DNA of 64,000 nucleotides from Pseudodesulfovibrio nedwellii (GTDB taxonomy: Bacteria > Desulfobacterota > Desulfovibrionia > Desulfovibrionales > Desulfovibrionaceae). The translations under genes were made by a program, and so were the position numbers. Of the stretch, positions 1-64,000 are shown one piece after another (within the stretch, counting starts at the first letter, position 1; the number at the start of each line of letters is the position of its first letter). Location of the stretch: NCBI RefSeq assembly GCF_027923765.1, contig NZ_AP026709.1:2475501-2539500 (forward strand), given 5' to 3'. The notes under the pieces are model-generated. The model was not told where the DNA came from, searched no databases, and saw only the letters and a program-made list of their open reading frames with translations.

Positions 1-1461
1 TTGGTCAGCAAAAAAGGGCCATCAGGCAGGAATACGGCCAAACGCGATGCAATATATATGGACCGCAAGGATTTTCTGCGTATGAAAGCTGTTGACGAAA
101 AAAAAATGATAGGCAGTTCTGCGCAGGCCTGGCTTGGCGCACCCCTGAAAATCAAAGGGGAAGTCGTCGGCGTCATGGCTGTTCAGTCATACACAAACCC
201 CCACCAATTTTCCGGATGGGACGTGGATATGCTGACCTCGGTGTCCGAACAAATAGCTTTGGCCATTGAACGAAAAGAATTCGAGCAGGATCTCAGGCTG
301 GCAAAAGAACAGGCTGAAGCCGCCAACCAGTCCAAAAGCGAATTTTTGGCAAACATGAGCCACGAAATACGAACGCCCTTAAATGGGGTGTTGGGTATGC
401 TGCAACTAGCCCAACGAACCGACATGACCATAGAACAAGCAGATTATGTAGACACGGCCATCTCGTCAGGAAGAAGTCTGCTCTCGATCATCAACGACAT
501 TCTCGACTTCTCCAAAATCGAAGCCGGCAAAATGGAAGTACTAACGGAACCCTTCTCTGTTGAAGGCCTGGTTCAGGACGTGTTGTCTCCATTCATACCT
601 CAAGCTTCAAGCAAGGGGTTGAACCTGACGGCTCATATCGATCAGGATGTCCCTCCCATGGTCATTGGCGGAAAAAGTCGTCTGAAGCAAATTCTTTTCA
701 ATCTGATCGGAAACGGCATCAAATTCACGACCGAAGGAAAAGTCGAGGTACGCGTTAAAAGTCTCAGTCGAGATGAAAAAGCTGGGACAACAAGCCTCCT
801 CTTTTCGGTCGAGGATACCGGCATCGGCATCCCAAATCACATGCTCGATACTATATTTGAACCATTCACCCAAGTTGATGGTTCATTCGTCCGTCGACAT
901 CAGGGAACCGGGCTAGGGCTCGGCATCGTCAAACGGCTGGTTTCCCTTCTGGGAGGTCAGTTGACTGTGGACAGCACACACGGGAGGGGGACCTCTATTC
1001 ATCTGATACTCAACTTCCTGATCGAACCGGGCGACCTCATGCCCGACCAAACGCTTCGACCGGCAGCGAAATCCCTAAAGGACGGCCTCACGTTGCTTGT
1101 CGTGGAAGACAACCGAATCAACAGGCTTATGGCAACACGAATGTTCGGCAAGATGGGCCACATGTCGGAAACAGCATGCAACGGTCAAGAAGCCATCGAC
1201 AGGCTGAAAGAACGAAGCTTTGACGCCGTGTTCATGGATATCCAAATGCCCGATATGGACGGTGTTCAGGCAACCGAGATCATACGCAACTCCAAACCGG
1301 GGTCTGCCCTGAACCCATATGTACCGATCATCGCGATGACAGCCCACGCCATGGTTGGTGACAGAGAAATGTTCCTCAGCAGCGGGATGACTGACTATAT
1401 TGCCAAACCCGTCAACCTGGACGAAGTCGAACAAGTTTTGAGTCGTCTCTTCCAAGCATGA
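1..1461 (+). CDS. Hybrid sensor histidine kinase, 5' truncated by window edge
   Basis: This is the C-terminal 486 residues of a hybrid kinase that autophosphorylates and passes phosphate to its own receiver domain. Residues 1-93 read as the end of a GAF sensor domain. HisKA follows, with the phospho-accepting His121 in [10 protein letters not shown]. The ATPase domain has an N-box near 236-243 (LIGNGIKF, where GNAIKF is usual), DTGIGI at 272-277 and GTGLGLG near 302. The receiver begins near 363, with VVEDN, acceptor Asp413 in [11 protein letters not shown] and Lys in YIAKP. The first codon in the window is TTG with no visible start signal, so the true start lies upstream. A soluble sensor is likely for the visible part. 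Its ligand and output are unknown. Confidence 0.93.
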
Positions 1462-1479
1462 TAACGCGCCAAACAAAAA

Positions 1480-1545
1480 TTACGCTTCGCGTAAGTCCTA
1501 ACATCATTCTATACGTCTATTGTATAGACATTTTCTCGATTTTCC
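1480..1545 (+). terminator. Two short hairpins after the kinase, possible weak terminator
   Basis: TTACGC-TTC-GCGTAA at 1480-1494 and GTCTAT-TGT-ATAGAC at 1515-1529 are perfect short stems, the second followed by T-rich sequence. They could end the kinase transcript or serve as a binding site upstream of the HD-GYP gene. The stems are short, so this is tentative. Confidence 0.35.
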
Positions 1546-1583
1546 CTAGCATTTGATCAACTCTTATTATATGAAACGGGGAA

Positions 1584-2564
1584 ATGGGTACAAACATCAG
1601 TGCCGCTCGGCCGGTATCCTACTTTCCCGTCCCTCCAGTTATGATCTTTCCGGAGGTGCTAGGGGAATTCTCCGTCTACCTCTGGCAGGGTGGGGACTTT
1701 GTGCTTTACACTGCCTCAGGCCAAAAATTTACCACTCGTCATCGTCAGGTTCTGCACAAGAACGGCATCAAGGAAATTTACATCCAAGGTGCCGAAAAAC
1801 CACAGTACGAAAAATACATTGAGCGAAATCTGGGGAAAATCCTTCAGGATGAGAACCTGCCCATTGAGGCCCGCACCAAGATTTTTTATGAAGCCGCCAA
1901 TGTGGTCATGCAAAACGTCTTTGACCGCAAACTTCCAAGCGCTCTCCGGGCCAGACATTTTGATCGCATCGCAGATGTGGTTAAAAATTCCATAAAATTC
2001 CTGGCTGCGGACAACTCTCTGTCCTCAGTGGCACCGTTCATTTCCCACGACTACAAGACCTACACGCACTGCATGCAGGTCTTTATCTATTCCGTGGCCC
2101 TGTTTCAGACCTACGAAATGAATGACCACGAAGTCTTTGAGTTTGGTCTGGGCGCACTCCTGCACGATGTGGGCAAAGCTAAAATTCCCAAACGAATTCT
2201 CAACAAACGTGGCCCGCTGACTCAGGCTGAACGTGAAATCATCAAGGAACACCCGGTTCACGGCGTCTCTATGTGCGCGCATTTACCCATGACGCAGAAT
2301 ACCATCAACTGCATTCTCTTCCATCATGAAACCATGGATGGCAAAGGCTACCCTTCCGGCATCAAGGGAGATAATGTCCCTATGCCCGTCCGTATCATTA
2401 CACTGGCAGACATCTACGACGCCCTGACGACCAACCGCCCTTATGCCGAAGCCATGCAGCCCTATGAAGCCCTTTCGCTCATCAGAAATGAAATGCGGGA
2501 GAATGTGGATATGAAAGTCTTCAAACGTTTCGTGGCAATTCTCAGCGGCGCAGACATGATTTAA
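1584..2564 (+). CDS. HD-GYP domain protein, probable cyclic-di-GMP phosphodiesterase
   Basis: This 326-aa cytosolic protein has an N-terminal region of about 140 residues without a recognised domain, then an HD-GYP domain. Visible motifs are HD at 194-195 (LLHDVGKAKIP), HHE at 247-249, GYP at 255-257 (GKGYPSG) and DIYDALT near 276. These are the metal-binding and signature residues of enzymes that hydrolyse cyclic di-GMP. The ATG at 1584 follows a purine-rich stretch (gaaacgggga). No receiver or membrane segment is present, so the N-terminal part may sense a signal. The gene stands alone between the kinase and the dihydrouridine synthase. Enzyme activity is inferred from the motifs. Confidence 0.9.
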   Translation: MGTNISAARPVSYFPVPPVMIFPEVLGEFSVYLWQGGDFVLYTASGQKFTTRHRQVLHKNGIKEIYIQGAEKPQYEKYIERNLGKILQDENLPIEARTKIFYEAANVVMQNVFDRKLPSALRARHFDRIADVVKNSIKFLAADNSLSSVAPFISHDYKTYTHCMQVFIYSVALFQTYEMNDHEVFEFGLGALLHDVGKAKIPKRILNKRGPLTQAEREIIKEHPVHGVSMCAHLPMTQNTINCILFHHETMDGKGYPSGIKGDNVPMPVRIITLADIYDALTTNRPYAEAMQPYEALSLIRNEMRENVDMKVFKRFVAILSGADMI

Positions 2565-2682
2565 CCTCTGATTCAATTCCGCCAGCCCTCCTATCTCCAG
2601 CGACATGAAGCCGTAACCGTTATATTCGGATACGCTTGGTGTTCAGATTGACAATTTCTCAAAACAGGGTGAATCCGGTGGC

Positions 2683-3729
2683 ATGAAAGCGATGGACAAA
2701 ACCATTAAACCCACACTGGCCGACCTGCTGAACCGTCCTCTCTCCATTGGAGGCAAGAAGATAGCCAACCGGCTCTGGCTCGCTCCGCTGGCCGGACTGG
2801 GGCATGTGGCCTATCGTAAGGTGCTGGAAAGTTACGGTGGATGCGGCCTGACATTCACGGAAATGTGCAGCGCCAAGGGGGTTCCGACTGAAAAGCCCTC
2901 GGTTTCCACCATGTTCAGTTGGCGCGAAGAAGAACTCGACCATCTTGTCTGCCAAATATTCGGGGCGACCCCGGAAGAAATGGCTCCTGCGGCCCGACGA
3001 ATTGAAAACGAAGGTTTTTTCGGGGTGGACATCAACATGGGTTGCTCGGTGTCAGGTATCGTCAAACGCAATGCTGGAGCCGCCCTTCTAAAAGATCCTG
3101 ACGCGGCATTGGCTGCCGTGAAAAGTGTGCGTCAGGCCGTCTCCATCCCTGTTTTCGTCAAATTTCGTACGGGCTGGACCCCTGATATCGGCCCTGCCGT
3201 AGAATTGGCACAACAATTCGAAGCAGAAGGCGTTGACTGTCTGGTTTTTCACCCCCGCGTAGCGCCAGACAAACGCACCAAGCCACCGATACTAGACCAT
3301 ATTAAAGCCATCACAGAAGCCGTATCCATTCCGGTCTTTGGCAACGGCGATGTGGTCACCCCTGAGAATTGCCTGAAAATGCTTGAAACAACTGGTTGTG
3401 CGGGTGTCTCTGTTGGACGCATGGCCATAGCTCGACCGTGGCTTTTTGCTGAATGGACTGCGGGATACACCCCGACAGAAACCTGTTTTCGCGACTATGC
3501 CTTTCAATTGGCCGATGCTCTGGACCAACATTTTAACGAAGTACATGCCCTCAAACGATACAAATTATTTACTATCTATTTCGCAGCCAACTTCACCTTC
3601 GGGCACAGCTTGCAATCCAAATTTTTGGGCGCAAAGTCCATGGACGACGTACGAGACGTCATACAAAAGTATGTCAAAACAGACATGAGACTGACCAAAC
3701 GGCCTAACATGAACATCTATAGCATCTGA
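2683..3729 (+). CDS. dus: tRNA-dihydrouridine synthase family protein
   Basis: This 348-aa FMN-dependent enzyme is predicted to reduce uridine to dihydrouridine in tRNA. It has the Dus TIM barrel: LAPLAGLG near 33-40 for FMN binding, DINMGCSVSGIV with the catalytic-type Cys at 121, GAALLKDP near 132, VFVKFRTGW, and VFGNGDV followed by GVSVGRMAIARPWLF at the phosphate-binding end. The usual Pro after the catalytic Cys is Ser here. It most resembles the DusB branch. ATG codons at 2683 and 2692 are both possible; the first is used. A cyclase-family gene follows after 10 nt, so the two may be cotranscribed. Confidence 0.88.
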   Translation: MKAMDKTIKPTLADLLNRPLSIGGKKIANRLWLAPLAGLGHVAYRKVLESYGGCGLTFTEMCSAKGVPTEKPSVSTMFSWREEELDHLVCQIFGATPEEMAPAARRIENEGFFGVDINMGCSVSGIVKRNAGAALLKDPDAALAAVKSVRQAVSIPVFVKFRTGWTPDIGPAVELAQQFEAEGVDCLVFHPRVAPDKRTKPPILDHIKAITEAVSIPVFGNGDVVTPENCLKMLETTGCAGVSVGRMAIARPWLFAEWTAGYTPTETCFRDYAFQLADALDQHFNEVHALKRYKLFTIYFAANFTFGHSLQSKFLGAKSMDDVRDVIQKYVKTDMRLTKRPNMNIYSI

Positions 3730-3739
3730 CGAGGATTCC

Positions 3740-4375
3740 ATGAATGTCATTGATCTGAGCCACATTATTCATACCGGCATGCCGGTTTTCCCCGGCGACG
3801 AGTCTGCCAATCTGCGGCGCACCCATTTCGTCAACAAGGACGGATTCGCCCAGACAATCCTGACAATGAGTTCACACACTGGAACGCATCTCGACACTGC
3901 GGCCCACCTTTTTGCTGACGCACCCGGTCTGGATTGGTTGGGGCCAAACAATTTTGCAGGATGGGGAGCAGTGGTGAATCTGACTAATTTGCGCACACCA
4001 TTTATCGAACCGGCAGACCTCAGCATTCTCTCGGATATGGAAGGGCTGGATTTCGTCATTCTGCGAACAGGTTGGGACGTTCATTGGAAGACAGACCGTT
4101 ACTACGCTGACTTCCCTGCTCTTTCAGAGACATCCGCTCGTTTCATCGGAGGGCTGGGACTCAAGGGAATTGGCATGGATACACCATCGCCTGACCTGGT
4201 GGACTCAAGGACGTTACCGGCGCACATCGCCTTGCTGGATCACGGGCTTGTTATTGTCGAAAATCTGACCAATGTCGGTGAATTGCCGGATGAAGGATTC
4301 ATCTTCTGCTGTTTGCCGTTGCGGCTCAAGGATGGTGAAGGGTCACCCGTCCGTGCTGTAGGTATTACTTTTTAA
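3740..4375 (+). CDS. Cyclase/kynurenine formamidase-like metal hydrolase
   Basis: This 211-aa protein carries the cyclase-family metal site HTGTHLDTAAH at 46-56; the family consensus is HxGTHxDxPxH, and Pro is replaced by Ala here. DLSHIIHTGMPVFPGD near the N-terminus is also typical. Members hydrolyse amides such as N-formylkynurenine, or act as cyclases. No tryptophan-catabolism gene is nearby, so kynurenine need not be the substrate. The ATG is preceded by the SD-like GAGGA in gacgaggattcc. It sits 10 nt after the dihydrouridine synthase and probably shares its transcript. Confidence 0.82.
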   Translation: MNVIDLSHIIHTGMPVFPGDESANLRRTHFVNKDGFAQTILTMSSHTGTHLDTAAHLFADAPGLDWLGPNNFAGWGAVVNLTNLRTPFIEPADLSILSDMEGLDFVILRTGWDVHWKTDRYYADFPALSETSARFIGGLGLKGIGMDTPSPDLVDSRTLPAHIALLDHGLVIVENLTNVGELPDEGFIFCCLPLRLKDGEGSPVRAVGITF

Positions 4376-4380
4376 AAAGT

Positions 4381-4434
4381 ACAGGAGGCCCCGCCAGCCT
4401 CTCCTTTTCCTAAAGTTTTTATAGCTCGCTTCGC
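4381..4434 (+). repeat. Conserved-tail repeat, copy A
   Basis: After the cyclase stop, GGAGGC-ccc-GCC forms a small GC hairpin. It is followed by a tail containing CCTCTCCTTTTCCTAAAG and GCTCGCTTCGC. The same tail occurs at 46174-46219 and, inverted, at 55599-55644. This copy has the weakest hairpin and probably the most decay. It lies between convergent genes and could help end transcription. Confidence 0.5.
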
Positions 4435-4450
4435 TTGATTATTCAGTTAA

Positions 4451-5056
4451 TTAAAGAGCGAGTTCTTTGGCGAGGGCTTCGGCTTGGCGGAGGTCATCGG
4501 GGCTATTGACGTTAAAAAATGAAATTTGATCGGGATCGCCTTCTCTGAGTTGAGCAATAGGGACTTCTTTGACTTTCACTTGATCAAAAAAGCCAATAAT
4601 TCGATAATTTTCAGTTTTAAGCTGGGCTTCAATGTACGGAAGACAGCGTTTGGAATATACGGCACACAATGGTTCCCGGTAGCCGTCTTCCTTGAGAGGA
4701 ATAACGACATCAGCATCAGCAGTAACTTCCGCAAGCAGCCGCTTGACTAGCCCTGCCTGAACGAAAGGCGCATCACAGGCTGCAAAAAAGCCGTAATCCG
4801 CCTGTATATCGTGCAATCCGGCATGAATGCCTGTCAAAGAACTACGGGCTTCAAACCGATCCTCGGCTACAGGGAGGCCGTATTGAAGAAAATCCTCCCG
4901 ATCACGCGCCGAAATCACTATTTCATGGAACAATGGACAGTAGACCGAAAGCAATCGATCAAGAATGGTTTTGCCGCCAATTTCCAAAAATGCCTTTTTC
5001 ACATGCCCCATGCGGGTGCCAAGCCCGCCGGCCAGTATTATACCTGCGATATTCAT
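4451..5056 (-). CDS. mobA: Molybdenum cofactor guanylyltransferase MobA
   Basis: This 201-aa protein is predicted to transfer GMP to molybdopterin, giving the guanine-dinucleotide cofactor used by enzymes such as formate dehydrogenase. The N-terminal IILAGGLGTRMGHVKKAFL is the nucleotide-binding loop of the MobA/GlmU-like NTP-transferase fold. DADVVIPLKEDGYREPLCAVY in the middle matches the family's acceptor-side motif. The frame stays open to 5131, but the fold starts at the ATG at 5056 and the longer form would run into the divergent hydrolase gene. MocA-type cytidylyl- or adenylyl-transferases are a less likely alternative. It is divergent from 5130 with a 73-bp shared upstream region. Confidence 0.87.
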   Translation of the reverse strand: MNIAGIILAGGLGTRMGHVKKAFLEIGGKTILDRLLSVYCPLFHEIVISARDREDFLQYGLPVAEDRFEARSSLTGIHAGLHDIQADYGFFAACDAPFVQAGLVKRLLAEVTADADVVIPLKEDGYREPLCAVYSKRCLPYIEAQLKTENYRIIGFFDQVKVKEVPIAQLREGDPDQISFFNVNSPDDLRQAEALAKELAL

Positions 5057-5129
5057 GGCCGCAGGATAAATCAAGCCGGAACAAATGGAAAGAGTCCACA
5101 AAGCCGCCCTGCCTGTGTATACTGCCTCC

Positions 5130-5972
5130 ATGTGGACAGCTTTTAAAATTTTTGCCTTTCTCTGCCTGTGTTATGCAGCAATCATCGTCTGGATGTATTT
5201 CTCCCAGCGCAAAATGCTCTATTATCCCAAACAGGAAATGACAGCCTTTCCCAATGACATTGGTCTGATGCATGAAAATGTCTGGCTGATTAACCGGCTG
5301 GGTACACGCATTCACGGATGGTGGCTGCCTCATGCCGCACCTCGCTTCACCCTGCTCTTTTCTCATGGTAATGGCGGCAACCTCTCTCACAGATTAGATA
5401 CCCTGCGCATCTTCCACGATCTTGGGCTCAACGTCTTCGCCTATGACTATTCAGGCTACGGTCAGAGTCTGGGCGACCCCAGCGAAGAAGCCACGGCAGC
5501 CGATGCCCATGCCGCCTGGGACTGGCTTGTTCAGGAACAAGACGTTTCACCGGAATCCATTATTCTTGTTGGACGAAGTCTGGGTGGTGCTGTCACCGCA
5601 TCACTGACCGCAAAGTTGGCAAACGACTCCCAGACTCCCGCAGGGCTTATCATGGAATCAACCTTCACTTCGGTGCCGGATATGGGAGCATACATGTATC
5701 CATGGCTACCGGTGCGTCTTCTTGCACGTTATCAATATGATAGTGCAACCAATCTCACAGGCCTCAATTTACCCGTTTTATTCCTGCACAGCCCCAACGA
5801 CGATATCGTCCCATATGCGCTGGGCCGAAGACTCTACAATGACTATCAAGGCCCAAAATCATTTATAGAACTGGCAGGAGATCATAATTCCGGATTTCTC
5901 ACCTCTGGCGCAAGTTACCCTGAAGGATTAACCCACTTCCTATCATCCCTTGAAAAGGATTCCGACCAATGA
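5130..5972 (+). CDS. Membrane-anchored alpha/beta hydrolase (Bem46/ABHD13-like)
   Basis: This 280-aa protein has one N-terminal membrane helix (about residues 4-23) and then an alpha/beta hydrolase domain. The oxyanion loop is SHGNGGN at 78-84. The nucleophile is Ser150 in GRSLGG, the acid Asp224 or 225 in SPNDD, and the base His252 in AGDHNSG, so the triad is complete. The family includes esterases and acyl-thioesterases with poorly defined substrates. The frame is open from 5085, but the ATG at 5130 starts exactly at the hydrophobic anchor. The 3' end overlaps the DUF2784 gene by 4 nt, which indicates translational coupling. Confidence 0.86.
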   Translation: MWTAFKIFAFLCLCYAAIIVWMYFSQRKMLYYPKQEMTAFPNDIGLMHENVWLINRLGTRIHGWWLPHAAPRFTLLFSHGNGGNLSHRLDTLRIFHDLGLNVFAYDYSGYGQSLGDPSEEATAADAHAAWDWLVQEQDVSPESIILVGRSLGGAVTASLTAKLANDSQTPAGLIMESTFTSVPDMGAYMYPWLPVRLLARYQYDSATNLTGLNLPVLFLHSPNDDIVPYALGRRLYNDYQGPKSFIELAGDHNSGFLTSGASYPEGLTHFLSSLEKDSDQ

Positions 5973-6406
5973 CGAACGGCCAGATACTGATTCTGGCCGA
6001 CACCATTCTGGTGACTCATTTCATTATTGCGGCCTACCTAACCTTGGGGTTGCCAATTATCTGGCTGGGAAAAGTATTTGGCCGACAATTCATTCACAAC
6101 CCATGGTTTCGATATTCTCATGCAGGACTCATGGGATTTGTACTCACGGAATCTCTGATCGGTATGTTCTGCCCGCTCACGATTTGGGAAGGGAATTTGC
6201 GAAGAACCGCAGGACAACCCGCTGCTGGTCACAACGAATCCTTCATCAGTTACTGGCTCGGAGAATTATTATTCCATGACTTCAGCGAGACCGCCTATAG
6301 CGTGGCATATGGACTTTTCTTCTTACTCATTGCACTCACCTTCCTCTACATTCCGGTTCGTAAAACCGGAAAAAAATGCCGGAACAACAACTACAAAAAA
6401 ACTTAA
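5969..6406 (+). CDS. DUF2784 integral membrane protein
   Basis: This 145-aa protein has about four hydrophobic segments (roughly 7-32, 45-65, 90-110 and 113-130). It carries the DUF2784 features WFRYSHAG, TESLIGMFCPLTIWE and SYWLGELLFHDF, with conserved His, Cys and Trp in or near the membrane. The family has no established function; the conserved Cys and His residues hint at redox or metal chemistry, but that is inference. The ATGA overlap with the hydrolase stop makes them an operon. The C-terminal tail is rich in Lys and Asn. Confidence 0.82.
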   Translation: MTNGQILILADTILVTHFIIAAYLTLGLPIIWLGKVFGRQFIHNPWFRYSHAGLMGFVLTESLIGMFCPLTIWEGNLRRTAGQPAAGHNESFISYWLGELLFHDFSETAYSVAYGLFFLLIALTFLYIPVRKTGKKCRNNNYKKT

Positions 6407-6481
6407 CTTATTATAATATTGTACTTTTTCGATTGGTGCACGGGTTTTGCTTTATATGTTCTACCCTGCAAGGAGGAACAC

Positions 6482-6748
6482 ATGCCCGCTATCGAACAAA
6501 CACAATTTCACGCAACCCACACAGATATCGTCCGTGACCGCATTCAGGAGCTCAAGGCCCGTGCCGCCGAAGGACTGGATGACGCCATGAATATCGTCGC
6601 CAAAAACCTTGGCCGTGAAGAAGCTAAAAGCGCTGAAAACCAATTGGCCGGACTGGATCAAGAATTATCCGTTCAGGATACTGCTATTCACGCTCTGGAC
6701 CCACTCAAGGTTCTCGATCTCATCAGCGACCCGTTTGAAGACGACTAA
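6482..6748 (+). CDS. Conserved small soluble protein, function unknown
   Basis: This 88-aa acidic protein is not recognised as a characterised family. It is predicted to be mostly helical, with no membrane segment or cysteine, and it ends in an acidic tail (SDPFEDD). The ATG at 6482 has a strong ribosome binding site, AAGGAGG at 6470-6476. The upstream in-frame start at 6419 is rejected because it would place that site inside the gene. A T-tailed hairpin follows the stop, so it may form a single-gene transcript. Confidence 0.72.
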   Translation: MPAIEQTQFHATHTDIVRDRIQELKARAAEGLDDAMNIVAKNLGREEAKSAENQLAGLDQELSVQDTAIHALDPLKVLDLISDPFEDD

Positions 6749-6753
6749 GTCAT

Positions 6754-6788
6754 TCGCCTTCCTCAGTCATGCGAAGGACGTCTTTTTT
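6754..6788 (+). terminator. Probable rho-independent terminator after the 88-aa gene
   Basis: CG-CCTTC pairs with GAAGG-a-CG across an 11-nt loop, with one bulge, followed by TCTTTTTT. The position just after the stop at 6748 supports the call. The stem is short. Confidence 0.5.
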
Positions 6789-6849
6789 AAAGGGTGTCCG
6801 TCTTTATGCTTGCCTTTTGATAATAGTGATAATACATTGTCATAATTAG

Positions 6850-7240
6850 ACCTTCGTCTTTTTATGTGTCTCCGAATGGTGACGAGGACTCCCCTAAAAA
6901 AAATATTCATTTTTATCTCCAACGCTGTCCGTCAGTTGCACGACTCCGACCAGTTTTATTGACTCACCCCCTTGCCTCGTTTTTCGCGACAGCGTATAAA
7001 GGAAACAAAGGCAAAGTCCCCGTGAAAGGGGTTTCGAACAACCGTTACGGAGGGTGGGAGGAAATAGAAATCGATTTCTTCTTAAACACATATGGCGAAT
7101 TGAGTCGCCCTACTCACAGAAAGAGCACCGTGCGCCAAAAACAAACGCACTAGGCCGTCATAAAGTGTATATTTAGAAATGTCTGGTCCTGGTACAAAGC
7201 CGGAGAATCCGGCCAGGCGCACTTCTTTTGTGCTTTTTTG
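6850..7240 (+). ncRNA. Candidate structured RNA or leader in a 690-bp gap
   Basis: The gap 6749-7440 has no convincing gene. Within it lie several hairpins: CCCC-GTGA-AAGGGG near 7018-7031 with a GNRA-type loop just after GGCAAAG; CCG-TTA-CGG near 7043; GTGCG/CGCAC near 7130-7150; and a nested CCTG/GCCGGA-GAA-TCCGGC/CAGG at 7188-7217. A clear terminator follows. This suggests a stable small RNA or a long terminated leader. The GGCAAA-plus-GNRA beginning recalls class-I cyclic-di-GMP aptamers, but their second conserved block (ACGCAAAG) is absent, so no riboswitch class is assigned. The 5' end is not defined. Confidence 0.4.
7218..7240 (+). terminator. Rho-independent terminator inside the 7-kb gap
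   Basis: GCAC at 7219-7222 pairs with GTGC at 7230-7233 and is followed directly by six T. A larger hairpin (7188-7217) abuts it upstream. It ends some transcript that begins in the gap and precedes the promoter of the GGDEF gene. Confidence 0.65.
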
Positions 7241-7285
7241 TAATCTCCCCCCTCAAGTGATCCAAAAATATCCCACGATTTTCTC

Positions 7286-7313
7286 TTGACAGGTTTTTCA
7301 CCAATAGTGTTAT
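7286..7313 (+). promoter_or_regulatory. Putative sigma-70 promoter of the GGDEF gene
   Basis: TTGACA at 7286-7291 lies 16 nt from TGTTAT at 7308-7313 (4 of 6 to TATAAT). The start codon at 7441 is about 125 nt downstream, so a leader would be expected. Prediction from sequence only. Confidence 0.4.
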
Positions 7314-7440
7314 CAGAACAATAATTCATTATGAAATGAGTATTTTGACTGTGGCGTGCAATGCTCAATCGCTCCTAGAAAATGAACGATTATGAACAGC
7401 TCCACAGCCCACGTAGCACTCGACATATGGCGGTTATACC

Positions 7441-8496
7441 ATGACGAAAAACCCACTCTGTTCAGCCGACACAGGCAAAATTATCGACATCCTAAAGACC
7501 GCGGGGATTGGAGATGATCCCAATTGGATGGCTGTCATTCTGTTCGTCCGCAATCTGCTCACAAAACTCAGTGTATTTACAGATGAAAAAAAGGCTGAAA
7601 TTCAACGAGAAATTTGTGCAGAAATCTTAAAAAAAGACTTCTCCGATGAGCGCTACGACATCATAGTTGCCATGCTCGACATGTATATCATGCAAAACAT
7701 CGGCACTCAGGAACTTGAAGAAGCACTGACCAAGGAAAAACAATCTGCAGCACTGCTTCTTCAAGAAATGAACGACATCATCAATTCCATGCAAGGAGTA
7801 AACAAACTCCATAGTGATCGCCTGGATTCCTTTCAGGCAAGTGCAACCAACGCCATTCAAGGCGGCACCAATAAAACCGCCATTCTCAGTAGGGTACGAG
7901 GCATGTTTCAAGAACTCATCACCGAATTCAAAGACGAGGCCCGAGAACTCAATGCCAAGGCTGACCATTTCGAAAGAACGGCTAATTTTGATCCGTTATT
8001 GACCGGACTCTACAATCGTCGCGCTATGGAAACCTTCATGAACAGCGCGGTCAAGGAATGTTGTGATACATGTACGCCCTTGAGTCTGATGTTGATCGAC
8101 GTGGATCATTTCAAACGGGTTAACGACACGTATGGACACCAGGCCGGTGACGATGTCCTCCGCGCTCTGGCCCGTATCCTCACAGCGCACGCCTTGCAGT
8201 ATGACGGCTTCGCTGCCAGATACGGCGGAGAAGAACTGGTCATCATCATGAAAGATATGGACCTGAACAGAGCAGCCATCAAATCTGAAGCAGTCAGAGC
8301 CGATGTGGAAAACTACGATTTCCGTATCCGTACAAATGGCCAATTGTCGGAAGCCCCCCTGCAATTTACCGTCTCTGTCGGGGTAGCGGAACTACAAAAA
8401 GGGTGGAACGCCAGCTCTCTGGTCAGTGCTGCTGACTCAGCCATGTACAAAGCCAAGAACTCTGGCCGGAACAAAGTTTGCGCAGCGTCAGCATAG
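7441..8496 (+). CDS. GGDEF domain protein, probable diguanylate cyclase
   Basis: This 351-aa cytosolic protein has an N-terminal helical region of about 180 residues, with a coiled coil near 90-180 and no recognised sensor fold, then a GGDEF domain. DPLLTGLYNRR begins the domain near 184, IDVDHFKRVNDTYGHQAGDDVL holds the metal and substrate residues, and the active loop GGEEL is at 262-266. It should make cyclic di-GMP from two GTP. The RxxD feedback site usually found before the loop is not present (LQYD), so product inhibition at that site may be lost. It stands alone behind its own promoter. Confidence 0.92.
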   Translation: MTKNPLCSADTGKIIDILKTAGIGDDPNWMAVILFVRNLLTKLSVFTDEKKAEIQREICAEILKKDFSDERYDIIVAMLDMYIMQNIGTQELEEALTKEKQSAALLLQEMNDIINSMQGVNKLHSDRLDSFQASATNAIQGGTNKTAILSRVRGMFQELITEFKDEARELNAKADHFERTANFDPLLTGLYNRRAMETFMNSAVKECCDTCTPLSLMLIDVDHFKRVNDTYGHQAGDDVLRALARILTAHALQYDGFAARYGGEELVIIMKDMDLNRAAIKSEAVRADVENYDFRIRTNGQLSEAPLQFTVSVGVAELQKGWNASSLVSAADSAMYKAKNSGRNKVCAASA

Positions 8497-8567
8497 CCCC
8501 CCCCCACTCATCACACGGCTATCGATAGCTGACGACCACTATTCATTGTACTTACAGGTGATTACAA

Positions 8568-9653
8568 TTGCTAAAACTAGCGACAGCTTTTGGGATTCTT
8601 TTGCTCATCCCCACGCTCGCCATCAGCGGCGAGCCCCTCGAAGTCATCCTTCTGCACTCCGAATCAAGCCCCACCGAATGGACCAAAAGTTTTGCATCAG
8701 GGCTGGAAGAAGGGCTTGAATCCATTGCTGAGGTTCACCAGGAATTTCTCGGACAGGAAGACATGGACGAAGATGATTTCGACACGGTCTTTCACCAACT
8801 GCTTCAAGCCCACCGCACACCGCTCGCAGTAGTGACAGACGGACGCATTGCGTTCGCCTTTGCTCGAAAATATGGTCAGGAATTGTTCCCTGACGCCCCC
8901 GTGATTTTCTGTTCCATCCCTCGTCCTGCACCATATATTTTGTCGTCATGTAAAAATTGCACAGGGCTGCCCGTGGAATATTCCATACAGGCAGTCGTGG
9001 ACCTTATTTTCAACCTGCGCCCTGAAACACAAACAGTTGTAGGCATCGCGGACGGAACAACGCAGGGCAAGGCGCGTATGGAAGCGGTAACAAAAGCCAT
9101 GTGTCCTTACATGGACAGAGCACAACTCATTTTTCCAGGTCATGAAACCGGTGATGAAGCAGGGCTGGACCTCGACGGTCTGAGCACTGTTCTATCCAGC
9201 ATTCCGAGTAGGGGAGTCACGCTCTTTCTAGGATTTTCTGAAGATAGGGAAGGAGAACCTGTTCTTGATGAATCCATGGCTGCCACACTCAAAACCAGAA
9301 TATCATCGCCAACATTTGTTCTGGATGACGCATTCATGGGGACGGGTATCGTCGGTGGTCTTATGATTTCAGGCAAAACTGTAGGACTCGATGCCGCCCG
9401 TCTGGTTGACCGTATCCTGCACGGTGCAAACGTTCAGGAAATGCTGCCGCAACCAGTCCATAGCGAATTAATTCTGGACGGTAAGGCACTGGCTCGATTC
9501 GGCATTTCCGCACCCGATAAAGCCACAATCGTCAACCCACCGGAAGTGGTTGCCGAAGCTGAAAACGCCATCCCGGCCAACGCGGCAGGGTGGGGCGTGG
9601 GAATAATCCTCTGCGTAGGACTTTTCTTCCTCTTCAGACGCTACAAGCCATAA
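8568..9653 (+). CDS. Secreted ABC substrate-binding-like protein with C-terminal membrane anchor
   Basis: This 361-aa protein starts at TTG, supported by AGGTGA at 8556-8561. A signal peptide (LATAFGILLLIPTLAISG) leads into a periplasmic region resembling the two-lobed ABC_sub_bind/peripla_BP fold: LEVILLHSESSPTEWTKSF, PDAPVIFCSI, TFVLDDAFMGTGIVGG. A single helix near 340-357 ends in a short RRYK tail. Domains of this kind usually form the sensor half of kinases or cyclases in this lineage. Here no output domain follows, so it may be a stand-alone sensor or the binding partner of a separate protein. It follows the GGDEF gene by 71 bp and a functional link is possible. Confidence 0.7.
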   Translation: MLKLATAFGILLLIPTLAISGEPLEVILLHSESSPTEWTKSFASGLEEGLESIAEVHQEFLGQEDMDEDDFDTVFHQLLQAHRTPLAVVTDGRIAFAFARKYGQELFPDAPVIFCSIPRPAPYILSSCKNCTGLPVEYSIQAVVDLIFNLRPETQTVVGIADGTTQGKARMEAVTKAMCPYMDRAQLIFPGHETGDEAGLDLDGLSTVLSSIPSRGVTLFLGFSEDREGEPVLDESMAATLKTRISSPTFVLDDAFMGTGIVGGLMISGKTVGLDAARLVDRILHGANVQEMLPQPVHSELILDGKALARFGISAPDKATIVNPPEVVAEAENAIPANAAGWGVGIILCVGLFFLFRRYKP

Positions 9654-9898
9654 ATACAGGACATCTGCACCATGACCATAACCGAAACAGCCCCCCCAGC
9701 AATATAGGCCATACAACGGGTAGAGCACCTGACGTGCCTGAATATCTCTGCCATCTTGAAAGCAGAATATTCATGGGTATGTTTTTCGTGTTGAAGCCAA
9801 ATCATGAAAGCGCCATCCTTTTTTATCCAATCTTACTCCGCCGGACAAACGTCTTCATGACCAACCCGTGTCGTTCAAAAAACAATCTGTAAAGATTC

Positions 9899-12484
9899 TC
9901 ACACAGTATCAGTCACACCCCGCTTTGATGCGTCATGCCTTACGTCCACGGCCAGCACGCCAAGAACCTCCCCCTCTCCATTCCTCAAAGGCGTGGACAC
10001 TGTCAGGCAATAGTCATCAATGACTTTTGAGTGATATATATTCGACACATATGCCTCACCTGTACGCAAGGGTTCATGAAACCAGTCACGGTGAGACCAG
10101 TCTGTTCCGACGCCACCCTTGAGTGTTCCAATTGGAGAATCGTGTGCCAAGGCACAATCCGTCACCTGAATACCATTCGTATCTGTGATCCAGGCTATCT
10201 CCAGGCTCGGATTCTCCCGCACAGCCCGGTGAAGAATATCCTGTTGTTGTAAGCAATCAAAACTGGCCAGCAACGGCTCCCGAGCCAACTCAGCAACTTC
10301 TTCCTGCACTGCGCCTTCACCCAAAAGCATGAACAGTCCATAGAGTTTGGACAGCGTCTCAATCTGGTCGGTCAATTCGGCGATGGCTCCTCCTGTTTCA
10401 CCCACCGCCTGAGCGGTTTTGCTGGAAACAGCATCAACTTCCGAAACAGCTCTATTAATTTCTTCTCCTGCGGCTGATTGCTGACTGCTTGCGGCAGCGA
10501 TAGCCTCCACCTGTTGTGTTGTGGCCTCGAAAAACTCCATGATTTCATTCAACGCATCGCCGGACTCTCCTGCCAACCCATTGGCCGAATCCACTTTTTC
10601 AGCGGCCATGTCCATGCCTCGAATGTTCTCTTGAACATCGGCCTGAATGTCGGCAATGGACCCGCCGACTTCACGGGTGGCGTCCATGGTTTTCTCGGCC
10701 AATTTGCGTACCTCATCCGCGACCACGGCAAACCCCCGTCCAGCCTCACCGGCCCGTGCCGCCTCAATGGCCGCATTCAATGCCAACAGGTTGGTTTGAT
10801 CAGCAATGTCGGAAATAACCGTCATCACCTTATCAATGGAACTGGCCTTGGCTCCAAGGTTTGCGACTTTGACCTTAAGCTGCTCGGTAATGGTATGCAC
10901 ATCGCCAATGGAATGAACAGTCTTGCGAACCACTTCAGCCCCTTCACGGGCACGATTATGCGCCAATTCGGCGGCCTTGGACGCGTCCTCGGCATTTCCC
11001 GCCACTTCACGGATGGAACCTGCCAGTTGTTCCATGGATGTCGCGGTCTGTTCCACGCGATGACTCAGGCTGTTGGCTCCTTCCAAAATCCTGTCGGATT
11101 CACTATTCACCACCCCCGAAGCCTCTTTCATACCGGTAACAACTACTTCGAGCATACCGGCGGCCTGAAGCATACCTTCACGCTGTGCTTTGGCCGCATC
11201 GGTCCGGGCTTGCCGTTCGCTTTCGGCCTGCACCACGGCGGCTTCTGACTCTACAGCACGAGACTGGGCCAACTCGGAAGCGACTTCAGCTTCCTGCATC
11301 TTATCACCCAAAGTATGCACCATGCATTCAATCGCTTCCTGAACCTGCTTCAATTCACCCTTAAATTCCCCTGATGCCACGGCATCCAGCTCTCCCTCAG
11401 CCACCTTACCCGCGTATTCACGAAGCCCATTGAGAGGACGGAGCAGGGCGCAACGGAGAAAAATCAATGTCACAATGAGGATGCCTACCGCAGATGAACC
11501 AGCCACAATAATGGCCGCATTTTCAAGATTGCTGATTGAGGCCAAGGCTTCGGAAGCATCTATTTTTACGACCAATCCCCAAACAGTGTCACCCACCGGG
11601 ACGGGCGCATAGCCTGCCAGAACTTCATGACCGCGATAATCTATCGCATCCATACTGCCTTTTTCGCCTGCCAACCCCTTACGCGCAGGTAACGTATCCA
11701 TGGCACCACGCCGAGGAGACGCAAAGGAGGCCTCAACGCTGTATTGTTCAACATCAGAATAGAGATCGGACCGCATGAGCCTGTCCTGACCAACCAGATA
11801 GGCTTCACCGGTCTTTCCCATGCCAGCCCGAGGACTCATGACCGCATTCACGCTTTCTACAGGAATACGGAGCATGGCCACCCCTTCAATCTCTTTTCCA
11901 TACCGCCTGATCGGAGCAGCGATAAACGCACAAGGCTGACGTTCCAAAGGAGAATAGGGGTGGAAGTCGACAAAGACCGTTTCTCCAGCGAGAGCACGTT
12001 TCCAAGCCTTCTGGAGCCGACTTCTGGAAAGGTGACCTTTGGCAATATCTTCGCCAAGCTCACTGCCACGGGTAACAGAAAAAACAATGTGTCCTGTATC
12101 ATCCACTATCAGGGCATCGGCATATCCACGAACTTTAATCCAAGGAAGAAACTCGGCAGACACCCGTTTTAAAGCATGGGCATAATCCTCGTTGCTGATA
12201 TCCATCTTCCGCCCAGGCTTGGCTTCATAAAAAACGATGTCCCGCAACCGGACCAATGCGCTGTAAACGTATCGGGCCTCGGAATACATGGTGATGTCCT
12301 TGCTCCAAGTCTCTGTCAATACATACAAATCATGAAGCTTGGCCTCCTTAACCGAAGCAAGCTTGCTTCTGGCCTGATCCTTCAGACTCCCGGACGCGGT
12401 ATACAGACTGTATCCAACCATGCCTCCTAAGGGCAGAATGCCTATAAGCAAGCAGAAAACGAGCATTTTCACACTGAGTTTCAT
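9899..12484 (-). CDS. Methyl-accepting chemotaxis protein with C-terminal Cache-like domain
   Basis: This 861-aa receptor has a first membrane helix at about 7-28 and a periplasmic dCache-type sensor to about 320. A second helix follows ([20 protein letters not shown]), then HAMP and the signalling domain, whose tip region includes [20 protein letters not shown]. Beyond the usual end there are about 130 more residues. They read as a second PDC/Cache-like unit ([58 protein letters not shown]). That domain should lie in the cytoplasm, so the receptor may sense on both sides of the membrane. The ATG at 12484 has GGAGAG upstream. It is monocistronic. Confidence 0.93.
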
Positions 12485-12501
12485 TATCTCTCCTTCCGTA
12501 A

Positions 12502-12522
12502 CTGTCCGAAGACTTCGGACAG
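12502..12522. promoter_or_regulatory. Perfect 21-nt palindrome in the chemoreceptor leader
   Basis: CTGTCCGAAG-A-CTTCGGACAG lies just upstream of the ribosome binding site of the chemoreceptor. It could be a protein operator or an mRNA hairpin affecting initiation. No family is assigned. Confidence 0.5.
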
Positions 12523-12628
12523 GGAGAGCAAAACCTACTCTTCAATCACGTTAAATCGACACGATTTGTGACAAACACACGACCGCAGTGTGAAAAATAT
12601 CCGACCTTTGTGTGACAAGATGAATGGT

Positions 12629-12651
12629 AATCATTTCAGTTTGAAATGATT
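12629..12651. terminator. Hairpin at the end of the DAC/small membrane protein operon
   Basis: AATCATTTCA-GTT-TGAAATGATT is a perfect 10-bp stem overlapping the stop of the 12651 gene. No T-run follows on the minus strand, so it is at best an imperfect terminator; an mRNA 3'-stabilising role or an operator is equally possible. Confidence 0.4.
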
Positions 12652-12881
12652 CAGGACGAAAAGAATATGGCATAGAAAACAGCCATGCCCCAGACAAGAC
12701 AACAGAGACAACTTGTGGCGGGAATCATCCACCATTTCAATTGCACAGCCTTGCCGCGGAATTTGAAGGAACCACAACAGCGAAACAACGATAAGATCAT
12801 CTGCATAAGCAGGCCGGAGACGGCCAATGCAGGCAAGGCAAGGACCCAGAAAATTGGGTCGGATATCCACATACCGGTCAT
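12651..12881 (-). CDS. Small two-helix membrane protein downstream of the DAC gene
   Basis: This 76-aa hydrophobic protein has two predicted membrane helices (about 7-31 and 48-73) separated by a basic loop (CGSFKFRGKAVQLKWW), and four cysteines. It is not a recognised family. Its ATG at 12881 lies 4 nt after the stop of the diadenylate-cyclase-like gene, so the two are almost certainly cotranscribed. ATG at 12872 is an alternative start. It could anchor, or be regulated by, the neighbouring nucleotide enzyme, which is inference from position only. Confidence 0.65.
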   Translation of the reverse strand: MTGMWISDPIFWVLALPALAVSGLLMQMILSLFRCCGSFKFRGKAVQLKWWMIPATSCLCCLVWGMAVFYAIFFSS

Positions 12882-12885
12882 CAGG

Positions 12886-14310
12886 TCAGCTCATCACCCA
12901 TTCTGCCAACAGGGGAGGGCGGGCAAAACCACGAATCTGCTGAAAATGACATAAAGCAGTCAGTTCCACACCATTTTTAATAATGGAAACAGGCCGGTCG
13001 GACGAAACCACAACCACCACGATATCCTCATGTTCAGCCGTGAACCTCAATGCCGAGTTAAACCGCGCACCACGCGCCCTGTTCTCACCGGGAACGGATT
13101 GGCCATCCATAAGACAACCAAAGCCGTAGAGTTTCAGATCTCGTCCAATATGCAGTGCGCCGTCCAATTTTGCCAGTGAACAGGCGAGCTTGAGCTGACT
13201 GCTTTCCTGAAGGTCCAACGGCTTTTCAAAGTGCTGACCCGCTGTCTTCAAAAAGTTTGTACCCGCGTCTACGATCAACGTGCACCCATGCTTGCGGTCA
13301 CGCACCCGGTTAACCATATGCGAAATGATATGGAGCAGGCCGTGTTGCTCCTCCATGTTCAAATCGGTCTCCAACAATTGTTCTTCAAGCTGAACCAGAT
13401 TCGCCTTGAGATTGGAAGAATGGAAACGACCATCAGAAAAACTGCACACCAGATCATCCTTGATCCACAAAAATCCATGGGTGCCGCTGAATTGTGCTGC
13501 CAGATACGCTCCCGGCATGGGACCAATAGCTATGCCAAGCACGGTGGAACCGTCCGAGACCAAAACGCGCCCGGAAAATTCAACGGCCTGTAGCAGCTTA
13601 CGCACATGTTTGGTGTCGGAAAGACTTGGCTGTTCATGCAAAGGGAATCGGCAGATCATGCGTACCTGATCGAGCTGACTCGGCTCAACTACCACGATAC
13701 GACCTCTGGGCCATGCACCTTCTTCCTTGGTGCCGGACACGCCCATAATAGCGTCCAAAAACGGGTAAACACGTATCTGCGTATCCAACCACCCCAAACG
13801 ACTGCGTTCATCCACAATAAAATTCCGAATGGCATGATTGGCACAATGCTGCAACATGAACCCGGCTATATCCAAACCCATGACATTGCACGTTTCAAAA
13901 TTCTGAGAAACCAGCTCTGCGGCATACTCCAACCAATTTGCGGTCGGTCCCAACGAACACATATCCGGATGTTCCTCGGTAAACCACATTTGATAATGCA
14001 TAGGACGAGAACGTGCTCCCAGAGTGATGATACCTGACAGGTCCAGTCCGGCCTTGTCAGAATCAATAATCTCCAATTCCTGACCTTCCGGCGGTTCTCC
14101 CCGCCATTTATTGGAATACAGATAGTAATCCCGAAGCTTAGGTTCGTGACCTTCCAGCAGATTTTGCGGATCACATATACGAGGAGGAGCGTCACCGCTC
14201 TGGGCGTACACAACTGCGGCTCGACTTGGGGGTGAAAAATGCGACAACCCTTCGCGAAGTCCGTCCAAAATATGGAATATACAGATATTCTCGAATGATG
14301 CTTCAGGCAT
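12886..14310 (-). CDS. DisA_N/DAC domain protein, putative diadenylate cyclase
   Basis: This 474-aa protein has an N-terminal region of about 340 residues without a clear domain, then a DAC (DisA_N) domain. That domain includes LAKLDGALHIG with the DGA motif at 383-385, LYGFGCLMDG, and RGARFNSALRF at 413-423, then VVVVVSSDRP. DAC domains condense two ATP into cyclic di-AMP. The second catalytic motif is normally RHR; here it is RFN. Activity is therefore uncertain, although uncharacterised relatives have similar RGAR-x-NSA forms. No DisA helix-hairpin-helix is present. The ATG at 14310 is preferred over the TTG at 14322 because GGAGTC at 14315-14320 gives proper spacing. Confidence 0.82.
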   Translation of the reverse strand: MPEASFENICIFHILDGLREGLSHFSPPSRAAVVYAQSGDAPPRICDPQNLLEGHEPKLRDYYLYSNKWRGEPPEGQELEIIDSDKAGLDLSGIITLGARSRPMHYQMWFTEEHPDMCSLGPTANWLEYAAELVSQNFETCNVMGLDIAGFMLQHCANHAIRNFIVDERSRLGWLDTQIRVYPFLDAIMGVSGTKEEGAWPRGRIVVVEPSQLDQVRMICRFPLHEQPSLSDTKHVRKLLQAVEFSGRVLVSDGSTVLGIAIGPMPGAYLAAQFSGTHGFLWIKDDLVCSFSDGRFHSSNLKANLVQLEEQLLETDLNMEEQHGLLHIISHMVNRVRDRKHGCTLIVDAGTNFLKTAGQHFEKPLDLQESSQLKLACSLAKLDGALHIGRDLKLYGFGCLMDGQSVPGENRARGARFNSALRFTAEHEDIVVVVVSSDRPVSIIKNGVELTALCHFQQIRGFARPPLLAEWVMS

Positions 14311-14423
14311 TACCGACTCCAACTGTCTCAGTGGCTCCCCAAATGGGATTCATGGAAAACGGTAGGCCAAAAGTCTCAAAAATGTCCAGAACGAACCCGG
14401 AAAACTCTCTGTTTGGGTAAAAA

Positions 14424-15215
14424 TTACCCTTTTACAGCGATAAGAACATCAGCAAGTTCGCGGATCACGCCTTCGCCGCCACGAGCTGTTGTAATATAGT
14501 CCGCTAGGGCGAGAATGGAGGGATGCGCATCGGATGGTGCAACTTTGAACCCTGCCAAAGCCATACCAGCGGCATCATTGACATCATTCCCGACAAATAA
14601 AACTTCAGCCACGGATATGGACCGCTTGTCCGCCAACTCAAGCAGGGCGGATGCCTTGTCACGGATGCCATGAATGGCTTCCAGCTTAATTTTGTCGGCT
14701 CTGGCTTTCACCACCGGATTGACTTCCGTGCTCAAAATAACCTGTTCAAGACCGAGCTTACGGATCATGCCAACTCCCATGCCATCGCCACGATTTGCCC
14801 GGATATATTCCCGGCCATCCTGATCTACGGACACCGTGTTGTCTGTCATGACTCCATCAAAATCATACACCACGAGCTTGACTTTATCGGCACCGGGCAA
14901 ACCGCGCTGGGTCAAGGCGATCATCTCGCCATCCAAACCAAGATAAAGCGGCTTGTCGCCCATAAGTTTCTCGGCACGCCCTCCGCCGTTGTCCAGAATG
15001 GCAGCCACAGCTTGTGTCACATCCGGCACCTCAATGGTCACAATGACACACCCGCCGGCCGTGGTATCTTTGGCCTCCACAAGACGCAGGCATTGCCCAA
15101 ACGCCCCCATAAGCAAGGCGTCCCAAGCGAGATTGAAGCCAAGGGCCTTCTTATAGAATGCGGAAGATTTTTCGATATTCCTGACCAACAGGGTGACGGG
15201 AGGATAGGCTGTCAT
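14424..15215 (-). CDS. VOC/glyoxalase-KdsC (HAD phosphatase) fusion
   Basis: This 263-aa protein joins two domains. Residues 1-105 read as a VOC (glyoxalase/dioxygenase) fold: VTLLVRNIEKSSAFYKKALGF, then IVTIEVPDVTQAVAAILDNGG. Residues 112-263 are a KdsC-type HAD phosphatase with DFDGVMTDN (Asp118, Asp120), Ser162 in LSTE, the lysine in RADKIK and GNDVNDAAG near 209. KdsC removes phosphate from KDO-8-phosphate for lipopolysaccharide; similar HAD domains act on related sugar acids. The usual VOC metal ligands are not obvious. The start at 15215 is supported by AAGGAG; the longer frame to 15347 lacks a ribosome binding site. The substrate may differ from KDO-8-P. Confidence 0.83.
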   Translation of the reverse strand: MTAYPPVTLLVRNIEKSSAFYKKALGFNLAWDALLMGAFGQCLRLVEAKDTTAGGCVIVTIEVPDVTQAVAAILDNGGGRAEKLMGDKPLYLGLDGEMIALTQRGLPGADKVKLVVYDFDGVMTDNTVSVDQDGREYIRANRGDGMGVGMIRKLGLEQVILSTEVNPVVKARADKIKLEAIHGIRDKASALLELADKRSISVAEVLFVGNDVNDAAGMALAGFKVAPSDAHPSILALADYITTARGGEGVIRELADVLIAVKG

Positions 15216-15310
15216 CGTGGCTCCTTTGGATTCGTTGTTTGCGCAACAGACTACCTTGCTCGCCCCGATGGTGCAACCGCATGCTGAATAGGACCATCCC
15301 GCATACTGTT

Positions 15311-15359
15311 TAAAAAAATCGACCCCTCGCACACTGTGTTTACACACTTGGCAAGGGGC
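15311..15359 (-). terminator. Terminator of the RND efflux operon
   Basis: On the minus strand CCCCTTGC pairs with GCGAGGGG (8 bp, one wobble) around a 20-nt loop that contains an inner GTGT/ACAC. The sequence then runs TCGATTTTTTT. It lies about 100 nt past the RND stop. Confidence 0.65.
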
Positions 15360-15452
15360 CGATCACCTACACACAACATATTCTTCTCATGATTTCATGG
15401 TGTTTCCGCTGTTTCTAGAATTTAACTCATGTTTATCCAGAAAACACAATCA

Positions 15453-18400
15453 TTATATTTCACCCACATTTTGCACCAATCCCGCCTTTTCAACGCGCTT
15501 CTTTTCCTTGCGTTCCTTGCGGCGCATAAGCAGATCCCACTCAAGAGGCATAACGATCAATGTCAAAGTGGTCGCCACACATAATCCAGTCACAAAGGTC
15601 GTAGCCATGGTACCCCAGACCATTGAATAGTAGGGAATACCGAGAGCCATGGGTAGCAGGCCCAACGTCGTGGTCAACGTAGTCATGAGAATCGGCCTGA
15701 GCCTGATACGAACTCCTTCACGAATTGCTTCGGCGCGACTATAGCCCGCGGCATACAGCCGGTTGATAAAATCGAGCAGAACCAACGAATCATTGACCAC
15801 CACGCCGGTCACACCCACGGTCGCGATAAAACTATTTACCGTGAACAACGAACGGGTGAAAAAAGTACCAAAAACCACGCCGGTCAAGGCAAACGCAACA
15901 GCCGACAAAATGATAGCTGGCTGAACATAGGACTGAAACTGACAGGCCAAAATGGTGTACATAAGCATAATCGCAATGAAAAACGCATACATAAGGGAAG
16001 TAAATGAACGCCCTGTAGACTCAAATTCACCGGCAAAGCTCAGAGTCGCCCCCGGATACCGATTCTGAATTGTCTCATAGTACGCCTTCACATCATGCAC
16101 TACGCTGGTTGCACTGACCGACGCGCCAGCCCGGATGTTGGCCGTCAGGGTGATGGCCCGTTGCCCTTGGAAACGATTCAACTGCCCCGGCTCACGGTAG
16201 CTCTCAACATCAACCAAATCCCCCACACGAACCGGCCCTTGATCATCTTCAAGAATGGGAATATCCAAGGCATCTTCCGGCTGTTTCAGAAACCGCTTGT
16301 CAATTTTCATGCGTAGGTCGATATCCTCATCCGCCGCACGAAATTTGCCGACAAATCGGCCATCGAGAATTCCACCAGCCAAAGCGATAACCTGCGCCGG
16401 AGTCAGACCATATTCAGAAACAAGACTGGGTATGGGACTGAATCGAAACACACGATTATCGGTACCGGTGTCAGCGGTAAAATCAATAAGATTTTGTGAT
16501 AATGCGCTATTATTCTTGATCCAACCATTGATATCATTTGCCAAAGCCAGAACGGCATCCTGATCCGGACCGAGCACGCGAATATTCACGTCCTTACCCG
16601 CAGGCGGCCCACCTTGTTCCGGCCAGACACGAAACCTCCATCCGTCTGTAGCCAATGGTTCAAGTTTTCTGCGCACGACTTCGAGCAACAACTCCGGGTC
16701 GTTATCCGGATTTTCAATATATTCCTGCTCTCCCTGAACGGGCAATTCCACGGTCACAATGGCCCGATTGGACCCGAAAATATTTTCATAATCTTCATTG
16801 ATGTCCATGCCACCAAGTCCTGAACACGCCTTGGTCGTACCGGGACCAAAAGCCAACACTGCCCGCGACACTTCCTTGGCCTTTGCCGAGGCAGTATAGA
16901 CATCTGTCCCTACAGGGCCTTCCATTGAAACATAGTAGAGCGTATATTCATCTGGAAAAAATTTGATGCGCAACAGGGGCATAACGCCGGACACTGACAC
17001 CCCAAGCATAATGACAGCCATCAGAAAAGCCCCAAAGACCACACTCATGGATTTCCATTTATGCCGCATGGTCAATTGCAAGACTCCGTCCACCATTCGC
17101 TTCAAGGCAATAAGAAACTTCGGATCCTTGCCGTGAAATGATTCCTTTTTTGCCTGCACTTCCAACTTTTTCGCACCCGGCCAATCAAGAAAATGCGAAG
17201 GCAAAATGAAGAGGCATTCCACAATGGAAGCGGCAATGGCAAAGCTGACCGCCTTGGGCACCTGTGCAAAAAATTCGCCCGTTGACCCTGACATGATCAG
17301 CATAGGCAAAAAGGCAGCAACCGTCGTCGATGTTGCGGCGAGGACCGGCAAAAACACTTCACCTGTGCCGACGATGACAGCTTCTTTAAGCCGCAAACCT
17401 TCCTGAACGTGCCGATAGATATTCTCCACCACCACGATGGCATCATCCACGATAATACCACTCACCAACACAAAGGAAAATAACGTGATTTCATTAATGG
17501 AGTTATTGGTCAGCCACATGATAATCATGGTCACCAAAAAGGAAAAGGGCACGCCCACCGTGGTCAGCATGGCGTTACGGAAGCCCATGACAAGCCAGAT
17601 GCACACACAAACCAAAACGATACCGACCAACAGGTTTGATCCCAACGTACTGATATTCTCATTCACGTTGATCCGCTGATCCTGCGTCATGACCGTTTCG
17701 ACGCCTTCTTTGTCCAGCACGGACTTGAAAGCCGCCACGACCCTTTCCACCTCAGCACCAATATCAAGCGAATTCCCTTGGGGTGTCTTAATAATCTTGA
17801 TGGAAATGGAATCCTTGCCATTGACCGAAGAAACAACGAACGGATCCCGATAATCCATGCCCGCATGACTCAGCACGTCCCCGACGGTCACAAACGATCC
17901 GTCAAGATCGCGACGAACCACCGTGGCCGCAATTTCATCACGGGATCGAAATTTTTCATCCACCACAATAACATATTCACCGGAGTCACTGACAAAATCA
18001 CCAGCAGGGACCGACACGTTGGCCCCCTCAAGAGCCTGCCCAACCTCGTCAAAGGTCACTCCCAACTGCATCATTTTCTGCGGATCAAGCGACACATGAA
18101 ATTCACGCTCGTATTCGCCATCAATCTGGACTTCCTTAACTCCGGGAATGCGTTGCAGTGGCAACTTCATTTCCTCGGCCATCAGGGTCAATGCCCGGTT
18201 TGATCTATCACCCACCAGATTAACAGATATGACAGGAAGCCACTCGGAAACCCTGATAACCATGAAGCTCGGAGGGTCCATCTCATCAGGCAGGTCGTTC
18301 TGCACAGACAACACTTTGAAACGTAATTCGTCATACAAAGTGTCGTAATCAGTATCATCCAGAAACTTGACCATAATGGATGCACGCTGGCGGAATGACC

Positions 18401-18668
18401 GGGACCGGATGAATTCCACGTTCTCCAGATCCTGCAAGGCATCCTCTATCTTGCGCGTGACCAATGTTTCTACTTCTTCGGGGCTGGCACCGGGCAGGAA
18501 CCCACTAATGATAACCTTGCCCATGCGCACGTCAGGATATCGTTCAACCGGCAGATCAAAGACGCAAAAAACACCCACCACCATAAGCAGCACGAACAAG
18601 AGGTTCACGAAGACTTTCTGACCAAGCGTCAGACGTATCAAATTCTGGACCGGAGAATATTTTTTCAT
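15453..18668 (-). CDS. RND-family efflux transporter, inner-membrane subunit
   Basis: This 1071-aa transporter has the AcrB-type layout: an N-terminal helix at about 17-37, a large periplasmic loop, a helix bundle (IVVENIYRHVQEG after GIIVDDA near 410), a second periplasmic loop and a second bundle near the C-terminus. GIIVDDAIVVVEN holds the acidic pair used for proton relay. As the proton-driven pump it should export drugs or other toxic compounds together with the MFP encoded 18 nt upstream. No outer-membrane channel gene is nearby, so a shared TolC-type protein is expected. The C-terminal tail is very basic (RRKERKEKKR). The substrate cannot be read from the sequence. Confidence 0.94.
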   Translation of the reverse strand: MKKYSPVQNLIRLTLGQKVFVNLLFVLLMVVGVFCVFDLPVERYPDVRMGKVIISGFLPGASPEEVETLVTRKIEDALQDLENVEFIRSRSFRQRASIMVKFLDDTDYDTLYDELRFKVLSVQNDLPDEMDPPSFMVIRVSEWLPVISVNLVGDRSNRALTLMAEEMKLPLQRIPGVKEVQIDGEYEREFHVSLDPQKMMQLGVTFDEVGQALEGANVSVPAGDFVSDSGEYVIVVDEKFRSRDEIAATVVRRDLDGSFVTVGDVLSHAGMDYRDPFVVSSVNGKDSISIKIIKTPQGNSLDIGAEVERVVAAFKSVLDKEGVETVMTQDQRINVNENISTLGSNLLVGIVLVCVCIWLVMGFRNAMLTTVGVPFSFLVTMIIMWLTNNSINEITLFSFVLVSGIIVDDAIVVVENIYRHVQEGLRLKEAVIVGTGEVFLPVLAATSTTVAAFLPMLIMSGSTGEFFAQVPKAVSFAIAASIVECLFILPSHFLDWPGAKKLEVQAKKESFHGKDPKFLIALKRMVDGVLQLTMRHKWKSMSVVFGAFLMAVIMLGVSVSGVMPLLRIKFFPDEYTLYYVSMEGPVGTDVYTASAKAKEVSRAVLAFGPGTTKACSGLGGMDINEDYENIFGSNRAIVTVELPVQGEQEYIENPDNDPELLLEVVRRKLEPLATDGWRFRVWPEQGGPPAGKDVNIRVLGPDQDAVLALANDINGWIKNNSALSQNLIDFTADTGTDNRVFRFSPIPSLVSEYGLTPAQVIALAGGILDGRFVGKFRAADEDIDLRMKIDKRFLKQPEDALDIPILEDDQGPVRVGDLVDVESYREPGQLNRFQGQRAITLTANIRAGASVSATSVVHDVKAYYETIQNRYPGATLSFAGEFESTGRSFTSLMYAFFIAIMLMYTILACQFQSYVQPAIILSAVAFALTGVVFGTFFTRSLFTVNSFIATVGVTGVVVNDSLVLLDFINRLYAAGYSRAEAIREGVRIRLRPILMTTLTTTLGLLPMALGIPYYSMVWGTMATTFVTGLCVATTLTLIVMPLEWDLLMRRKERKEKKRVEKAGLVQNVGEI

Positions 18669-18685
18669 CGTTCGATCCTAGACAG

Positions 18686-19783
18686 CTATGGATGGAGCAA
18701 AAAGATGTCGCCGGGCTGTACATCGGGGCTTGAAACACGTCGCTTATCGCCATCTGCAGAACCGAGCAGGACAACTCGCACCCGTTTACCGTCCGGGGTC
18801 ATGAGAAAGTGCTCTTCATACGCTTTGATAAGCGCAGAAGAGGGCACTTCGACAGCGCCGCCGGGGTCTGGCAATTCTATGACCAACTCGCACCGGATAC
18901 CGCCACGAAATTCAAAATCACCCTTGGATATTTCCAGATCCACATTGATTTTACGCGACTGAGGATCAAAGCCGGGGGAAACTCGTTCGACCTGTGCCTG
19001 AATCGTACTGTTCAAATCTGTGAGCCGAAGCGAAACCGTCTCGCCCATATCTTTCAGCGCTCGATATTCTTCACTGGTCAAGGCAAAGGGGATAAGCAGG
19101 ACATCGTAACGCCCCAACTCTGCGACCTTTTCGCCTTTGGTAATCCATTCGCCGGGTTCCACGTACCGGGTAATGACCTTCCAACCCGACGGGCCGGTCA
19201 GCGAAAACCGTTTCATGCGCTCAATGAGCACCCGCTCTTCCACTTGTTTGGCACGAAGTTGTTGCAGGGCGGCCTGATGGGCCCGCACGTTAGAATCCAG
19301 AGTGGACTGAGCCGCATTCTGATTCTTGACCAGAGCCTCGTACCGCTCTTTTTCCTTTTTGTTGTAAACGAGATCACTTTTCAAACGTTGCTGATCAGTC
19401 CGATTGGTATCCAGATCCAAACGAATAAATGTCGTATCCAACTGCGCGAAAAGACCATTTGCGCCCAACGTGTCACCCACGTCAGCCGTAACGCTCTGCA
19501 CTCGGCCGGATTCCTCAGTTACAAGGGTCATGGAATTTCTGGCACGTGTAAAACCAGTCAACGCAGATCGACGGGCGGCAGACTGTGCCACGAATGTCTC
19601 CGTAGACCTCGGAGGAGGAGTCTGGCTCTGAGCTTCTGCTTCCGCGGCCTGAACAAGCCCGCTCCCGGGTACTGCGGCCTCTGTCGTGGCCTCGCTGCCA
19701 CAACCGCCAAGCAAAAATATTCCCGCCAACAACAAGGGGAGTCCTACGAGAAAAATTCTTGAGCATGATTTATATATGTGCAT
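18686..19783 (-). CDS. RND efflux periplasmic adaptor (MFP) lipoprotein
   Basis: This 365-aa adaptor links the inner pump to an outer-membrane channel. It has a lipoprotein signal (LLLAGIFLLGGC, lipid-modified Cys near residue 27), then a lipoyl-like half (GRVQSVTADVGDTLG), a coiled coil (about 120-190), and beta-barrel and membrane-proximal domains. The ATG at 19783 lies 1 nt after the TetR stop and has AAGGATGG upstream; ATG at 19792 is an alternative. The overlap with the regulator and the 18-nt gap to the pump define the operon tetR-MFP-RND. Confidence 0.91.
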   Translation of the reverse strand: MHIYKSCSRIFLVGLPLLLAGIFLLGGCGSEATTEAAVPGSGLVQAAEAEAQSQTPPPRSTETFVAQSAARRSALTGFTRARNSMTLVTEESGRVQSVTADVGDTLGANGLFAQLDTTFIRLDLDTNRTDQQRLKSDLVYNKKEKERYEALVKNQNAAQSTLDSNVRAHQAALQQLRAKQVEERVLIERMKRFSLTGPSGWKVITRYVEPGEWITKGEKVAELGRYDVLLIPFALTSEEYRALKDMGETVSLRLTDLNSTIQAQVERVSPGFDPQSRKINVDLEISKGDFEFRGGIRCELVIELPDPGGAVEVPSSALIKAYEEHFLMTPDGKRVRVVLLGSADGDKRRVSSPDVQPGDIFLLHP

Positions 19784-19784
19784 G

Positions 19785-20402
19785 TCATCCATCCTTTTTT
19801 CCAGGACGCATCCAAAAATCAAGAATGCTATCCACCAACATATCCATATCTACACCATCATGGAGCACATCGACTTGACCTGTACTGACAAGATGCGCCA
19901 ATCCGTGAACACCGGACCACAAAGCAAAAACAAGGGTATCGACATCCACGGTGCCAAAATACCCGGTATCGATACATTCTTGTGCCGTATTGCGAAAATG
20001 CGTGTATGAATGCATGGAACTGGCTGCCCATTCGCCATCAAGATCAACCTGATCACAATTTGTGCTGAACATGAGATGATAATATTCAGGCTCACTCAAT
20101 GCGAACTGAATATAACTTTTACCCCCGCTACGCATACGATCCATGGGGTCCGGGTAACGCTTCATCCCTTCATGCTGTCGCTCGACATATCGTGCAAAAC
20201 CTTCTTCGCGAAGCACCGATAAAATTTCACGTTTATTCTTAAAATATCGATAAATAGCACCGGGGCTATACTCAATCACACCAGCAATCCGACGCATGGA
20301 TACATTTTCGAATCCTTCCTTTACAAAAAGATCCTTGGCCGCATCCAGGATGCGACGACGCATCTTATCCCTTTCTCGCTCACGCCTATTTTTCGTACTC
20401 AT
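19785..20402 (-). CDS. TetR-family regulator of the RND operon
   Basis: This 205-aa protein has an N-terminal TetR HTH (ILDAAKDLFVKEGFENVSMRRIAGVIEYSPGAIYRYFKNKREIL, about residues 17-60) and a helical ligand-binding C-terminal region. It is the first gene of the efflux operon and is followed directly by the MFP. It probably represses its own operon and is relieved by an exported compound. Candidate operator repeats lie about 20 nt upstream of its ATG. Confidence 0.9.
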   Translation of the reverse strand: MSTKNRRERERDKMRRRILDAAKDLFVKEGFENVSMRRIAGVIEYSPGAIYRYFKNKREILSVLREEGFARYVERQHEGMKRYPDPMDRMRSGGKSYIQFALSEPEYYHLMFSTNCDQVDLDGEWAASSMHSYTHFRNTAQECIDTGYFGTVDVDTLVFALWSGVHGLAHLVSTGQVDVLHDGVDMDMLVDSILDFWMRPGKKDG

Positions 20403-20420
20403 AATTGCCTGCTAGCAAAC

Positions 20421-20448
20421 TGCGTTCACTTTGTAAACAGCGTTCACA
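20421..20448. promoter_or_regulatory. Putative operator of the tetR-MFP-RND operon
   Basis: GTTCAC-TTT-GTAAAC at 20424-20438 is an imperfect dyad. CGTTCAC occurs at 20423 and again at 20441. The position next to the tetR start suits autoregulation; the protein-DNA pairing is inferred. Confidence 0.45.
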
Positions 20449-20501
20449 AAACTTCACAAAGTCTTAACTCAATACCACATCACTCTCATCTATCGCGCTC
20501 A

Positions 20502-21005
20502 CTACGATACGGATTTCATAGCGCACCGAACTACAATATGATGAAATGGACGTATTATATTGAAATAAATCGGTCCTGCTGAATTATTATATTTGACCAC
20601 TGTCGCGACATGAAATCGACGGGTATCCGTTCCACCGTCCAAATCTTCCGCAACAACTCCGATGATTGCATCCAAATGCTTTTCTTTACCTTCCGCGACC
20701 CAAAATGTTTCTTGATCAGATTCCACGACAGTAAAAAAGTCTACCTTTTCTCCGGGGGTGGAGGGAATCGACTGTTCAGTAAACCGCTTCTTGTCCGGTA
20801 TTTCCTGTTTGCCCTGCCCAAGAGACTTCAAAAGCCAGACACGCACTCTCCACAACGCCCGCATCCAACCAGGTTGATAGGACAAAACTCCGGCCACAAA
20901 TTCAAGCAGGGAAGCCTTGCTCTCACCGGATTTTACGTCGATATGATCAGCATTTTTCATAAACTCGGCCAGAGACTCAACATGTGACAACCGTTCATCA
21001 TTCAT
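20502..21005 (-). CDS. DUF2867 family protein
   Basis: This 167-aa protein matches DUF2867 by its core LDAIIGVVAEDLDGGTDTRRFHVATVVKYNNSAGPIYFNIIRPFHHIVV. That core is a hydrophobic beta-sheet region in a family that often lies next to NAD(P)-binding or TetR proteins and has no assigned activity. The ATG at 21005 has AGGAGAAG upstream and overlaps the end of the preceding TetR gene by 8 nt, so translation is coupled. The open frame to 21083 is rejected since it reads back into tetR without a ribosome binding site. Confidence 0.78.
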   Translation of the reverse strand: MNDERLSHVESLAEFMKNADHIDVKSGESKASLLEFVAGVLSYQPGWMRALWRVRVWLLKSLGQGKQEIPDKKRFTEQSIPSTPGEKVDFFTVVESDQETFWVAEGKEKHLDAIIGVVAEDLDGGTDTRRFHVATVVKYNNSAGPIYFNIIRPFHHIVVRCAMKSVS

Positions 21006-21621
21006 AGCTTCTCCTGACAAGAACTCCATCGAAGACAACGTCCAAGAGCGGTTCAATGCCCGCCATTTGAATTTCAGGATCAAATATTTCGGAGGTCAAC
21101 CCTTGAATCAAGCCAGTAAGATAGAGACTCCAACACACAGAACCGAGAGCCAGTGCATCAACATCACGTCGAATTTCACCACGTTCCTTGGCTGCATCCA
21201 CAAGAGTTATGACCCGGATCATCATTTCTCCGACCTGGCCATCAAACTTCTCTTTCCATTCACCTGTTGCAAAGACCGCTTCTTTAACTACGGTTTGAAG
21301 AAAAATAATATTTGCTCCGTAATACCGATACAGCGACCCGGCCATTGAAAGGAATTGCTCCTTCAGAGAACCATCGACCGGAACGGATTCGACAGCCTCA
21401 AACGAGACATCAGTAATTTCGTCATAAAAAACTGAAAGGAGCAGGGTGTTCTTATCTTTGAAGTGCAGAGAAATCGTTCCAAGTCCGACCCCGGCAACTT
21501 CTGCAAGGCCACGCATGGTCGTTTTCTCAAATCCATATTCAACAAATTGAGCCCGTGCGGCCTGCAATATTTTTTTTCTGAGTTCGAGCTTTCGTTGATC
21601 GCGCAAAGTTTTTTTTGCCAT
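20998..21621 (-). CDS. TetR-family regulator coupled to DUF2867 gene
   Basis: This 207-aa protein has the TetR HTH at about 14-60 (ILQAARAQFVEYGFEKTTMRGLAEVAGVGLGTISLHFKDKNTLL) and a helical effector domain. It forms a two-gene unit with the DUF2867 gene, whose start it overlaps. A strong dyad operator lies about 18 nt upstream. It probably represses this pair. The effector is unknown. Confidence 0.9.
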   Translation of the reverse strand: MAKKTLRDQRKLELRKKILQAARAQFVEYGFEKTTMRGLAEVAGVGLGTISLHFKDKNTLLLSVFYDEITDVSFEAVESVPVDGSLKEQFLSMAGSLYRYYGANIIFLQTVVKEAVFATGEWKEKFDGQVGEMMIRVITLVDAAKERGEIRRDVDALALGSVCWSLYLTGLIQGLTSEIFDPEIQMAGIEPLLDVVFDGVLVRRSYE

Positions 21622-21639
21622 TGGGTTATCCTCGTTTTA

Positions 21640-21668
21640 TGAATACGTTCAGTCAATGAACGTGTTCA
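21640..21668. promoter_or_regulatory. Strong dyad operator of the TetR/DUF2867 unit
   Basis: TGAATACGTTCA at 21640-21651 and TGAACGTGTTCA at 21657-21668 are inverted repeats (11 of 12) with a 5-nt centre. Each arm is itself nearly palindromic, so two TetR dimers might bind. It sits directly upstream of the regulator. Confidence 0.7.
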
Positions 21669-21797
21669 TAAAACGACTTTCCCTTTGTGGTCAACCCCTA
21701 AATGCGGAGGAGATTAAAGAGTGATCTTGGTCAATATGACCGTATCCCTCCAAAGCATATTTCAAAGCATTATTTGTACTCTTTTCTCAGTATGACA

Positions 21798-21839
21798 TAG
21801 AATAGCTAGCTATATACAAAGATATAGCTAGCTATTCTA
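21798..21839. repeat. Perfect 18-bp inverted repeat with 6-nt loop
   Basis: TAGAATAGCTAGCTATAT at 21798-21815 is repeated in exact inversion at 21822-21839 around ACAAAG. It lies between the MacB-type permease (stop at 21867) and the TetR gene. There is no T-run on either side, and the AT-rich stem with repeated CTAG is unlike the terminators here. Origin and role are unknown. Confidence 0.85.
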
Positions 21840-21866
21840 AATCAATTAAACCCCAGATTATTCTGA

Positions 21867-23087
21867 CTATGACTTCAAAACGTCGAGAATTTCGACATTA
21901 GCGGCCTGCCATGCAGGGTAGGCTCCCGCGATAACACCAAGCAAGCAGGAACCAACCAGTGTGATCAATAAACTGGCGGGTTCAATGACCACGGGCAGTC
22001 CAGCAAGAGAACAGCCGACAACGACCAATACAATTGTTGCGAGTACACCGAATCCACCACCGACTGCTGCCATGAGTCCTGACTCAAAAAGAAACTGACG
22101 GATGATATCGCGTCGTCGTCCACCCACTGCTCTGCGCACACCGATCTCAACGCGTCGTGCCCGGACCACCAAAATCATAATAGAGAGGATACCAAGACCA
22201 CCGACGCCGAAGGAGATAGAGGAGGTGATGCCACCCAACGTTGTCATGAGTTCCAAGGCTTGCCGTTGCAATTTCATGGCATCCTTAGGCGACATCGCAC
22301 TAAAATCGTCAGCCTCACCAGGGTCGATGTTATGACGCTGACGCATGATCGACTGCACGGCACCATCCACCACATCTCGACCAGCATCTTTGGATAGCCG
22401 AAGGAAAACGCCACTGATCCATGTCTGGTTACTGGCTCGACGCATATAGGTCGTAATCGGCACAAGCATAATTTCATCCTGGTCCGTCCCAGAAACATCA
22501 CGTCCCTTAGCTTCCATCACGCCAACAACCCGAAAACTTGCTCGATAAAGATATATTTGCCGACCAACAGCACTCGCAGGATCATCGAACAAGGCCTCGG
22601 CAATGGTTTGTCCCAACACACAGACCATGGCTCGATCATCAACTTCCTTCCAATCAAAAAAACGCCCATATTCCGGCCTGAAATTACGGATCGCCTGATA
22701 ATTCGGTCTTGCTGCCAAGACTGCGGCATTCACGGCATTTCCATTACCGCGCACCTGCATTGATTGCGTAACATAGGGGGTTCCCTCCAGAACGGACGGG
22801 ACACCATCAATCAAGGCTTGCGCATCCTGAACCGTAAAGTTTCTGGTAACGCCTGAAAGACGAGCATTTCCACTTCGAGTAAAGCGCACTTGCCCGGCCA
22901 TAACGGAATACAAATTGGGACCAAGTTTTTCTGTCTCCAATTCAGCACGTTTGACCATGATCTTTGAAACATGCTGAACACCTGTGAAAGCCAAAGCACC
23001 GAGGAAGACACCCATCATAGCTAAAATTGCACGCAACTTGTGGGCTGAAAGTGATGATATGGCAATTCTAAAATTAAGTGGCAGCAT
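21867..23087 (-). CDS. MacB/FtsX-type ABC transporter permease without partner genes
   Basis: This 406-aa protein has the MacB layout: one N-terminal helix (about 17-37), a periplasmic MacB_PCD region to about 270, and three C-terminal helices forming the FtsX domain (RARRVEIGVRRAVGGRRRDIIRQFLFES coupling region near 315). Such permeases need an ATPase and often an adaptor protein. Neither is adjacent: the neighbours are a DUF3431 gene and tetR. It may pair with a distant ATPase or be a remnant of a larger cluster. The coding frame is intact. The start MLPLNFRIAISSL is typical of the family. Confidence 0.87.
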   Translation of the reverse strand: MLPLNFRIAISSLSAHKLRAILAMMGVFLGALAFTGVQHVSKIMVKRAELETEKLGPNLYSVMAGQVRFTRSGNARLSGVTRNFTVQDAQALIDGVPSVLEGTPYVTQSMQVRGNGNAVNAAVLAARPNYQAIRNFRPEYGRFFDWKEVDDRAMVCVLGQTIAEALFDDPASAVGRQIYLYRASFRVVGVMEAKGRDVSGTDQDEIMLVPITTYMRRASNQTWISGVFLRLSKDAGRDVVDGAVQSIMRQRHNIDPGEADDFSAMSPKDAMKLQRQALELMTTLGGITSSISFGVGGLGILSIMILVVRARRVEIGVRRAVGGRRRDIIRQFLFESGLMAAVGGGFGVLATIVLVVVGCSLAGLPVVIEPASLLITLVGSCLLGVIAGAYPAWQAANVEILDVLKS

Positions 23088-23119
23088 TATTTGGTTTTCC
23101 GCCGCAGGCGGTCAAAATT

Positions 23120-23785
23120 TTATTTATAGAAATCTCTATTCCACGCCATGTTGCCATTGAATATATGTTGCCACAATCGCTCGATAGCATGCCCGGTGTT
23201 ATTTTCATCAAGCGGATCTTGCTCAATCATTCGCAAACAAAATTCATAAAAGTCCCTGGGCCGCGTCCTGATACGATCTCCAGTAACACAGAAATTTCCT
23301 GTCGGCGCACGAGCAATGATCTGCTTCGGCATGGTCACGGAAAACAACCGCTCAAAGATTTCACCCACAGGTATGTCCCGCCCCCATCCGGACCACCGCC
23401 CCTCATTCTCCGGTTTTCGCAAGTCATGGGGGTGACCCAATCGATCACATTTAAGTTTGAACCACGCCAAGCCTTTAAAAGGAATTGCACGATCTACAAT
23501 ATCTACAAGCTGATTTTTAAGTGTTTCTACAGTAGCACGACCTCGATCATCAATATGATCAAAAGGGTCGCCCTGCAAAAATATATTCATAGCAGCAAGT
23601 TGGTCATACTCTTTCAAGATATGGGTAAAATAAGTATGCGCTTCTCGGCCAATATTCACAAGAGGCCGGGCATTTGCCACTGGCATATTGCTCTTGTCGT
23701 ACACTACGTAATCATAGTCGAGTGCATCAATCCAATCGATATTTTCTGTGTACTTGGCTATGATCACTTTGACATTATCACGCAT
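23120..23785 (-). CDS. DUF3431 family protein, glycosyltransferase-like
   Basis: This 221-aa protein matches DUF3431 by VIIAKYTENIDWIDAL at the start, NIGREAHTYFTHILKEYDQL near 45-65 and IFLQGDPFDH near 68-77. DUF3431 is best known from fungi and is thought to be glycosyltransferase-related; bacterial members occur in surface-polysaccharide genes. The protein is soluble, with no signal peptide. It is 32 nt upstream of the permease on the same strand and may be cotranscribed. The low GC of the region 21.7-25.7 kb suggests acquired DNA. Confidence 0.72.
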   Translation of the reverse strand: MRDNVKVIIAKYTENIDWIDALDYDYVVYDKSNMPVANARPLVNIGREAHTYFTHILKEYDQLAAMNIFLQGDPFDHIDDRGRATVETLKNQLVDIVDRAIPFKGLAWFKLKCDRLGHPHDLRKPENEGRWSGWGRDIPVGEIFERLFSVTMPKQIIARAPTGNFCVTGDRIRTRPRDFYEFCLRMIEQDPLDENNTGHAIERLWQHIFNGNMAWNRDFYK

Positions 23786-24206
23786 ATATTTGCCTTCAAA
23801 TTCATATTTTTAACCGCAAACCTCTCCAACATTATGCTCAAATTCCGATTTTTCTCTTTCTGGCAATGAATTTCTTCACCGAAAGGCCGTACTTTTAAGA
23901 ACATATCTATGTGATTATTTCTTGATCAGAAAACATTAAGCCACACCTTAATCATATATTTAATGCATTATTTTAAACAGATGAATAAGATTAACGTCAC
24001 TTTTCCATCAGATTATCATCAACCAAGGGCACGCTCCAAATTTTCAGGGCACACCTATCGAAACCACCCAACTCCTCATTAAGGCAAATATAATTTTAGC
24101 AAATCATGCCCCCGATGAAACCAAGGGCACAAAAAAGAGCAGGGCAGCTAATTCTTGAGCCAAGACTAGCTCAGCCAGGAATTCGGTTCAACCCATTTGG
24201 ACAGGA
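23786..24206. other. AT-rich gap without a recognisable gene
   Basis: This 421-bp gap between the DUF3431 and MATE genes holds no open frame with a ribosome binding site and no clear RNA. The string ACCAAGGGCAC occurs twice (near 24023 and 24119), which may be chance. The DUF3431 promoter is presumably in the left part. Confidence 0.5.
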
Positions 24207-25586
24207 TCAACCAGAGATAACTCGAATTTTTCTCCAAGGGCCTTTACGGAATCGCGTTGCATACGTTGTGGCAAGAACCAGAACGTACAAAAGAATACAC
24301 ATCCAAGGGCCGTGAATTCCCTTAATATCCAAAATATGCAGCGCAATAAGCGGGAATACTATACAAAACATGGAAGTCATCACCATGGTCTTCATGACAA
24401 ACTTTGTGTCACCGGCCCCCTTAAGACCACCGACATACACAATTGCCACCGCATCGATCAGTGTAAAAACAGCAGCATACCGCATGAGCATAACCCCCAT
24501 GGTCAGTACAGCATTGAATTCAATCTGTGTTTCTCCGTGCGCCTTGAAGAGATTCATAAGTACTTCTGGGAAGACAATAAACAACAGTGCCATAGCGCCC
24601 ATGTACGCCATTGCCAAATGCAAAACAGACTTGGTAGCATAAGCTGCCATGTCCGGTTTTTTGTCACCCATAGCCTGCCCGACCATGATGCTGGCAGCAA
24701 CATGCAACCCAATAGTTGGCAGAAATGCCAGAGTGTAAATGGAAAACACGGCATTGGTGGACGCCAATTCTACCGGACCAAACCGCCCAACCATTAATAC
24801 GAAAAATGAAAAAGCGAAGAGATCAAGAAAAAATTCGACACCGCCGGGCACTCCAAATCGCATGAACCGTCCAAAGAGTTCTCGATCCAATCTCCATGCG
24901 GACCGAACTCGATACTTTTTTTCGTTTTCGGCAGTAAACACCATAAAACAATAACAAATTACAGGTACGACATACCCTATCACTGTCGCTATTCCAGCAC
25001 CAACGATGCCTAGTTCAGGGAAAGGACCTATTCCGTTAATAAGACAGTAATCCAAGGGAACATTTAGCGTCATTGCCAGCAAGCTCACAAGCATGATCGG
25101 TTTTGTCATGCCTCGTCCTGAATAGAAACACGATAGACATCCGCTCACTACAAAAGCGCCACTGCCCAAGATCAATATCCGAAAATATGCTATTTCCAAT
25201 TCCATTATTCCGGCAGGATGCCCACTCAGCTCAAAAAGAGGACGTGCGATAAACCACAATGAAGCTAGAATCATCCAGGAGGGCACACAGAACCATAATC
25301 CCTGCCAGAGTGACCTGCCTACCTCTAAAGGCCTTCCAGACCCTGTATACTGTGCGACAAATACACCAGCGTACTGAGCGACACCAAGAAAAAAGGCAAG
25401 AAACATAAACGCCACTATACTCGCAGGTACAGATGCCCCTAATGATTCCGTAGAATAATTTCCAAGAAACATACGATCCGTGAATGTCATAACGGTTGAA
25501 GACACCATGCTCACGACAAGTGGAAGGCCTATGACAAGTGCCTCTTTATACCCACCTTTTGCATGCCATCGCTTCATCAGGGACAT
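24207..25586 (-). CDS. MATE family efflux transporter
   Basis: This 459-aa protein has about 12 membrane helices and two MatE repeats (starting near VIGLPLVVSMVSSTVMTFTDRMFLGNYS and near FGVPGGVEFFLDLFAF). It should be a cation-driven exporter of cationic drugs or metabolites, in the NorM/DinF group. The ATG at 25586 has GGAGG five bases upstream; the TTG four codons earlier is less likely. The divergent MarR gene 187 bp away is its likely regulator. Confidence 0.9.
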   Translation of the reverse strand: MSLMKRWHAKGGYKEALVIGLPLVVSMVSSTVMTFTDRMFLGNYSTESLGASVPASIVAFMFLAFFLGVAQYAGVFVAQYTGSGRPLEVGRSLWQGLWFCVPSWMILASLWFIARPLFELSGHPAGIMELEIAYFRILILGSGAFVVSGCLSCFYSGRGMTKPIMLVSLLAMTLNVPLDYCLINGIGPFPELGIVGAGIATVIGYVVPVICYCFMVFTAENEKKYRVRSAWRLDRELFGRFMRFGVPGGVEFFLDLFAFSFFVLMVGRFGPVELASTNAVFSIYTLAFLPTIGLHVAASIMVGQAMGDKKPDMAAYATKSVLHLAMAYMGAMALLFIVFPEVLMNLFKAHGETQIEFNAVLTMGVMLMRYAAVFTLIDAVAIVYVGGLKGAGDTKFVMKTMVMTSMFCIVFPLIALHILDIKGIHGPWMCILLYVLVLATTYATRFRKGPWRKIRVISG

Positions 25587-25741
25587 CAACTCCTCCAAAT
25601 GAATTTATATATAAAATAGGACCAAATCCATTGCCCCATTCCTCTTCCTATATCAAGTCTATTTTTTTTGTATTCTTAGCAACCTATATATTTTCATTCT
25701 GCCCGACCCTCTTGTTCTTATGAAATCTCCATGATACGGTT

Positions 25742-25772
25742 TTTATCCAGGCCACCGATATACAAGGATAAA
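25742..25772. promoter_or_regulatory. Possible MarR operator overlapping the marR ribosome binding site
   Basis: TTTATCC at 25742-25748 and GGATAAA at 25766-25772 form an inverted repeat. The right arm includes the AAGGA ribosome binding site of the MarR gene. Its placement would allow autoregulation. The 17-nt centre is long, so confidence is low. Confidence 0.3.
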
Positions 25773-25773
25773 C

Positions 25774-26250
25774 ATGCCAAATTCAGAAGATTTTTTCTTT
25801 TTCTCTCACATCTCGAATTTCCGCCGCCTTTACGCAAAAGCGCTCAGCACTCGCCTTGAGCCATACCAAGTGCGTCCTGGGTATATCGATATTCTTAACC
25901 GGCTCTGGAAACGGGACAACATTACGCAAAAGCAACTTCATGCGCAGCTCGCTATTGAACAAGCCACACTTTCCAATTCATTAAAACGCATGGAAAGGGA
26001 TGGGTTGATTCATCGAAAACGCGACCCAAAGGATCGTCGTCTTTCCCACATCGTCCTTACAGAACACGCAATATCTCTTGAACCCACTATTCAGACGGCA
26101 ATTGAAGAACTTCAATCTGTCATAAATGTTGGCCTGACCATCAATGACCGTCGATATTTTAATAGGATACTCAAGCAGATGACCTCACATTTGGAATCAG
26201 ACATCGAAGATCCATGTCTTGTCCTTCTTGACGAAGTTGGAGACGAATAA
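25774..26250 (+). CDS. MarR-family regulator, divergent from MATE gene
   Basis: This 158-aa winged-helix protein includes VRPGYIDILNRLWKRDNITQKQLHAQLAIEQATLSNSLKRMERDGLIHRKRDPKDRRLSHIVLTEHA. That stretch contains the MarR recognition helix and the basic wing with the DxRR motif. It should bind as a dimer in the 187-bp region shared with the MATE gene and sense a small phenolic or drug-like effector. The ATG at 25774 follows AAGGATAA. Confidence 0.9.
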   Translation: MPNSEDFFFFSHISNFRRLYAKALSTRLEPYQVRPGYIDILNRLWKRDNITQKQLHAQLAIEQATLSNSLKRMERDGLIHRKRDPKDRRLSHIVLTEHAISLEPTIQTAIEELQSVINVGLTINDRRYFNRILKQMTSHLESDIEDPCLVLLDEVGDE

Positions 26251-26733
26251 CTTTTAACTCCAACAATCAGCAAACCATAATGATCATTTTCGAGTTTTAC
26301 TTAAGCCCATTCACACTTTTTTCTGATTTGTTCTCTCGATTTAACTTCAAGCATCCCTAACTAAACATGTGATTCTTGTTTGCGATTACACTTGCTGTTT
26401 GATCACGTCCAACAACTCACTATTAATTGCTTGTTTTTATAGACATAATCTAGTTTTTTTCTTGGGTATTCCATGGGAAAATTTCTTTCTTCAAGTGTTT
26501 AGGCAACCTGCAATAGAATCCACGCTTTTTAAAAAAAAATGTGGGTTTTCCCCATTATTTTTTAGACTCAAATTTGCTATAGGCTACCGTAATCGACAAC
26601 AACGTCCTGTAATTGTTTTTCATCACGGCTTCTCTAGATTATATCTAGACTTTGTAGGACAACGTTGTACTTTGTTGACAATCTTTGACTCCTTGTGTCA
26701 ATGAATGAACATCATAGGTCAAATTGTGACATT
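26251..26733. other. AT-rich gap with a palindrome upstream of the HTH gene
   Basis: This 480-bp region is strongly AT-rich and has no supported gene. Near its right end TCTAGAT-TAT-ATCTAGA (26633-26649) is a perfect dyad, followed by TTGACA at 26675-26680. It could be the operator and promoter of the HTH gene. No good -10 box is seen. Confidence 0.4.
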
Positions 26734-26985
26734 ATGGACAACAAAGAAGCACCCAAGCCCCCGACCCTATTCACAGTACGTGAAGTTGCGGACTTTTTAC
26801 GGGTGCATCAGAGAACAGCGTACAGGCTGATCACTGGTGGAAGCATCAAAGCGATCAAGATCGGCAGTCAATGGAGAGTGCCTGAAAAAGATCTGCTGGA
26901 ATTTATAGAGAGTGGATGGAAGGTTGCCGCGAACAAAAGCAAAGATGCCGCGAAGCCTGATCAATTCAAACTCCCCTTGGATTAA
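26734..26985 (+). CDS. Excisionase-type helix-turn-helix protein
   Basis: This protein of 83 aa has the HTH_17/excisionase-type DNA-binding domain: LFTVREVADFLRVHQRTAYRLITGGSIKAIKIGSQWRVPEKDLLEFIESG. Such domains occur both in phage excisionases and in stand-alone regulators. No integrase is nearby, so a regulator role is more likely. The start is uncertain: GTG at 26695, ATG at 26701 or ATG at 26734. None has a good ribosome binding site; the last is used because it begins close to the domain. It is followed by a 134-aa gene after 11 nt, forming an operon. Confidence 0.75.
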   Translation: MDNKEAPKPPTLFTVREVADFLRVHQRTAYRLITGGSIKAIKIGSQWRVPEKDLLEFIESGWKVAANKSKDAAKPDQFKLPLD

Positions 26986-26996
26986 GGAGAAAAGGC

Positions 26997-27401
26997 ATGT
27001 CAAAAAAAATGGTTGGCGGTCACGACGGAAACGATCCGATCCTCAATGTAAATCTGCCCAATGATTTTGGTCAGGATCTGGGGGTTGCCGGCCACCTGAT
27101 TGGCGAAGAAATGTATTTCGACGACGACACAGGTATGTTGACCATGGAAAAATTATACCGTGATGAAGAAGGCAAGCTCGCCTACGGTATCATTTCCGCC
27201 ATAGGGCATGCGCGTGAACGTCGTGCTTATCGCCTGGAAGAGCGTGAAGATAGCTGCATCGTTTCCAATGGCAGCCTGAACCTTGAATTTTCCTATGACG
27301 AACTCTTTGAACTGCTGGCTGTTGCCATGGAATCTGAAAAGGAAAGTTCCAGCCGTCAAGTCAGTAAACAAGTTCGTCGCAGACTGGCAGCCAATGAATA
27401 A
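26997..27401 (+). CDS. Conserved acidic protein of unknown function
   Basis: This 134-aa protein is not recognised. It is acidic through most of its length, with DDDTGMLTMEKLYRDEEGKLAYGI in the middle and a basic tail (SSSRQVSKQVRRRLAANE). It has no membrane segment, signal or cysteine. TAAGGAG precedes the ATG at 26997. It is cotranscribed with the HTH gene and closed by a strong terminator, so the pair forms a short self-contained operon. A regulatory partner role is possible. Confidence 0.7.
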   Translation: MSKKMVGGHDGNDPILNVNLPNDFGQDLGVAGHLIGEEMYFDDDTGMLTMEKLYRDEEGKLAYGIISAIGHARERRAYRLEEREDSCIVSNGSLNLEFSYDELFELLAVAMESEKESSSRQVSKQVRRRLAANE

Positions 27402-27425
27402 GACTACGCTATTATAGACAAGATG

Positions 27426-27450
27426 AAGGGACCATGTGGTCCCTTTTTTT
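27426..27450 (+). terminator. Strong rho-independent terminator
   Basis: AAGGGACCA-TG-TGGTCCCTT is a perfect 9-bp stem followed by five further T. It ends the HTH/134-aa operon. It reaches the last codons of the convergent phosphofructokinase gene. Confidence 0.85.
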
Positions 27451-28750
27451 ATTCCATATAGGTATGTTGTCCTGTTGACTCCATCACTGCACACCAATAA
27501 TCCGAATGCGTATTAATGCTTCGCCTTTTGACTGTCACTAAATCCAAAGGTAAATGCACCAGACTTGATTTAAGTCGCGTAACTACCATACCAGTCTTGC
27601 CGGCCATGGCCGCGTGCACCGCATTTTGTCCAAGAAATCCGCAATAAATACGGTCTCCGGCGTTGGCTGGAACAGATCGTATTATGTAACTGGGATCAAT
27701 GAACTTCATATTAATCTCCAGATCCCGTTCGCGAAAATACTCTTTCAAACCATTAATGATGAATCCGCATATGTCGCCCAACTTGGGGTTTCCTGACGGG
27801 TCACGCTTCAATGTTTCTCCGAGTAGATCCTGACCAGCACCTTCAGCACACACAATGATCGCATGATCTCGATCATGCAAACGCCTTTCAACAGCCTGCA
27901 ACAAACCATTTTCGCCTTCGAGTGCAAATTTCTTCTCTGGAACCAGCAAAAAATTTACCTCCTGTAGGGCGAGGGTGGCCTGTGCCGCAATAAAACCAGC
28001 TTCTCGGCCCATCAGTCGAACGATTCCAACGCCTTTATCCACTCCCGTGGCTTCAACATGAGCACACTGAATCGCTTCGGTCGCCTTTTCTACAGCAGTA
28101 TCAAAACCGAAAGAACGGGTTATGAAATTAATATCGTTATCAATGGTCTTGGGGATCCCGATAACCGCAATCTTTCGTTTTCGTTTGGAGACTTCTTCAA
28201 CAATAGCTTTTGCAGCCCGCATGGACCCATCACCACCGATTACGAAAAGAATATTCACGTTCAATCGTTCTAAAGAATCCACAATTTCTTCAGAGTCTTG
28301 CAACCCACGAGAGGAACCGAGAATAGTCCCGCCAAATTGATGAATATGTGACACATTCTGCGGAGTCAGTTCCTTGATCTCATACCCATAATCTGGAATG
28401 AATCCTCGCAGTCCGTTGGAGATGCCGAAGACCGTACGGATACCATAGTGGTAATGCGCCTCATTGACGATTGAACGGATAACATCATTAATCCCTGGAC
28501 AAAGGCCTCCACATGTCACGATGGCGCATCGAGTCTTTGACGGATCAAAATACAATTTTCCGCGAGGGCCTGCCTTTTCAAATTCTTTTTGGAGGACGCC
28601 GGCCTTAATTTCACTCATTTCCTCATCTGTCAGCATAAGCGTTACCGGTTTTGACTCATCGACATATCGAGGATTTCGCACTGGCGTTTTCACTTTTGCA
28701 GGCCCAAGTACCGGTATATCTGTGAAGAACTTCAGACTATTTTTCGCCAT
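27449..28750 (-). CDS. pfkA: 6-phosphofructokinase, ATP-type with PKTIDND motif
   Basis: This 433-aa enzyme phosphorylates fructose 6-phosphate in glycolysis. Conserved parts are IVTCGGLCPGINDVIR, GGTILGSSRG, IGGDGSMRAAK, IGIPKTIDNDINF and GREAGFIAA. GGDGS points to ATP as donor, whereas PPi enzymes have GGDD; PKTIDND with Lys is shared with PPi enzymes and with the long ATP-dependent group of plants, trypanosomes and some bacteria. The N-terminal extension of about 70 residues fits that group. The ATG at 28750 has GGAG upstream; the frame is open to 28891, inside the heptose kinase, but without support. The heptose kinase gene ends 64 nt upstream. Confidence 0.9.
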   Translation of the reverse strand: MAKNSLKFFTDIPVLGPAKVKTPVRNPRYVDESKPVTLMLTDEEMSEIKAGVLQKEFEKAGPRGKLYFDPSKTRCAIVTCGGLCPGINDVIRSIVNEAHYHYGIRTVFGISNGLRGFIPDYGYEIKELTPQNVSHIHQFGGTILGSSRGLQDSEEIVDSLERLNVNILFVIGGDGSMRAAKAIVEEVSKRKRKIAVIGIPKTIDNDINFITRSFGFDTAVEKATEAIQCAHVEATGVDKGVGIVRLMGREAGFIAAQATLALQEVNFLLVPEKKFALEGENGLLQAVERRLHDRDHAIIVCAEGAGQDLLGETLKRDPSGNPKLGDICGFIINGLKEYFRERDLEINMKFIDPSYIIRSVPANAGDRIYCGFLGQNAVHAAMAGKTGMVVTRLKSSLVHLPLDLVTVKRRSINTHSDYWCAVMESTGQHTYME

Positions 28751-28814
28751 AACGCACACTCCAAGGGTTACCCCTGTCTCTGAAATCTCATCAAATTGTT
28801 TACCGCGCCCATTG

Positions 28815-29822
28815 CTACCACTGAGAAACTTTCGGCTCCGGCAATTCATCCACCGATTCAAGCAGCTCTTCAGGACGAGTCGTGGCCGCACCCACCTGAG
28901 CTACTACAACCCCGGCTGCGTAGTTGGCCAAAGTGCATGAAGTCAATAAATCAAATCCGGCAGAAAGGGCGAGGGCTGTGGTGGCGATGACTGTATCACC
29001 AGCACCAGTCACATCAAAAACTTTGCGGGCGAATGTGGGAATATGTCTGACTAAATTTTTCCCTTCAAACAAAGCCATACCATCAGGCCCCAACGTGATC
29101 AGAAGATTGTTACAATTCAACCGCTTGAACAAGGCTTCACCGGCTTTCAAAACGGATTTACGATCTGTCACTGTCATGAGAGCGCCTTCGCCCGCCTCCT
29201 TTGTGTTAGGAGTCAAGAGATCAACGCCTTGGTACAAATCATAATTCACGGTCTTTGGATCGACCAAAACCTGCGGCCGCACCGAACATGTATCTACAAG
29301 AGCCATAAAACGATCCATAAAAGTACGTGAAATGAACCCTTTTCCATAATCAGACAAGATCACGACAGGGTAGTCATTCACTACAGATTCAAGAATAGTA
29401 AATAGCTCATCATACGCCTCATCACACAAGGGGACAGCCAGTTCATGATCAACACGAACCACCTGTTGATTATGTGCGATAATGCGTGTTTTCTTCGTGG
29501 TGGGGCGGCTTGCGTCGCGAATAATCCGCGTTTCAATTCCCGCTTCATTGCAAAGATCATCAAGAAGCGCACCGTCCCGATCATCACCGACCACAGAAAT
29601 AAGCAGTGAGGCGCCACCAAGATCAGCAATATTCCGGCCCACATTACCTGCGCCGCCCAAGACCACAGATTCCTTGTTGACGTTGACCACTGGCACTGGA
29701 GCCTCTGGTGAAATACGGTCCACATTGCCAATCAGGTAATGGTCAAGCATAAGATCACCGATTATCAGCACCTTATGACCAACCAGAGATGCAACAGCGT
29801 TTCGAATCATATCTCGTGACAT
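28815..29822 (-). CDS. rfaE1: D-glycero-beta-D-manno-heptose-7-phosphate kinase (RfaE domain I)
   Basis: This 335-aa PfkB/ribokinase-type protein makes heptose 1,7-bisphosphate on the way to ADP-heptose for the lipopolysaccharide core. Visible features are VLIIGDLMLDHYLIGNVDRISPEAPVPV at the start, VVLGGAGNVGRNIADLGG, DPKTVNYDLYQGVDLLTPN and the catalytic VFDVTGAGDTVIAT near 260-273. The nucleotidyltransferase half found in bifunctional HldE is absent, so a separate RfaE domain II protein is expected. The start is ATG at 29822; TTG at 29837 and ATG at 29810 are possible. It is upstream of pfkA on the same strand. Confidence 0.9.
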   Translation of the reverse strand: MSRDMIRNAVASLVGHKVLIIGDLMLDHYLIGNVDRISPEAPVPVVNVNKESVVLGGAGNVGRNIADLGGASLLISVVGDDRDGALLDDLCNEAGIETRIIRDASRPTTKKTRIIAHNQQVVRVDHELAVPLCDEAYDELFTILESVVNDYPVVILSDYGKGFISRTFMDRFMALVDTCSVRPQVLVDPKTVNYDLYQGVDLLTPNTKEAGEGALMTVTDRKSVLKAGEALFKRLNCNNLLITLGPDGMALFEGKNLVRHIPTFARKVFDVTGAGDTVIATTALALSAGFDLLTSCTLANYAAGVVVAQVGAATTRPEELLESVDELPEPKVSQW

Positions 29823-29963
29823 AATAGAGTAAACCAATGTTTTTACAGGTTATCAAATTTTAAAATCAACCGATCATCAAAGAACGATTATCCCTGTTGT
29901 GCCTCTATGATCATCGTGTTCAGATCATTATTTTATCACCAAGGCACAACCCTCGTTGCTGAA

Positions 29964-30881
29964 TTAAACCAAAGAAACCCCAAGCTTTTCAGCAATCAAC
30001 CGCAACTCATCTTCTCCACCATAACTAACCGTAACTTTGCCTTTTTCAGGAGACCCGGAAAGTTTAACTTTAACACCCAGCATATCAGACAACGATTGCT
30101 GCAAGTCGACCAGGCGAGGATCTAAGGGCTTGAGTTTGGTCTTACCGGTCTTTGCTACTGCCTCAGCTCCAACTTCCTCAGCACCCGGCAATCGACCGTT
30201 CTGCTTGAAAAATGTTGCCTGAGCCTCGGCTTGCCGAACGGTCAATCCGTTTTCTACGACCCGATGGTGCAGGGACTCTTGTGCATCCGCAGCAGAAACA
30301 GCCATTATAGCCCGCCCATGTCCCGCAGAAATTGCCCCTTGCTGAATGTCGACTTGAACACTGTCAGACAAATTGAGCAACCGCAACGAGTTGGCCACAG
30401 CCGACCGACTCTTGCCAACCTGACGCGCAAGTTCTTCCTGACTCAAACCAAATTCTTGCTGTAATCGCTGGTAGCCGAGGGCTTCCTCTACTGCGTTCAA
30501 GTCTTCACGCTGCAAGTTTTCGATCAATGCTATAGCTAGGCTTTCCTGATCAGACATCTCACGAATTAAGGTCGGAATCTCAGTCAAACCGGCTCTTTTA
30601 GAAGCACGCAAACGCCGCTCACCAGCAACCAATTCATATGTATTATTACTCAATGAACGCACGAGTATGGGTTGGAGCACCCCTCGAGTTTTGATGGATG
30701 CAGCCAAATCACTCAGGCCCTCCTCCGAAAACTCGCGACGGGGCTGATGCGGGTTAGGAGAGATAGTCCCAACGGGGATCATTCGTACTTCGGCTGAATC
30801 CGAGGTGACTTTTTCGTCCTCACGGACACCGCCCAAAAGGGCATCTAGGCCTCGACCTAATCCCCGATTACCTGATGTCAT
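29964..30881 (-). CDS. parB: Chromosome-partitioning protein ParB
   Basis: This 305-aa protein binds parS and spreads as a CTP-dependent clamp to organise the origin region. It begins with NRGLGRGLDALLGG, the ParA-stimulating end. It then has IPVGTISPNPHQPRREFSEEGLSDLAASIKTRGVLQP with the CTP-binding ParB/Srx fold (GERRLRASKRAG) and the HTH LSQEELARQVGKSRSAVANSLRLLNL. A dimerisation region forms the C-terminus. The ATG at 30881 has GAGGAG upstream. parA lies 590 bp away on the same strand, with a + strand gene in between. Confidence 0.94.
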   Translation of the reverse strand: MTSGNRGLGRGLDALLGGVREDEKVTSDSAEVRMIPVGTISPNPHQPRREFSEEGLSDLAASIKTRGVLQPILVRSLSNNTYELVAGERRLRASKRAGLTEIPTLIREMSDQESLAIALIENLQREDLNAVEEALGYQRLQQEFGLSQEELARQVGKSRSAVANSLRLLNLSDSVQVDIQQGAISAGHGRAIMAVSAADAQESLHHRVVENGLTVRQAEAQATFFKQNGRLPGAEEVGAEAVAKTGKTKLKPLDPRLVDLQQSLSDMLGVKVKLSGSPEKGKVTVSYGGEDELRLIAEKLGVSLV

Positions 30882-30975
30882 AACAATTCTCCTCACGCTT
30901 ATGATTACACCCTTGCTCATTATGGCTGGAGTGCCTATATAGCCCCGAAGACAAGCGAAAACAATCGGAGCAATT

Positions 30976-31407
30976 ATGTCTGATCATATCAACGAACTCT
31001 TTGATAAAGACGGCAAACTCATTGGAGCACTGCTTTCAGCAGAGGCTTGGACTGCCGTCAAAAAACAGGTTTTGGATTCACTTGGCATCGTTGAAAAACA
31101 TGCTGAACCAGAAAAACCTGAACCACTTTCCGACTGGGAAACCCTTAAAGACTATTGGGATTTCGACTATCCCGTGGATACCGATATAGCCTGCGAACAC
31201 TGCGGCAACTCCACTCAGGACTGGGCCAAGGATAATCCGCGCCGCTTCAGGCTGACCAGCGCAAACCTTGCGGGCCTTGTTGCCTTCAAATGCATGAAGT
31301 GCCAATCCAAAGTTGTCAAAAAACACTTCAAAGATGAACTCACCACTGAGTGTACACCGTACCGGGATTCAAAAATAACATCCAAAGAAGGGCGGTACGA
31401 CCGCTGA
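30976..31407 (+). CDS. Conserved protein with a CxxC pair, unknown function
   Basis: This 143-aa protein is not a named family. DTDIACEHCGNSTQDWAKDNPRRFRLTSANLAGLVAFKCMKCQSKVVKKHF carries two CxxC motifs about 35 residues apart, which suggests a small zinc ribbon. The N-terminal half is acidic (LSDWETLKDYWDFDYP). It sits on the opposite strand between parB and parA, so it breaks the usual parAB operon. A role linked to partition is unproven. Confidence 0.75.
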   Translation: MSDHINELFDKDGKLIGALLSAEAWTAVKKQVLDSLGIVEKHAEPEKPEPLSDWETLKDYWDFDYPVDTDIACEHCGNSTQDWAKDNPRRFRLTSANLAGLVAFKCMKCQSKVVKKHFKDELTTECTPYRDSKITSKEGRYDR

Positions 31408-31426
31408 TCGCCACTTTCTCAGACTT

Positions 31427-31451
31427 CCCGTCATAAGAAACACATGACGGG
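31427..31451. terminator. Hairpin between convergent genes
   Basis: CCCGTCAT pairs with ATGACGGG around a 9-nt loop between the stops of the 143-aa gene and parA. No T-run follows on either strand, so termination is only suggested. Confidence 0.35.
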
Positions 31452-31472
31452 CCGCGGGTTCAAAGAACTCAC

Positions 31473-32246
31473 TCAACCCACCGAAGCCGTGCTCTTGGCC
31501 ACTTCCTGAGCCAGCGCCAAGTACGCCTCTGCACCACGTGATTTTATATCATAGTTGATCACGGGTTTTCCAAAGCTCGGCGCTTCAGACAACCGTACAT
31601 TTCTCGGAATTATTGTCTCAAAAAGGTGCTGTGGGAATGCCTTTCGCACCTCATTCTTCACCTGCCAAGACAATCTGTTCCTGGAATCATACATCGTCAA
31701 AACGACTCCCAAAATGCCCAAATCCGTATTCAGGCGCTTACGTACTAGTTCGTACGTCATGAGCAACTGCGCAATACCTTCCAAAGCGTAATACTCACAC
31801 TGCAACGGAACCAACATCTCTTTGGCTGCGCATAAGGCATTCACAGTCAAGAGACCGAGAGAGGGCGGGCAGTCGATGATTATAAAATCGTAATCGGCAT
31901 CAACTGTTTCCAGCAACTCCCGCAAATAGTACTCGCGGCCGAACTTGTCGACCAACTCGATTTCAGCACCGACCAAGTCCTGCGTCCCCGGCAAGATATC
32001 CAGATACGGAACCCCGGTTTCACAAATGGCTTTGCCTATTTTTTTAGGATCGAACAGTACGGAATAGATATTCTCACGCTGATCGGCAGGGTAGAATCCA
32101 AGACCACTGGAGGCGTTTCCTTGAGGGTCACAATCTACCAATAAAACCTTTTTTTCCATCACAGCCAATGACGCCGCAAGGTTAACTGAGGTTGTTGTCT
32201 TACCAACCCCACCTTTCTGATTTGCTACAACAATTCTTCGTGCCAC
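31473..32246 (-). CDS. parA: Chromosome-partitioning ATPase ParA/Soj
   Basis: This 257-aa MinD/ParA-type ATPase has the deviant Walker A KGGVGKTTT at about 10-18, the Walker A' region VLLVDCDPQGNASSG and the Walker B region IIIDCPPSLG. ATP-bound dimers bind DNA nonspecifically and drive movement of ParB-parS complexes. The start is GTG at 32246, directly before the conserved RRIVVANQ, with AGAGGG upstream. Two parS sites lie 50-98 nt upstream of the start, so ParB binding may also affect its transcription. Confidence 0.95.
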   Translation of the reverse strand: MARRIVVANQKGGVGKTTTSVNLAASLAVMEKKVLLVDCDPQGNASSGLGFYPADQRENIYSVLFDPKKIGKAICETGVPYLDILPGTQDLVGAEIELVDKFGREYYLRELLETVDADYDFIIIDCPPSLGLLTVNALCAAKEMLVPLQCEYYALEGIAQLLMTYELVRKRLNTDLGILGVVLTMYDSRNRLSWQVKNEVRKAFPQHLFETIIPRNVRLSEAPSFGKPVINYDIKSRGAEAYLALAQEVAKSTASVG

Positions 32247-32295
32247 AAAACCCTCTCTTTAATGCTCCAGTTCTCTCTCATGTGGGTATTTCGAG

Positions 32296-32311
32296 TGTTT
32301 CACGTGAAACA
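32296..32311. promoter_or_regulatory. parS: parS site 1
   Basis: TGTTTCACGTGAAACA is a perfect 16-bp palindrome identical to the bacterial parS consensus bound by ParB. It lies upstream of parA. Confidence 0.95.
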
Positions 32312-32328
32312 ATTTACTCAATTTGAAA

Positions 32329-32344
32329 TGTTTCACGTGAAACA
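32329..32344. promoter_or_regulatory. parS: parS site 2
   Basis: This is a second perfect copy of TGTTTCACGTGAAACA, starting 33 bp after the first. That is close to three helical turns, so both sites face the same side of the DNA. Confidence 0.95.
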
Positions 32345-32420
32345 GAGTCTGCACTTTCGTTCTCACTGTCGTAGGCTGAATAAATATCTAACGCAAGCGG
32401 AGTTACGCAAAAAGTGGGAA

Positions 32421-32453
32421 AAGAACAAAAAAAAGAGCAACCAAAGGTTGCCC
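32421..32453 (-). terminator. Terminator of the epimerase gene
   Basis: On the minus strand GCAACC pairs with GGTTGC around a TTT loop, then runs into CTCTTTTTTTTGTTC. It lies about 25 nt after the epimerase stop. Confidence 0.8.
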
Positions 32454-32478
32454 TGAGAATCAAATTATAACCCAAATA

Positions 32479-33486
32479 CTATTTCTGATAATATTCGCGG
32501 TACCAATCAATAAAGTTGCGAATACCTACTTCAATGGAAGTATCCGGCTTAAAGCCGACATCCTTAATCAGATCACTCACATCTGCCTCGGTAGCGGGTA
32601 CATCTCCGGGCTGCATGGGCATATAATTATAAATAGCTTTCTTGCCGACAACTTCCTCGATCACCTCAATATACCGAGACAACTCAACGACAGCATTATT
32701 ACCTATATTATAGACGCGGTAGGGGACCTTGCTGGTACATGGATCAGGGTTGTTGCCATCCCAATCTTCGTTCGGGGTCGCAGTCTTTTTAACCACACGG
32801 ACCACACCCTCAACAATGTCATCAATGTACGTGAAATCACGCATCATCTTTCCATAGTTAAAGACATTGATCGGCTTTTCTTCAAGAATATTCTTGGTGA
32901 ATAAAAAGAGTGCCATATCAGGACGGCCCCAAGGACCATAAACAGTGAAGAAGCGAAGGCCAGTCGTGGGCAAGTCATACAAGCTCGAGTAGGAATGCGC
33001 CATCATCTCGTTGGATTTCTTAGTCGCAGCATACAAGCTCATGGGATGATCAACACCTTCATGAGGATTCAGCGGCATTTTTGTATTCATGCCATACACT
33101 GAACTACTGGACGCATAGGCCAAATGTTCAACCTTATTATGACGGCAGCCTTCGAGAATATTCAGAAAACCAACAACGTTGGAATCGATGTATGACTTGG
33201 GGTTCTCGATGGAATACCTGACACCGGCCTGTGCAGCCAGATTGACAACGTGTGTAAATTTTTCCTGTGCAAAAAGATCACTCATGGGCTGATCATCTTG
33301 GAGATTAATATTCACATGCTTAAACAGATCGTTTTCCTGCAAAACAGCCAGACGAGCTTTCTTGAGATTAACGTCATAGTAGTCGTTCAGATTATCCAAC
33401 CCAACAACTTCATGACCTTCACCAATCAGGCGCCTAGAAAGATGGAAACCAATAAACCCGGCCGCACCGGTAACAAGTATCTTCAT
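32479..33486 (-). CDS. NAD-dependent nucleotide-sugar epimerase, UDP-glucuronate 4-epimerase type
   Basis: This 335-aa short-chain dehydrogenase-type protein has the NAD loop [15 protein letters not shown] at 6-20, [17 protein letters not shown] for the catalytic Ser/Thr region, and the catalytic YAATK near 153. The C-terminal part ([29 protein letters not shown]) matches the UDP-glucuronate 4-epimerase group, which makes UDP-galacturonate for capsule or lipopolysaccharide. It stands alone, with its own terminator. A related UDP-hexose epimerase activity cannot be excluded. Confidence 0.88.
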
Positions 33487-33909
33487 ATTTTTAACTGTCC
33501 CTTATCCCCGACTCTTGGGTCAGGATTAATGGTTCGGAAAAGAGTCACTGTCATCACCCCACTGCGTCAACCGAATGATCTATCCTCAATTCGGGAAGTG
33601 AAAGTGTTCTCCGCTCATACTCCACACATCTCCCACAACGCAAGTGTGAAAAAATTCATTTCCCGATGAGACTGCGGTTCATTCTATGCTTTTTCAAATG
33701 AAAAACAGAAAATCATCAAAAAAAGGGCTTTCGCGAACGACAAACCACCCAGAACCTGTTGATACACAAGGGTTTACAAAGGGGGTTGCTCAATTTGCCG
33801 TCTCAAGCCATTTAAAGAAACTTTTGAGGCTCCCGCCTGAGAACAGGCTCCCGAGCGCTTCAAGCGCACGTAACGCGCAAAAAAACACACACTCACCGTA
33901 TAAAGGGAA
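33487..33909. other. Gap of 420 bp, no gene recognised
   Basis: No open frame here has a ribosome binding site or family resemblance. A small hairpin GCCTG-AGAA-CAGGC lies at 33835-33848 and GCGCTT-CAA-GCGC follows it. They may belong to the 3' end of the 33910 gene. The epimerase promoter should be near 33490-33560. Confidence 0.45.
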
Positions 33910-34599
33910 TTACAATCTGATTTTGAAGAGTTCTTCGACAGATATTTGCTGCTCATGCGGCAACATGGTGATGAGACGAGCAAGAGGCTCAAGTTTATAA
34001 ACGGTCACCTGTTCAAGCATATATGTCGTCAAGGTCGGATCTGCATCTGGCAATACAACCTTCAACGCTTCTTCGCCAAAACAAACAATGTTTGGTGCTC
34101 GCCACTGTTCCCATCCTTGCCAAAACATCTGGGTACTCGGCTGAAGGGATCCACCCGAAAGAGCTGCAACCGGCCAAAAGTTCATAGTGCCTGTTGGCCA
34201 CTTGAGATGTGCCTGAATATTCTTAAGAGCAGAAGAACGTCGGGAGTCGGGTTGCCCTCCAAGGTCAAGACCAAGTTCCATATAGGTCATGATAACTTTG
34301 GGTGCAGGAGATTTTGCGAATCGCAAAAATCCGGACCACGGCTCAGGAAGGGAAGGGGCAACATGGGACGGAGCAGATTGCTGAACCGGCTCACTCTGAA
34401 CAGATGCCTCACCATGAGATGGTGGGGCTGAAGAAACAGACCGGACATCAGTATGAACCGTCGGAACCTGTTGCACAGGTTGGTCCACGGGACCACTATC
34501 CTGACACTCAACTTCAGTGCGCAGGACAAACTCTAAACCGGACTCAACCCACGGCCTCAGGCTTTCGCGTGTTTTCAGTCGAGCAGAAGGTGATCCCAT
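33910..34599 (-). CDS. Conserved protein overlapping coaBC, function unknown
   Basis: This 229-aa protein has a low-complexity Pro/Ser/Gln/Val-rich N-terminal half (about 30-95) and a more conserved C-terminal half (KVIMTYMELGLDLGGQPDSRRSSALKNIQAHLKWPTGTMNFWPVAAL, then APNIVCFGEEALKVVLP). The second half superficially recalls uracil-DNA-glycosylase-like folds, but I cannot identify catalytic residues and do not assign it. The ATG at 34599 lies inside the end of coaBC (25-nt overlap) with GTGGAG just upstream, so translation is coupled to coaBC. Confidence 0.7.
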   Translation of the reverse strand: MGSPSARLKTRESLRPWVESGLEFVLRTEVECQDSGPVDQPVQQVPTVHTDVRSVSSAPPSHGEASVQSEPVQQSAPSHVAPSLPEPWSGFLRFAKSPAPKVIMTYMELGLDLGGQPDSRRSSALKNIQAHLKWPTGTMNFWPVAALSGGSLQPSTQMFWQGWEQWRAPNIVCFGEEALKVVLPDADPTLTTYMLEQVTVYKLEPLARLITMLPHEQQISVEELFKIRL

Positions 34600-35801
34600 A
34601 ATCTCCACGCCACTTCAGTTTTTGGCAACTGCGGCCACAACTCTTTGCGACCCTGTGCATCCAATACAAACATTTGGTTTGTAGCCACACCGAATCCGCT
34701 GCCAGATTTGGAAATGTCATTAGCTGCAATAAGATCAAGATTCTTCGTCTCAAGTTTGCGCGCAGCTTCATCCCTAATGTTACTGGTCTCAGCGGCAAAA
34801 CCAATCAATTTTTGAGAAGTCTTTTTGGTCGAACCAAGAGTTTTCAAAATGTCCTGATTAGCCTCAAACGCAACAGTTATACCGGACCCGTCAGATGTCG
34901 TCTTCTTAAATTTCTCATTGCCAAAAGGAACAGGACGGTAATCCGCCACAGCGGCTGTCAGGCAACCCATGTCCGTTCCAGGCCACAAATCCGTACAGGC
35001 TTCAAACATCTGATGTGCCGTAGTGACAGACACTCTGGAAATTCCAGCAGGAAAAGAAAGGGCAGTAGGACCGGTTACAACAGTGACATCAGCGCCGCGC
35101 AAATAAGCTGCCATGGCCATGCATGCGCCCATGGTGCCACTCGACGGATTGGACCAGAATCGTACAGCATCCCACGGCTCTCGGGTCGGCCCAAGCGTGA
35201 TAAGCACCTTTTTACCGACAAGATCCTGAGGGCTGATGGCCTTCAATGTCGCAATTAAAATTTCATCAACAGAAGGCAAACGGCCAGTGCCGGTATCGCC
35301 ACAGGCTACATGCCCGGACTCAGGCTGAATGCGAATATACCCCAACTCTTCAAGCATGGCCCAATTACGCTGAGTAGCCGGAGCCGACCACATGCGAGGA
35401 TTCATAGCTGGTGCGATAAGCTTGGGGCCAGGAAACGCGAGAGCCTGACAAGAAAGCATGTCATCTGCCAAACCAAAAGCAAGCTTGGCTATGGTATTGG
35501 CGGAAGCAGGGGCGATGACCATGACATCAGCGACCTGTCCGGGTTCAAGATGATCGAAAGCCGTCTCCGAACCAAGAGTGTCCTTGAACATACGCGTATA
35601 GACCGGCGAAGCACCCAATGCCTCAAAGCTCAAAGGCTGAATGAACCGGGTACACGACTCAGTCAGGGTCGCCGAAACCATGCAGTCGGCCTCCTGAAAC
35701 GAACGCACCAGATCAAGCACCTTGTAGGCGGCAATTGAACCGGTAACGCCGAGATGGACACGCTTGCCCATAAATCCGGCAAATGTGTAATGCGGTTGCA
35801 T
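34575..35801 (-). CDS. coaBC: Bifunctional CoaBC (coenzyme A biosynthesis)
   Basis: This 408-aa enzyme joins cysteine to 4'-phosphopantothenate (CoaB half, C-terminal) and decarboxylates the product (CoaC half, N-terminal, FMN). CoaC shows GVTGSIAAYK near 17-26, VIAPASANTIAKLAFGLADDML, APAMNPRMW and the flap GHVACGDTGTGRL with its Cys. CoaB shows LITLGPTREPWDAVRFWSNPSSGTMG and LTAAVADYRP. The start is taken as ATG at 35801, 4 nt after the lipoprotein stop; ATG at 35771 also fits. It is in a run of minus-strand genes from the 36323 regulator to 33910. Confidence 0.93.
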   Translation of the reverse strand: MQPHYTFAGFMGKRVHLGVTGSIAAYKVLDLVRSFQEADCMVSATLTESCTRFIQPLSFEALGASPVYTRMFKDTLGSETAFDHLEPGQVADVMVIAPASANTIAKLAFGLADDMLSCQALAFPGPKLIAPAMNPRMWSAPATQRNWAMLEELGYIRIQPESGHVACGDTGTGRLPSVDEILIATLKAISPQDLVGKKVLITLGPTREPWDAVRFWSNPSSGTMGACMAMAAYLRGADVTVVTGPTALSFPAGISRVSVTTAHQMFEACTDLWPGTDMGCLTAAVADYRPVPFGNEKFKKTTSDGSGITVAFEANQDILKTLGSTKKTSQKLIGFAAETSNIRDEAARKLETKNLDLIAANDISKSGSGFGVATNQMFVLDAQGRKELWPQLPKTEVAWRLWDHLLLD

Positions 35802-35805
35802 GATA

Positions 35806-36273
35806 CTACTTGCTCTTGAGTCCGCTGCCAGAATCCTTAACCTCCACCGCAAAAATGGTGGTCATAGCCTTGGCAAAGCTGTCATCAATCTGAATGATAC
35901 AACTCTTGTTGAACTTTTCAAAATTAAGAACGTGGACTGTGCTCGCCTTATTGTTGGAAATAAGAGTCCAGTTATCTTTGGTCATGTTGTTCACAAAATA
36001 CTGGACCAGCTCAAGAACTTCCACACGGCCGGAAAAGCGCATGATGGCCGCACGAAATTTTGCATTGTCCAGCTTATAGGAATCATCGGCGTTATAGTCG
36101 ATCTCCTTGGGAATCATGATATCGTCGAAATCAAGATAGTAGTCCGGCTCCTGATACTGCGCCTCAGGCGACTGACCAGAACTATCGGCTGAAGAACTTG
36201 TGCCAGTGGTCGTACACGCCATAAGCCCGCAAACGAGCATGAGCGGCAACAACAATTTAATAAAAATACGCAT
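35806..36273 (-). CDS. Conserved lipoprotein, function unknown
   Basis: This 155-aa protein begins with a lipoprotein signal (IFIKLLLPLMLVCGLMAC, lipidated Cys at about residue 20) and a Ser/Thr-rich linker. A compact domain of about 110 residues follows (YNADDSYKLDNAKFRAAIMRFSGRVEVLELVQYFVNNMTKDNWTLIS). It resembles small periplasmic or outer-membrane lipoproteins of deltaproteobacteria, with no assigned role. The ATG at 36273 has GGAGGAAG upstream; the open frame to 36309 is not needed. It lies between the MerR-type gene and coaBC. Confidence 0.78.
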   Translation of the reverse strand: MRIFIKLLLPLMLVCGLMACTTTGTSSSADSSGQSPEAQYQEPDYYLDFDDIMIPKEIDYNADDSYKLDNAKFRAAIMRFSGRVEVLELVQYFVNNMTKDNWTLISNNKASTVHVLNFEKFNKSCIIQIDDSFAKAMTTIFAVEVKDSGSGLKSK

Positions 36274-36322
36274 GGTCTTCTTCCTCCGAATAACTTGAAA
36301 TGTATTCAATGCTTCAATCGAT

Positions 36323-37000
36323 CTACGATGTCGGCTCTTTCAGCCTGTCGATCTTGTCTTGCAGATATTTTTCCATCTCGCGCCTATCCTTACGGAGACG
36401 AACGAGTTCCGATTCCAAAATTTGCAACTTGGCCTTAATGTCCGACGTGTCGAACGTCAACTTCAAAGCCATCTCCTCAATCTCAGCATCCTTCTGTTCA
36501 AGAGCCTGTGTCTGCTCAAGAAAATCATCAGGTATACTACCCTCAGAAACTGGAAGCTGCTTCAACTTCTTCTGGCTCCGAGCAAGAAGGACAAAGGCTG
36601 TCTTAAGCTTCTGAATATCTTCCTGCTGATTATCAATAATGGTCTTCTGATCAGCAATCACACCCATACAGGAAGCGACTTTGCCTATCACATCATTAAA
36701 AGTGGATGCCAATTCGGCATATCCTTCAGTACGAGGAGCAGGCACGTTTGCCCTATGATCGACTTCGATGGTCCGTGGAAACTCGGTTCGCAGGGCATCA
36801 TCAATCTCGGACGTCACACGTCCTTCACCGTACAAACGGGATATGCGCTCGAAAACAACGAGGGATTCTTCAGGGTACTTTGTGACACGCCCCATCTTGC
36901 GGCCCCCAAGAAAATCCTTGAATAGAGCAGCGTACCGACGAGCCGTCGGTGCAGGAATACGAGTGAGTTTGGCTATCTCAGCCACGGAAAGCCAATTCAT
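36323..37000 (-). CDS. MerR-type helix-turn-helix protein with long coiled coil
   Basis: This 225-aa protein has an N-terminal MerR-like winged helix (LSVAEIAKLTRIPAPTARRYAALFKDFLGGRKMGRVTKYPEESLVVFERISRLYGEG, about 4-61). It also has two coiled-coil stretches (about 115-150 and 165-222, the last KDRREMEKYLQDKIDRL). No metal-binding cysteines are seen in the effector region, so it is not a classical metal-responsive MerR. It may be a structural or nucleoid-type DNA-binding protein. It is the first gene of the minus-strand run to coaBC. Confidence 0.8.
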   Translation of the reverse strand: MNWLSVAEIAKLTRIPAPTARRYAALFKDFLGGRKMGRVTKYPEESLVVFERISRLYGEGRVTSEIDDALRTEFPRTIEVDHRANVPAPRTEGYAELASTFNDVIGKVASCMGVIADQKTIIDNQQEDIQKLKTAFVLLARSQKKLKQLPVSEGSIPDDFLEQTQALEQKDAEIEEMALKLTFDTSDIKAKLQILESELVRLRKDRREMEKYLQDKIDRLKEPTS

Positions 37001-37158
37001 GTATATGGAATACCATGAATACCGCCAATATCAAGCCCCAAGCGTAAAGTTAGGCATCTTAGAGCTAATTTATTGGTATAATTGAGAAAGAAAAAGATTC
37101 CGTTGAATTTCTAGGTGTTGTACAACACTGAGTTCATACAAAAGATGGATATATATTT

Positions 37159-38241
37159 ATGGAAATACCTGAAGATTACCTGCTTGAAAGCTACAATTAT
37201 GACCTTCCCGAGAAACAGATTGCCCAGGAACCGGCTGATCGTCGCGATGGCTCACGCCTTCTGGTACTGAACCGTAAGGCCGAAACAACGACGCCTTCCA
37301 CGTTCAAAGACCTACTGGATCACTTGCCTGACAATGCCTTGCTCGTGGCCAACAATTCCCGCGTCATTCCTGCTCGCATATTCGGCACCAAGGCGACCGG
37401 TGGCAGAGTGGAATTTCTGCTGCTCACGCCGCTGCCGCTCATTAGTCCAACAGAAAAAGATGGATGGATGACCGCTTCAGTCGAAGGCTTGCTTCGCGCA
37501 TCCAAGACACCCAAACCCGGGTCCACCATCACCTTTGCCGACGATTTTCGTCTGGTCACAGACACGGCAGGGGAATTTGGGCGTTGGCAGGTTGAATTGC
37601 AATGGAAGGGCGACCTAACAGAATTATTCACCCAACACGGCCATCTCCCGCTTCCGCCCTACATCAAACGGCCTGACTGCGAAGCAGACAGGGAGCGCTA
37701 TCAGACAACGTATGCCAATGAATCCAAAACCGGGTCTGTGGCTGCTCCCACAGCGGGACTGCATTTCACGCCCGAAATACGCGAAAAGATCAAGAGTAAA
37801 GGCATTGAGTGGGCTGAGGTCACACTCTATGTCGGATACGGAACGTTCAGTCCGGTCAGGGCCAAAGACATTCGTGACCACAGCATGCACTCCGAATACA
37901 TCGAGGTACCTGAAACAACCGCCGAAGCCATTCTCAAGGCAAAAGCGGAAGGTCGTCCCGTCATAGCGGTTGGTACCACGAGTGCCCGCACCATGGAGGG
38001 TATGGTTCGTGAATCTGGCCGAATCGGAAAATATGAAGGTGAAACAAATATTTTCATATCACCGGGCTATGATTTTAAGGTCATTGACGGTATCCTGACC
38101 AACTTCCATTTGCCAGAATCGTCGCTCATCATTATGATCTCGGCTCTCGCTGGAAGAAAAACCATTCTCTCAGCCTATGAGGTTGCTCTGAAAAACGGCT
38201 TTCGCTTTTTCTCCTATGGAGATGCGATGCTTATCATATAG
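37159..38241 (+). CDS. queA: S-adenosylmethionine:tRNA ribosyltransferase-isomerase QueA
   Basis: This 360-aa enzyme transfers the ribosyl part of SAM to preQ1 in tRNA, making epoxyqueuosine. Conserved stretches are YDLPEKQIAQEPADRRDGSRLL, VANNSRVIPARIFGTKATGG, GSVAAPTAGLHFT, VTLYVGYGTFSPVRAKDIRDHSMHSE, TTSARTMEG and TNFHLPESSLIIMISALAG. The length is normal. It is followed by the kor operon after 44 bp on the same strand and could be cotranscribed. No other queuosine gene is in the window. Confidence 0.96.
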   Translation: MEIPEDYLLESYNYDLPEKQIAQEPADRRDGSRLLVLNRKAETTTPSTFKDLLDHLPDNALLVANNSRVIPARIFGTKATGGRVEFLLLTPLPLISPTEKDGWMTASVEGLLRASKTPKPGSTITFADDFRLVTDTAGEFGRWQVELQWKGDLTELFTQHGHLPLPPYIKRPDCEADRERYQTTYANESKTGSVAAPTAGLHFTPEIREKIKSKGIEWAEVTLYVGYGTFSPVRAKDIRDHSMHSEYIEVPETTAEAILKAKAEGRPVIAVGTTSARTMEGMVRESGRIGKYEGETNIFISPGYDFKVIDGILTNFHLPESSLIIMISALAGRKTILSAYEVALKNGFRFFSYGDAMLII

Positions 38242-38285
38242 CTGGTTATAACCTTTTACTATCATTCACAGAACTGGAGTAATAC

Positions 38286-38519
38286 ATGTCTCGAATCGAG
38301 GTCCAGGAAGATAGGTGCAAAGGATGTTTGCTCTGCACCACCGTCTGCCCTGTTGACATCATCGTCCAGTCGGACCGGTTCAACGTCAGCGGCTACAAAG
38401 TTGCTGAGGTACCCGAAGCTGATGCGGACAAATGTACCGGTTGCGCATCCTGCGCCATGATCTGCCCAGATGTGGCGATCACCGTTTACCGCACCCCAAA
38501 AAAGAAGGGGGGCAAATAA
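38286..38519 (+). CDS. korD: 2-oxoacid:ferredoxin oxidoreductase, ferredoxin-like delta subunit
   Basis: This 77-aa protein binds two [4Fe-4S] clusters through CKGCLLCTTVCPVD and CTGCASCAMICPD. It passes electrons between the TPP-bound catalytic subunits and external ferredoxin. CTGGAG precedes the ATG. It is followed after 1 nt by the alpha subunit, starting the operon korDABC. Confidence 0.93.
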   Translation: MSRIEVQEDRCKGCLLCTTVCPVDIIVQSDRFNVSGYKVAEVPEADADKCTGCASCAMICPDVAITVYRTPKKKGGK

Positions 38520-38520
38520 C

Positions 38521-39591
38521 ATGACCCAAAAAGCAGAACGCATTTTTGTTAAAGGTAACGAAGCTATTGCACGCGGCGCTCTGGCTGCCAAGTGTCAATG
38601 TTTCTTCGGCTATCCGATCACGCCCCAGAACGACATCCCGGAATTCATGTCTTCGGAAATGATCAAGGCTGGCGGCGATTTCGTCCAAGCTGAATCCGAA
38701 GTGGCCGCAGCAAACATGCTGCTCGGTGCCGGTGCTACCGGTATCCGCGCCATGACTTCCTCCTCTTCACCGGGCATGTCCCTGAAGCAGGAAGCCATCT
38801 CATACATGGCCGGCTCCGAAGTCCCGGCGGTTATCGTCAACATGAACCGTGGTGGACCGGGTCTCGGTGACATCGGTCCGGCTCAGGGTGACTACTACCA
38901 GTCCACCCGAGGCGGCGGTCACGGTGATTATCGTCACTTCACCTTCGGCCCCGGCACTGTCCAGGAAGCCTACGACCTGACCATCCGCGCCTTTGATATC
39001 GCCTTTGAGCACCGCACACCGGTTCTCATCCTTGGTGATGCCATTCTCGGTCAGATGAAAGAACCCATCACTCCGTGGGAACCCGAAGGAGTTGAATCTG
39101 AAGGCGGACATGATTGGGCAATCAACGGTCGTGATGACGGTCGCGAAAAGCGTCTCATCAAATCCCTCTTCCTTCAGGAAGGTGAACTGGCCGAACAGAA
39201 CAAACATTTGCAAGCCAAGTACGACTCCTGGACCGATCTGGCCGAATGCGAAGAGTTTGAAACCGAAGACGCCGATCTCGTTATCTGCGCATACGGCTCC
39301 ATCGGCCGCATCGCCAAATCCGCCGTCCGCAAGTTCCGCAAGGAAGGCAAAAAAGTCGGCTTGTTCCGTCCCATCACGCTGTACCCGTTCCCGTCTGCAC
39401 AGCTCAAGGCACTCGCAGACCAAGGCAAGCGTTTCCTGACCATCGAACACAACCTGGGCCAGATGCTCGACGATGTCCGCCTCGCTATCCGTACAGTGAC
39501 CGATTCAGACTTCTATCCCATCTATCCCGGCAACCTGCCCACCCCGGACGAGCTCGAGGAGCCAATCCTCAAAAGCCTGGAGGGTAAATAA
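38521..39591 (+). CDS. korA: 2-oxoacid:ferredoxin oxidoreductase alpha subunit
   Basis: This 356-aa subunit has the pyrimidine-side domain of TPP-dependent 2-oxoacid oxidoreductases (CQCFFGYPITPQNDIPEFMSSEM, AESEVAAANMLLGAGATGIRAMTSSSSPGMSLKQEAISYMAGSEVP). Its C-terminal part is the transketolase-like domain II (ADLVICAYGSIGRIAKSAVRKFRKEGKKVGLFRPITLYPFP). With the other subunits it interconverts a 2-oxoacid plus CoA with acyl-CoA, CO2 and reduced ferredoxin. 2-oxoglutarate is assumed, but close relatives are annotated as the 2-oxoisovalerate enzyme VorB, so the substrate is open. ATG at 38521 follows korD by one base. Confidence 0.9.
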   Translation: MTQKAERIFVKGNEAIARGALAAKCQCFFGYPITPQNDIPEFMSSEMIKAGGDFVQAESEVAAANMLLGAGATGIRAMTSSSSPGMSLKQEAISYMAGSEVPAVIVNMNRGGPGLGDIGPAQGDYYQSTRGGGHGDYRHFTFGPGTVQEAYDLTIRAFDIAFEHRTPVLILGDAILGQMKEPITPWEPEGVESEGGHDWAINGRDDGREKRLIKSLFLQEGELAEQNKHLQAKYDSWTDLAECEEFETEDADLVICAYGSIGRIAKSAVRKFRKEGKKVGLFRPITLYPFPSAQLKALADQGKRFLTIEHNLGQMLDDVRLAIRTVTDSDFYPIYPGNLPTPDELEEPILKSLEGK

Positions 39592-40362
39592 ATGTCAGAA
39601 ATAAATGAAAAAATAGTATTCGAAAAGCCAGAATCCGTCATTGACCGGCCCACCCATTACTGTCCCGGCTGCCATCACGGCATCGCCCACAGACTGATCG
39701 GTGAGCTGCTCGACGAAATGAACCTGGCCGAAAAGACCCTTATGACAACCTCCATTGGTTGCTCGGTCTTCCTCTACAATTACCTGAACGTGGATGCTGT
39801 CGAAGCTCCCCATGGTCGCGCGCCTGCTGTCGCCACCGGCGTCAAACGTGCTCGCCCCGACCATTTCGTTTTCACCTATCAGGGTGACGGCGACCTGGCT
39901 TCCATCGGCATGGCCGAAATCATGCACGCCGCCAACCGTGGCGAAAAAATGTGTGTAATTTTCGTCAACAACACAGTCTACGGCATGACTGGCGGCCAGA
40001 TGGCCCCAACCACACTCATTGGTCAGACAACGACAACTACCCCCGCAGGGCGTTGCATGACCCACGAGGGTGCGCCCATCCGCATGACTGAAATCATCGC
40101 CTCCCTTGGTGGTGTCGCCTTTGCCGCACGCGGTTCTCTCGACTCGGTCAAGAACATCCGTAAAGCCAAAAAATACATAAAAAAAGCCTTCGAATTCCAG
40201 GTCAACAACACCGGATTCGGCTTTGTCGAACTGCTCTCCGGCTGCCCGACCAACTGGAAAATGACGCCGCTGCAAGCCAACGAACGTATCCAGAAGGAAA
40301 TGATCCCATACTTCCCACTCGGCATCTACAAGGATGTGTCTGAGGAAGGGGGTGTCTGCTAA
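39592..40362 (+). CDS. korB: 2-oxoacid:ferredoxin oxidoreductase beta subunit (TPP-binding)
   Basis: This 256-aa subunit carries the thiamine-diphosphate motif GDGDLASIGMAEIMHAANRGEKMCVIFVNNTVYGMTGGQMAPTT, where the GDGD to NN stretch binds Mg and diphosphate. YCPGCHHGIAHRLI with CPGC and SIGCSVFLYNYL are also characteristic. The ATG follows the korA stop with no gap, and its last base pairs with the korC start by 1-nt overlap. Substrate as for korA. Confidence 0.93.
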   Translation: MSEINEKIVFEKPESVIDRPTHYCPGCHHGIAHRLIGELLDEMNLAEKTLMTTSIGCSVFLYNYLNVDAVEAPHGRAPAVATGVKRARPDHFVFTYQGDGDLASIGMAEIMHAANRGEKMCVIFVNNTVYGMTGGQMAPTTLIGQTTTTTPAGRCMTHEGAPIRMTEIIASLGGVAFAARGSLDSVKNIRKAKKYIKKAFEFQVNNTGFGFVELLSGCPTNWKMTPLQANERIQKEMIPYFPLGIYKDVSEEGGVC

Positions 40363-40904
40363 TGCGTTACATAGATTCCATTATCGCGGGTTTCGGCGGC
40401 CAGGGCGTCATGCTCATTGGCAATCTGCTGGCCTACGCAGGCATGAAAGACGGCCTTAACGTCACCTACATCCCGGTCTACGGCCCGGAAATGCGTGGCG
40501 GTACCGCCAACTGCACAGTCGTGCTTTCCCAAGAAGACATTGGCTCGCCCATCATTCACAGGCCCAAATCGCTCATCGCCATGAACCGCCCGTCTCTGGA
40601 CAAGTTCCAGACACGTGTAGAAGACGGCGGAGTGCATATCATCAACTCCTCGCTCATCGACATGGAGTTGGCTGATACTGATCGTCTGAAATGCTACGGC
40701 GTTCCCTGCAACGAGATCGCCGACAAGCTGGGTAACACCCGCATGGCCAATATGGTCGCCATCGGTGCATTTGTGCAGGCTACCGGAATCATATCTCTCG
40801 ACGCCGTCATCGGCTCCCTTGAGAACGTGATCTCCGCGCGCTATCACAAGCTCATTCCCGCCAACACAGAAGCCATCAAGGCCGGCGCCAAGCACGTCAG
40901 CTAG
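40362..40904 (+). CDS. korC: 2-oxoacid:ferredoxin oxidoreductase gamma subunit
   Basis: This 180-aa subunit has the POR gamma fold: IIAGFGGQGVMLIGNLLAYAGMKDGLNVTYIPVYGPEMRGGTANCTVVLS at the N-terminus and NTRMANMVAIGAFVQATG near the end. It closes the complex near the CoA site. It overlaps korB by one base and is followed by a very strong terminator. Confidence 0.93.
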   Translation: MRYIDSIIAGFGGQGVMLIGNLLAYAGMKDGLNVTYIPVYGPEMRGGTANCTVVLSQEDIGSPIIHRPKSLIAMNRPSLDKFQTRVEDGGVHIINSSLIDMELADTDRLKCYGVPCNEIADKLGNTRMANMVAIGAFVQATGIISLDAVIGSLENVISARYHKLIPANTEAIKAGAKHVS

Positions 40905-40924
40905 ATCGGTTACTCGGTTTAATT

Positions 40925-40966
40925 AAAAGCCCGCTGTCAGCATCTGCTGACAGCGGGCTTTTTTGT
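40925..40966 (+). terminator. Strong terminator of the kor operon
   Basis: AAAAGCCCGCTGTCAGCA pairs exactly with TGCTGACAGCGGGCTTTT, then T continues. The stem is 15 or more bp with a 2-nt centre; it would work on the + strand and perhaps also in reverse. Confidence 0.93.
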
Positions 40967-41156
40967 CTCCGACGGCTAGGGGGGCGAGGGTAAAATCAAG
41001 ACAAAGAAATTAAGAAGACTGTCAAGATGACTATTTATACCTATCGAATGATTTGAGTATACATTCCTTCACATTTCAAGGAATTGGGGAAAACCGGGGA
41101 TATGGTGGTCTGGATTCTCAGGGGTGATCCTTGAGAACGAAACTGTGGAGGATAAA

Positions 41157-42182
41157 ATGATTCCATATTCCTATTCACTCAAGCACGACCAAAATGGTCG
41201 CATTATGGAAAAAACCGAAACTGTGAGCGGCAAGGCTGTCGTATGGAAATATTCATATGACAAAAAAGGTCGGCTGCAGGAAGCGCATCTTGACGGGCGA
41301 CTGATCTGTCAGTGCCACTATGACAAAGAAGGGCGCCGCATGCGCGATTACCTTCCGACCACAGCTGGCGCGAACTACCGGGATTACACCTACACCATGG
41401 AGAACCGGCTGCTTCGGGCTGGAAATAATTCGTACACACACGATGATAGCGGATTCCGGTCCATCTGGTCCCATGGCGGCACCTATTATCTATACAAATA
41501 TTCGCACGATTACCGCCTGCTCAGGATGGAGGTGGAAGATCAGAATCGGGTCTTCACCTACCGTCATGACGACAACGGCCAACGCATTGCCAAGTATTGC
41601 AACGGCCAGTTGGTCGAGGCATACGCATGGCTCGATTTCGTCCGCCTTGTCGGCTTTCATGACGGACAACACGGATACGAATTCGCCTATCAGGACGAAA
41701 CCCGCACCCCATACGCAATGCGCCGGGATGATGGAGTAATCGCCTACCTCTTCTATGACCAAGTTGGAAGTCTCCGAGTCGTTGCCGACCTGGAAAGCAA
41801 TGTGATACAGGAAATTCTGTACGATCCATTTGGCGGCATCATTGAAGACACTCAACCGGACCTGCACATCCCAATCGGCTATGCCCGAGGCCTGCACGAC
41901 CGCGACCTCGGCTTCGTCCGCTTCGGCTGGCGCGACTACGATGCAAACACCAGCAGATGGACCGCCCCGTACCCCATCGGCGACAAAGGTGGCGACTCAG
42001 ATTGGTATGGGTATTGTCTGGATGATCCGATGAACAGTGTAGACCCATTGGGGTTGATCCTATGCAAGGTCTCATTAACCTTGGCGGCCAATATATTGGC
42101 ATTCATGAAAGGCTCCCCATATTGGCACATGGCCAATGTGGATTACCAGATGGCGTCGGCCAAAGTCCCTTGCATGGGGTAG
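41157..42182 (+). CDS. RHS/YD-repeat core fragment, truncated at both ends
   Basis: This 341-aa protein consists of YD-type repeats (about 1-230, such as YSYDKKGRLQEAHLDGRLICQCHYDKEGRRMRDY). It ends in the RHS core signature GYARGLHDRDLGFVRFGWRDYDANTSRWTAPYPIG, with GYCLDDPMNSVDPLGL near 285-300. Full RHS proteins are much longer, with N-terminal delivery regions and a toxic C-terminal tip. Here only the core is left, followed by about 41 unrelated residues. It has no signal peptide. Its last 40 nt are antisense to the end of the gspN-like gene. The ATG at 41157 has GGAGG upstream. It is likely an orphan cassette or remnant; expression is possible. Confidence 0.8.
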   Translation: MIPYSYSLKHDQNGRIMEKTETVSGKAVVWKYSYDKKGRLQEAHLDGRLICQCHYDKEGRRMRDYLPTTAGANYRDYTYTMENRLLRAGNNSYTHDDSGFRSIWSHGGTYYLYKYSHDYRLLRMEVEDQNRVFTYRHDDNGQRIAKYCNGQLVEAYAWLDFVRLVGFHDGQHGYEFAYQDETRTPYAMRRDDGVIAYLFYDQVGSLRVVADLESNVIQEILYDPFGGIIEDTQPDLHIPIGYARGLHDRDLGFVRFGWRDYDANTSRWTAPYPIGDKGGDSDWYGYCLDDPMNSVDPLGLILCKVSLTLAANILAFMKGSPYWHMANVDYQMASAKVPCMG

Positions 42183-42889
42183 GGGAAGGATTCGCGGCCC
42201 ACGGTCATTTCGCCGGTGAGCGTAAACGTAGTGCGAAAAAGATCGTTGGGGTCAATAATTGCTGAACCGGTCGATTTATACATGATGGGAGCCATCATGG
42301 AAAAATCGCGGATATTCATTTTTTCATTTTCAATTTCAGCGGTAAAAGCAAAATCTTCAACGCTCTTGTCGCCGGGCAGGACCAGCCGTTGTGATCGGAT
42401 ATCCACCCAGCCAGAATGCGGAAGTTTGGCTCCATCCGGCAGGAACAGACTGCCTGAAGCACGCAAAGTGCCCTTGAAATCACCGAAACCAAGCAAATAT
42501 GTCAGGTTGAGGTCTCCTTCAAACTCGAACACCCCATTCGAAAACAATTCCAAAGTACACTCAGGCCCGCCGGTATCGAGTCGAACAGTAGCCAGCGGAG
42601 AAAAGCCCATGGTCACATAGGCACGCTTGAAATGAAGAGCGCCCGGAGTTTGGGCCACCGTGACCTTAAAATCTCGCACACGAAAACTGAACGGACCATC
42701 TCGGTCCAGTCCTTCCCAGGTCATCCCCACAGAGGGAAGTTGTTCATCAACACGGGTCAAAGCAGACGCCCATATCTTATCCCACGGCGTAAACAGTGCG
42801 ATTCCGATCAGGAACCCCAGCATAATAAGAAAAAAACGAACCAGGATTCTTCCAGGCAGTGAGGAATTTGTTTGCAAAGAGGGTTTCAT
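42143..42889 (-). CDS. gspN: Type II secretion GspN-like protein
   Basis: This 248-aa protein has an N-terminal membrane helix (about 14-36) and a periplasmic beta-rich domain (TWEGLDRDGPFSFRVRDFKVTV, GDFKGTLRASGSLFLP). It fits GspN/AsmA-like proteins of type II secretion or type IV pilus systems. The start at 42889 has GAGGG upstream. It is the third gene of a tight L-M-N-like cluster, with a 10-nt gap to the M-like gene. The assignment relies on layout and order more than motifs. Confidence 0.66.
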   Translation of the reverse strand: MKPSLQTNSSLPGRILVRFFLIMLGFLIGIALFTPWDKIWASALTRVDEQLPSVGMTWEGLDRDGPFSFRVRDFKVTVAQTPGALHFKRAYVTMGFSPLATVRLDTGGPECTLELFSNGVFEFEGDLNLTYLLGFGDFKGTLRASGSLFLPDGAKLPHSGWVDIRSQRLVLPGDKSVEDFAFTAEIENEKMNIRDFSMMAPIMYKSTGSAIIDPNDLFRTTFTLTGEMTVGRESFPYPMQGTLADAIW

Positions 42890-42899
42890 CGCAGCCCTC

Positions 42900-43397
42900 T
42901 CATCGTGCCAGCACGAGATGTACGTCTGCCAGACGCGGATCATCGTTGTTACGGGTCAACGTAAAATCAGGGGTTTGCAGGCTGGCGCGATCACGTAAAT
43001 CTTGCAAAAAATCCGTCAACATAATCAGCGTAAGACCAGTAAATGTAACCTGTACTCCTTCTACATTCTCATCGAGGTGAGTGGAACGAATGGAGGTCAG
43101 ACGATCTTCAAGCATCCTGTCGTCAATGATGCGCCACGTGGCATCCTTGGCCGACAGATGAGCGAGATCACCTCGTTTGGCACGCAAAGATTGTATGCCA
43201 TGCACAATGGGCACAACCCGTGCGTACTGTTCCTTTTCCGCCTCAATCTGTTGAAGAAGGGTGTTGGTAAAAATATATGCGCCCACGAACACAGAAAAAA
43301 AGACTCCTGCCAGACCAAACAGCGCCATCTTAAAAAATCGCTGCTGAGCATCAGGAGGCCAACTGCTCCATGGATATGTTCGTTGAGTGCGAGCCAT
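42900..43397 (-). CDS. Type II secretion GspM/PilO-like protein
   Basis: This 165-aa protein has a short cytoplasmic basic N-terminus, one membrane helix (about 24-45), a coiled coil (QQIEAEKEQYARVV) and a small ferredoxin-like periplasmic domain ending DLRDRASLQTPDFTLTRNNDDPRLADVHLVLAR. That is the plan of GspM and PilO. It starts directly after the stop of the L-like gene. It should help assemble an inner-membrane platform. No sequence motif separates GspM from PilO here. Confidence 0.65.
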   Translation of the reverse strand: MARTQRTYPWSSWPPDAQQRFFKMALFGLAGVFFSVFVGAYIFTNTLLQQIEAEKEQYARVVPIVHGIQSLRAKRGDLAHLSAKDATWRIIDDRMLEDRLTSIRSTHLDENVEGVQVTFTGLTLIMLTDFLQDLRDRASLQTPDFTLTRNNDDPRLADVHLVLAR

Positions 43398-43913
43398 TTA
43401 TTGCAACTCCACATTCAGACTAAAAACTATACGGTCGCCCACAGGGTCACTTTTATACAACGAAAAAAGGTAATGATCATCATCAGTCAGCTTATCAAAA
43501 TACGTGGTAAATCCTTGTTCATCCCCAGCAAAAGAGCCTCGTACGCGCCCGGTCTTGCCGCTCAAGGTTATGCCCTCCAACCGCAAATTTTCATCCGCAG
43601 GACGACTCAAAGCCGCAAGCAATTTGAGCGGATCCAGCCCGATGCTATTGGTAGCCAGAAGTTTGCCGTGTTCAAACTGCAAACGTCCGAACGGCGAGGT
43701 ACCTATATCCTGCCCGAGAGCTGACATATACTGCGCGTTTATCTCACTTCGAATTTCTTCAAGCTGATTATAATGAAAAAGATAGCGCAATCCCTGTCCG
43801 CCAAGGAAAAGACTACCAATAACAAACACCCAGACAAAATTCCGAAGGAATCGTCTGGACGTCTTGCCGGACCTGAATACAGGTATTTTACTGTTGGATT
43901 CTGACTTCGTCAT
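43398..43913 (-). CDS. GspL C-terminal/PilN-like protein
   Basis: This 171-aa protein has a basic N-terminus, a membrane helix (about 24-45), a coiled-coil linker and a periplasmic domain (LDPLKLLAALSRPADENLRLEGITLSGKTGRVRGSFAGDEQGFTTYFDKL). This matches the C-terminal half of GspL, or PilN. The cytoplasmic actin-like half of GspL that binds the ATPase is missing, and the upstream DNA does not encode it. It may be a split form partnering a distant protein, or a remnant. The ATG at 43913 has only a weak ribosome binding site. Confidence 0.62.
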   Translation of the reverse strand: MTKSESNSKIPVFRSGKTSRRFLRNFVWVFVIGSLFLGGQGLRYLFHYNQLEEIRSEINAQYMSALGQDIGTSPFGRLQFEHGKLLATNSIGLDPLKLLAALSRPADENLRLEGITLSGKTGRVRGSFAGDEQGFTTYFDKLTDDDHYLFSLYKSDPVGDRIVFSLNVELQ

Positions 43914-44074
43914 AACTCTGATGCATTGAATACGCGAAACCCCGACACTGAGCAAGCCATGCCCACATTCGAAACACCAAACAAGAATCCGCAAAACAAA
44001 AAACGACGTACCACGTTATACACGCAATACGCCGTCCACAAAGAATATTTTTCCACTCCGCACCAACACCGCGA

Positions 44075-44195
44075 GGCTTGGGAGAGTGATACAGATGCTC
44101 GGCGAAAGGATTTGAGTTTCCCACAGTCGTAGCCTAGCTACAATGAGGACAGACTCAATCCTTCCAACGACACAGATGCGCCGCTATCGCAAGCC
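44075..44195. repeat. 121-bp ERIC-like palindromic repeat, copy 1
   Basis: It begins GGCTTGGGAG and ends CTATCGCAAGCC, forming a large imperfect palindrome. Inner stems are AAAGGATTTGAGT with ACTCAATCCTT and GTAGC-CTA-GCTAC at the tip. It is about 85-90 percent identical to 47031-47151 and exactly as long. It sits 4 nt from the purE stop and so lies in the purE 3' region. Confidence 0.85.
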
Positions 44196-44198
44196 GAC

Positions 44199-44681
44199 TT
44201 ACAAGCTCTCAGCAGCTCTTTCAACCGACTCCTTGAAACCTTCACGAGCATCCAGAATTTTCTGCGTCAGTCCGTCATCATGCAAAGCAAGAATCTGGGC
44301 AGCCAGCCATGCAGCGTTCTTGGCACCGACCTTATCCAATGCAAGTGTACCGACCGGGAAACCCGGAGGCATCTGCACAGTGGCAAGCATCGCATCCATA
44401 CCACCGAACGGAGAACCGGCCAGTGGCACGCCGAGTACGGGCTTGGTGGTCTTGGCGGCAACAGCTCCTGCAAGATGTGCGGCCAGACCTGCGGCACAGA
44501 TAAACACCTGCGCACCATCAGCTTCAAATTCTTCAACCAATCGTGCCGTCCGTTCCGGTGTCCGGTGTGCGGAAGACACCGTAAAAACATGATCAATCCC
44601 CAACTCTTTCAGTAAATCAGAGCAAGGACGCATCTTGTCTTCATCGGAAATTGACCCCATGAAAATTACAACCTTAGGCAT
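44199..44681 (-). CDS. purE: N5-carboxyaminoimidazole ribonucleotide mutase PurE
   Basis: This 160-aa class I PurE moves the carboxyl group of N5-CAIR to form CAIR in purine synthesis. [17 protein letters not shown] near the start, [17 protein letters not shown] and [24 protein letters not shown] with [23 protein letters not shown] are diagnostic, including the catalytic His in SSAHRTP. The ATG at 44681 has AGAGGGAAG upstream. It is 68 nt downstream of purD on the same strand. Confidence 0.96.
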
Positions 44682-44749
44682 CTCTCTTCCCTCTCGATTG
44701 TCCGTTAAAAAAAAGTGCGCCCAATTCAGGCGCACTCGTTTTCACGTAT

Positions 44750-46027
44750 CTATTTCAAACGCTTTAAACCTTTATCAGCTATATCATTTCGATAATAACT
44801 CTTATCGAAATGAACCTTGCCCACGGCCTCATAGGCCTTTTCCCGAGCAGCGGCCAAATCATCCCCAAGCGCGGTGACACAAAGGACACGTCCGCCCGAA
44901 GTCACGATCTTATCGCTATCGACTTTGGTTCCAGCCTGGAAAACCTTGACTCCGTCCATAGCATCCGCATCCTCAAGGCCGGTAATTTCCATGCCTTTGG
45001 GGTAGGAACCGGGATAGCCTTCAGCGGCTATGACCACACCACATGCGGTCTGCGAAGTGGATGTCACTTCAATCTGATCCAGCTTGCCGTCGATGCAGGC
45101 GAACATGATCGTCAGCAAGTCGGTCTCCAAGCGCATAAGCAACGGCTGGCATTCGGGATCACCAAACCGGACATTATATTCAAGCACACTGGGGCCGTTT
45201 TCGGTGTACATCAGGCCAGCATACAACACACCTTTGAACGGCTGCCCCTTGGCGGCCAGATGACGCAAAATAGGCTTAATGCAAAGTTCAGCGGTCTCGG
45301 CATATTTATCTTTGGGAAGGATAGGGGCAGGGGAGTAGGCTCCCATTCCGCCAGTGTTGGGACCGGTATCACCTTCATAGGCAGCCTTGTGGTCCTGACT
45401 GGAGGGCAGCATGGCGTAGTTGGTGCCATCACAAAAACACAGGAAGGAAGCTTCTTCACCCTTGAGTGTTTCTTCGATGACCACACGGTCCCCGGCTGAG
45501 CCGAATACCTTTTTGACCATCATCTCTTCCACAGCTTCAATGGCTTCTTCTTCAGAGGTTGCCACGATCACGCCCTTACCGGCGGCCAGACCGTCAGCCT
45601 TGACCACGAGGGGTGCGCCGCGCTCCTTGATAAAAGCCACGGCAGCTTCATATTCGTCGAAGACACGAAATGCCGCAGTGGGCACGCCCGCGTCGGCCAT
45701 GACATTCTTAGAAAAAGCCTTGGAACCTTCCAGATTCGCTGCAAAGGCGTTCGGGCCGAAACACGGAATGCCTTCCTGTGTAAGCGAATTTTCCAGTCCG
45801 AGTACCAACGGCATCTCGGGACCAACGACGACCAGATCAATTTCACGATCTTTGGCCAATTTGACCAGAGCCGGAATATCGTCATCTTTAATATCTATAT
45901 TTTCACCAATCTGGGCGGTGCCGCCATTACCGGGCGCGCACAGGATGGATTCAACTTTCGGGCTCTGAGCAAGCTTCCAGCACAAGGCGTGTTCACGCCC
46001 ACCGGAACCGACAATCAATATCTTCAT
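44750..46027 (-). CDS. purD: Phosphoribosylamine-glycine ligase PurD
   Basis: This 425-aa ATP-grasp enzyme makes glycinamide ribonucleotide. Diagnostic stretches are MKILIVGSGGREHALCWKLAQSP, VVVGPEMPLVLGL, APLVVKADGLAAGKGVIVA with the ATP lysines, EGDTGPNTGGMGAYSPAP and LEYNVRFGDPECQPLLMRL for metal binding. The length is normal. AGAGGGG lies upstream of the ATG. It pairs with purE. Confidence 0.97.
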   Translation of the reverse strand: MKILIVGSGGREHALCWKLAQSPKVESILCAPGNGGTAQIGENIDIKDDDIPALVKLAKDREIDLVVVGPEMPLVLGLENSLTQEGIPCFGPNAFAANLEGSKAFSKNVMADAGVPTAAFRVFDEYEAAVAFIKERGAPLVVKADGLAAGKGVIVATSEEEAIEAVEEMMVKKVFGSAGDRVVIEETLKGEEASFLCFCDGTNYAMLPSSQDHKAAYEGDTGPNTGGMGAYSPAPILPKDKYAETAELCIKPILRHLAAKGQPFKGVLYAGLMYTENGPSVLEYNVRFGDPECQPLLMRLETDLLTIMFACIDGKLDQIEVTSTSQTACGVVIAAEGYPGSYPKGMEITGLEDADAMDGVKVFQAGTKVDSDKIVTSGGRVLCVTALGDDLAAAREKAYEAVGKVHFDKSYYRNDIADKGLKRLK

Positions 46028-46113
46028 GAGTAAATTCCCCCTCTATCTGTTTTCGGGATGTACACGGTGTAAGGAAAATCGGTTTTTTTATCAAGGTTGT
46101 GATGCCTCCAGCG

Positions 46114-46219
46114 TCTGGGGGAAAGGGAGAGCAAACCCTTTGGAAAGGGTTCTTTCTCTCCCTTTCCCCCAGACCCCCTATCCCTCTCTTTTCCTAAACT
46201 TTTTGGTGCCGCTTCGCGG
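46114..46219 (+). repeat. Composite hairpin-plus-tail repeat, copy B
   Basis: TCTGGGGGAAAGGGAGAG at 46114-46131 is exactly inverted at 46156-46173, with an inner AACCCTTT/AAAGGGTT. It is followed by the tail CCCTCTCTTTTCCTAAAC and GCCGCTTCGCGG to 46219. This is the most complete copy of a family also seen at 4381-4434 and 55599-55694. It lies between purD and rubrerythrin. Confidence 0.85.
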
Positions 46220-46280
46220 AGAGGGGCATCAAAATACAATGTTTTGTGGGTATATAAAAATGAATCATTTGTAGAAACCA

Positions 46281-46316
46281 TAAAAAAACCCGATCTGGTA
46301 TTTTTACCAGACCGGG
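46281..46316 (-). terminator. Terminator of the rubrerythrin gene
   Basis: On the minus strand CCCGGTCTGGTA pairs with TACCAGATCGGG (11 of 12) around AAAA, followed by seven T. It is 25 nt after the rubrerythrin stop. Confidence 0.9.
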
Positions 46317-46340
46317 AGATGGGGTCAGCGAGGGTCGAAT

Positions 46341-46838
46341 TTAGTCGACTTTGACGTATGCCTTGGGGGCTGCACCACAAATAGGACATTTTTCAGTGGG
46401 CTCACCGTCCTGCGTATGACCACAGACGGAGCAGATGTAAAAGTCAGCTTCGGCAAAAGTATCAGTATCGGCTTCAAGAGCCTGTGTGTACAGCTCGGCG
46501 TGAATTTTCTCAGCCTCGTTGGCGAATCCGAAATAACGCAAGATAGCATTTTCGCCTTCGGCTTTGGCGTCTTCCATCATCTCGGGATACATGGATTTGA
46601 ACTCAAAAGTTTCGCCCTCGATGGCGGCTTTGAGATTATCCTCGGTAGAGCCAATACCTTTCATAAGACGAAGGTGCGCATGGGCATGAATGGTCTCGGC
46701 GGCTGCAGCTGCACGAAAGAGCTTGGCAACACCGGGCTTGCCATCTTTTTCAGCCTTTTCGGCAAATGCCAAATACTTACGGTTGGCCTGAGATTCACCT
46801 GCAAACGCTTCCTTCAAGTTTTCCAAAGTCTTACTCAT
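46341..46838 (-). CDS. rbr: Rubrerythrin
   Basis: This 165-aa non-haem iron protein reduces hydrogen peroxide in anaerobes. The N-terminal four-helix part has the diiron ligand pattern AGESQANRKYLAFAEKAEKDG, AAETIHAHAH, EGETFEFKSMYPEM and FANEAEKIHAELY. The C-terminal rubredoxin domain is CSVCGHTQDGEPTEKCPICG. The start at 46838 has AGGAGA upstream. A Fur/PerR-like box lies about 70-90 nt upstream, and a strong terminator follows. Single-gene transcript likely. Confidence 0.97.
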   Translation of the reverse strand: MSKTLENLKEAFAGESQANRKYLAFAEKAEKDGKPGVAKLFRAAAAAETIHAHAHLRLMKGIGSTEDNLKAAIEGETFEFKSMYPEMMEDAKAEGENAILRYFGFANEAEKIHAELYTQALEADTDTFAEADFYICSVCGHTQDGEPTEKCPICGAAPKAYVKVD

Positions 46839-46909
46839 TGTATTCTCCTGTCTCAATTTGGTTGCAGCAACCCGACACAGGTGCTGTGAATGTTCATTTG
46901 TTGAAAATT

Positions 46910-46926
46910 AGTAATGATTCTCAAAT
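46910..46926. promoter_or_regulatory. Fur/PerR-like box upstream of rubrerythrin
   Basis: AGTAATGATTCTCAAAT resembles half to two thirds of the Fur-family consensus (ATAATGATAATCATTAT); TAATGAT and TCA match. PerR control of rubrerythrin is known in Desulfovibrio relatives. The match is imperfect. Confidence 0.4.
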
Positions 46927-47030
46927 AGAAAATCAAGAACTATTTACCACTGAATACAACACAGTGTTCCATTTTGACAATTCACAAAATGCTGACTCTT
47001 CAAAAAAATCTCCGATAACCAACGGCGTAA

Positions 47031-47151
47031 GGCTTGCGAGAGGGGTGTAGCTGCTAGGCGAAAGGGTTTGAGTTTCCCACAGCCGTAGCCTAGCTACGGT
47101 GAGGACAGACTCAATCCTTTCAACGACGCAGATGCGCCGCTATCGCAAGCC
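47031..47151. repeat. 121-bp ERIC-like palindromic repeat, copy 2
   Basis: GGCTTGCGAG at the left end pairs in inverted form with CTATCGCAAGCC at the right. The tip stem is a perfect CCGTAGC-CTA-GCTACGG. Relative to copy 1 one stem pair changes C-G to T-A, and another becomes C-A. It lies in the gap between rubrerythrin and the 54-aa gene. Confidence 0.85.
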
Positions 47152-47163
47152 GAGTAACGAAGC

Positions 47164-47223
47164 AAACAAAAAAAGAACCGCCTTTGTCTGGGAGGAAAGG
47201 ATGAATATCCCAGACAAAGGCGG
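47164..47223 (-). terminator. Terminator of the 54-aa gene
   Basis: Arms CCGCCTTTGTCTGGGA (47178-47193) and TCCCAGACAAAGGCGG (47208-47223) are perfect 16-bp inverted repeats. On the minus strand a T-rich run (TTCTTTTTTTGTTT) follows. Confidence 0.9.
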
Positions 47224-47265
47224 CTCAAACCCGCGTGTTAGTGGGGAGCATTCGCTCCCGGGAAA

Positions 47266-47430
47266 TTAAACGCCCCTGGTAAACAGAGTCAGGGCAAATG
47301 CAGCCATGGCGGCAACTCCAGACAAGATCAAAGGACGGCGGGTGTTCTTACGAACAATGCGAAGCGGCGCGTTCTGCGAGCCGTTCTGCAAGGCCATCAT
47401 GGCGAGTCGAGTATCGTTTTCCATGCTCAT
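47266..47430 (-). CDS. Small 54-aa protein with C-terminal hydrophobic helix
   Basis: This short gene reads MSMENDTRLAMMALQNG at the N-terminus, has a basic middle (IVRKNTRRPL), then a hydrophobic segment ILSGVAAMAAFALTLF and the end TRGV. AAGGAG precedes the ATG by 8 nt and a strong terminator follows the stop, which together make expression very likely. One membrane helix near the C-terminus suggests a tail-anchored small membrane protein. No family is recognised. Confidence 0.72.
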   Translation of the reverse strand: MSMENDTRLAMMALQNGSQNAPLRIVRKNTRRPLILSGVAAMAAFALTLFTRGV

Positions 47431-47607
47431 AATTTTGCTCCTTTTCGGGTGCCGTCACCCAAACGCTTTTCCATATCTGCACATCTACGGAACAGCGTGT
47501 AATCAATCCAATTGTTTTGTTTGATTAACTCCTTCGGTTTTTCTGATGACAAAACCAATCTTAATCGGTATCGATAATTGACTCCATAAAAGAAGGTGAT
47601 CAACGAT

Positions 47608-48489
47608 ATGGAACTCTATCAGCTCAAGACATTCGTGGTGGTGGCCGAAGAGGAGCACCTGACCCGTGCGTCAGTACGATTGCATACGAGCCAACCCACG
47701 GTCAGTGCACATATCAAAGCGTTGGAAGAAGAACTTGAAACACGGCTGTTTATCCGCACGCCCAAGGGTATGCGGCTGACAGAGGCGGGTGAACGACTTC
47801 GAAATAAGGCGAAGGAAGTTCTTCAGGCAGCAAGGGAATTGACGCTTGAGGCGCGAAACATGGGCGATGAACTGGTGGGTGATTTATCCATTGGACTGAA
47901 CACGGACGCCGAATATCTGCGCATCGTGCCACTGCTCAATTCTCTCGGTGAAGAGCACCCCAAAATCACCATGCAAATCCAACAACGGGCGAGTACATCG
48001 GTACAGGACGCCATTCTGAACGGTGTATTGGACTGCGGCTTCATCTTCGGCGAACCTCGTCATCCGGACATTCATTCCGTTAAACTGAAAGATACACAAT
48101 TCTTCGTCGCCGTACCGGACATCTGGAAAGACCGTATTCCCGGTGGGCTTGAAGCTCTTGCCGATCTTCCGTGGATCATGGACCCCAGCGATAACCCGTT
48201 ACAAAAACTGACTGACCCGTTTTTTCGGGCCAGAAACATCAAGTTACCCATTCAATTAGAAGTGGACGGCGACGAGGTTATTCGTGTGCTGGTGGCTGCT
48301 GGCAAGGGGGTTTCATTCCTGCGAAAAAACGAAGTCGAAGCAGCCAACCGCATCGGCCAGACCGTCCACTCCATACCCTTTGATGAACTCTTTATTGATG
48401 TCCGTTTCGTTTGGTTGAAACGACGGGATCAGGACCCGGTCATGCAGGCCGTCATCGATCATGTAAAAAAATCCTGGGACATCAAATAG
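47608..48489 (+). CDS. LysR-family transcriptional regulator 1
   Basis: This 293-aa protein has the LysR winged helix MELYQLKTFVVVAEEEHLTRASVRLHTSQPTVSAHIKALEEELETRLFIRTPKGMRLTEAG and a two-lobed effector domain (GDLSIGLNTDAEYLRIVPLLNSL, VLDCGFIFGEPRHPD). ATG at 47608 is preceded by AAGGTGA. It is a paralogue of the LysR gene at 48495 and the two run tail to tail with a 5-nt gap. No divergent target gene is adjacent except the 54-aa gene. The effector is unknown. Confidence 0.9.
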   Translation: MELYQLKTFVVVAEEEHLTRASVRLHTSQPTVSAHIKALEEELETRLFIRTPKGMRLTEAGERLRNKAKEVLQAARELTLEARNMGDELVGDLSIGLNTDAEYLRIVPLLNSLGEEHPKITMQIQQRASTSVQDAILNGVLDCGFIFGEPRHPDIHSVKLKDTQFFVAVPDIWKDRIPGGLEALADLPWIMDPSDNPLQKLTDPFFRARNIKLPIQLEVDGDEVIRVLVAAGKGVSFLRKNEVEAANRIGQTVHSIPFDELFIDVRFVWLKRRDQDPVMQAVIDHVKKSWDIK

Positions 48490-48494
48490 GGCGG

Positions 48495-49376
48495 TTATAC
48501 ACTCCATTCCTTACGGACTATATCAATAAGGATAGACATGGACGGATCGTCTGCCTGATTCTTACGATACACAAAATTCATCTCCAACGAATGACGCCCC
48601 AGTAACGGGCATTCCGCACCTTGATTCGACGCCAGCAAACAATCTGCCTCGTCGTCACGCATTACGCCAAGCGCCTTGCCTTCGACAACAAGTGGTCGCA
48701 TGACTTCTTCCGAATTCACGCTGATAATCTGAGCCGGAACAATCCCATACTCATTAAACAGCTTTACCTGCAATTCCTGAAGCGGACTGTTGCTGGTAGC
48801 CACCACCCAAGTATATGCAGAAAGCTCTTCGGGACCGGCCTTGGCCAAATCCTTTTTCATATGCGCGGCTCCCATGACACAATAAAAAGGATCAGCTAAC
48901 TTAATAGTGTCAAGATCGCCGTAAGGGTTACCGGAAAAAATGAATCCGGCGTCCATATTTCTGGCCCGAATTTCACTGAGAATAACCCCGGAAGGAGATT
49001 GGGCAAGCTTCAAGTTAAGACGTGGAAACCGTTCTGCAATCTGATTGAGCAGACCACTGACCTTGAGATACTTGGGATCAGCACACAATCCGAGGGCCAT
49101 CTGTCCGGTGACGGCACCGCCCAGAGTCACAGCCCGGGCTTCAAGCGTATTGGCTGCGGCAAGGACTTCGATAGCATCATGTACCAGTTCAGACCCTGCA
49201 TGGGTCAACTCCACACCACGCGCCACGCGGTCAAATAATCGAACACCAAGTTCCTCTTCAAGGGCCTTGATATGTGCGCTGACCGCTGGCTGTGAAGCAT
49301 GGACTCGCTTACCCGCACGGGTGAAATTTCCCTCTTCGGCCACAGCCACGAAAGTTCTAAGTTGATAGAGTTCCAT
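48495..49376 (-). CDS. LysR-family transcriptional regulator 2
   Basis: This 293-aa protein has the same length and starting motif (MELYQLRTFVAVAEEGNFTRAGKRVHASQPAVSAHIKALEEELGVRLFDR) as the convergent neighbour. Its effector-domain segments are also parallel (GQMALGLCADPKYLKVSGLLNQIAERFPRLN, NMDAGFIFSGNPYGD). The start at 49376 has AAGG upstream; the open frame to 49436 is not supported. The pair probably arose by inverted duplication and diverged. The target is unknown. Confidence 0.9.
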   Translation of the reverse strand: MELYQLRTFVAVAEEGNFTRAGKRVHASQPAVSAHIKALEEELGVRLFDRVARGVELTHAGSELVHDAIEVLAAANTLEARAVTLGGAVTGQMALGLCADPKYLKVSGLLNQIAERFPRLNLKLAQSPSGVILSEIRARNMDAGFIFSGNPYGDLDTIKLADPFYCVMGAAHMKKDLAKAGPEELSAYTWVVATSNSPLQELQVKLFNEYGIVPAQIISVNSEEVMRPLVVEGKALGVMRDDEADCLLASNQGAECPLLGRHSLEMNFVYRKNQADDPSMSILIDIVRKEWSV

Positions 49377-49524
49377 TACGCCTTGATTCCTCCGACGACT
49401 CATCGAGCCATCAGCTTTACTTATAGGTGGTCTCATGCATTGTTATTGGACCAATCGGCTGTCCTTTCCATATGAGTGATTTCAAGGACTTTATCAAATT
49501 TGAGGGCAGACCGAGGAGAATTCC

Positions 49525-49683
49525 ATGTTGCGTGAAGAAAAGACCAACGGTTTTGTTTACCTGTTCACACCAGAAGATTGCGATACTTTCTATCGCATGC
49601 CCAGAATGCTTAAAATTACCAAGGCATTCCTCTGGGTCGGTGTTGCCTTTCTCATGAGCGTGGGTGTGAGTCAACTGGTCTGA
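49525..49683 (+). CDS. Small 52-aa membrane protein
   Basis: The gene starts MLREEKTNGFVYLFTPEDC and has a basic-flanked helix LKITKAFLWVGVAFLMSVGVSQLV at the C-terminus, which is a single membrane span with the tail outside. GAGGAG precedes the ATG by 6 nt. It ends directly against the stop of the convergent GGDEF gene. No family is recognised, but the ribosome binding site and the charge pattern support translation. Confidence 0.7.
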   Translation: MLREEKTNGFVYLFTPEDCDTFYRMPRMLKITKAFLWVGVAFLMSVGVSQLV

Positions 49684-50952
49684 TCATCCAAATATAATTT
49701 TGTCGCGACCGGTATCCTTGGCTTTGTATAAAGCCTGGTCCGCTCGCTTCACTAATTCATCGCCTGTCTCTCCGGGTGTGTGCATAACAATGCCGAAGCT
49801 GGCTGTAATCCTTCTTGGAACGCCTGTAAAAGCAGAATGCTTGACTGCCAAGCGCAGTCTCTCCGCCACCTTGATAGCGCGCTTCTCCCCAGTGCCGGGA
49901 GACAGGACGATGAATTCTTCTCCGCCCCAGCGGGCCAAAACATCCCCGTCCCGAACCTGATCTCGAACCAACTGAGCCATTTCACGCAGCACTGCGTCGC
50001 CTACGTCATGACCATAAGTGTCATTGACAGATTTAAAGTGGTCAATATCGAACATGATCAGCCCGAAAGCCGTATCAGTCCCTCTCAAACGGCTAAGTTT
50101 TTCCATCAGGCTGCGCCGATTAAACGCCTTGGTCAGTGGATCGGTTGACGCTTCCCCCTGAAAATGAACCCGTTCGTCTTCCAGATCACTCACATCCTGA
50201 AACGAAAAAAGCCGCATATCCGTGCCCGGAAACTGGTTGAAGGTCACGCTGAAAACCCTTGGCCGTGAACCGGGATTTCGTGGGTTCTCTATGTGCAGCA
50301 CATGATCGCGATCAACAGGGTCATTGACCATTGATTCGATCCACTTATGCGGATGCCCGTCGTATATTTCATTATTCTGTTGTAGAATGAAATCTTCCAA
50401 CCCCATATCCAAAGCACACGCACTTTCTGCTGTATCCAGACCGAGAAAAATACTTAAGGGCTGGTTCATATATGTCACATCAACCCCATCCACCAGCACG
50501 GCTGGACCGGGGAAAAAATCAAGTAATCGGTACAGAGAATAATCAGCATGAGCCATGCGTCGGGTCATGGAAATATCCCGCGCGCACTGCATGACCGCTT
50601 CACGAAGTTGCGAGCCATCCACAGGAAGCCTGAAAAACTTGTCAACGCCCAGTTCCACGGCCTGCACCAGCCCATATGGAGCATACGAACCAAAAGTGAC
50701 GATCACCTTGAGACTGGGCATGGCTTCGCGGGCCTCTTGCAAAAGAAGCAACCCGTCCAGTTGTTCAATATTCAAATCCATGATCAGGATTTCCGGCTTG
50801 AGATCATGAAATAGCCGCAATCCTTCACGTCCATTCACAGCCCCATGGACATACGCGTTCCCGCCTTCCAGCAAATCCACCATGCGTTTGCGCTCCAAAG
50901 TATCACCTTGGACCACAAGAATATTCAAGAGAATCTTCCCGTTCAACTGCAT
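49684..50952 (-). CDS. Response regulator with PAS and GGDEF domains
   Basis: This 422-aa protein has an N-terminal receiver (about 7-125), a PAS-like middle (about 140-265, FPGPAVLVDGVDVTYMNQPLSIFLGL) and a C-terminal GGDEF domain with DPLTKAFNRRSLMEKL, FDIDHFKSVNDTYGHDVGDAVL, the loop GGEEF and the inhibitory RDGD (RxxD) site intact. In the receiver the acceptor Asp59 is present. The first acidic pair is replaced (VVQGD), and the usual KP is LP after Arg, so phosphorylation control may be atypical. The ATG at 50952 lies 11 nt after fabI. Confidence 0.9.
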   Translation of the reverse strand: MQLNGKILLNILVVQGDTLERKRMVDLLEGGNAYVHGAVNGREGLRLFHDLKPEILIMDLNIEQLDGLLLLQEAREAMPSLKVIVTFGSYAPYGLVQAVELGVDKFFRLPVDGSQLREAVMQCARDISMTRRMAHADYSLYRLLDFFPGPAVLVDGVDVTYMNQPLSIFLGLDTAESACALDMGLEDFILQQNNEIYDGHPHKWIESMVNDPVDRDHVLHIENPRNPGSRPRVFSVTFNQFPGTDMRLFSFQDVSDLEDERVHFQGEASTDPLTKAFNRRSLMEKLSRLRGTDTAFGLIMFDIDHFKSVNDTYGHDVGDAVLREMAQLVRDQVRDGDVLARWGGEEFIVLSPGTGEKRAIKVAERLRLAVKHSAFTGVPRRITASFGIVMHTPGETGDELVKRADQALYKAKDTGRDKIIFG

Positions 50953-50963
50953 GGCGTTCGCCC

Positions 50964-51728
50964 CTACACACCCATGACATTGTAACCGGAATCCACGAAG
51001 ACTATATCGCCGGTGGTACCGGAGGAAAGATCTGATGCGAGATACAGGGCACATTTGCCCACGTCGTCAATGGTAATATTACGATGCAGAGGAGCTTTTT
51101 CCTCAATACGACCAAGAATAGACTTGAACCCGGAAATACCCGAAGCAGCCATGGTTTTGACCGGCCCTGCGGAAATGGCGTTGATACGTATCCCGGCTTC
51201 ACCCAAATCCACGGACAAATAACGCACACATGCCTCAAGAGCGGCCTTGGCCACGCCCATGGCGTTGTAGTTGGCAACCACCTTGCCCGCACCATAATAG
51301 CTGAGAGTCAGGACAGAACCACCCTTGTTGAGCAATTTTTCATACGCACGACACAGGGCAACCAATGAAAAGGAAGAAACATCCAGAGCTACTTTGTATC
51401 CTTCGCGGCTGGTGTCGATAAACCGCCCCTTGAGGTCTTCACGATTGGCGTAAGCGATGGAATGAACCAGAATATCCACGTCGCCCCATTGCTCTTGTAC
51501 GAGCCGTGCGCCGTCCGCAATCTCTCCGTCCGATGTCACATCACACTTGAACATGAACTCGCCACCAAGCTCATCACAGATAGGTTCCAGCCTGCGCTTG
51601 ATCGGATCTGCCGCATAACTGAAGGCAATACGTGCCCCATGTTCCTTAAACTGCTTGGCGATGCCGTAGGCGATGGAGCGATCGTTAACAACACCGAAAA
51701 TAAGGGCTTTCTTTCCTTCCAGAAGCAT
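50964..51728 (-). CDS. fabI: Enoyl-[acyl-carrier-protein] reductase FabI
   Basis: This 254-aa short-chain dehydrogenase reduces trans-2-enoyl-ACP in the last step of fatty-acid elongation. Family marks are ALIFGVVNDRSIAYGIAKQF, VHSIAYA, LSYYGAGKVVANYNAMGVAKAALE with the Tyr-(6)-Lys catalytic arrangement, and RINAISAGPVKTMAASGI. The length is normal for FabI. It is cotranscribed with the following GGDEF response regulator (11 nt). Confidence 0.96.
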   Translation of the reverse strand: MLLEGKKALIFGVVNDRSIAYGIAKQFKEHGARIAFSYAADPIKRRLEPICDELGGEFMFKCDVTSDGEIADGARLVQEQWGDVDILVHSIAYANREDLKGRFIDTSREGYKVALDVSSFSLVALCRAYEKLLNKGGSVLTLSYYGAGKVVANYNAMGVAKAALEACVRYLSVDLGEAGIRINAISAGPVKTMAASGISGFKSILGRIEEKAPLHRNITIDDVGKCALYLASDLSSGTTGDIVFVDSGYNVMGV

Positions 51729-51787
51729 ACGTTCTCCTTTTGCTGGCTCGCAGTGTACCTGCGTTGCGCCAGCATGGCGATAGAAAC

Positions 51788-52948
51788 CTACATGGCTGCG
51801 AAGACCTTTTCCAAAATTCGTGCACTGTTAGGCCCACCATTCAAATCAAGACCAAGCGGGGCGGCTTCCATGTCCAAAGCTTTCGCCATGTGTGAAGCGA
51901 GAAGGGTGGGTTCAAGGTCATCGGAAGTGATGACGCGCAGACCACCCTTTTTCTCAATACGCCGAGCACGCATATTCTGCTCACGGTTCTGCAAGAAAGG
52001 ATACATCAGCCCAAAGGTGTTAGTCGCCAACAGATTCATGGTGGTATTGTATCCGCCAAGCGACACGGATAAACGAGCCAGTTCCAGATAGGCCAGAAAT
52101 CGCTTGGTAAACCGTTTGACCGTGATGTGATTGTGTGAAGCAGCCTGTTCTTTCAATTCCTGAAAATGATCTTCGGTTGCATAAGGACCAGTGAACATAA
52201 CCAGTTTATGCGGATGGGTTTCATTAAGCTTGGGGGAGGCGCCCATGACGCCGGTGAGCATGTCATGCCCGATATGACCGCCGCCCACGGATGTGACGAT
52301 AAGCGGGGTGTCCCCCAGATTCAATTCATCAGTCAGGGCCGCCGTCTGGATGGGGTCTGATTGACGCGCGACATAGCCAGTGTAATGGACTTCCGGCACG
52401 ATCCCGTCCACGCCGGGAAACGTTTCATCGAGCTTCACCAGCTTCGGATCGGAATGAACCAGTACATGATCAAAATTAGGATTCAAGTAGCCATGGACGC
52501 GCTCAACCTGCCGTTTCATGTCGTCCTTTTCCACCAAAATATCACGCACACTACATACGGCCTTGCATTTGCCGTATTCACCCTTGCGGACCTTTTTCAG
52601 GATAGGCAACAATTCAAAACGAAATTTCTTGCGCCCAAACGGAAACAGTTCGACCATAAAAATATCCGGCTGATATTCAGCCATGATTTCCTTGAACTGA
52701 CGCAGACGACGTACCAGCACTTCATCGACTTGGGCTCCTTCCTCCAGCGGAATGAACCGGGTAAACTTAGAATCCATCATCAGGCCGGGAAGCTGAATCT
52801 GTGTCATGTTTGCAGGCGGATCGAAATCCACCTTGGCACCGCCTGTCACCAAAATGACCTCGTGGTCCTTGAGCCCCTTGACGATTTCAAGCGAACGAAA
52901 CATATGCCCCACGCCAAGGACATGCTGACAATAAAAGACAATACGCAT
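51788..52948 (-). CDS. MurG/GT28-like glycosyltransferase
   Basis: This 386-aa protein has a two-lobed GT-B layout resembling MurG-like UDP-sugar transferases: FYCQHVLGVGHMFRSLEIVKGL at the N-terminus, TSVGGGHIGHDML in the middle, and ARLSVSLGGYNTTMNLLATN near the end, where family 28 enzymes bind UDP. A role in cell-surface glycan synthesis is likely; substrate and acceptor are unknown. Its ATG follows the phosphatase stop directly, so it is the last gene of a three-gene operon. Confidence 0.83.
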   Translation of the reverse strand: MRIVFYCQHVLGVGHMFRSLEIVKGLKDHEVILVTGGAKVDFDPPANMTQIQLPGLMMDSKFTRFIPLEEGAQVDEVLVRRLRQFKEIMAEYQPDIFMVELFPFGRKKFRFELLPILKKVRKGEYGKCKAVCSVRDILVEKDDMKRQVERVHGYLNPNFDHVLVHSDPKLVKLDETFPGVDGIVPEVHYTGYVARQSDPIQTAALTDELNLGDTPLIVTSVGGGHIGHDMLTGVMGASPKLNETHPHKLVMFTGPYATEDHFQELKEQAASHNHITVKRFTKRFLAYLELARLSVSLGGYNTTMNLLATNTFGLMYPFLQNREQNMRARRIEKKGGLRVITSDDLEPTLLASHMAKALDMEAAPLGLDLNGGPNSARILEKVFAAM

Positions 52949-53542
52949 TTACAGCTCCATATTGAACTGGCCGGGAGCCAACTCATTTTCCAGACATTCG
53001 ATACGATGCAGTCGGTACGCTTCAAGCGGATCTGGATCGTTCGGCATGAACTCCAAACCGGTCAAGGCATAGGCCAGACACTTGAGCACGCCGTTGTGCG
53101 TGACAACTAGGACGGACTTGTCGGGATGTTCCTCGGAAAAATCAATAAGCGCGTCACAGGTACGCATAAGAACATCATTGCGGCTTTCGCCTTTGGGAGG
53201 ACAAAAATCAAAGCCCTTGTATTCCTGCTGTTTCACCTGCTTCCTGATCTGCTTCAAATCTTCCTTGGTCAAACCTGTCCATTCACCCCAATCCTGTTCA
53301 CCGAGCCGAGTGTCTTCATGTATGGGTAACCCAAGCTTTTCATTAATGATAGCGGCTGTTTCCTTTGCCCGTCCAAGAGAACTGGTCAGGATGCATTCAA
53401 GCCCGCCATCGGCCAAAGTTCCGGCCCATTTTCGAACCATCTCACGGCCTTCTTCACTCAGTGAAATATCTTCTGTCCCCTGAATACGAGACTCACGATT
53501 CCAGTCGGTCACCCCGTGACGCATGCAAAAATATGTGGTCAT
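52949..53542 (-). CDS. Histidine phosphatase family protein
   Basis: This 197-aa protein has the branch-1 phosphoglycerate-mutase-like core: CMRHGVTDWNRESRIQG with the RHG nucleophile near residue 8-10, SSLGRAKETA, GEQDWGEWTG, and VVTHNGVLKCLAYAL with the second His. Substrates of this family range from sugar phosphates to alpha-ribazole phosphate. Its position between two glycosyltransferases suggests a sugar-phosphate substrate. It overlaps the GT4 gene by 4 nt. Confidence 0.88.
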   Translation of the reverse strand: MTTYFCMRHGVTDWNRESRIQGTEDISLSEEGREMVRKWAGTLADGGLECILTSSLGRAKETAAIINEKLGLPIHEDTRLGEQDWGEWTGLTKEDLKQIRKQVKQQEYKGFDFCPPKGESRNDVLMRTCDALIDFSEEHPDKSVLVVTHNGVLKCLAYALTGLEFMPNDPDPLEAYRLHRIECLENELAPGQFNMEL

Positions 53543-54654
53543 TGTGTGGCTCCATTGCGCACAATATCTTCCATAATGTGCGTCATTTCTCGATAATTAT
53601 TTTGTGCAGTATGTACGTCCCGAACATATGCGGCGCAGTGCGCTGCCAGTTCGTTTCGCAAAACAGGATTCAAGGCCAACTGCCTGACCCCCGCTGTGAA
53701 ATCTTTATGGGTTGCATTGGTAATCAATCCGGTCTGTCCGTGTGACACCACCATGGGCGCGCCTTCGTCGTCAGTGGCCACCACTGGAAGTCCGCACATC
53801 TGGGCTTCCAGATAGACCATACCCAAGCTTTCCTTCAACCCAGGAAAAGCAAACATGTCACCCGCACTGAAAATGGTTGCGAGTTCCAAACGATCAATCA
53901 TGCCCAAAAAACGTACCCGTTCACCAAGTAATTCTTTTGCCCGTGCTTCCAATTCAGCCCGACACGGTCCGTCACCACCCACGACCAATGTGATATTCTG
54001 ACCTTCGGCAATAAGCTCGGCGCAGGAATCAAACAACCAACGCAATCCTTGTTCCTTGACGCCTGATCGCATCATGGCAACGGTCACGATGACAACAGAA
54101 TCACCGGTCGACCATTTTTTTCGTAACTGAGCACCAGCCACTGTATCCTGTTTAAGTAATCCCTTCGGAAGACCCGGCTGAATGGCGGTATATCGAGACT
54201 GCGAAAGTAATTTGGCGCAACCACGCACATCATTTTTTCGGTTGCAAAAAATATGATCAGCCCGAAGCATGGCCCGTTTGTTCAGCGTATATCCCGACCA
54301 TGTCGCCAGTTTCTTTCCCCGGTTCTCGGCGTAACTCGCCTGAACAATAAAATAGGGAATATTCAAACGATGAGTAGCGGTCGGTCCAAAAACGTCAGGA
54401 ACCTTGTAATATGAGCCAAATGTCAGCCAACAATCCACACCTCGAGCCGCACGAACCATACGGTCCACAGCCAAAAATCCACCGGGCCACAAAGCTGGCT
54501 TGCGATAAATTTCCTTAGCCGGGAAATAAGGGAGAGCAAAAACATCATGCCCCAGTTCACGGAGGGTATCCAAAAGATCACGCGCAATTGTCACGTCGCC
54601 AGAGACAGACGGATTATCAAGCGGCTTGAACGGTGTGCACAAGGCGATCTTCAC
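53539..54654 (-). CDS. Glycosyltransferase family 4 (GT-B)
   Basis: This 371-aa protein has a GT4 C-terminal lobe: LVVGGDGPCRAELEARAKELLGERVRFLGMIDRLELATIFSAGDMFAFPGLKESLGMVYLEAQMCGLPVVATDDEGAPMVV. Its EX7E motif is E(SLGMVYL)E. The N-terminal lobe begins with KIALCTPFKPLDNPSVSGDV. It likely transfers a sugar during lipopolysaccharide or exopolysaccharide assembly. It is the first gene of the operon with the histidine phosphatase and the GT28-like gene. Confidence 0.9.
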   Translation of the reverse strand: MKIALCTPFKPLDNPSVSGDVTIARDLLDTLRELGHDVFALPYFPAKEIYRKPALWPGGFLAVDRMVRAARGVDCWLTFGSYYKVPDVFGPTATHRLNIPYFIVQASYAENRGKKLATWSGYTLNKRAMLRADHIFCNRKNDVRGCAKLLSQSRYTAIQPGLPKGLLKQDTVAGAQLRKKWSTGDSVVIVTVAMMRSGVKEQGLRWLFDSCAELIAEGQNITLVVGGDGPCRAELEARAKELLGERVRFLGMIDRLELATIFSAGDMFAFPGLKESLGMVYLEAQMCGLPVVATDDEGAPMVVSHGQTGLITNATHKDFTAGVRQLALNPVLRNELAAHCAAYVRDVHTAQNNYREMTHIMEDIVRNGATQ

Positions 54655-54721
54655 TGATAACTCTCAAGTTGTGTACTGTAAAAAAACATCAAAGCTGTCT
54701 ATTCAATAATCAGCCATGAAA

Positions 54722-55546
54722 TCAATTTTTCGGTGGAACCAATGGAATTGGTTTCTTCGGCACATCCGGCAAATTTGCCAACCGGGATTCCACGACCCGA
54801 CGGTTCGGATATGTGTCTACGATAGACTCCAGCAATTCTCTTGCCTTGGCATGATTCCGGTCGTTTTCATAGATATCAGCCAACAAAAAGATTGAAAGAG
54901 CACGTGTTTCTTCGGAAACGCCTTCCAAATTCAACAATGATTCAAGAGCATTTTTTGCCTGGGACCAACTGGAAATAAAGCTGTAACTTTGCGCCAATTC
55001 ATACAGGCACTGTGCCTTGTCATCGGTATTTTCTGCACTATCAGCGCAATACTGCAACGTGGCCGCGACCTGACCATAATTGCCCATATCTCGATACAAT
55101 CGTGCCATGCGTAACTGCGTCTGCGTTGTCTTATCAGGAAACTCTGCTGCATGAAGCAAGCATTTTTCAAATGATTCTATTGCTTTGGGTTTATTTCCAA
55201 GTACAGAATACACTTCACCAAGCTGGTACATTATTTTCCAGCCTTCTTCTTGATCATCACCAAGTTCCAGATACATCGCTTCAAGCAAAATCACTGCCCG
55301 GTCATATTCTCCTTTGACCGTCACGGCTATTTCACTCAACCGTTCCCATGCTTCCTTGCGAAAGATTCCTTGTGGTGCGGCCTGCAAATATTGTTCGTAT
55401 TCCTTTTCCGCTTCGAGATAAAATCCCTTGGAATAGGATGTACGAGCTTGCTCAATGTCATCTCCCCCCGGGGTAGGCTCAGTGGAACATCCACTCGCAC
55501 CCATCAGAGATACAAAAAGAAATATTATAAAAAGTAAACGCTTCAT
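54722..55546 (-). CDS. TPR-containing lipoprotein
   Basis: This 274-aa protein starts with a lipoprotein signal (LLFIIFLFVSLMGASGC, Cys at about 20) and has several TPR helical pairs (SYSKGFYLEAEKEYEQYLQAAP, YQLGEVYSVLGNKPKAIESFEKCLL, ARLYRDMGNYGQVAATLQYC, NDRNHAKARELLESIVDTYPNR). It ends in a Pro-rich tail (KKPIPLVPPKN). It resembles the BamD/YbgF-type scaffold lipoproteins of the cell envelope, but with no specific partner visible. The GGGGCGG stretch lies before the ATG. It lies downstream of gyrA but is separated from it by a repeat. Confidence 0.82.
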   Translation of the reverse strand: MKRLLFIIFLFVSLMGASGCSTEPTPGGDDIEQARTSYSKGFYLEAEKEYEQYLQAAPQGIFRKEAWERLSEIAVTVKGEYDRAVILLEAMYLELGDDQEEGWKIMYQLGEVYSVLGNKPKAIESFEKCLLHAAEFPDKTTQTQLRMARLYRDMGNYGQVAATLQYCADSAENTDDKAQCLYELAQSYSFISSWSQAKNALESLLNLEGVSEETRALSIFLLADIYENDRNHAKARELLESIVDTYPNRRVVESRLANLPDVPKKPIPLVPPKN

Positions 55547-55598
55547 ACCGCCCCTTTACAACCACATAAAAAACACCCTCTCACTTTCCCTCAACTTT

Positions 55599-55694
55599 CG
55601 CGAAGCGCGACACAAAGTTATGGAAAGAAGAGGGTATGAGGGTCAGGGGAATGAAATCGATAAACCTCTCAAGATTTTTCGTTTTCATTCCCCT
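55599..55694 (-). repeat. Composite hairpin-plus-tail repeat, copy C
   Basis: AGGGGAATGAAA (55645-55656) and TTTCATTCCCCT (55683-55694) form a perfect 12-bp stem. On the minus strand it is followed by the tail ACCCTCTTCTTTCC and GCGCTTCGCG to 55599. It starts about 21 bp after the gyrA stop, and its layout matches that of copy B. Confidence 0.75.
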
Positions 55695-55715
55695 GCTCGC
55701 CTGCGGCGTCCCCCT

Positions 55716-58163
55716 TTATGATTGTTTTTCAGTGAGTTCTTCGTCGTCATCCATGACCAGGTCGAAACCGGCCACCTTATTGTCGGCATCCATACGCACC
55801 AGGCGCACACCCTGTGTGGCGCGGCCTCGTGTCTGGCTGACTTCCGACACGGACATTCGGATAACCTTGTTCTGCGTGGTGAGCAGAATCACGTCATCGG
55901 ATTCGTTAACCATGCGTGCACTGATGACCTTTCCGGTCTTGTTGGTAAGACGCATGTTCAAGATTCCCTTACCACCACGAGTCTGGCTACGATACTGATC
56001 GATTGATGTCCGCTTACCAAATCCGCCTTCGGATACCGTCAGCAGTTGATCGCGGTCAACATCACCAGTAACAACACACGCCACAACTTCATCGTTGGGC
56101 CTAAGTGCCATACCTTTGACGCCTGCGGTGGCGCGACCCATAGGCCGAGCGTCGTTGATATTGAACCGGATAGCGGAACCCTCACGGCTCGCGAGGATAC
56201 AATCCACATCCCGATCCAATTCACGAACGGTCATGAGTTCGTCATTATCACGCAAATTCACAGCCCTGATGCCGGTCGTGCGGCAATTGGCATACAACCC
56301 GATGGAGGAACGCTTGATCATGCCCTTCTTGGTCACGAACAGGAAGAACCTGTCATCATCGAATTCACGCAGCGACAAGCACGTTGCGATATGCTCATCC
56401 TTTTCCAGTGGCAGCAAGTTGTTCACATGCCCACCCTTGGCGTAACGGCTGCCTTCAGGCACCTGATGGACCTTGATCTTGAACATCTTACCGAAGTTCG
56501 TGAACAGGACCAGATGCTGATGATTGGTAGTCAACATGAAGGTGTGGATAAAATCGCCGTCACCGGTCTGAACACCAGCAATTCCCTTACCGCCACGTCG
56601 CTGTGCCGTGTAGTTGGACAGCGGAGTACGCTTGATATAACCGCGTCTGGACAGGGTGATAACAGTTTCTTCATCAGGAATGAGATCTTCGATATCAATA
56701 GAATCGAGGTCTGCCAGGAGCAATTCGGACTTACGCGGTGTGGCGTAATTTTCCTTAATCTCGGTCAATTCGTCACGAATGACACCTTTCAAAACTTCTT
56801 CGTTATCAAGAATAGACCTGAAGTATTCAATTCTCTTCATCAGCTCGGCCAGTTCTTCAAGCAGTTTGTCCTGCTCCAAACCAGTAAGCTTCTGGAGACG
56901 CATATCCAAAATGGCCTTAGCCTGAATCTCAGACAACTCGAAGCGGTCCATAAGAGAATTACGGGCTTCTTCAGGCGATTGGGATGCGCGAATGAGTTTG
57001 ACAACTTCGTCGATGTTATCAAGAGCGATGTGTAAACCTTCCAGAATGTGGACGCGCTTTTCACACTTATCGAGATCAAACTTGGTCCGACGGATAATCA
57101 CCTCACGGCGATGATCCAAAAAGTATTTGAGTACTTCTTTCAAATTCAACAGCATGGGACGTTTACCAACAACAGCCATCATATTGATGCCGAAACTGGT
57201 TTCCAACGGGGTGAATTTGTAGAGAGAATTAATAATGATGTCGGCGATGGCACCGCGTTTCAGATCAAGGACGATACGAATACCGGTACGATCTGATTCA
57301 TCACGCAGGTCGGAAACACCATCGACCTTTTTATCATGCACCAGCTGGGCAATCTTCTCGACCAGCGTGGATTTGTTGAGAGCAAAAGGGATCTCCTTGA
57401 TCACGATCCGCTCTTTCTTCCCCTTATTGGCTTCTTCCTTTTCCACAATACCACGGATTTTGATAGAACCACGACCAGTGGTGTAGGCATCAATCAATCC
57501 CTGGCCACCGAATACGGTACCGCCAGTCGGGAAATCTGGACCTTTCACAAATTCCATCATGGATTCAACAGAACAATCCGGATTGTCCAAGATATGTACA
57601 CAACCGTCGATAAGCTCGCTCAAATTGTGAGGTGGAATGTTGGTTGCCATACCGACAGCAATACCAGTGGTACCGTTCAATAAGAGGTTCGGCACCTTGG
57701 TGGGCAGGACAGACGGCTCCTGCATTGTGTTGTCGTAGTTGGGATTGAAATCAACAGTCTGCTTTTCGATGTCGCCGAGAAACTCGCCGCACAACTTGGC
57801 CATGCGAACTTCAGTATAACGCATTGCAGCCGCAGAATCGCCGTCAATGGAACCGAAGTTACCCTGACCATCCACCAGCATGTCGCGCATAGAGAAATCC
57901 TGGGCCATACGGACCAAGGCATCATATACTGCGGAGTCACCATGCGGATGGTATTTACCGATGACGTCACCGACCACACGAGCAGATTTCTTGTAAGCGC
58001 GATTGTGGTAGTTGCCGAGGTCGTGCATGGCGAATAAAATACGCCTATGCACGGGTTTTAACCCGTCACGCACATCCGGGATGGCGCGTCCTATGATGAC
58101 AGAGAGGGAATACTCAAGATAACTTTTCTTGAGTTCACTTTCGATGGTAATCGTATCACTCAT
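55716..58163 (-). CDS. gyrA: DNA gyrase subunit A
   Basis: This 815-aa subunit breaks and rejoins DNA during negative supercoiling. [76 protein letters not shown] holds the quinolone-resistance region. [13 protein letters not shown] contains the catalytic Tyr near residue 117, followed by GLPTKVPN-type sequence. The C-terminal wheel repeats include the GyrA-box RRGGKGI (in [13 protein letters not shown]), with another blade motif [12 protein letters not shown]. It lies 15 nt downstream of gyrB. Confidence 0.98.
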
Positions 58164-58178
58164 TCGTTTGCCTCAAAA

Positions 58179-60575
<2,397 letters not shown>

Positions 60576-61745
60576 TTATGCGTTTTCCTCTGTGTAGTAA
60601 GTCTCTTCCTGGATCATCATGGGCATGACAATCACCTGATAGTCCTTGTCGTCCACACCGGTCAGACCACAAGGGGCTTCAGTACCAGTCAATGTGAACT
60701 TCACGGTATCGGAATTGAAATGGTTCAGGATCTCAATGAGATTCCTGGTTGGAAAGGCGATACGCTGCATGTCGCCGTTAAATGTGGCATTAATAGATTC
60801 CCGAGCGGTCCCTGTTTCCTGTCCTTGAGCAGAGATAGTCACTTCGGACCCATCAAAAGAGAAGTAGGCGCACCGGTTGGAATCGGTGTTGAACAGGGCT
60901 ACGCGAGACAAGGCATCCACCAGATCCAGTCTGTTTACTTCCAGAGTCGATACGGAATCATCACCCAACTTCGCCAGGAAGTTGTTGTAATTCGGGTACT
61001 GGTAATAAGACAACGGCAACGTAAAAGTTTCCCGTTTGTCGCCCGTACGGAAGAACAGACGCTTGTCAGAAATGGCCAACTCGATTTCATCAGCGGTCAG
61101 CCACTTTTTCAACTCAGTAAGGTATTTCTTCTGGATGAGGATACCGTCTTCGGGAAGCATGGCGTAAATATCATCGTTTACAAAGTTGAGCATGGAAAAT
61201 TGATGGCCGTTCAGACCACAGACTTCAACTTTCTTCTCACCCATGACTTCGCGCGGTGCCATATAAATACAAGCAATAGCTTCCATGGAATCTTCATCAG
61301 AAATACAGAAGGAGATCTTGTCGATGATCTCATGTAGGAAATCACCGGACCAGAAGACCGTTCCATTTTCAGGAAAACTGGAGAACTTCTGAAACCATTC
61401 TGGATCATTCACTGGGAATTTGTATTTTCTTGCTTTCTGTTCCACCAGGACATTCTGATTTTCTTCGTCCGTATGGATAGTCAGTTCTCCCTGACCGCTT
61501 TTGAGTTGCTTGACCAGATCATAGAATGCACGGCCTTGAACACCGGCAAGACCTTCACCCTCCAAGGTGGCCGGATAGGAACCCATGAACTCAAGATTGG
61601 AGTCCGTGCTCATGATATTCAAATTTCCATCTTCGCATTGTAACCAGATAGTGCGAAGGAATGCGGCGCCTGTTTTGGCCGGAATAATGTTGGCCGACTT
61701 CTGGAGTCCTTCAATGATTTCATCTCTGTTCACTTTCAGAAACAT
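60576..61745 (-). CDS. dnaN: DNA polymerase III beta subunit (sliding clamp)
   Basis: This 389-aa protein is the ring-shaped clamp that holds polymerase III on DNA. It contains MFLKVNRDEIIEGLQKSANIIPAKT and TDSNLEFMGSYPATLEGEG at the start. It ends with NFNSDTVKFTLTGTEAPCGLTGVDDKDYQVIVMPMMI, the third-domain sequence that forms the protein-binding pocket. The length (about 366-390 expected) is normal. Usual start MFLKVNR. It is between dnaA and gyrB, all transcribed leftward. Confidence 0.97.
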   Translation of the reverse strand: MFLKVNRDEIIEGLQKSANIIPAKTGAAFLRTIWLQCEDGNLNIMSTDSNLEFMGSYPATLEGEGLAGVQGRAFYDLVKQLKSGQGELTIHTDEENQNVLVEQKARKYKFPVNDPEWFQKFSSFPENGTVFWSGDFLHEIIDKISFCISDEDSMEAIACIYMAPREVMGEKKVEVCGLNGHQFSMLNFVNDDIYAMLPEDGILIQKKYLTELKKWLTADEIELAISDKRLFFRTGDKRETFTLPLSYYQYPNYNNFLAKLGDDSVSTLEVNRLDLVDALSRVALFNTDSNRCAYFSFDGSEVTISAQGQETGTARESINATFNGDMQRIAFPTRNLIEILNHFNSDTVKFTLTGTEAPCGLTGVDDKDYQVIVMPMMIQEETYYTEENA

Positions 61746-61895
61746 AAATAATATCTCCTTTATTGTGATTTATTAGGTCGGTTCCTTTGTTCCTAAGTAG
61801 TCTAACATGCGTAAATATTATGTTTTTTTACGCACACTCACTGTGTCTAATTTGGAACCTTTTTTTCGTAAAATGCTCTCAATTCACGTTTGTCA

Positions 61896-63191
61896 CTACA
61901 TGCGACATTTATTCTTCAACGTTTTCAACAGTTGTTTCAATTCAAAGTCATCTTCCTGTAATTGTTCGATTTTTTTTACCGAATAAAGGACTGTCGAGTG
62001 ATCTTTTCCTCCAAACGTCCTTCCTAAAGCCGGATAGGATATACTGAGCATCTGACGGCAAAGATACATGGCAACCTGACGGGCTTGAGCAATATGCTGG
62101 TGCCGTTTGGTGCCGATAAGGTCTTTGACGTGGATGTTGAAATGTTCGGAAACCACGCTGAGAATTTTTTTTGGTGTAAGATCGTCCGTGGTTTTTTCCT
62201 CGGTGTTTGCGAGGATATGTTCAAAGTCTTTTTGTGTGAGATTCTGTTTAACCAATTCCTTGAAGGCGAACAGCTTGAGCAGAATACCCTGCAAGTAGCG
62301 AAAATCAGTGAATCGCTGCGCCAAGGTCAGAATTTGATCCTTGGTAAGGGTCAAACGTTTTGCACGCGCCTGACGCTGAATATAGCCCACTCTGATTTCA
62401 AGATCAGGTTCTTTCAGAGTGACGATAAGTCCCCATCCAAGCCTGGATTGCAGGCTGTCATCAAGAAAGTCGTAACTGGTTACCTTTTCACGGCAAGCTA
62501 ATACCATTTGCTTTTTATTGTCGTAAAAGTGGTTGAAAATATTAACGAGTTCCTGTTGGAAATGAGGATGTTCCTTAATTTTCTGAAAGTCATCAATGAA
62601 CAGGAAATCATATTCGAATAGATAATTTCTGGCTTTGAACGGGTCACCTTTGAATCGTATCGAGTACAGTGAATTTAGTTCATCCATGGATCCCATGAAG
62701 ACTGTGGAATAATCAGTTTTTTTACTGATTTCATTTCCTACGGATTTGAGCAGGTGTGTTTTACCCGAACCACCTGGACCGCAGATAATGAACGGATTGA
62801 ACAATGATCCGGTCTGCTTGGAAACTTCTTTGGCCGAAGCGATGGGAAAGTAGTTTTTCTTGTTGATCAGAAAGGTGTCAAAGGTAAATTCCTGACCAAA
62901 CGGGAAGTCGATGCGTTTAACGACATCGGCAACCTGTACACCTTTAGGCTTGTCGGATGACTCACTGTCCCTGTAACTGACGAGATAGCCGTTTCCAAAG
63001 AACAGGTTGAGCTGGGCTTCAAACTTGTCTTGAATGTCAGTTTCGAACCATTTTGCAAAAAAAGTATGAGGAAATCCCACAGTCAGTCTTTTGTTTTCCT
63101 CTGAATACTCAAATTCAAGAGGATCAAACCAACGCTTGAGATCATCATCCGAGCATGTTTGAAGGAGATGTTGACGAAGTGGCTCTTTCAC
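61896..63191 (-). CDS. dnaA: Chromosomal replication initiator DnaA
   Basis: This 431-aa protein melts the origin. It has a short domain I/II (about 1-95), then the AAA+ domain with Walker A GPGGSGKTHL at 138-147, Walker B FLFIDDFQ near 197 and LQSRLGWGLIVTLKEPDLEIRVGYIQRQA. Domain IV is the DNA-binding helix-turn-helix: HIAQARQVAMYLCRQMLSISYPALGRTFGGKDHSTVLYSVKKIE. The protein is slightly short, with divergent sensor I (LACREK in place of the usual SDRPP). The start is GTG at 63191; the ribosome binding site is weak. It is divergent from the gene at 63637. Confidence 0.97.
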   Translation of the reverse strand: MKEPLRQHLLQTCSDDDLKRWFDPLEFEYSEENKRLTVGFPHTFFAKWFETDIQDKFEAQLNLFFGNGYLVSYRDSESSDKPKGVQVADVVKRIDFPFGQEFTFDTFLINKKNYFPIASAKEVSKQTGSLFNPFIICGPGGSGKTHLLKSVGNEISKKTDYSTVFMGSMDELNSLYSIRFKGDPFKARNYLFEYDFLFIDDFQKIKEHPHFQQELVNIFNHFYDNKKQMVLACREKVTSYDFLDDSLQSRLGWGLIVTLKEPDLEIRVGYIQRQARAKRLTLTKDQILTLAQRFTDFRYLQGILLKLFAFKELVKQNLTQKDFEHILANTEEKTTDDLTPKKILSVVSEHFNIHVKDLIGTKRHQHIAQARQVAMYLCRQMLSISYPALGRTFGGKDHSTVLYSVKKIEQLQEDDFELKQLLKTLKNKCRM

Positions 63192-63636
63192 TGTGTGGTC
63201 TTTTTGTTAAGTGTCTATTTTTATACGTTGAAATTATTATTCGATGGAATTTTAAATGAGAGTCTAAAAAAAACCTCGAAATTTCTTAGGATCTATACAT
63301 TATAATATAGCTAAAGCCAAGCTTTTCAGCCCGTATTAAGGGGAAAAACAGGCTGTTTTCCCCCACTTTTCCGTCCAATGTGTCTTACTTGTTGAAAACA
63401 TGGTTTTCCCATGGTGTATCCTGTTTTATTTCCCACCAAAAAGAGTAATTTTTTATGTTGTGAAAAATACAGATCAACAACGGTGTTTTCCTTCGGGCAA
63501 AATTCGATTACAAGTGGTGAACCAATAACCATGATTCTCCCTGCGACAAATGTCGTCGAGATATAAAGTTCAGGAGGGGGGGCAGGGGTGTAATTCCAAT
63601 CCACAGTGGTTCCCTGGCCACCGGAGGCAATGACAT
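63192..63636. other. Probable origin of replication (oriC) between dnaA and the DUF39 gene
   Basis: This 445-bp AT-rich gap has a strong TATAAT-containing region near 63300 and repeated TTTTCC strings (near 63347, 63367, 63402, 63487). TTTTTCACA on the minus strand at 63459-63467 fits the DnaA-box consensus TTWTNCACA; TTTTCAACA at 63390-63398 has one mismatch. GGGGAAAAACAG/CTGTTTTCCCC near 63339-63359 is a near-perfect inverted repeat. Position beside dnaA-dnaN-gyrB-gyrA supports oriC. The boxes are few, so a bipartite origin with the dnaA-dnaN gap is possible. Confidence 0.5.
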
Positions 63637-64000
63637 ATGGCACAGTTTGAAGTGAATAAAACGGTCAAAGAGATTAACGAACGAATTCGTAAAGGCAAGG
63701 CCGTGGTGGTCAATGCCGAAGAAATGATTGCGATCGTGAAGAAGGAAGGCAAGGTCAAGGCAGCCCAGGAAGTGGATATTGTCACGACTGGAACCTTTTC
63801 TCCGATGTGTTCGTCAGGCTTGCTTTTTAATATAGGTCAGCAACCGCCGGTAATGAGAGTTTCCAAGCTTTGGCTGAATAACGTTCTTTGCTACTCAGGC
63901 ATTGCCGCTGTAGACGCGTATTTAGGGGCCACAGAGGCTTCTGAAGACGATCCCCTTAACAAGGTTCATCCTGGCCGCTTTTCGTACGGTGGAGCGCATG
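63637..64000 (+). CDS. DUF39/HcyBio homocysteine biosynthesis protein, 3' truncated by window edge
   Basis: The first 121 residues are visible. IVTTGTFSPMCSSGLLFNIG near 50-69 is the HcyBio (DUF39) signature with the conserved cysteine. VSKLWLNNVLCYSGIAAVDAYLGATEASEDDPLN and PGRFSYGGAH follow. The family inserts sulfur into aspartate semialdehyde to make homocysteine in anaerobes and methanogens, with ferredoxin-type proteins as partners. GGAGG is 9 nt before the ATG. An earlier ATG at 63630 is out of frame and stops at once. The frame stays open to the end of the window. Confidence 0.88.
   Translation, partial: MAQFEVNKTVKEINERIRKGKAVVVNAEEMIAIVKKEGKVKAAQEVDIVTTGTFSPMCSSGLLFNIGQQPPVMRVSKLWLNNVLCYSGIAAVDAYLGATEASEDDPLNKVHPGRFSYGGAH

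Follow-up and report, generated by a model that had tools for sequence, protein, structure and literature searches.

The locus and its genes

The window, by which we mean the whole stretch of 64,000 nucleotides of Pseudodesulfovibrio nedwellii DNA that was analysed, carries on its minus strand a gene for a protein with a DAC domain and, behind it, a gene for a small membrane protein (Table 1). The reading frame of the DAC protein runs to a stop at 12886 and may open either at TTG 14322 or at ATG 14310. The alignments of its relatives begin at the Met of the ATG, thus the protein most likely has 474 amino acids. Residue numbers in this text count from the TTG (a 478-residue ORF), which makes this Met residue 5. 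The membrane ORF starts 4 nt after the DAC stop and encodes two hydrophobic segments, as an earlier sequence-only reading of this DNA had described. Scans for promoters and terminators at the locus gave results at about the level of chance.

Table 1. Features of the locus, in positions of the window
Feature	Positions	Strand	Basis
DACND-DACNH-DAC protein, 474 amino acids (extends to TTG 14322)	12886..14310	-	ORF and Pfam
DACND domain (PF21749), residues 9-178	13789..14298	-	Pfam, E 7e-70, 234 bits
DACNH domain (PF21750), residues 186-293	13444..13767	-	Pfam, E 4e-29, 101 bits
DAC domain (PF02457), residues 337-451	12970..13314	-	Pfam, 50.9 bits
DGA motif, residues 387-389	13156..13164	-	Alignment of 71 sequences
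RGARFNSA, residues 417-424, family signature replacing GTRHRAA	13051..13074	-	Alignments
Membrane protein, 76 amino acids, two-helix, genus-restricted family	12651..12881	-	No Pfam or NCBIfam match
Chemoreceptor	9899..12484	-	
KdsC-type HAD phosphatase	14424..15347	-	

The Pfam search returned PF21749, PF21750 and PF02457 in the order typical of the family, all above their gathering cut-offs, which are 27 bits for each of the three. The DAC domain named by the sequence-only reading is therefore present, but the 340 residues in front of it, which had been taken for a region with no known fold, match DACND and DACNH and are thus two described domains. Of the flanking genes, the chemoreceptor has an N-terminal dCache domain, a HAMP and a signalling domain and then a PDC-like stretch (MCP-like_PDC_1, residues 792-849), which is an unusual order. 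The KdsC-type phosphatase, whose gene lies immediately upstream of that for the DAC protein in the genus, has a glyoxalase-like N-terminal region (a weak match).

A fixed motif in place of RHR

The DAC domain keeps DGA, and its GARFNSA aligns with the GTRHRAA of the CdaA encoded in the same genome, so that it lacks the RHR that serves as a criterion for canonical cyclases, just as had been read from the sequence. We aligned 71 sequences with identities down to 37%; they come from this family and from others in the phylum. In all 71 of them D387, G388, D406, G407, E413, R417, G418, A419, R420, N422, S423, R426 and D442 are invariant, position 421 is F or Y throughout, and the A of DGA, whose D and G never vary, is present in 69. 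The best 30 PF02457 matches that could be read in the genomes of the family, own CdaA included, all have G[TS]RH and 29 of them plainly GTRHRAA, and a DACNV-type DAC from the same phylum reads GSRHRS. In two genomes a DACND-DACNH-DAC gene with GAR[FY]NS occurs together with a DAC gene of the DACNV type that has GSRHR. A pocket motif that is invariant across 71 relatives is not a product of decay. Judged from these alignments, the motif is a fixed signature of its own DAC clade, and it is altered only when compared with DisA or CdaA.

M. tuberculosis DacA with AAA in place of RHR no longer bound ATP or made c-di-AMP (PMC3328451), and the same exchange in CdaS put an end to its c-di-AMP synthesis (PMC4568413). 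Given that RHR is essential in canonical enzymes, the GAR[FY]NS enzymes would have to bind the triphosphate in another way, make something else, or only bind nucleotides. Our literature search found no measured product for any GAR[FY]NS protein. The last of these options would make the protein a catalytically dead receiver, which binds ATP or a cyclic dinucleotide such as the c-di-AMP made by CdaA and signals through DACNH and DACND or through the membrane partner. It draws on the loss of the H and the second R of the essential RHR (here F/Y and N), on the active-looking CdaA in the same genome and on an adjoining HD-GYP-like protein which, in 16 of 36 genus genomes, is itself degenerate. Against it stand the invariance of DGA and of the polar pocket positions across several families, and of the motif across phyla, as well as a DS-2 relative that needs its predicted catalytic residues (PMC13092281). 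We regard such a receiver as possible but doubtful. The suggestion in the sequence-only reading of a nucleotide sensor that lost catalysis is likewise made less probable by the strict invariance of the pocket motif.

The second option is an active cyclase whose changed pocket (GAR[FY]NS for RHR) sets another substrate or product, for instance a mixed-base, pyrimidine-containing or linear dinucleotide. The changed residues do sit in the ATP-binding motif, and CD-NTase and phospholipase genes adjoin that of the DS-2 relative, a setting in which another type of dinucleotide might serve a purpose. On its DGA side, however, the pocket has not changed, and we hold this to be quite unlikely.

Structural models

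The full-length AlphaFold model, made from a 49-sequence alignment, has a mean pLDDT of 89.8 and a pTM of 0.81. Its residues 308-458 match the DAC domains of CdaA, DacM and DisA, and the best fold match is the CdaA-AMP complex 8c4n (Z 16.4, rmsd 2.4 Å, 130 residues aligned). The structure prediction that had been proposed as a check on the DAC protein thus finds the DAC fold in place. A search of the family sequence profile against PDB sequences gave nothing at E 0.01, which leaves fold comparison as the only decisive approach. The model of DACND resembles mixed alpha-beta folds (the GAF domain of DosS, a LuxR-type sensor and a longin-like fold) at Z 6.4-7.3, which is within the noise band of the tool.

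More was seen when DACNH was modelled alone (45 sequences, pLDDT 85.9). In a second look with VIA-align, DAC domains fill the first 38 places, with Z from 9.2 down to 6.6, and the next entry has Z 2.4. Superposition on 2fb5 gives an rmsd of 2.9 Å over 103 residues. The order of elements (H E E H E E) agrees with that of DAC; at the place where DAC next has the helix that bears the RHR-type motif, the DACNH model lacks this helix and has two strands. The 50 best Foldseek matches of DACNH include no DAC, and the resemblance comes from the VIA-align second look only. An hhalign comparison of DACNH with DAC was weak, with a score of 19.5 in the expected register, and 3 of 150 column-shuffled controls scored higher, thus sequence alone gives no proof of a duplication. 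From the models we find it quite likely that DACNH has the DAC fold and is a degenerate DAC domain, and we would put rather less confidence in DACNH and DAC being an internal duplication. The Pfam annotation of DACNH as a "probable sensor domain" would need revision if DACNH is a dead DAC domain. Its likeness to DAC domains also suggests a tandem of pseudo-DAC and DAC throughout the clade. Since the formation of c-di-AMP requires two DAC domains placed head to head (PMC8573169), such a tandem, if the models are right, could gate or complete the active dimer.

Distribution and neighbouring genes

The DACND-DACNH-DAC gene is present in all 36 genomes of the genus, where it belongs to the stable chromosome, in 104 of the 288 genomes and 19 of the 44 genera of the family, and in 24 of 395 sampled genomes of the phylum. 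A canonical CdaA is encoded at another locus of the same genome, and two DAC genes are found in 35 of the 36 genus genomes. With at least one DAC gene in 258 of 285 family genomes, c-di-AMP synthases are ordinary here and the window gene is an additional one. The earlier remark that c-di-AMP signalling is little described in sulfate reducers should thus not be taken to mean that the synthases are rare. A PgpH-type phosphodiesterase was looked for in the own genome and gave no PF07698 match; DHH-DHHA1 candidates are present at other loci.

The gene of the membrane protein lies just downstream of the DAC gene in 36/36 genus genomes, and the core of the protein is strongly conserved (PALA-SG-L-QM--SLF-CC--F---G----L-WWMIP). 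The genes around the pair are less constant. Among 33 genus loci tested, many of them with flanks of only 1.5 kb, a KdsC-like gene is upstream in about two thirds and a chemoreceptor downstream in about half. The adjacency of the DAC and membrane genes persists where the flanking genes differ, which makes a functional link within the genus plausible. A search of 43 other genera of the family found no credible match to the membrane protein, and by this measure it does not accompany this cyclase family in general. The description of the cyclase as membrane-linked is based on adjacency in the one genus. Among the 46 loci compared across genera we found no conserved partner gene, whether effector or phosphodiesterase.

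A search for linked phosphodiesterases in relatives had been proposed as well. Directly behind the membrane gene, 16 of the 36 genus genomes have a gene of the HD_5 type, which is HD-GYP-like. In five more the orthologue lies elsewhere; one of these is the own genome, where it is unlinked (C1:1083860-1084879, 73% identity). In the remaining 15 nothing of comparable score turned up. Active HD-GYP enzymes carry HDxGK. All 19 aligned orthologues have [YF]D[IL]GM in its place and keep HHExx[DN]GxGYP. Going by these motifs the protein is probably not a working phosphodiesterase, and it may be a receiver.

Relation to an anti-phage DAC

The motif reaches well beyond the phylum. A plasmid search gave one match, in Priestia, which was the starting point of the link to DS-2: this plasmid DAC (DACNH and DAC, 25% identity) reads SRGARFNSALR. 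Relatives with RG[AS]R[FY]NS are found on plasmids of Citrobacter, Gluconobacter and Dyadobacter and on three viral contigs, and the relative from Phycisphaera has the variant RGARLNAT. The search for relatives in the phages collection found none. The DAC of the Citrobacter plasmid passes the DS2_3_antiphage model (NCBIfam NF053872) with 804 bits against a cut-off of 630, and its gene comes after phospholipase (patatin) and CD-NTase genes that pass the DS2_1 and DS2_2 models. By blastn this DAC gene matches one chromosomal place in 18 E. coli genomes. In the one of these that was inspected, patatin and nucleotidyltransferase genes again precede it, and the motif is SRGSRYNSG. In E. coli AR_0128 (NZ_CP021722.1), patatin, nucleotidyltransferase and DAC genes form a cluster of the DS-2 type that directly adjoins another CBASS operon, one with dncV and a cGAMP-activated phospholipase. 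According to the DefensePredictor paper (PMC13092281), mutating two predicted catalytic residues of the DS-2 DAC eliminated defence. In a tree of DAC domains, the family of the window protein groups with the motif-bearing proteins of plasmids, viral contigs and E. coli with modest support (83/78) and is itself a strongly supported clade (96/100).

It could then be asked whether the window gene is an anti-phage component like DS-2. The two share the motif, and residues 188-448 of the window protein are remotely homologous to DS2_3 (E 5e-18), but it reaches only 64.8 bits with NF053872, under the curated cut-off of 630. The phospholipase and CD-NTase of CBASS are absent beside it, and the neighbours are instead the KdsC-like HAD protein, an RND pump and the chemoreceptor. 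No PADLOC model matches at the window gene, and sequence clustering of the 46 loci recognised no recurrent CBASS or other defence-gene neighbour. With no CBASS gene, no PADLOC match and no neighbour conserved across genera, we do not count the gene among those of phage defence, and its presence in every genus genome, which is not a patchy distribution, also speaks against this role, which we consider highly improbable.

Proposed function

The reading that we somewhat favour is that of an accessory dinucleotide cyclase which has the DAC fold and a family-specific pocket, is gated by a sensor and would most likely make c-di-AMP. Two things lead us to judge activity more likely: the DS-2 mutants, and an invariant set that takes in the Asp of DGA as well as two further arginines on the flanks of the motif. 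In this cyclase DACND, going by its Pfam naming and the architecture, would sense an intracellular ligand or a partner, and DACNH, which by fold comparison is an apparently catalytically dead DAC, would position or gate the catalytic DAC domain. Two nucleotides would be joined where a pair of catalytic DAC faces come together head to head. The DGA residue D387 would act as in other DACs, and R417, R420, N422 and R426 would replace the RHR phosphate clamp; the conservation of these residues is observed and the roles are our assignment. The small membrane protein and, in some species, the degenerate HD-GYP-like protein would serve as anchor or receiver, a role suggested by their adjacent genes. 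The whole would work beside the canonical CdaA of the same genome.

A more speculative version can be put forward for the clade as a whole, which would include DS-2 and the chromosomal enzyme of the Desulfovibrio type. Its proteins would be internal pseudo-heterodimers, in which the degenerate DACNH pairs with DAC to give an asymmetric two-site cyclase whose changed RHR pocket yields a product other than symmetric c-di-AMP. The chromosomal enzyme would, in the genus, signal to the membrane protein and the dead HD-GYP receiver. We think this unlikely, and prefer the accessory cyclase described above.

RHR has been held essential, and yet a clade spread over several phyla, one enzyme of which is needed for phage defence, has an equally invariant substitute. 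Two readings follow: the definition of DAC catalysis may be too narrow, or the molecule that this clade makes or senses may be another one. A chromosomal and apparently non-defence member, present in every genome of the genus beside a canonical CdaA, would be a clean system in which to distinguish the two.

Comparison with known systems

The window protein is a member of a described architecture, and a real and conserved one. The DACND/DACNH diadenylate cyclases (PF21749, PF21750) have the identical three domains in the same order, and the motif is uniform in the family. The families presumably stem from Galperin 2023 ("All DACs in a row", J Bacteriol 205:e0002323), which PMC13092281 cites; the names DACND, DACNH and DACNV, searched for in open papers, gave nothing relevant. 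With this architecture already in Pfam and the motif also present in the anti-phage DS-2 DAC, the earlier proposal of a new subtype was overstated. The protein in itself does not differ from these cyclases, and what we did not find described are the membrane partner at the level of the genus and the degenerate HD-GYP neighbour.

CdaA/DacA and DisA share with it the DAC fold and the DGA motif. They differ in that RHR is replaced in the window protein, which has a soluble DACND-DACNH N-terminus rather than membrane helices or the C-terminal domains of DisA. Archaeal DacZ/CdaZ, which has a PK_C-like N-terminal domain (PMC6741144), likewise combines a soluble N-terminal regulatory region with a C-terminal DAC. 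In our protein the N-terminal region has no Pfam PK_C match, and the DACNH model matches DAC domains, which make up the top 38, with no pyruvate-kinase chain among the fold matches listed, a listing that does not prove such a fold absent.

The DS-2 DAC is homologous over DACNH and DAC, carries the same RG[AS]R[FY]NS motif and belongs to the same broader tree clade. It has another N-terminus, a C-terminal extension and adjoining CBASS genes, and the window protein falls far below the cut-off of its DS2_3 model. Compared with the Pfam descriptions and with open papers, two points appear to be new: the motif as a clade signature common to the phage-defence DAC and, from the models, the likeness of DACNH to DAC. 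New as well are the membrane and HD-GYP-like neighbours specific to the genus.
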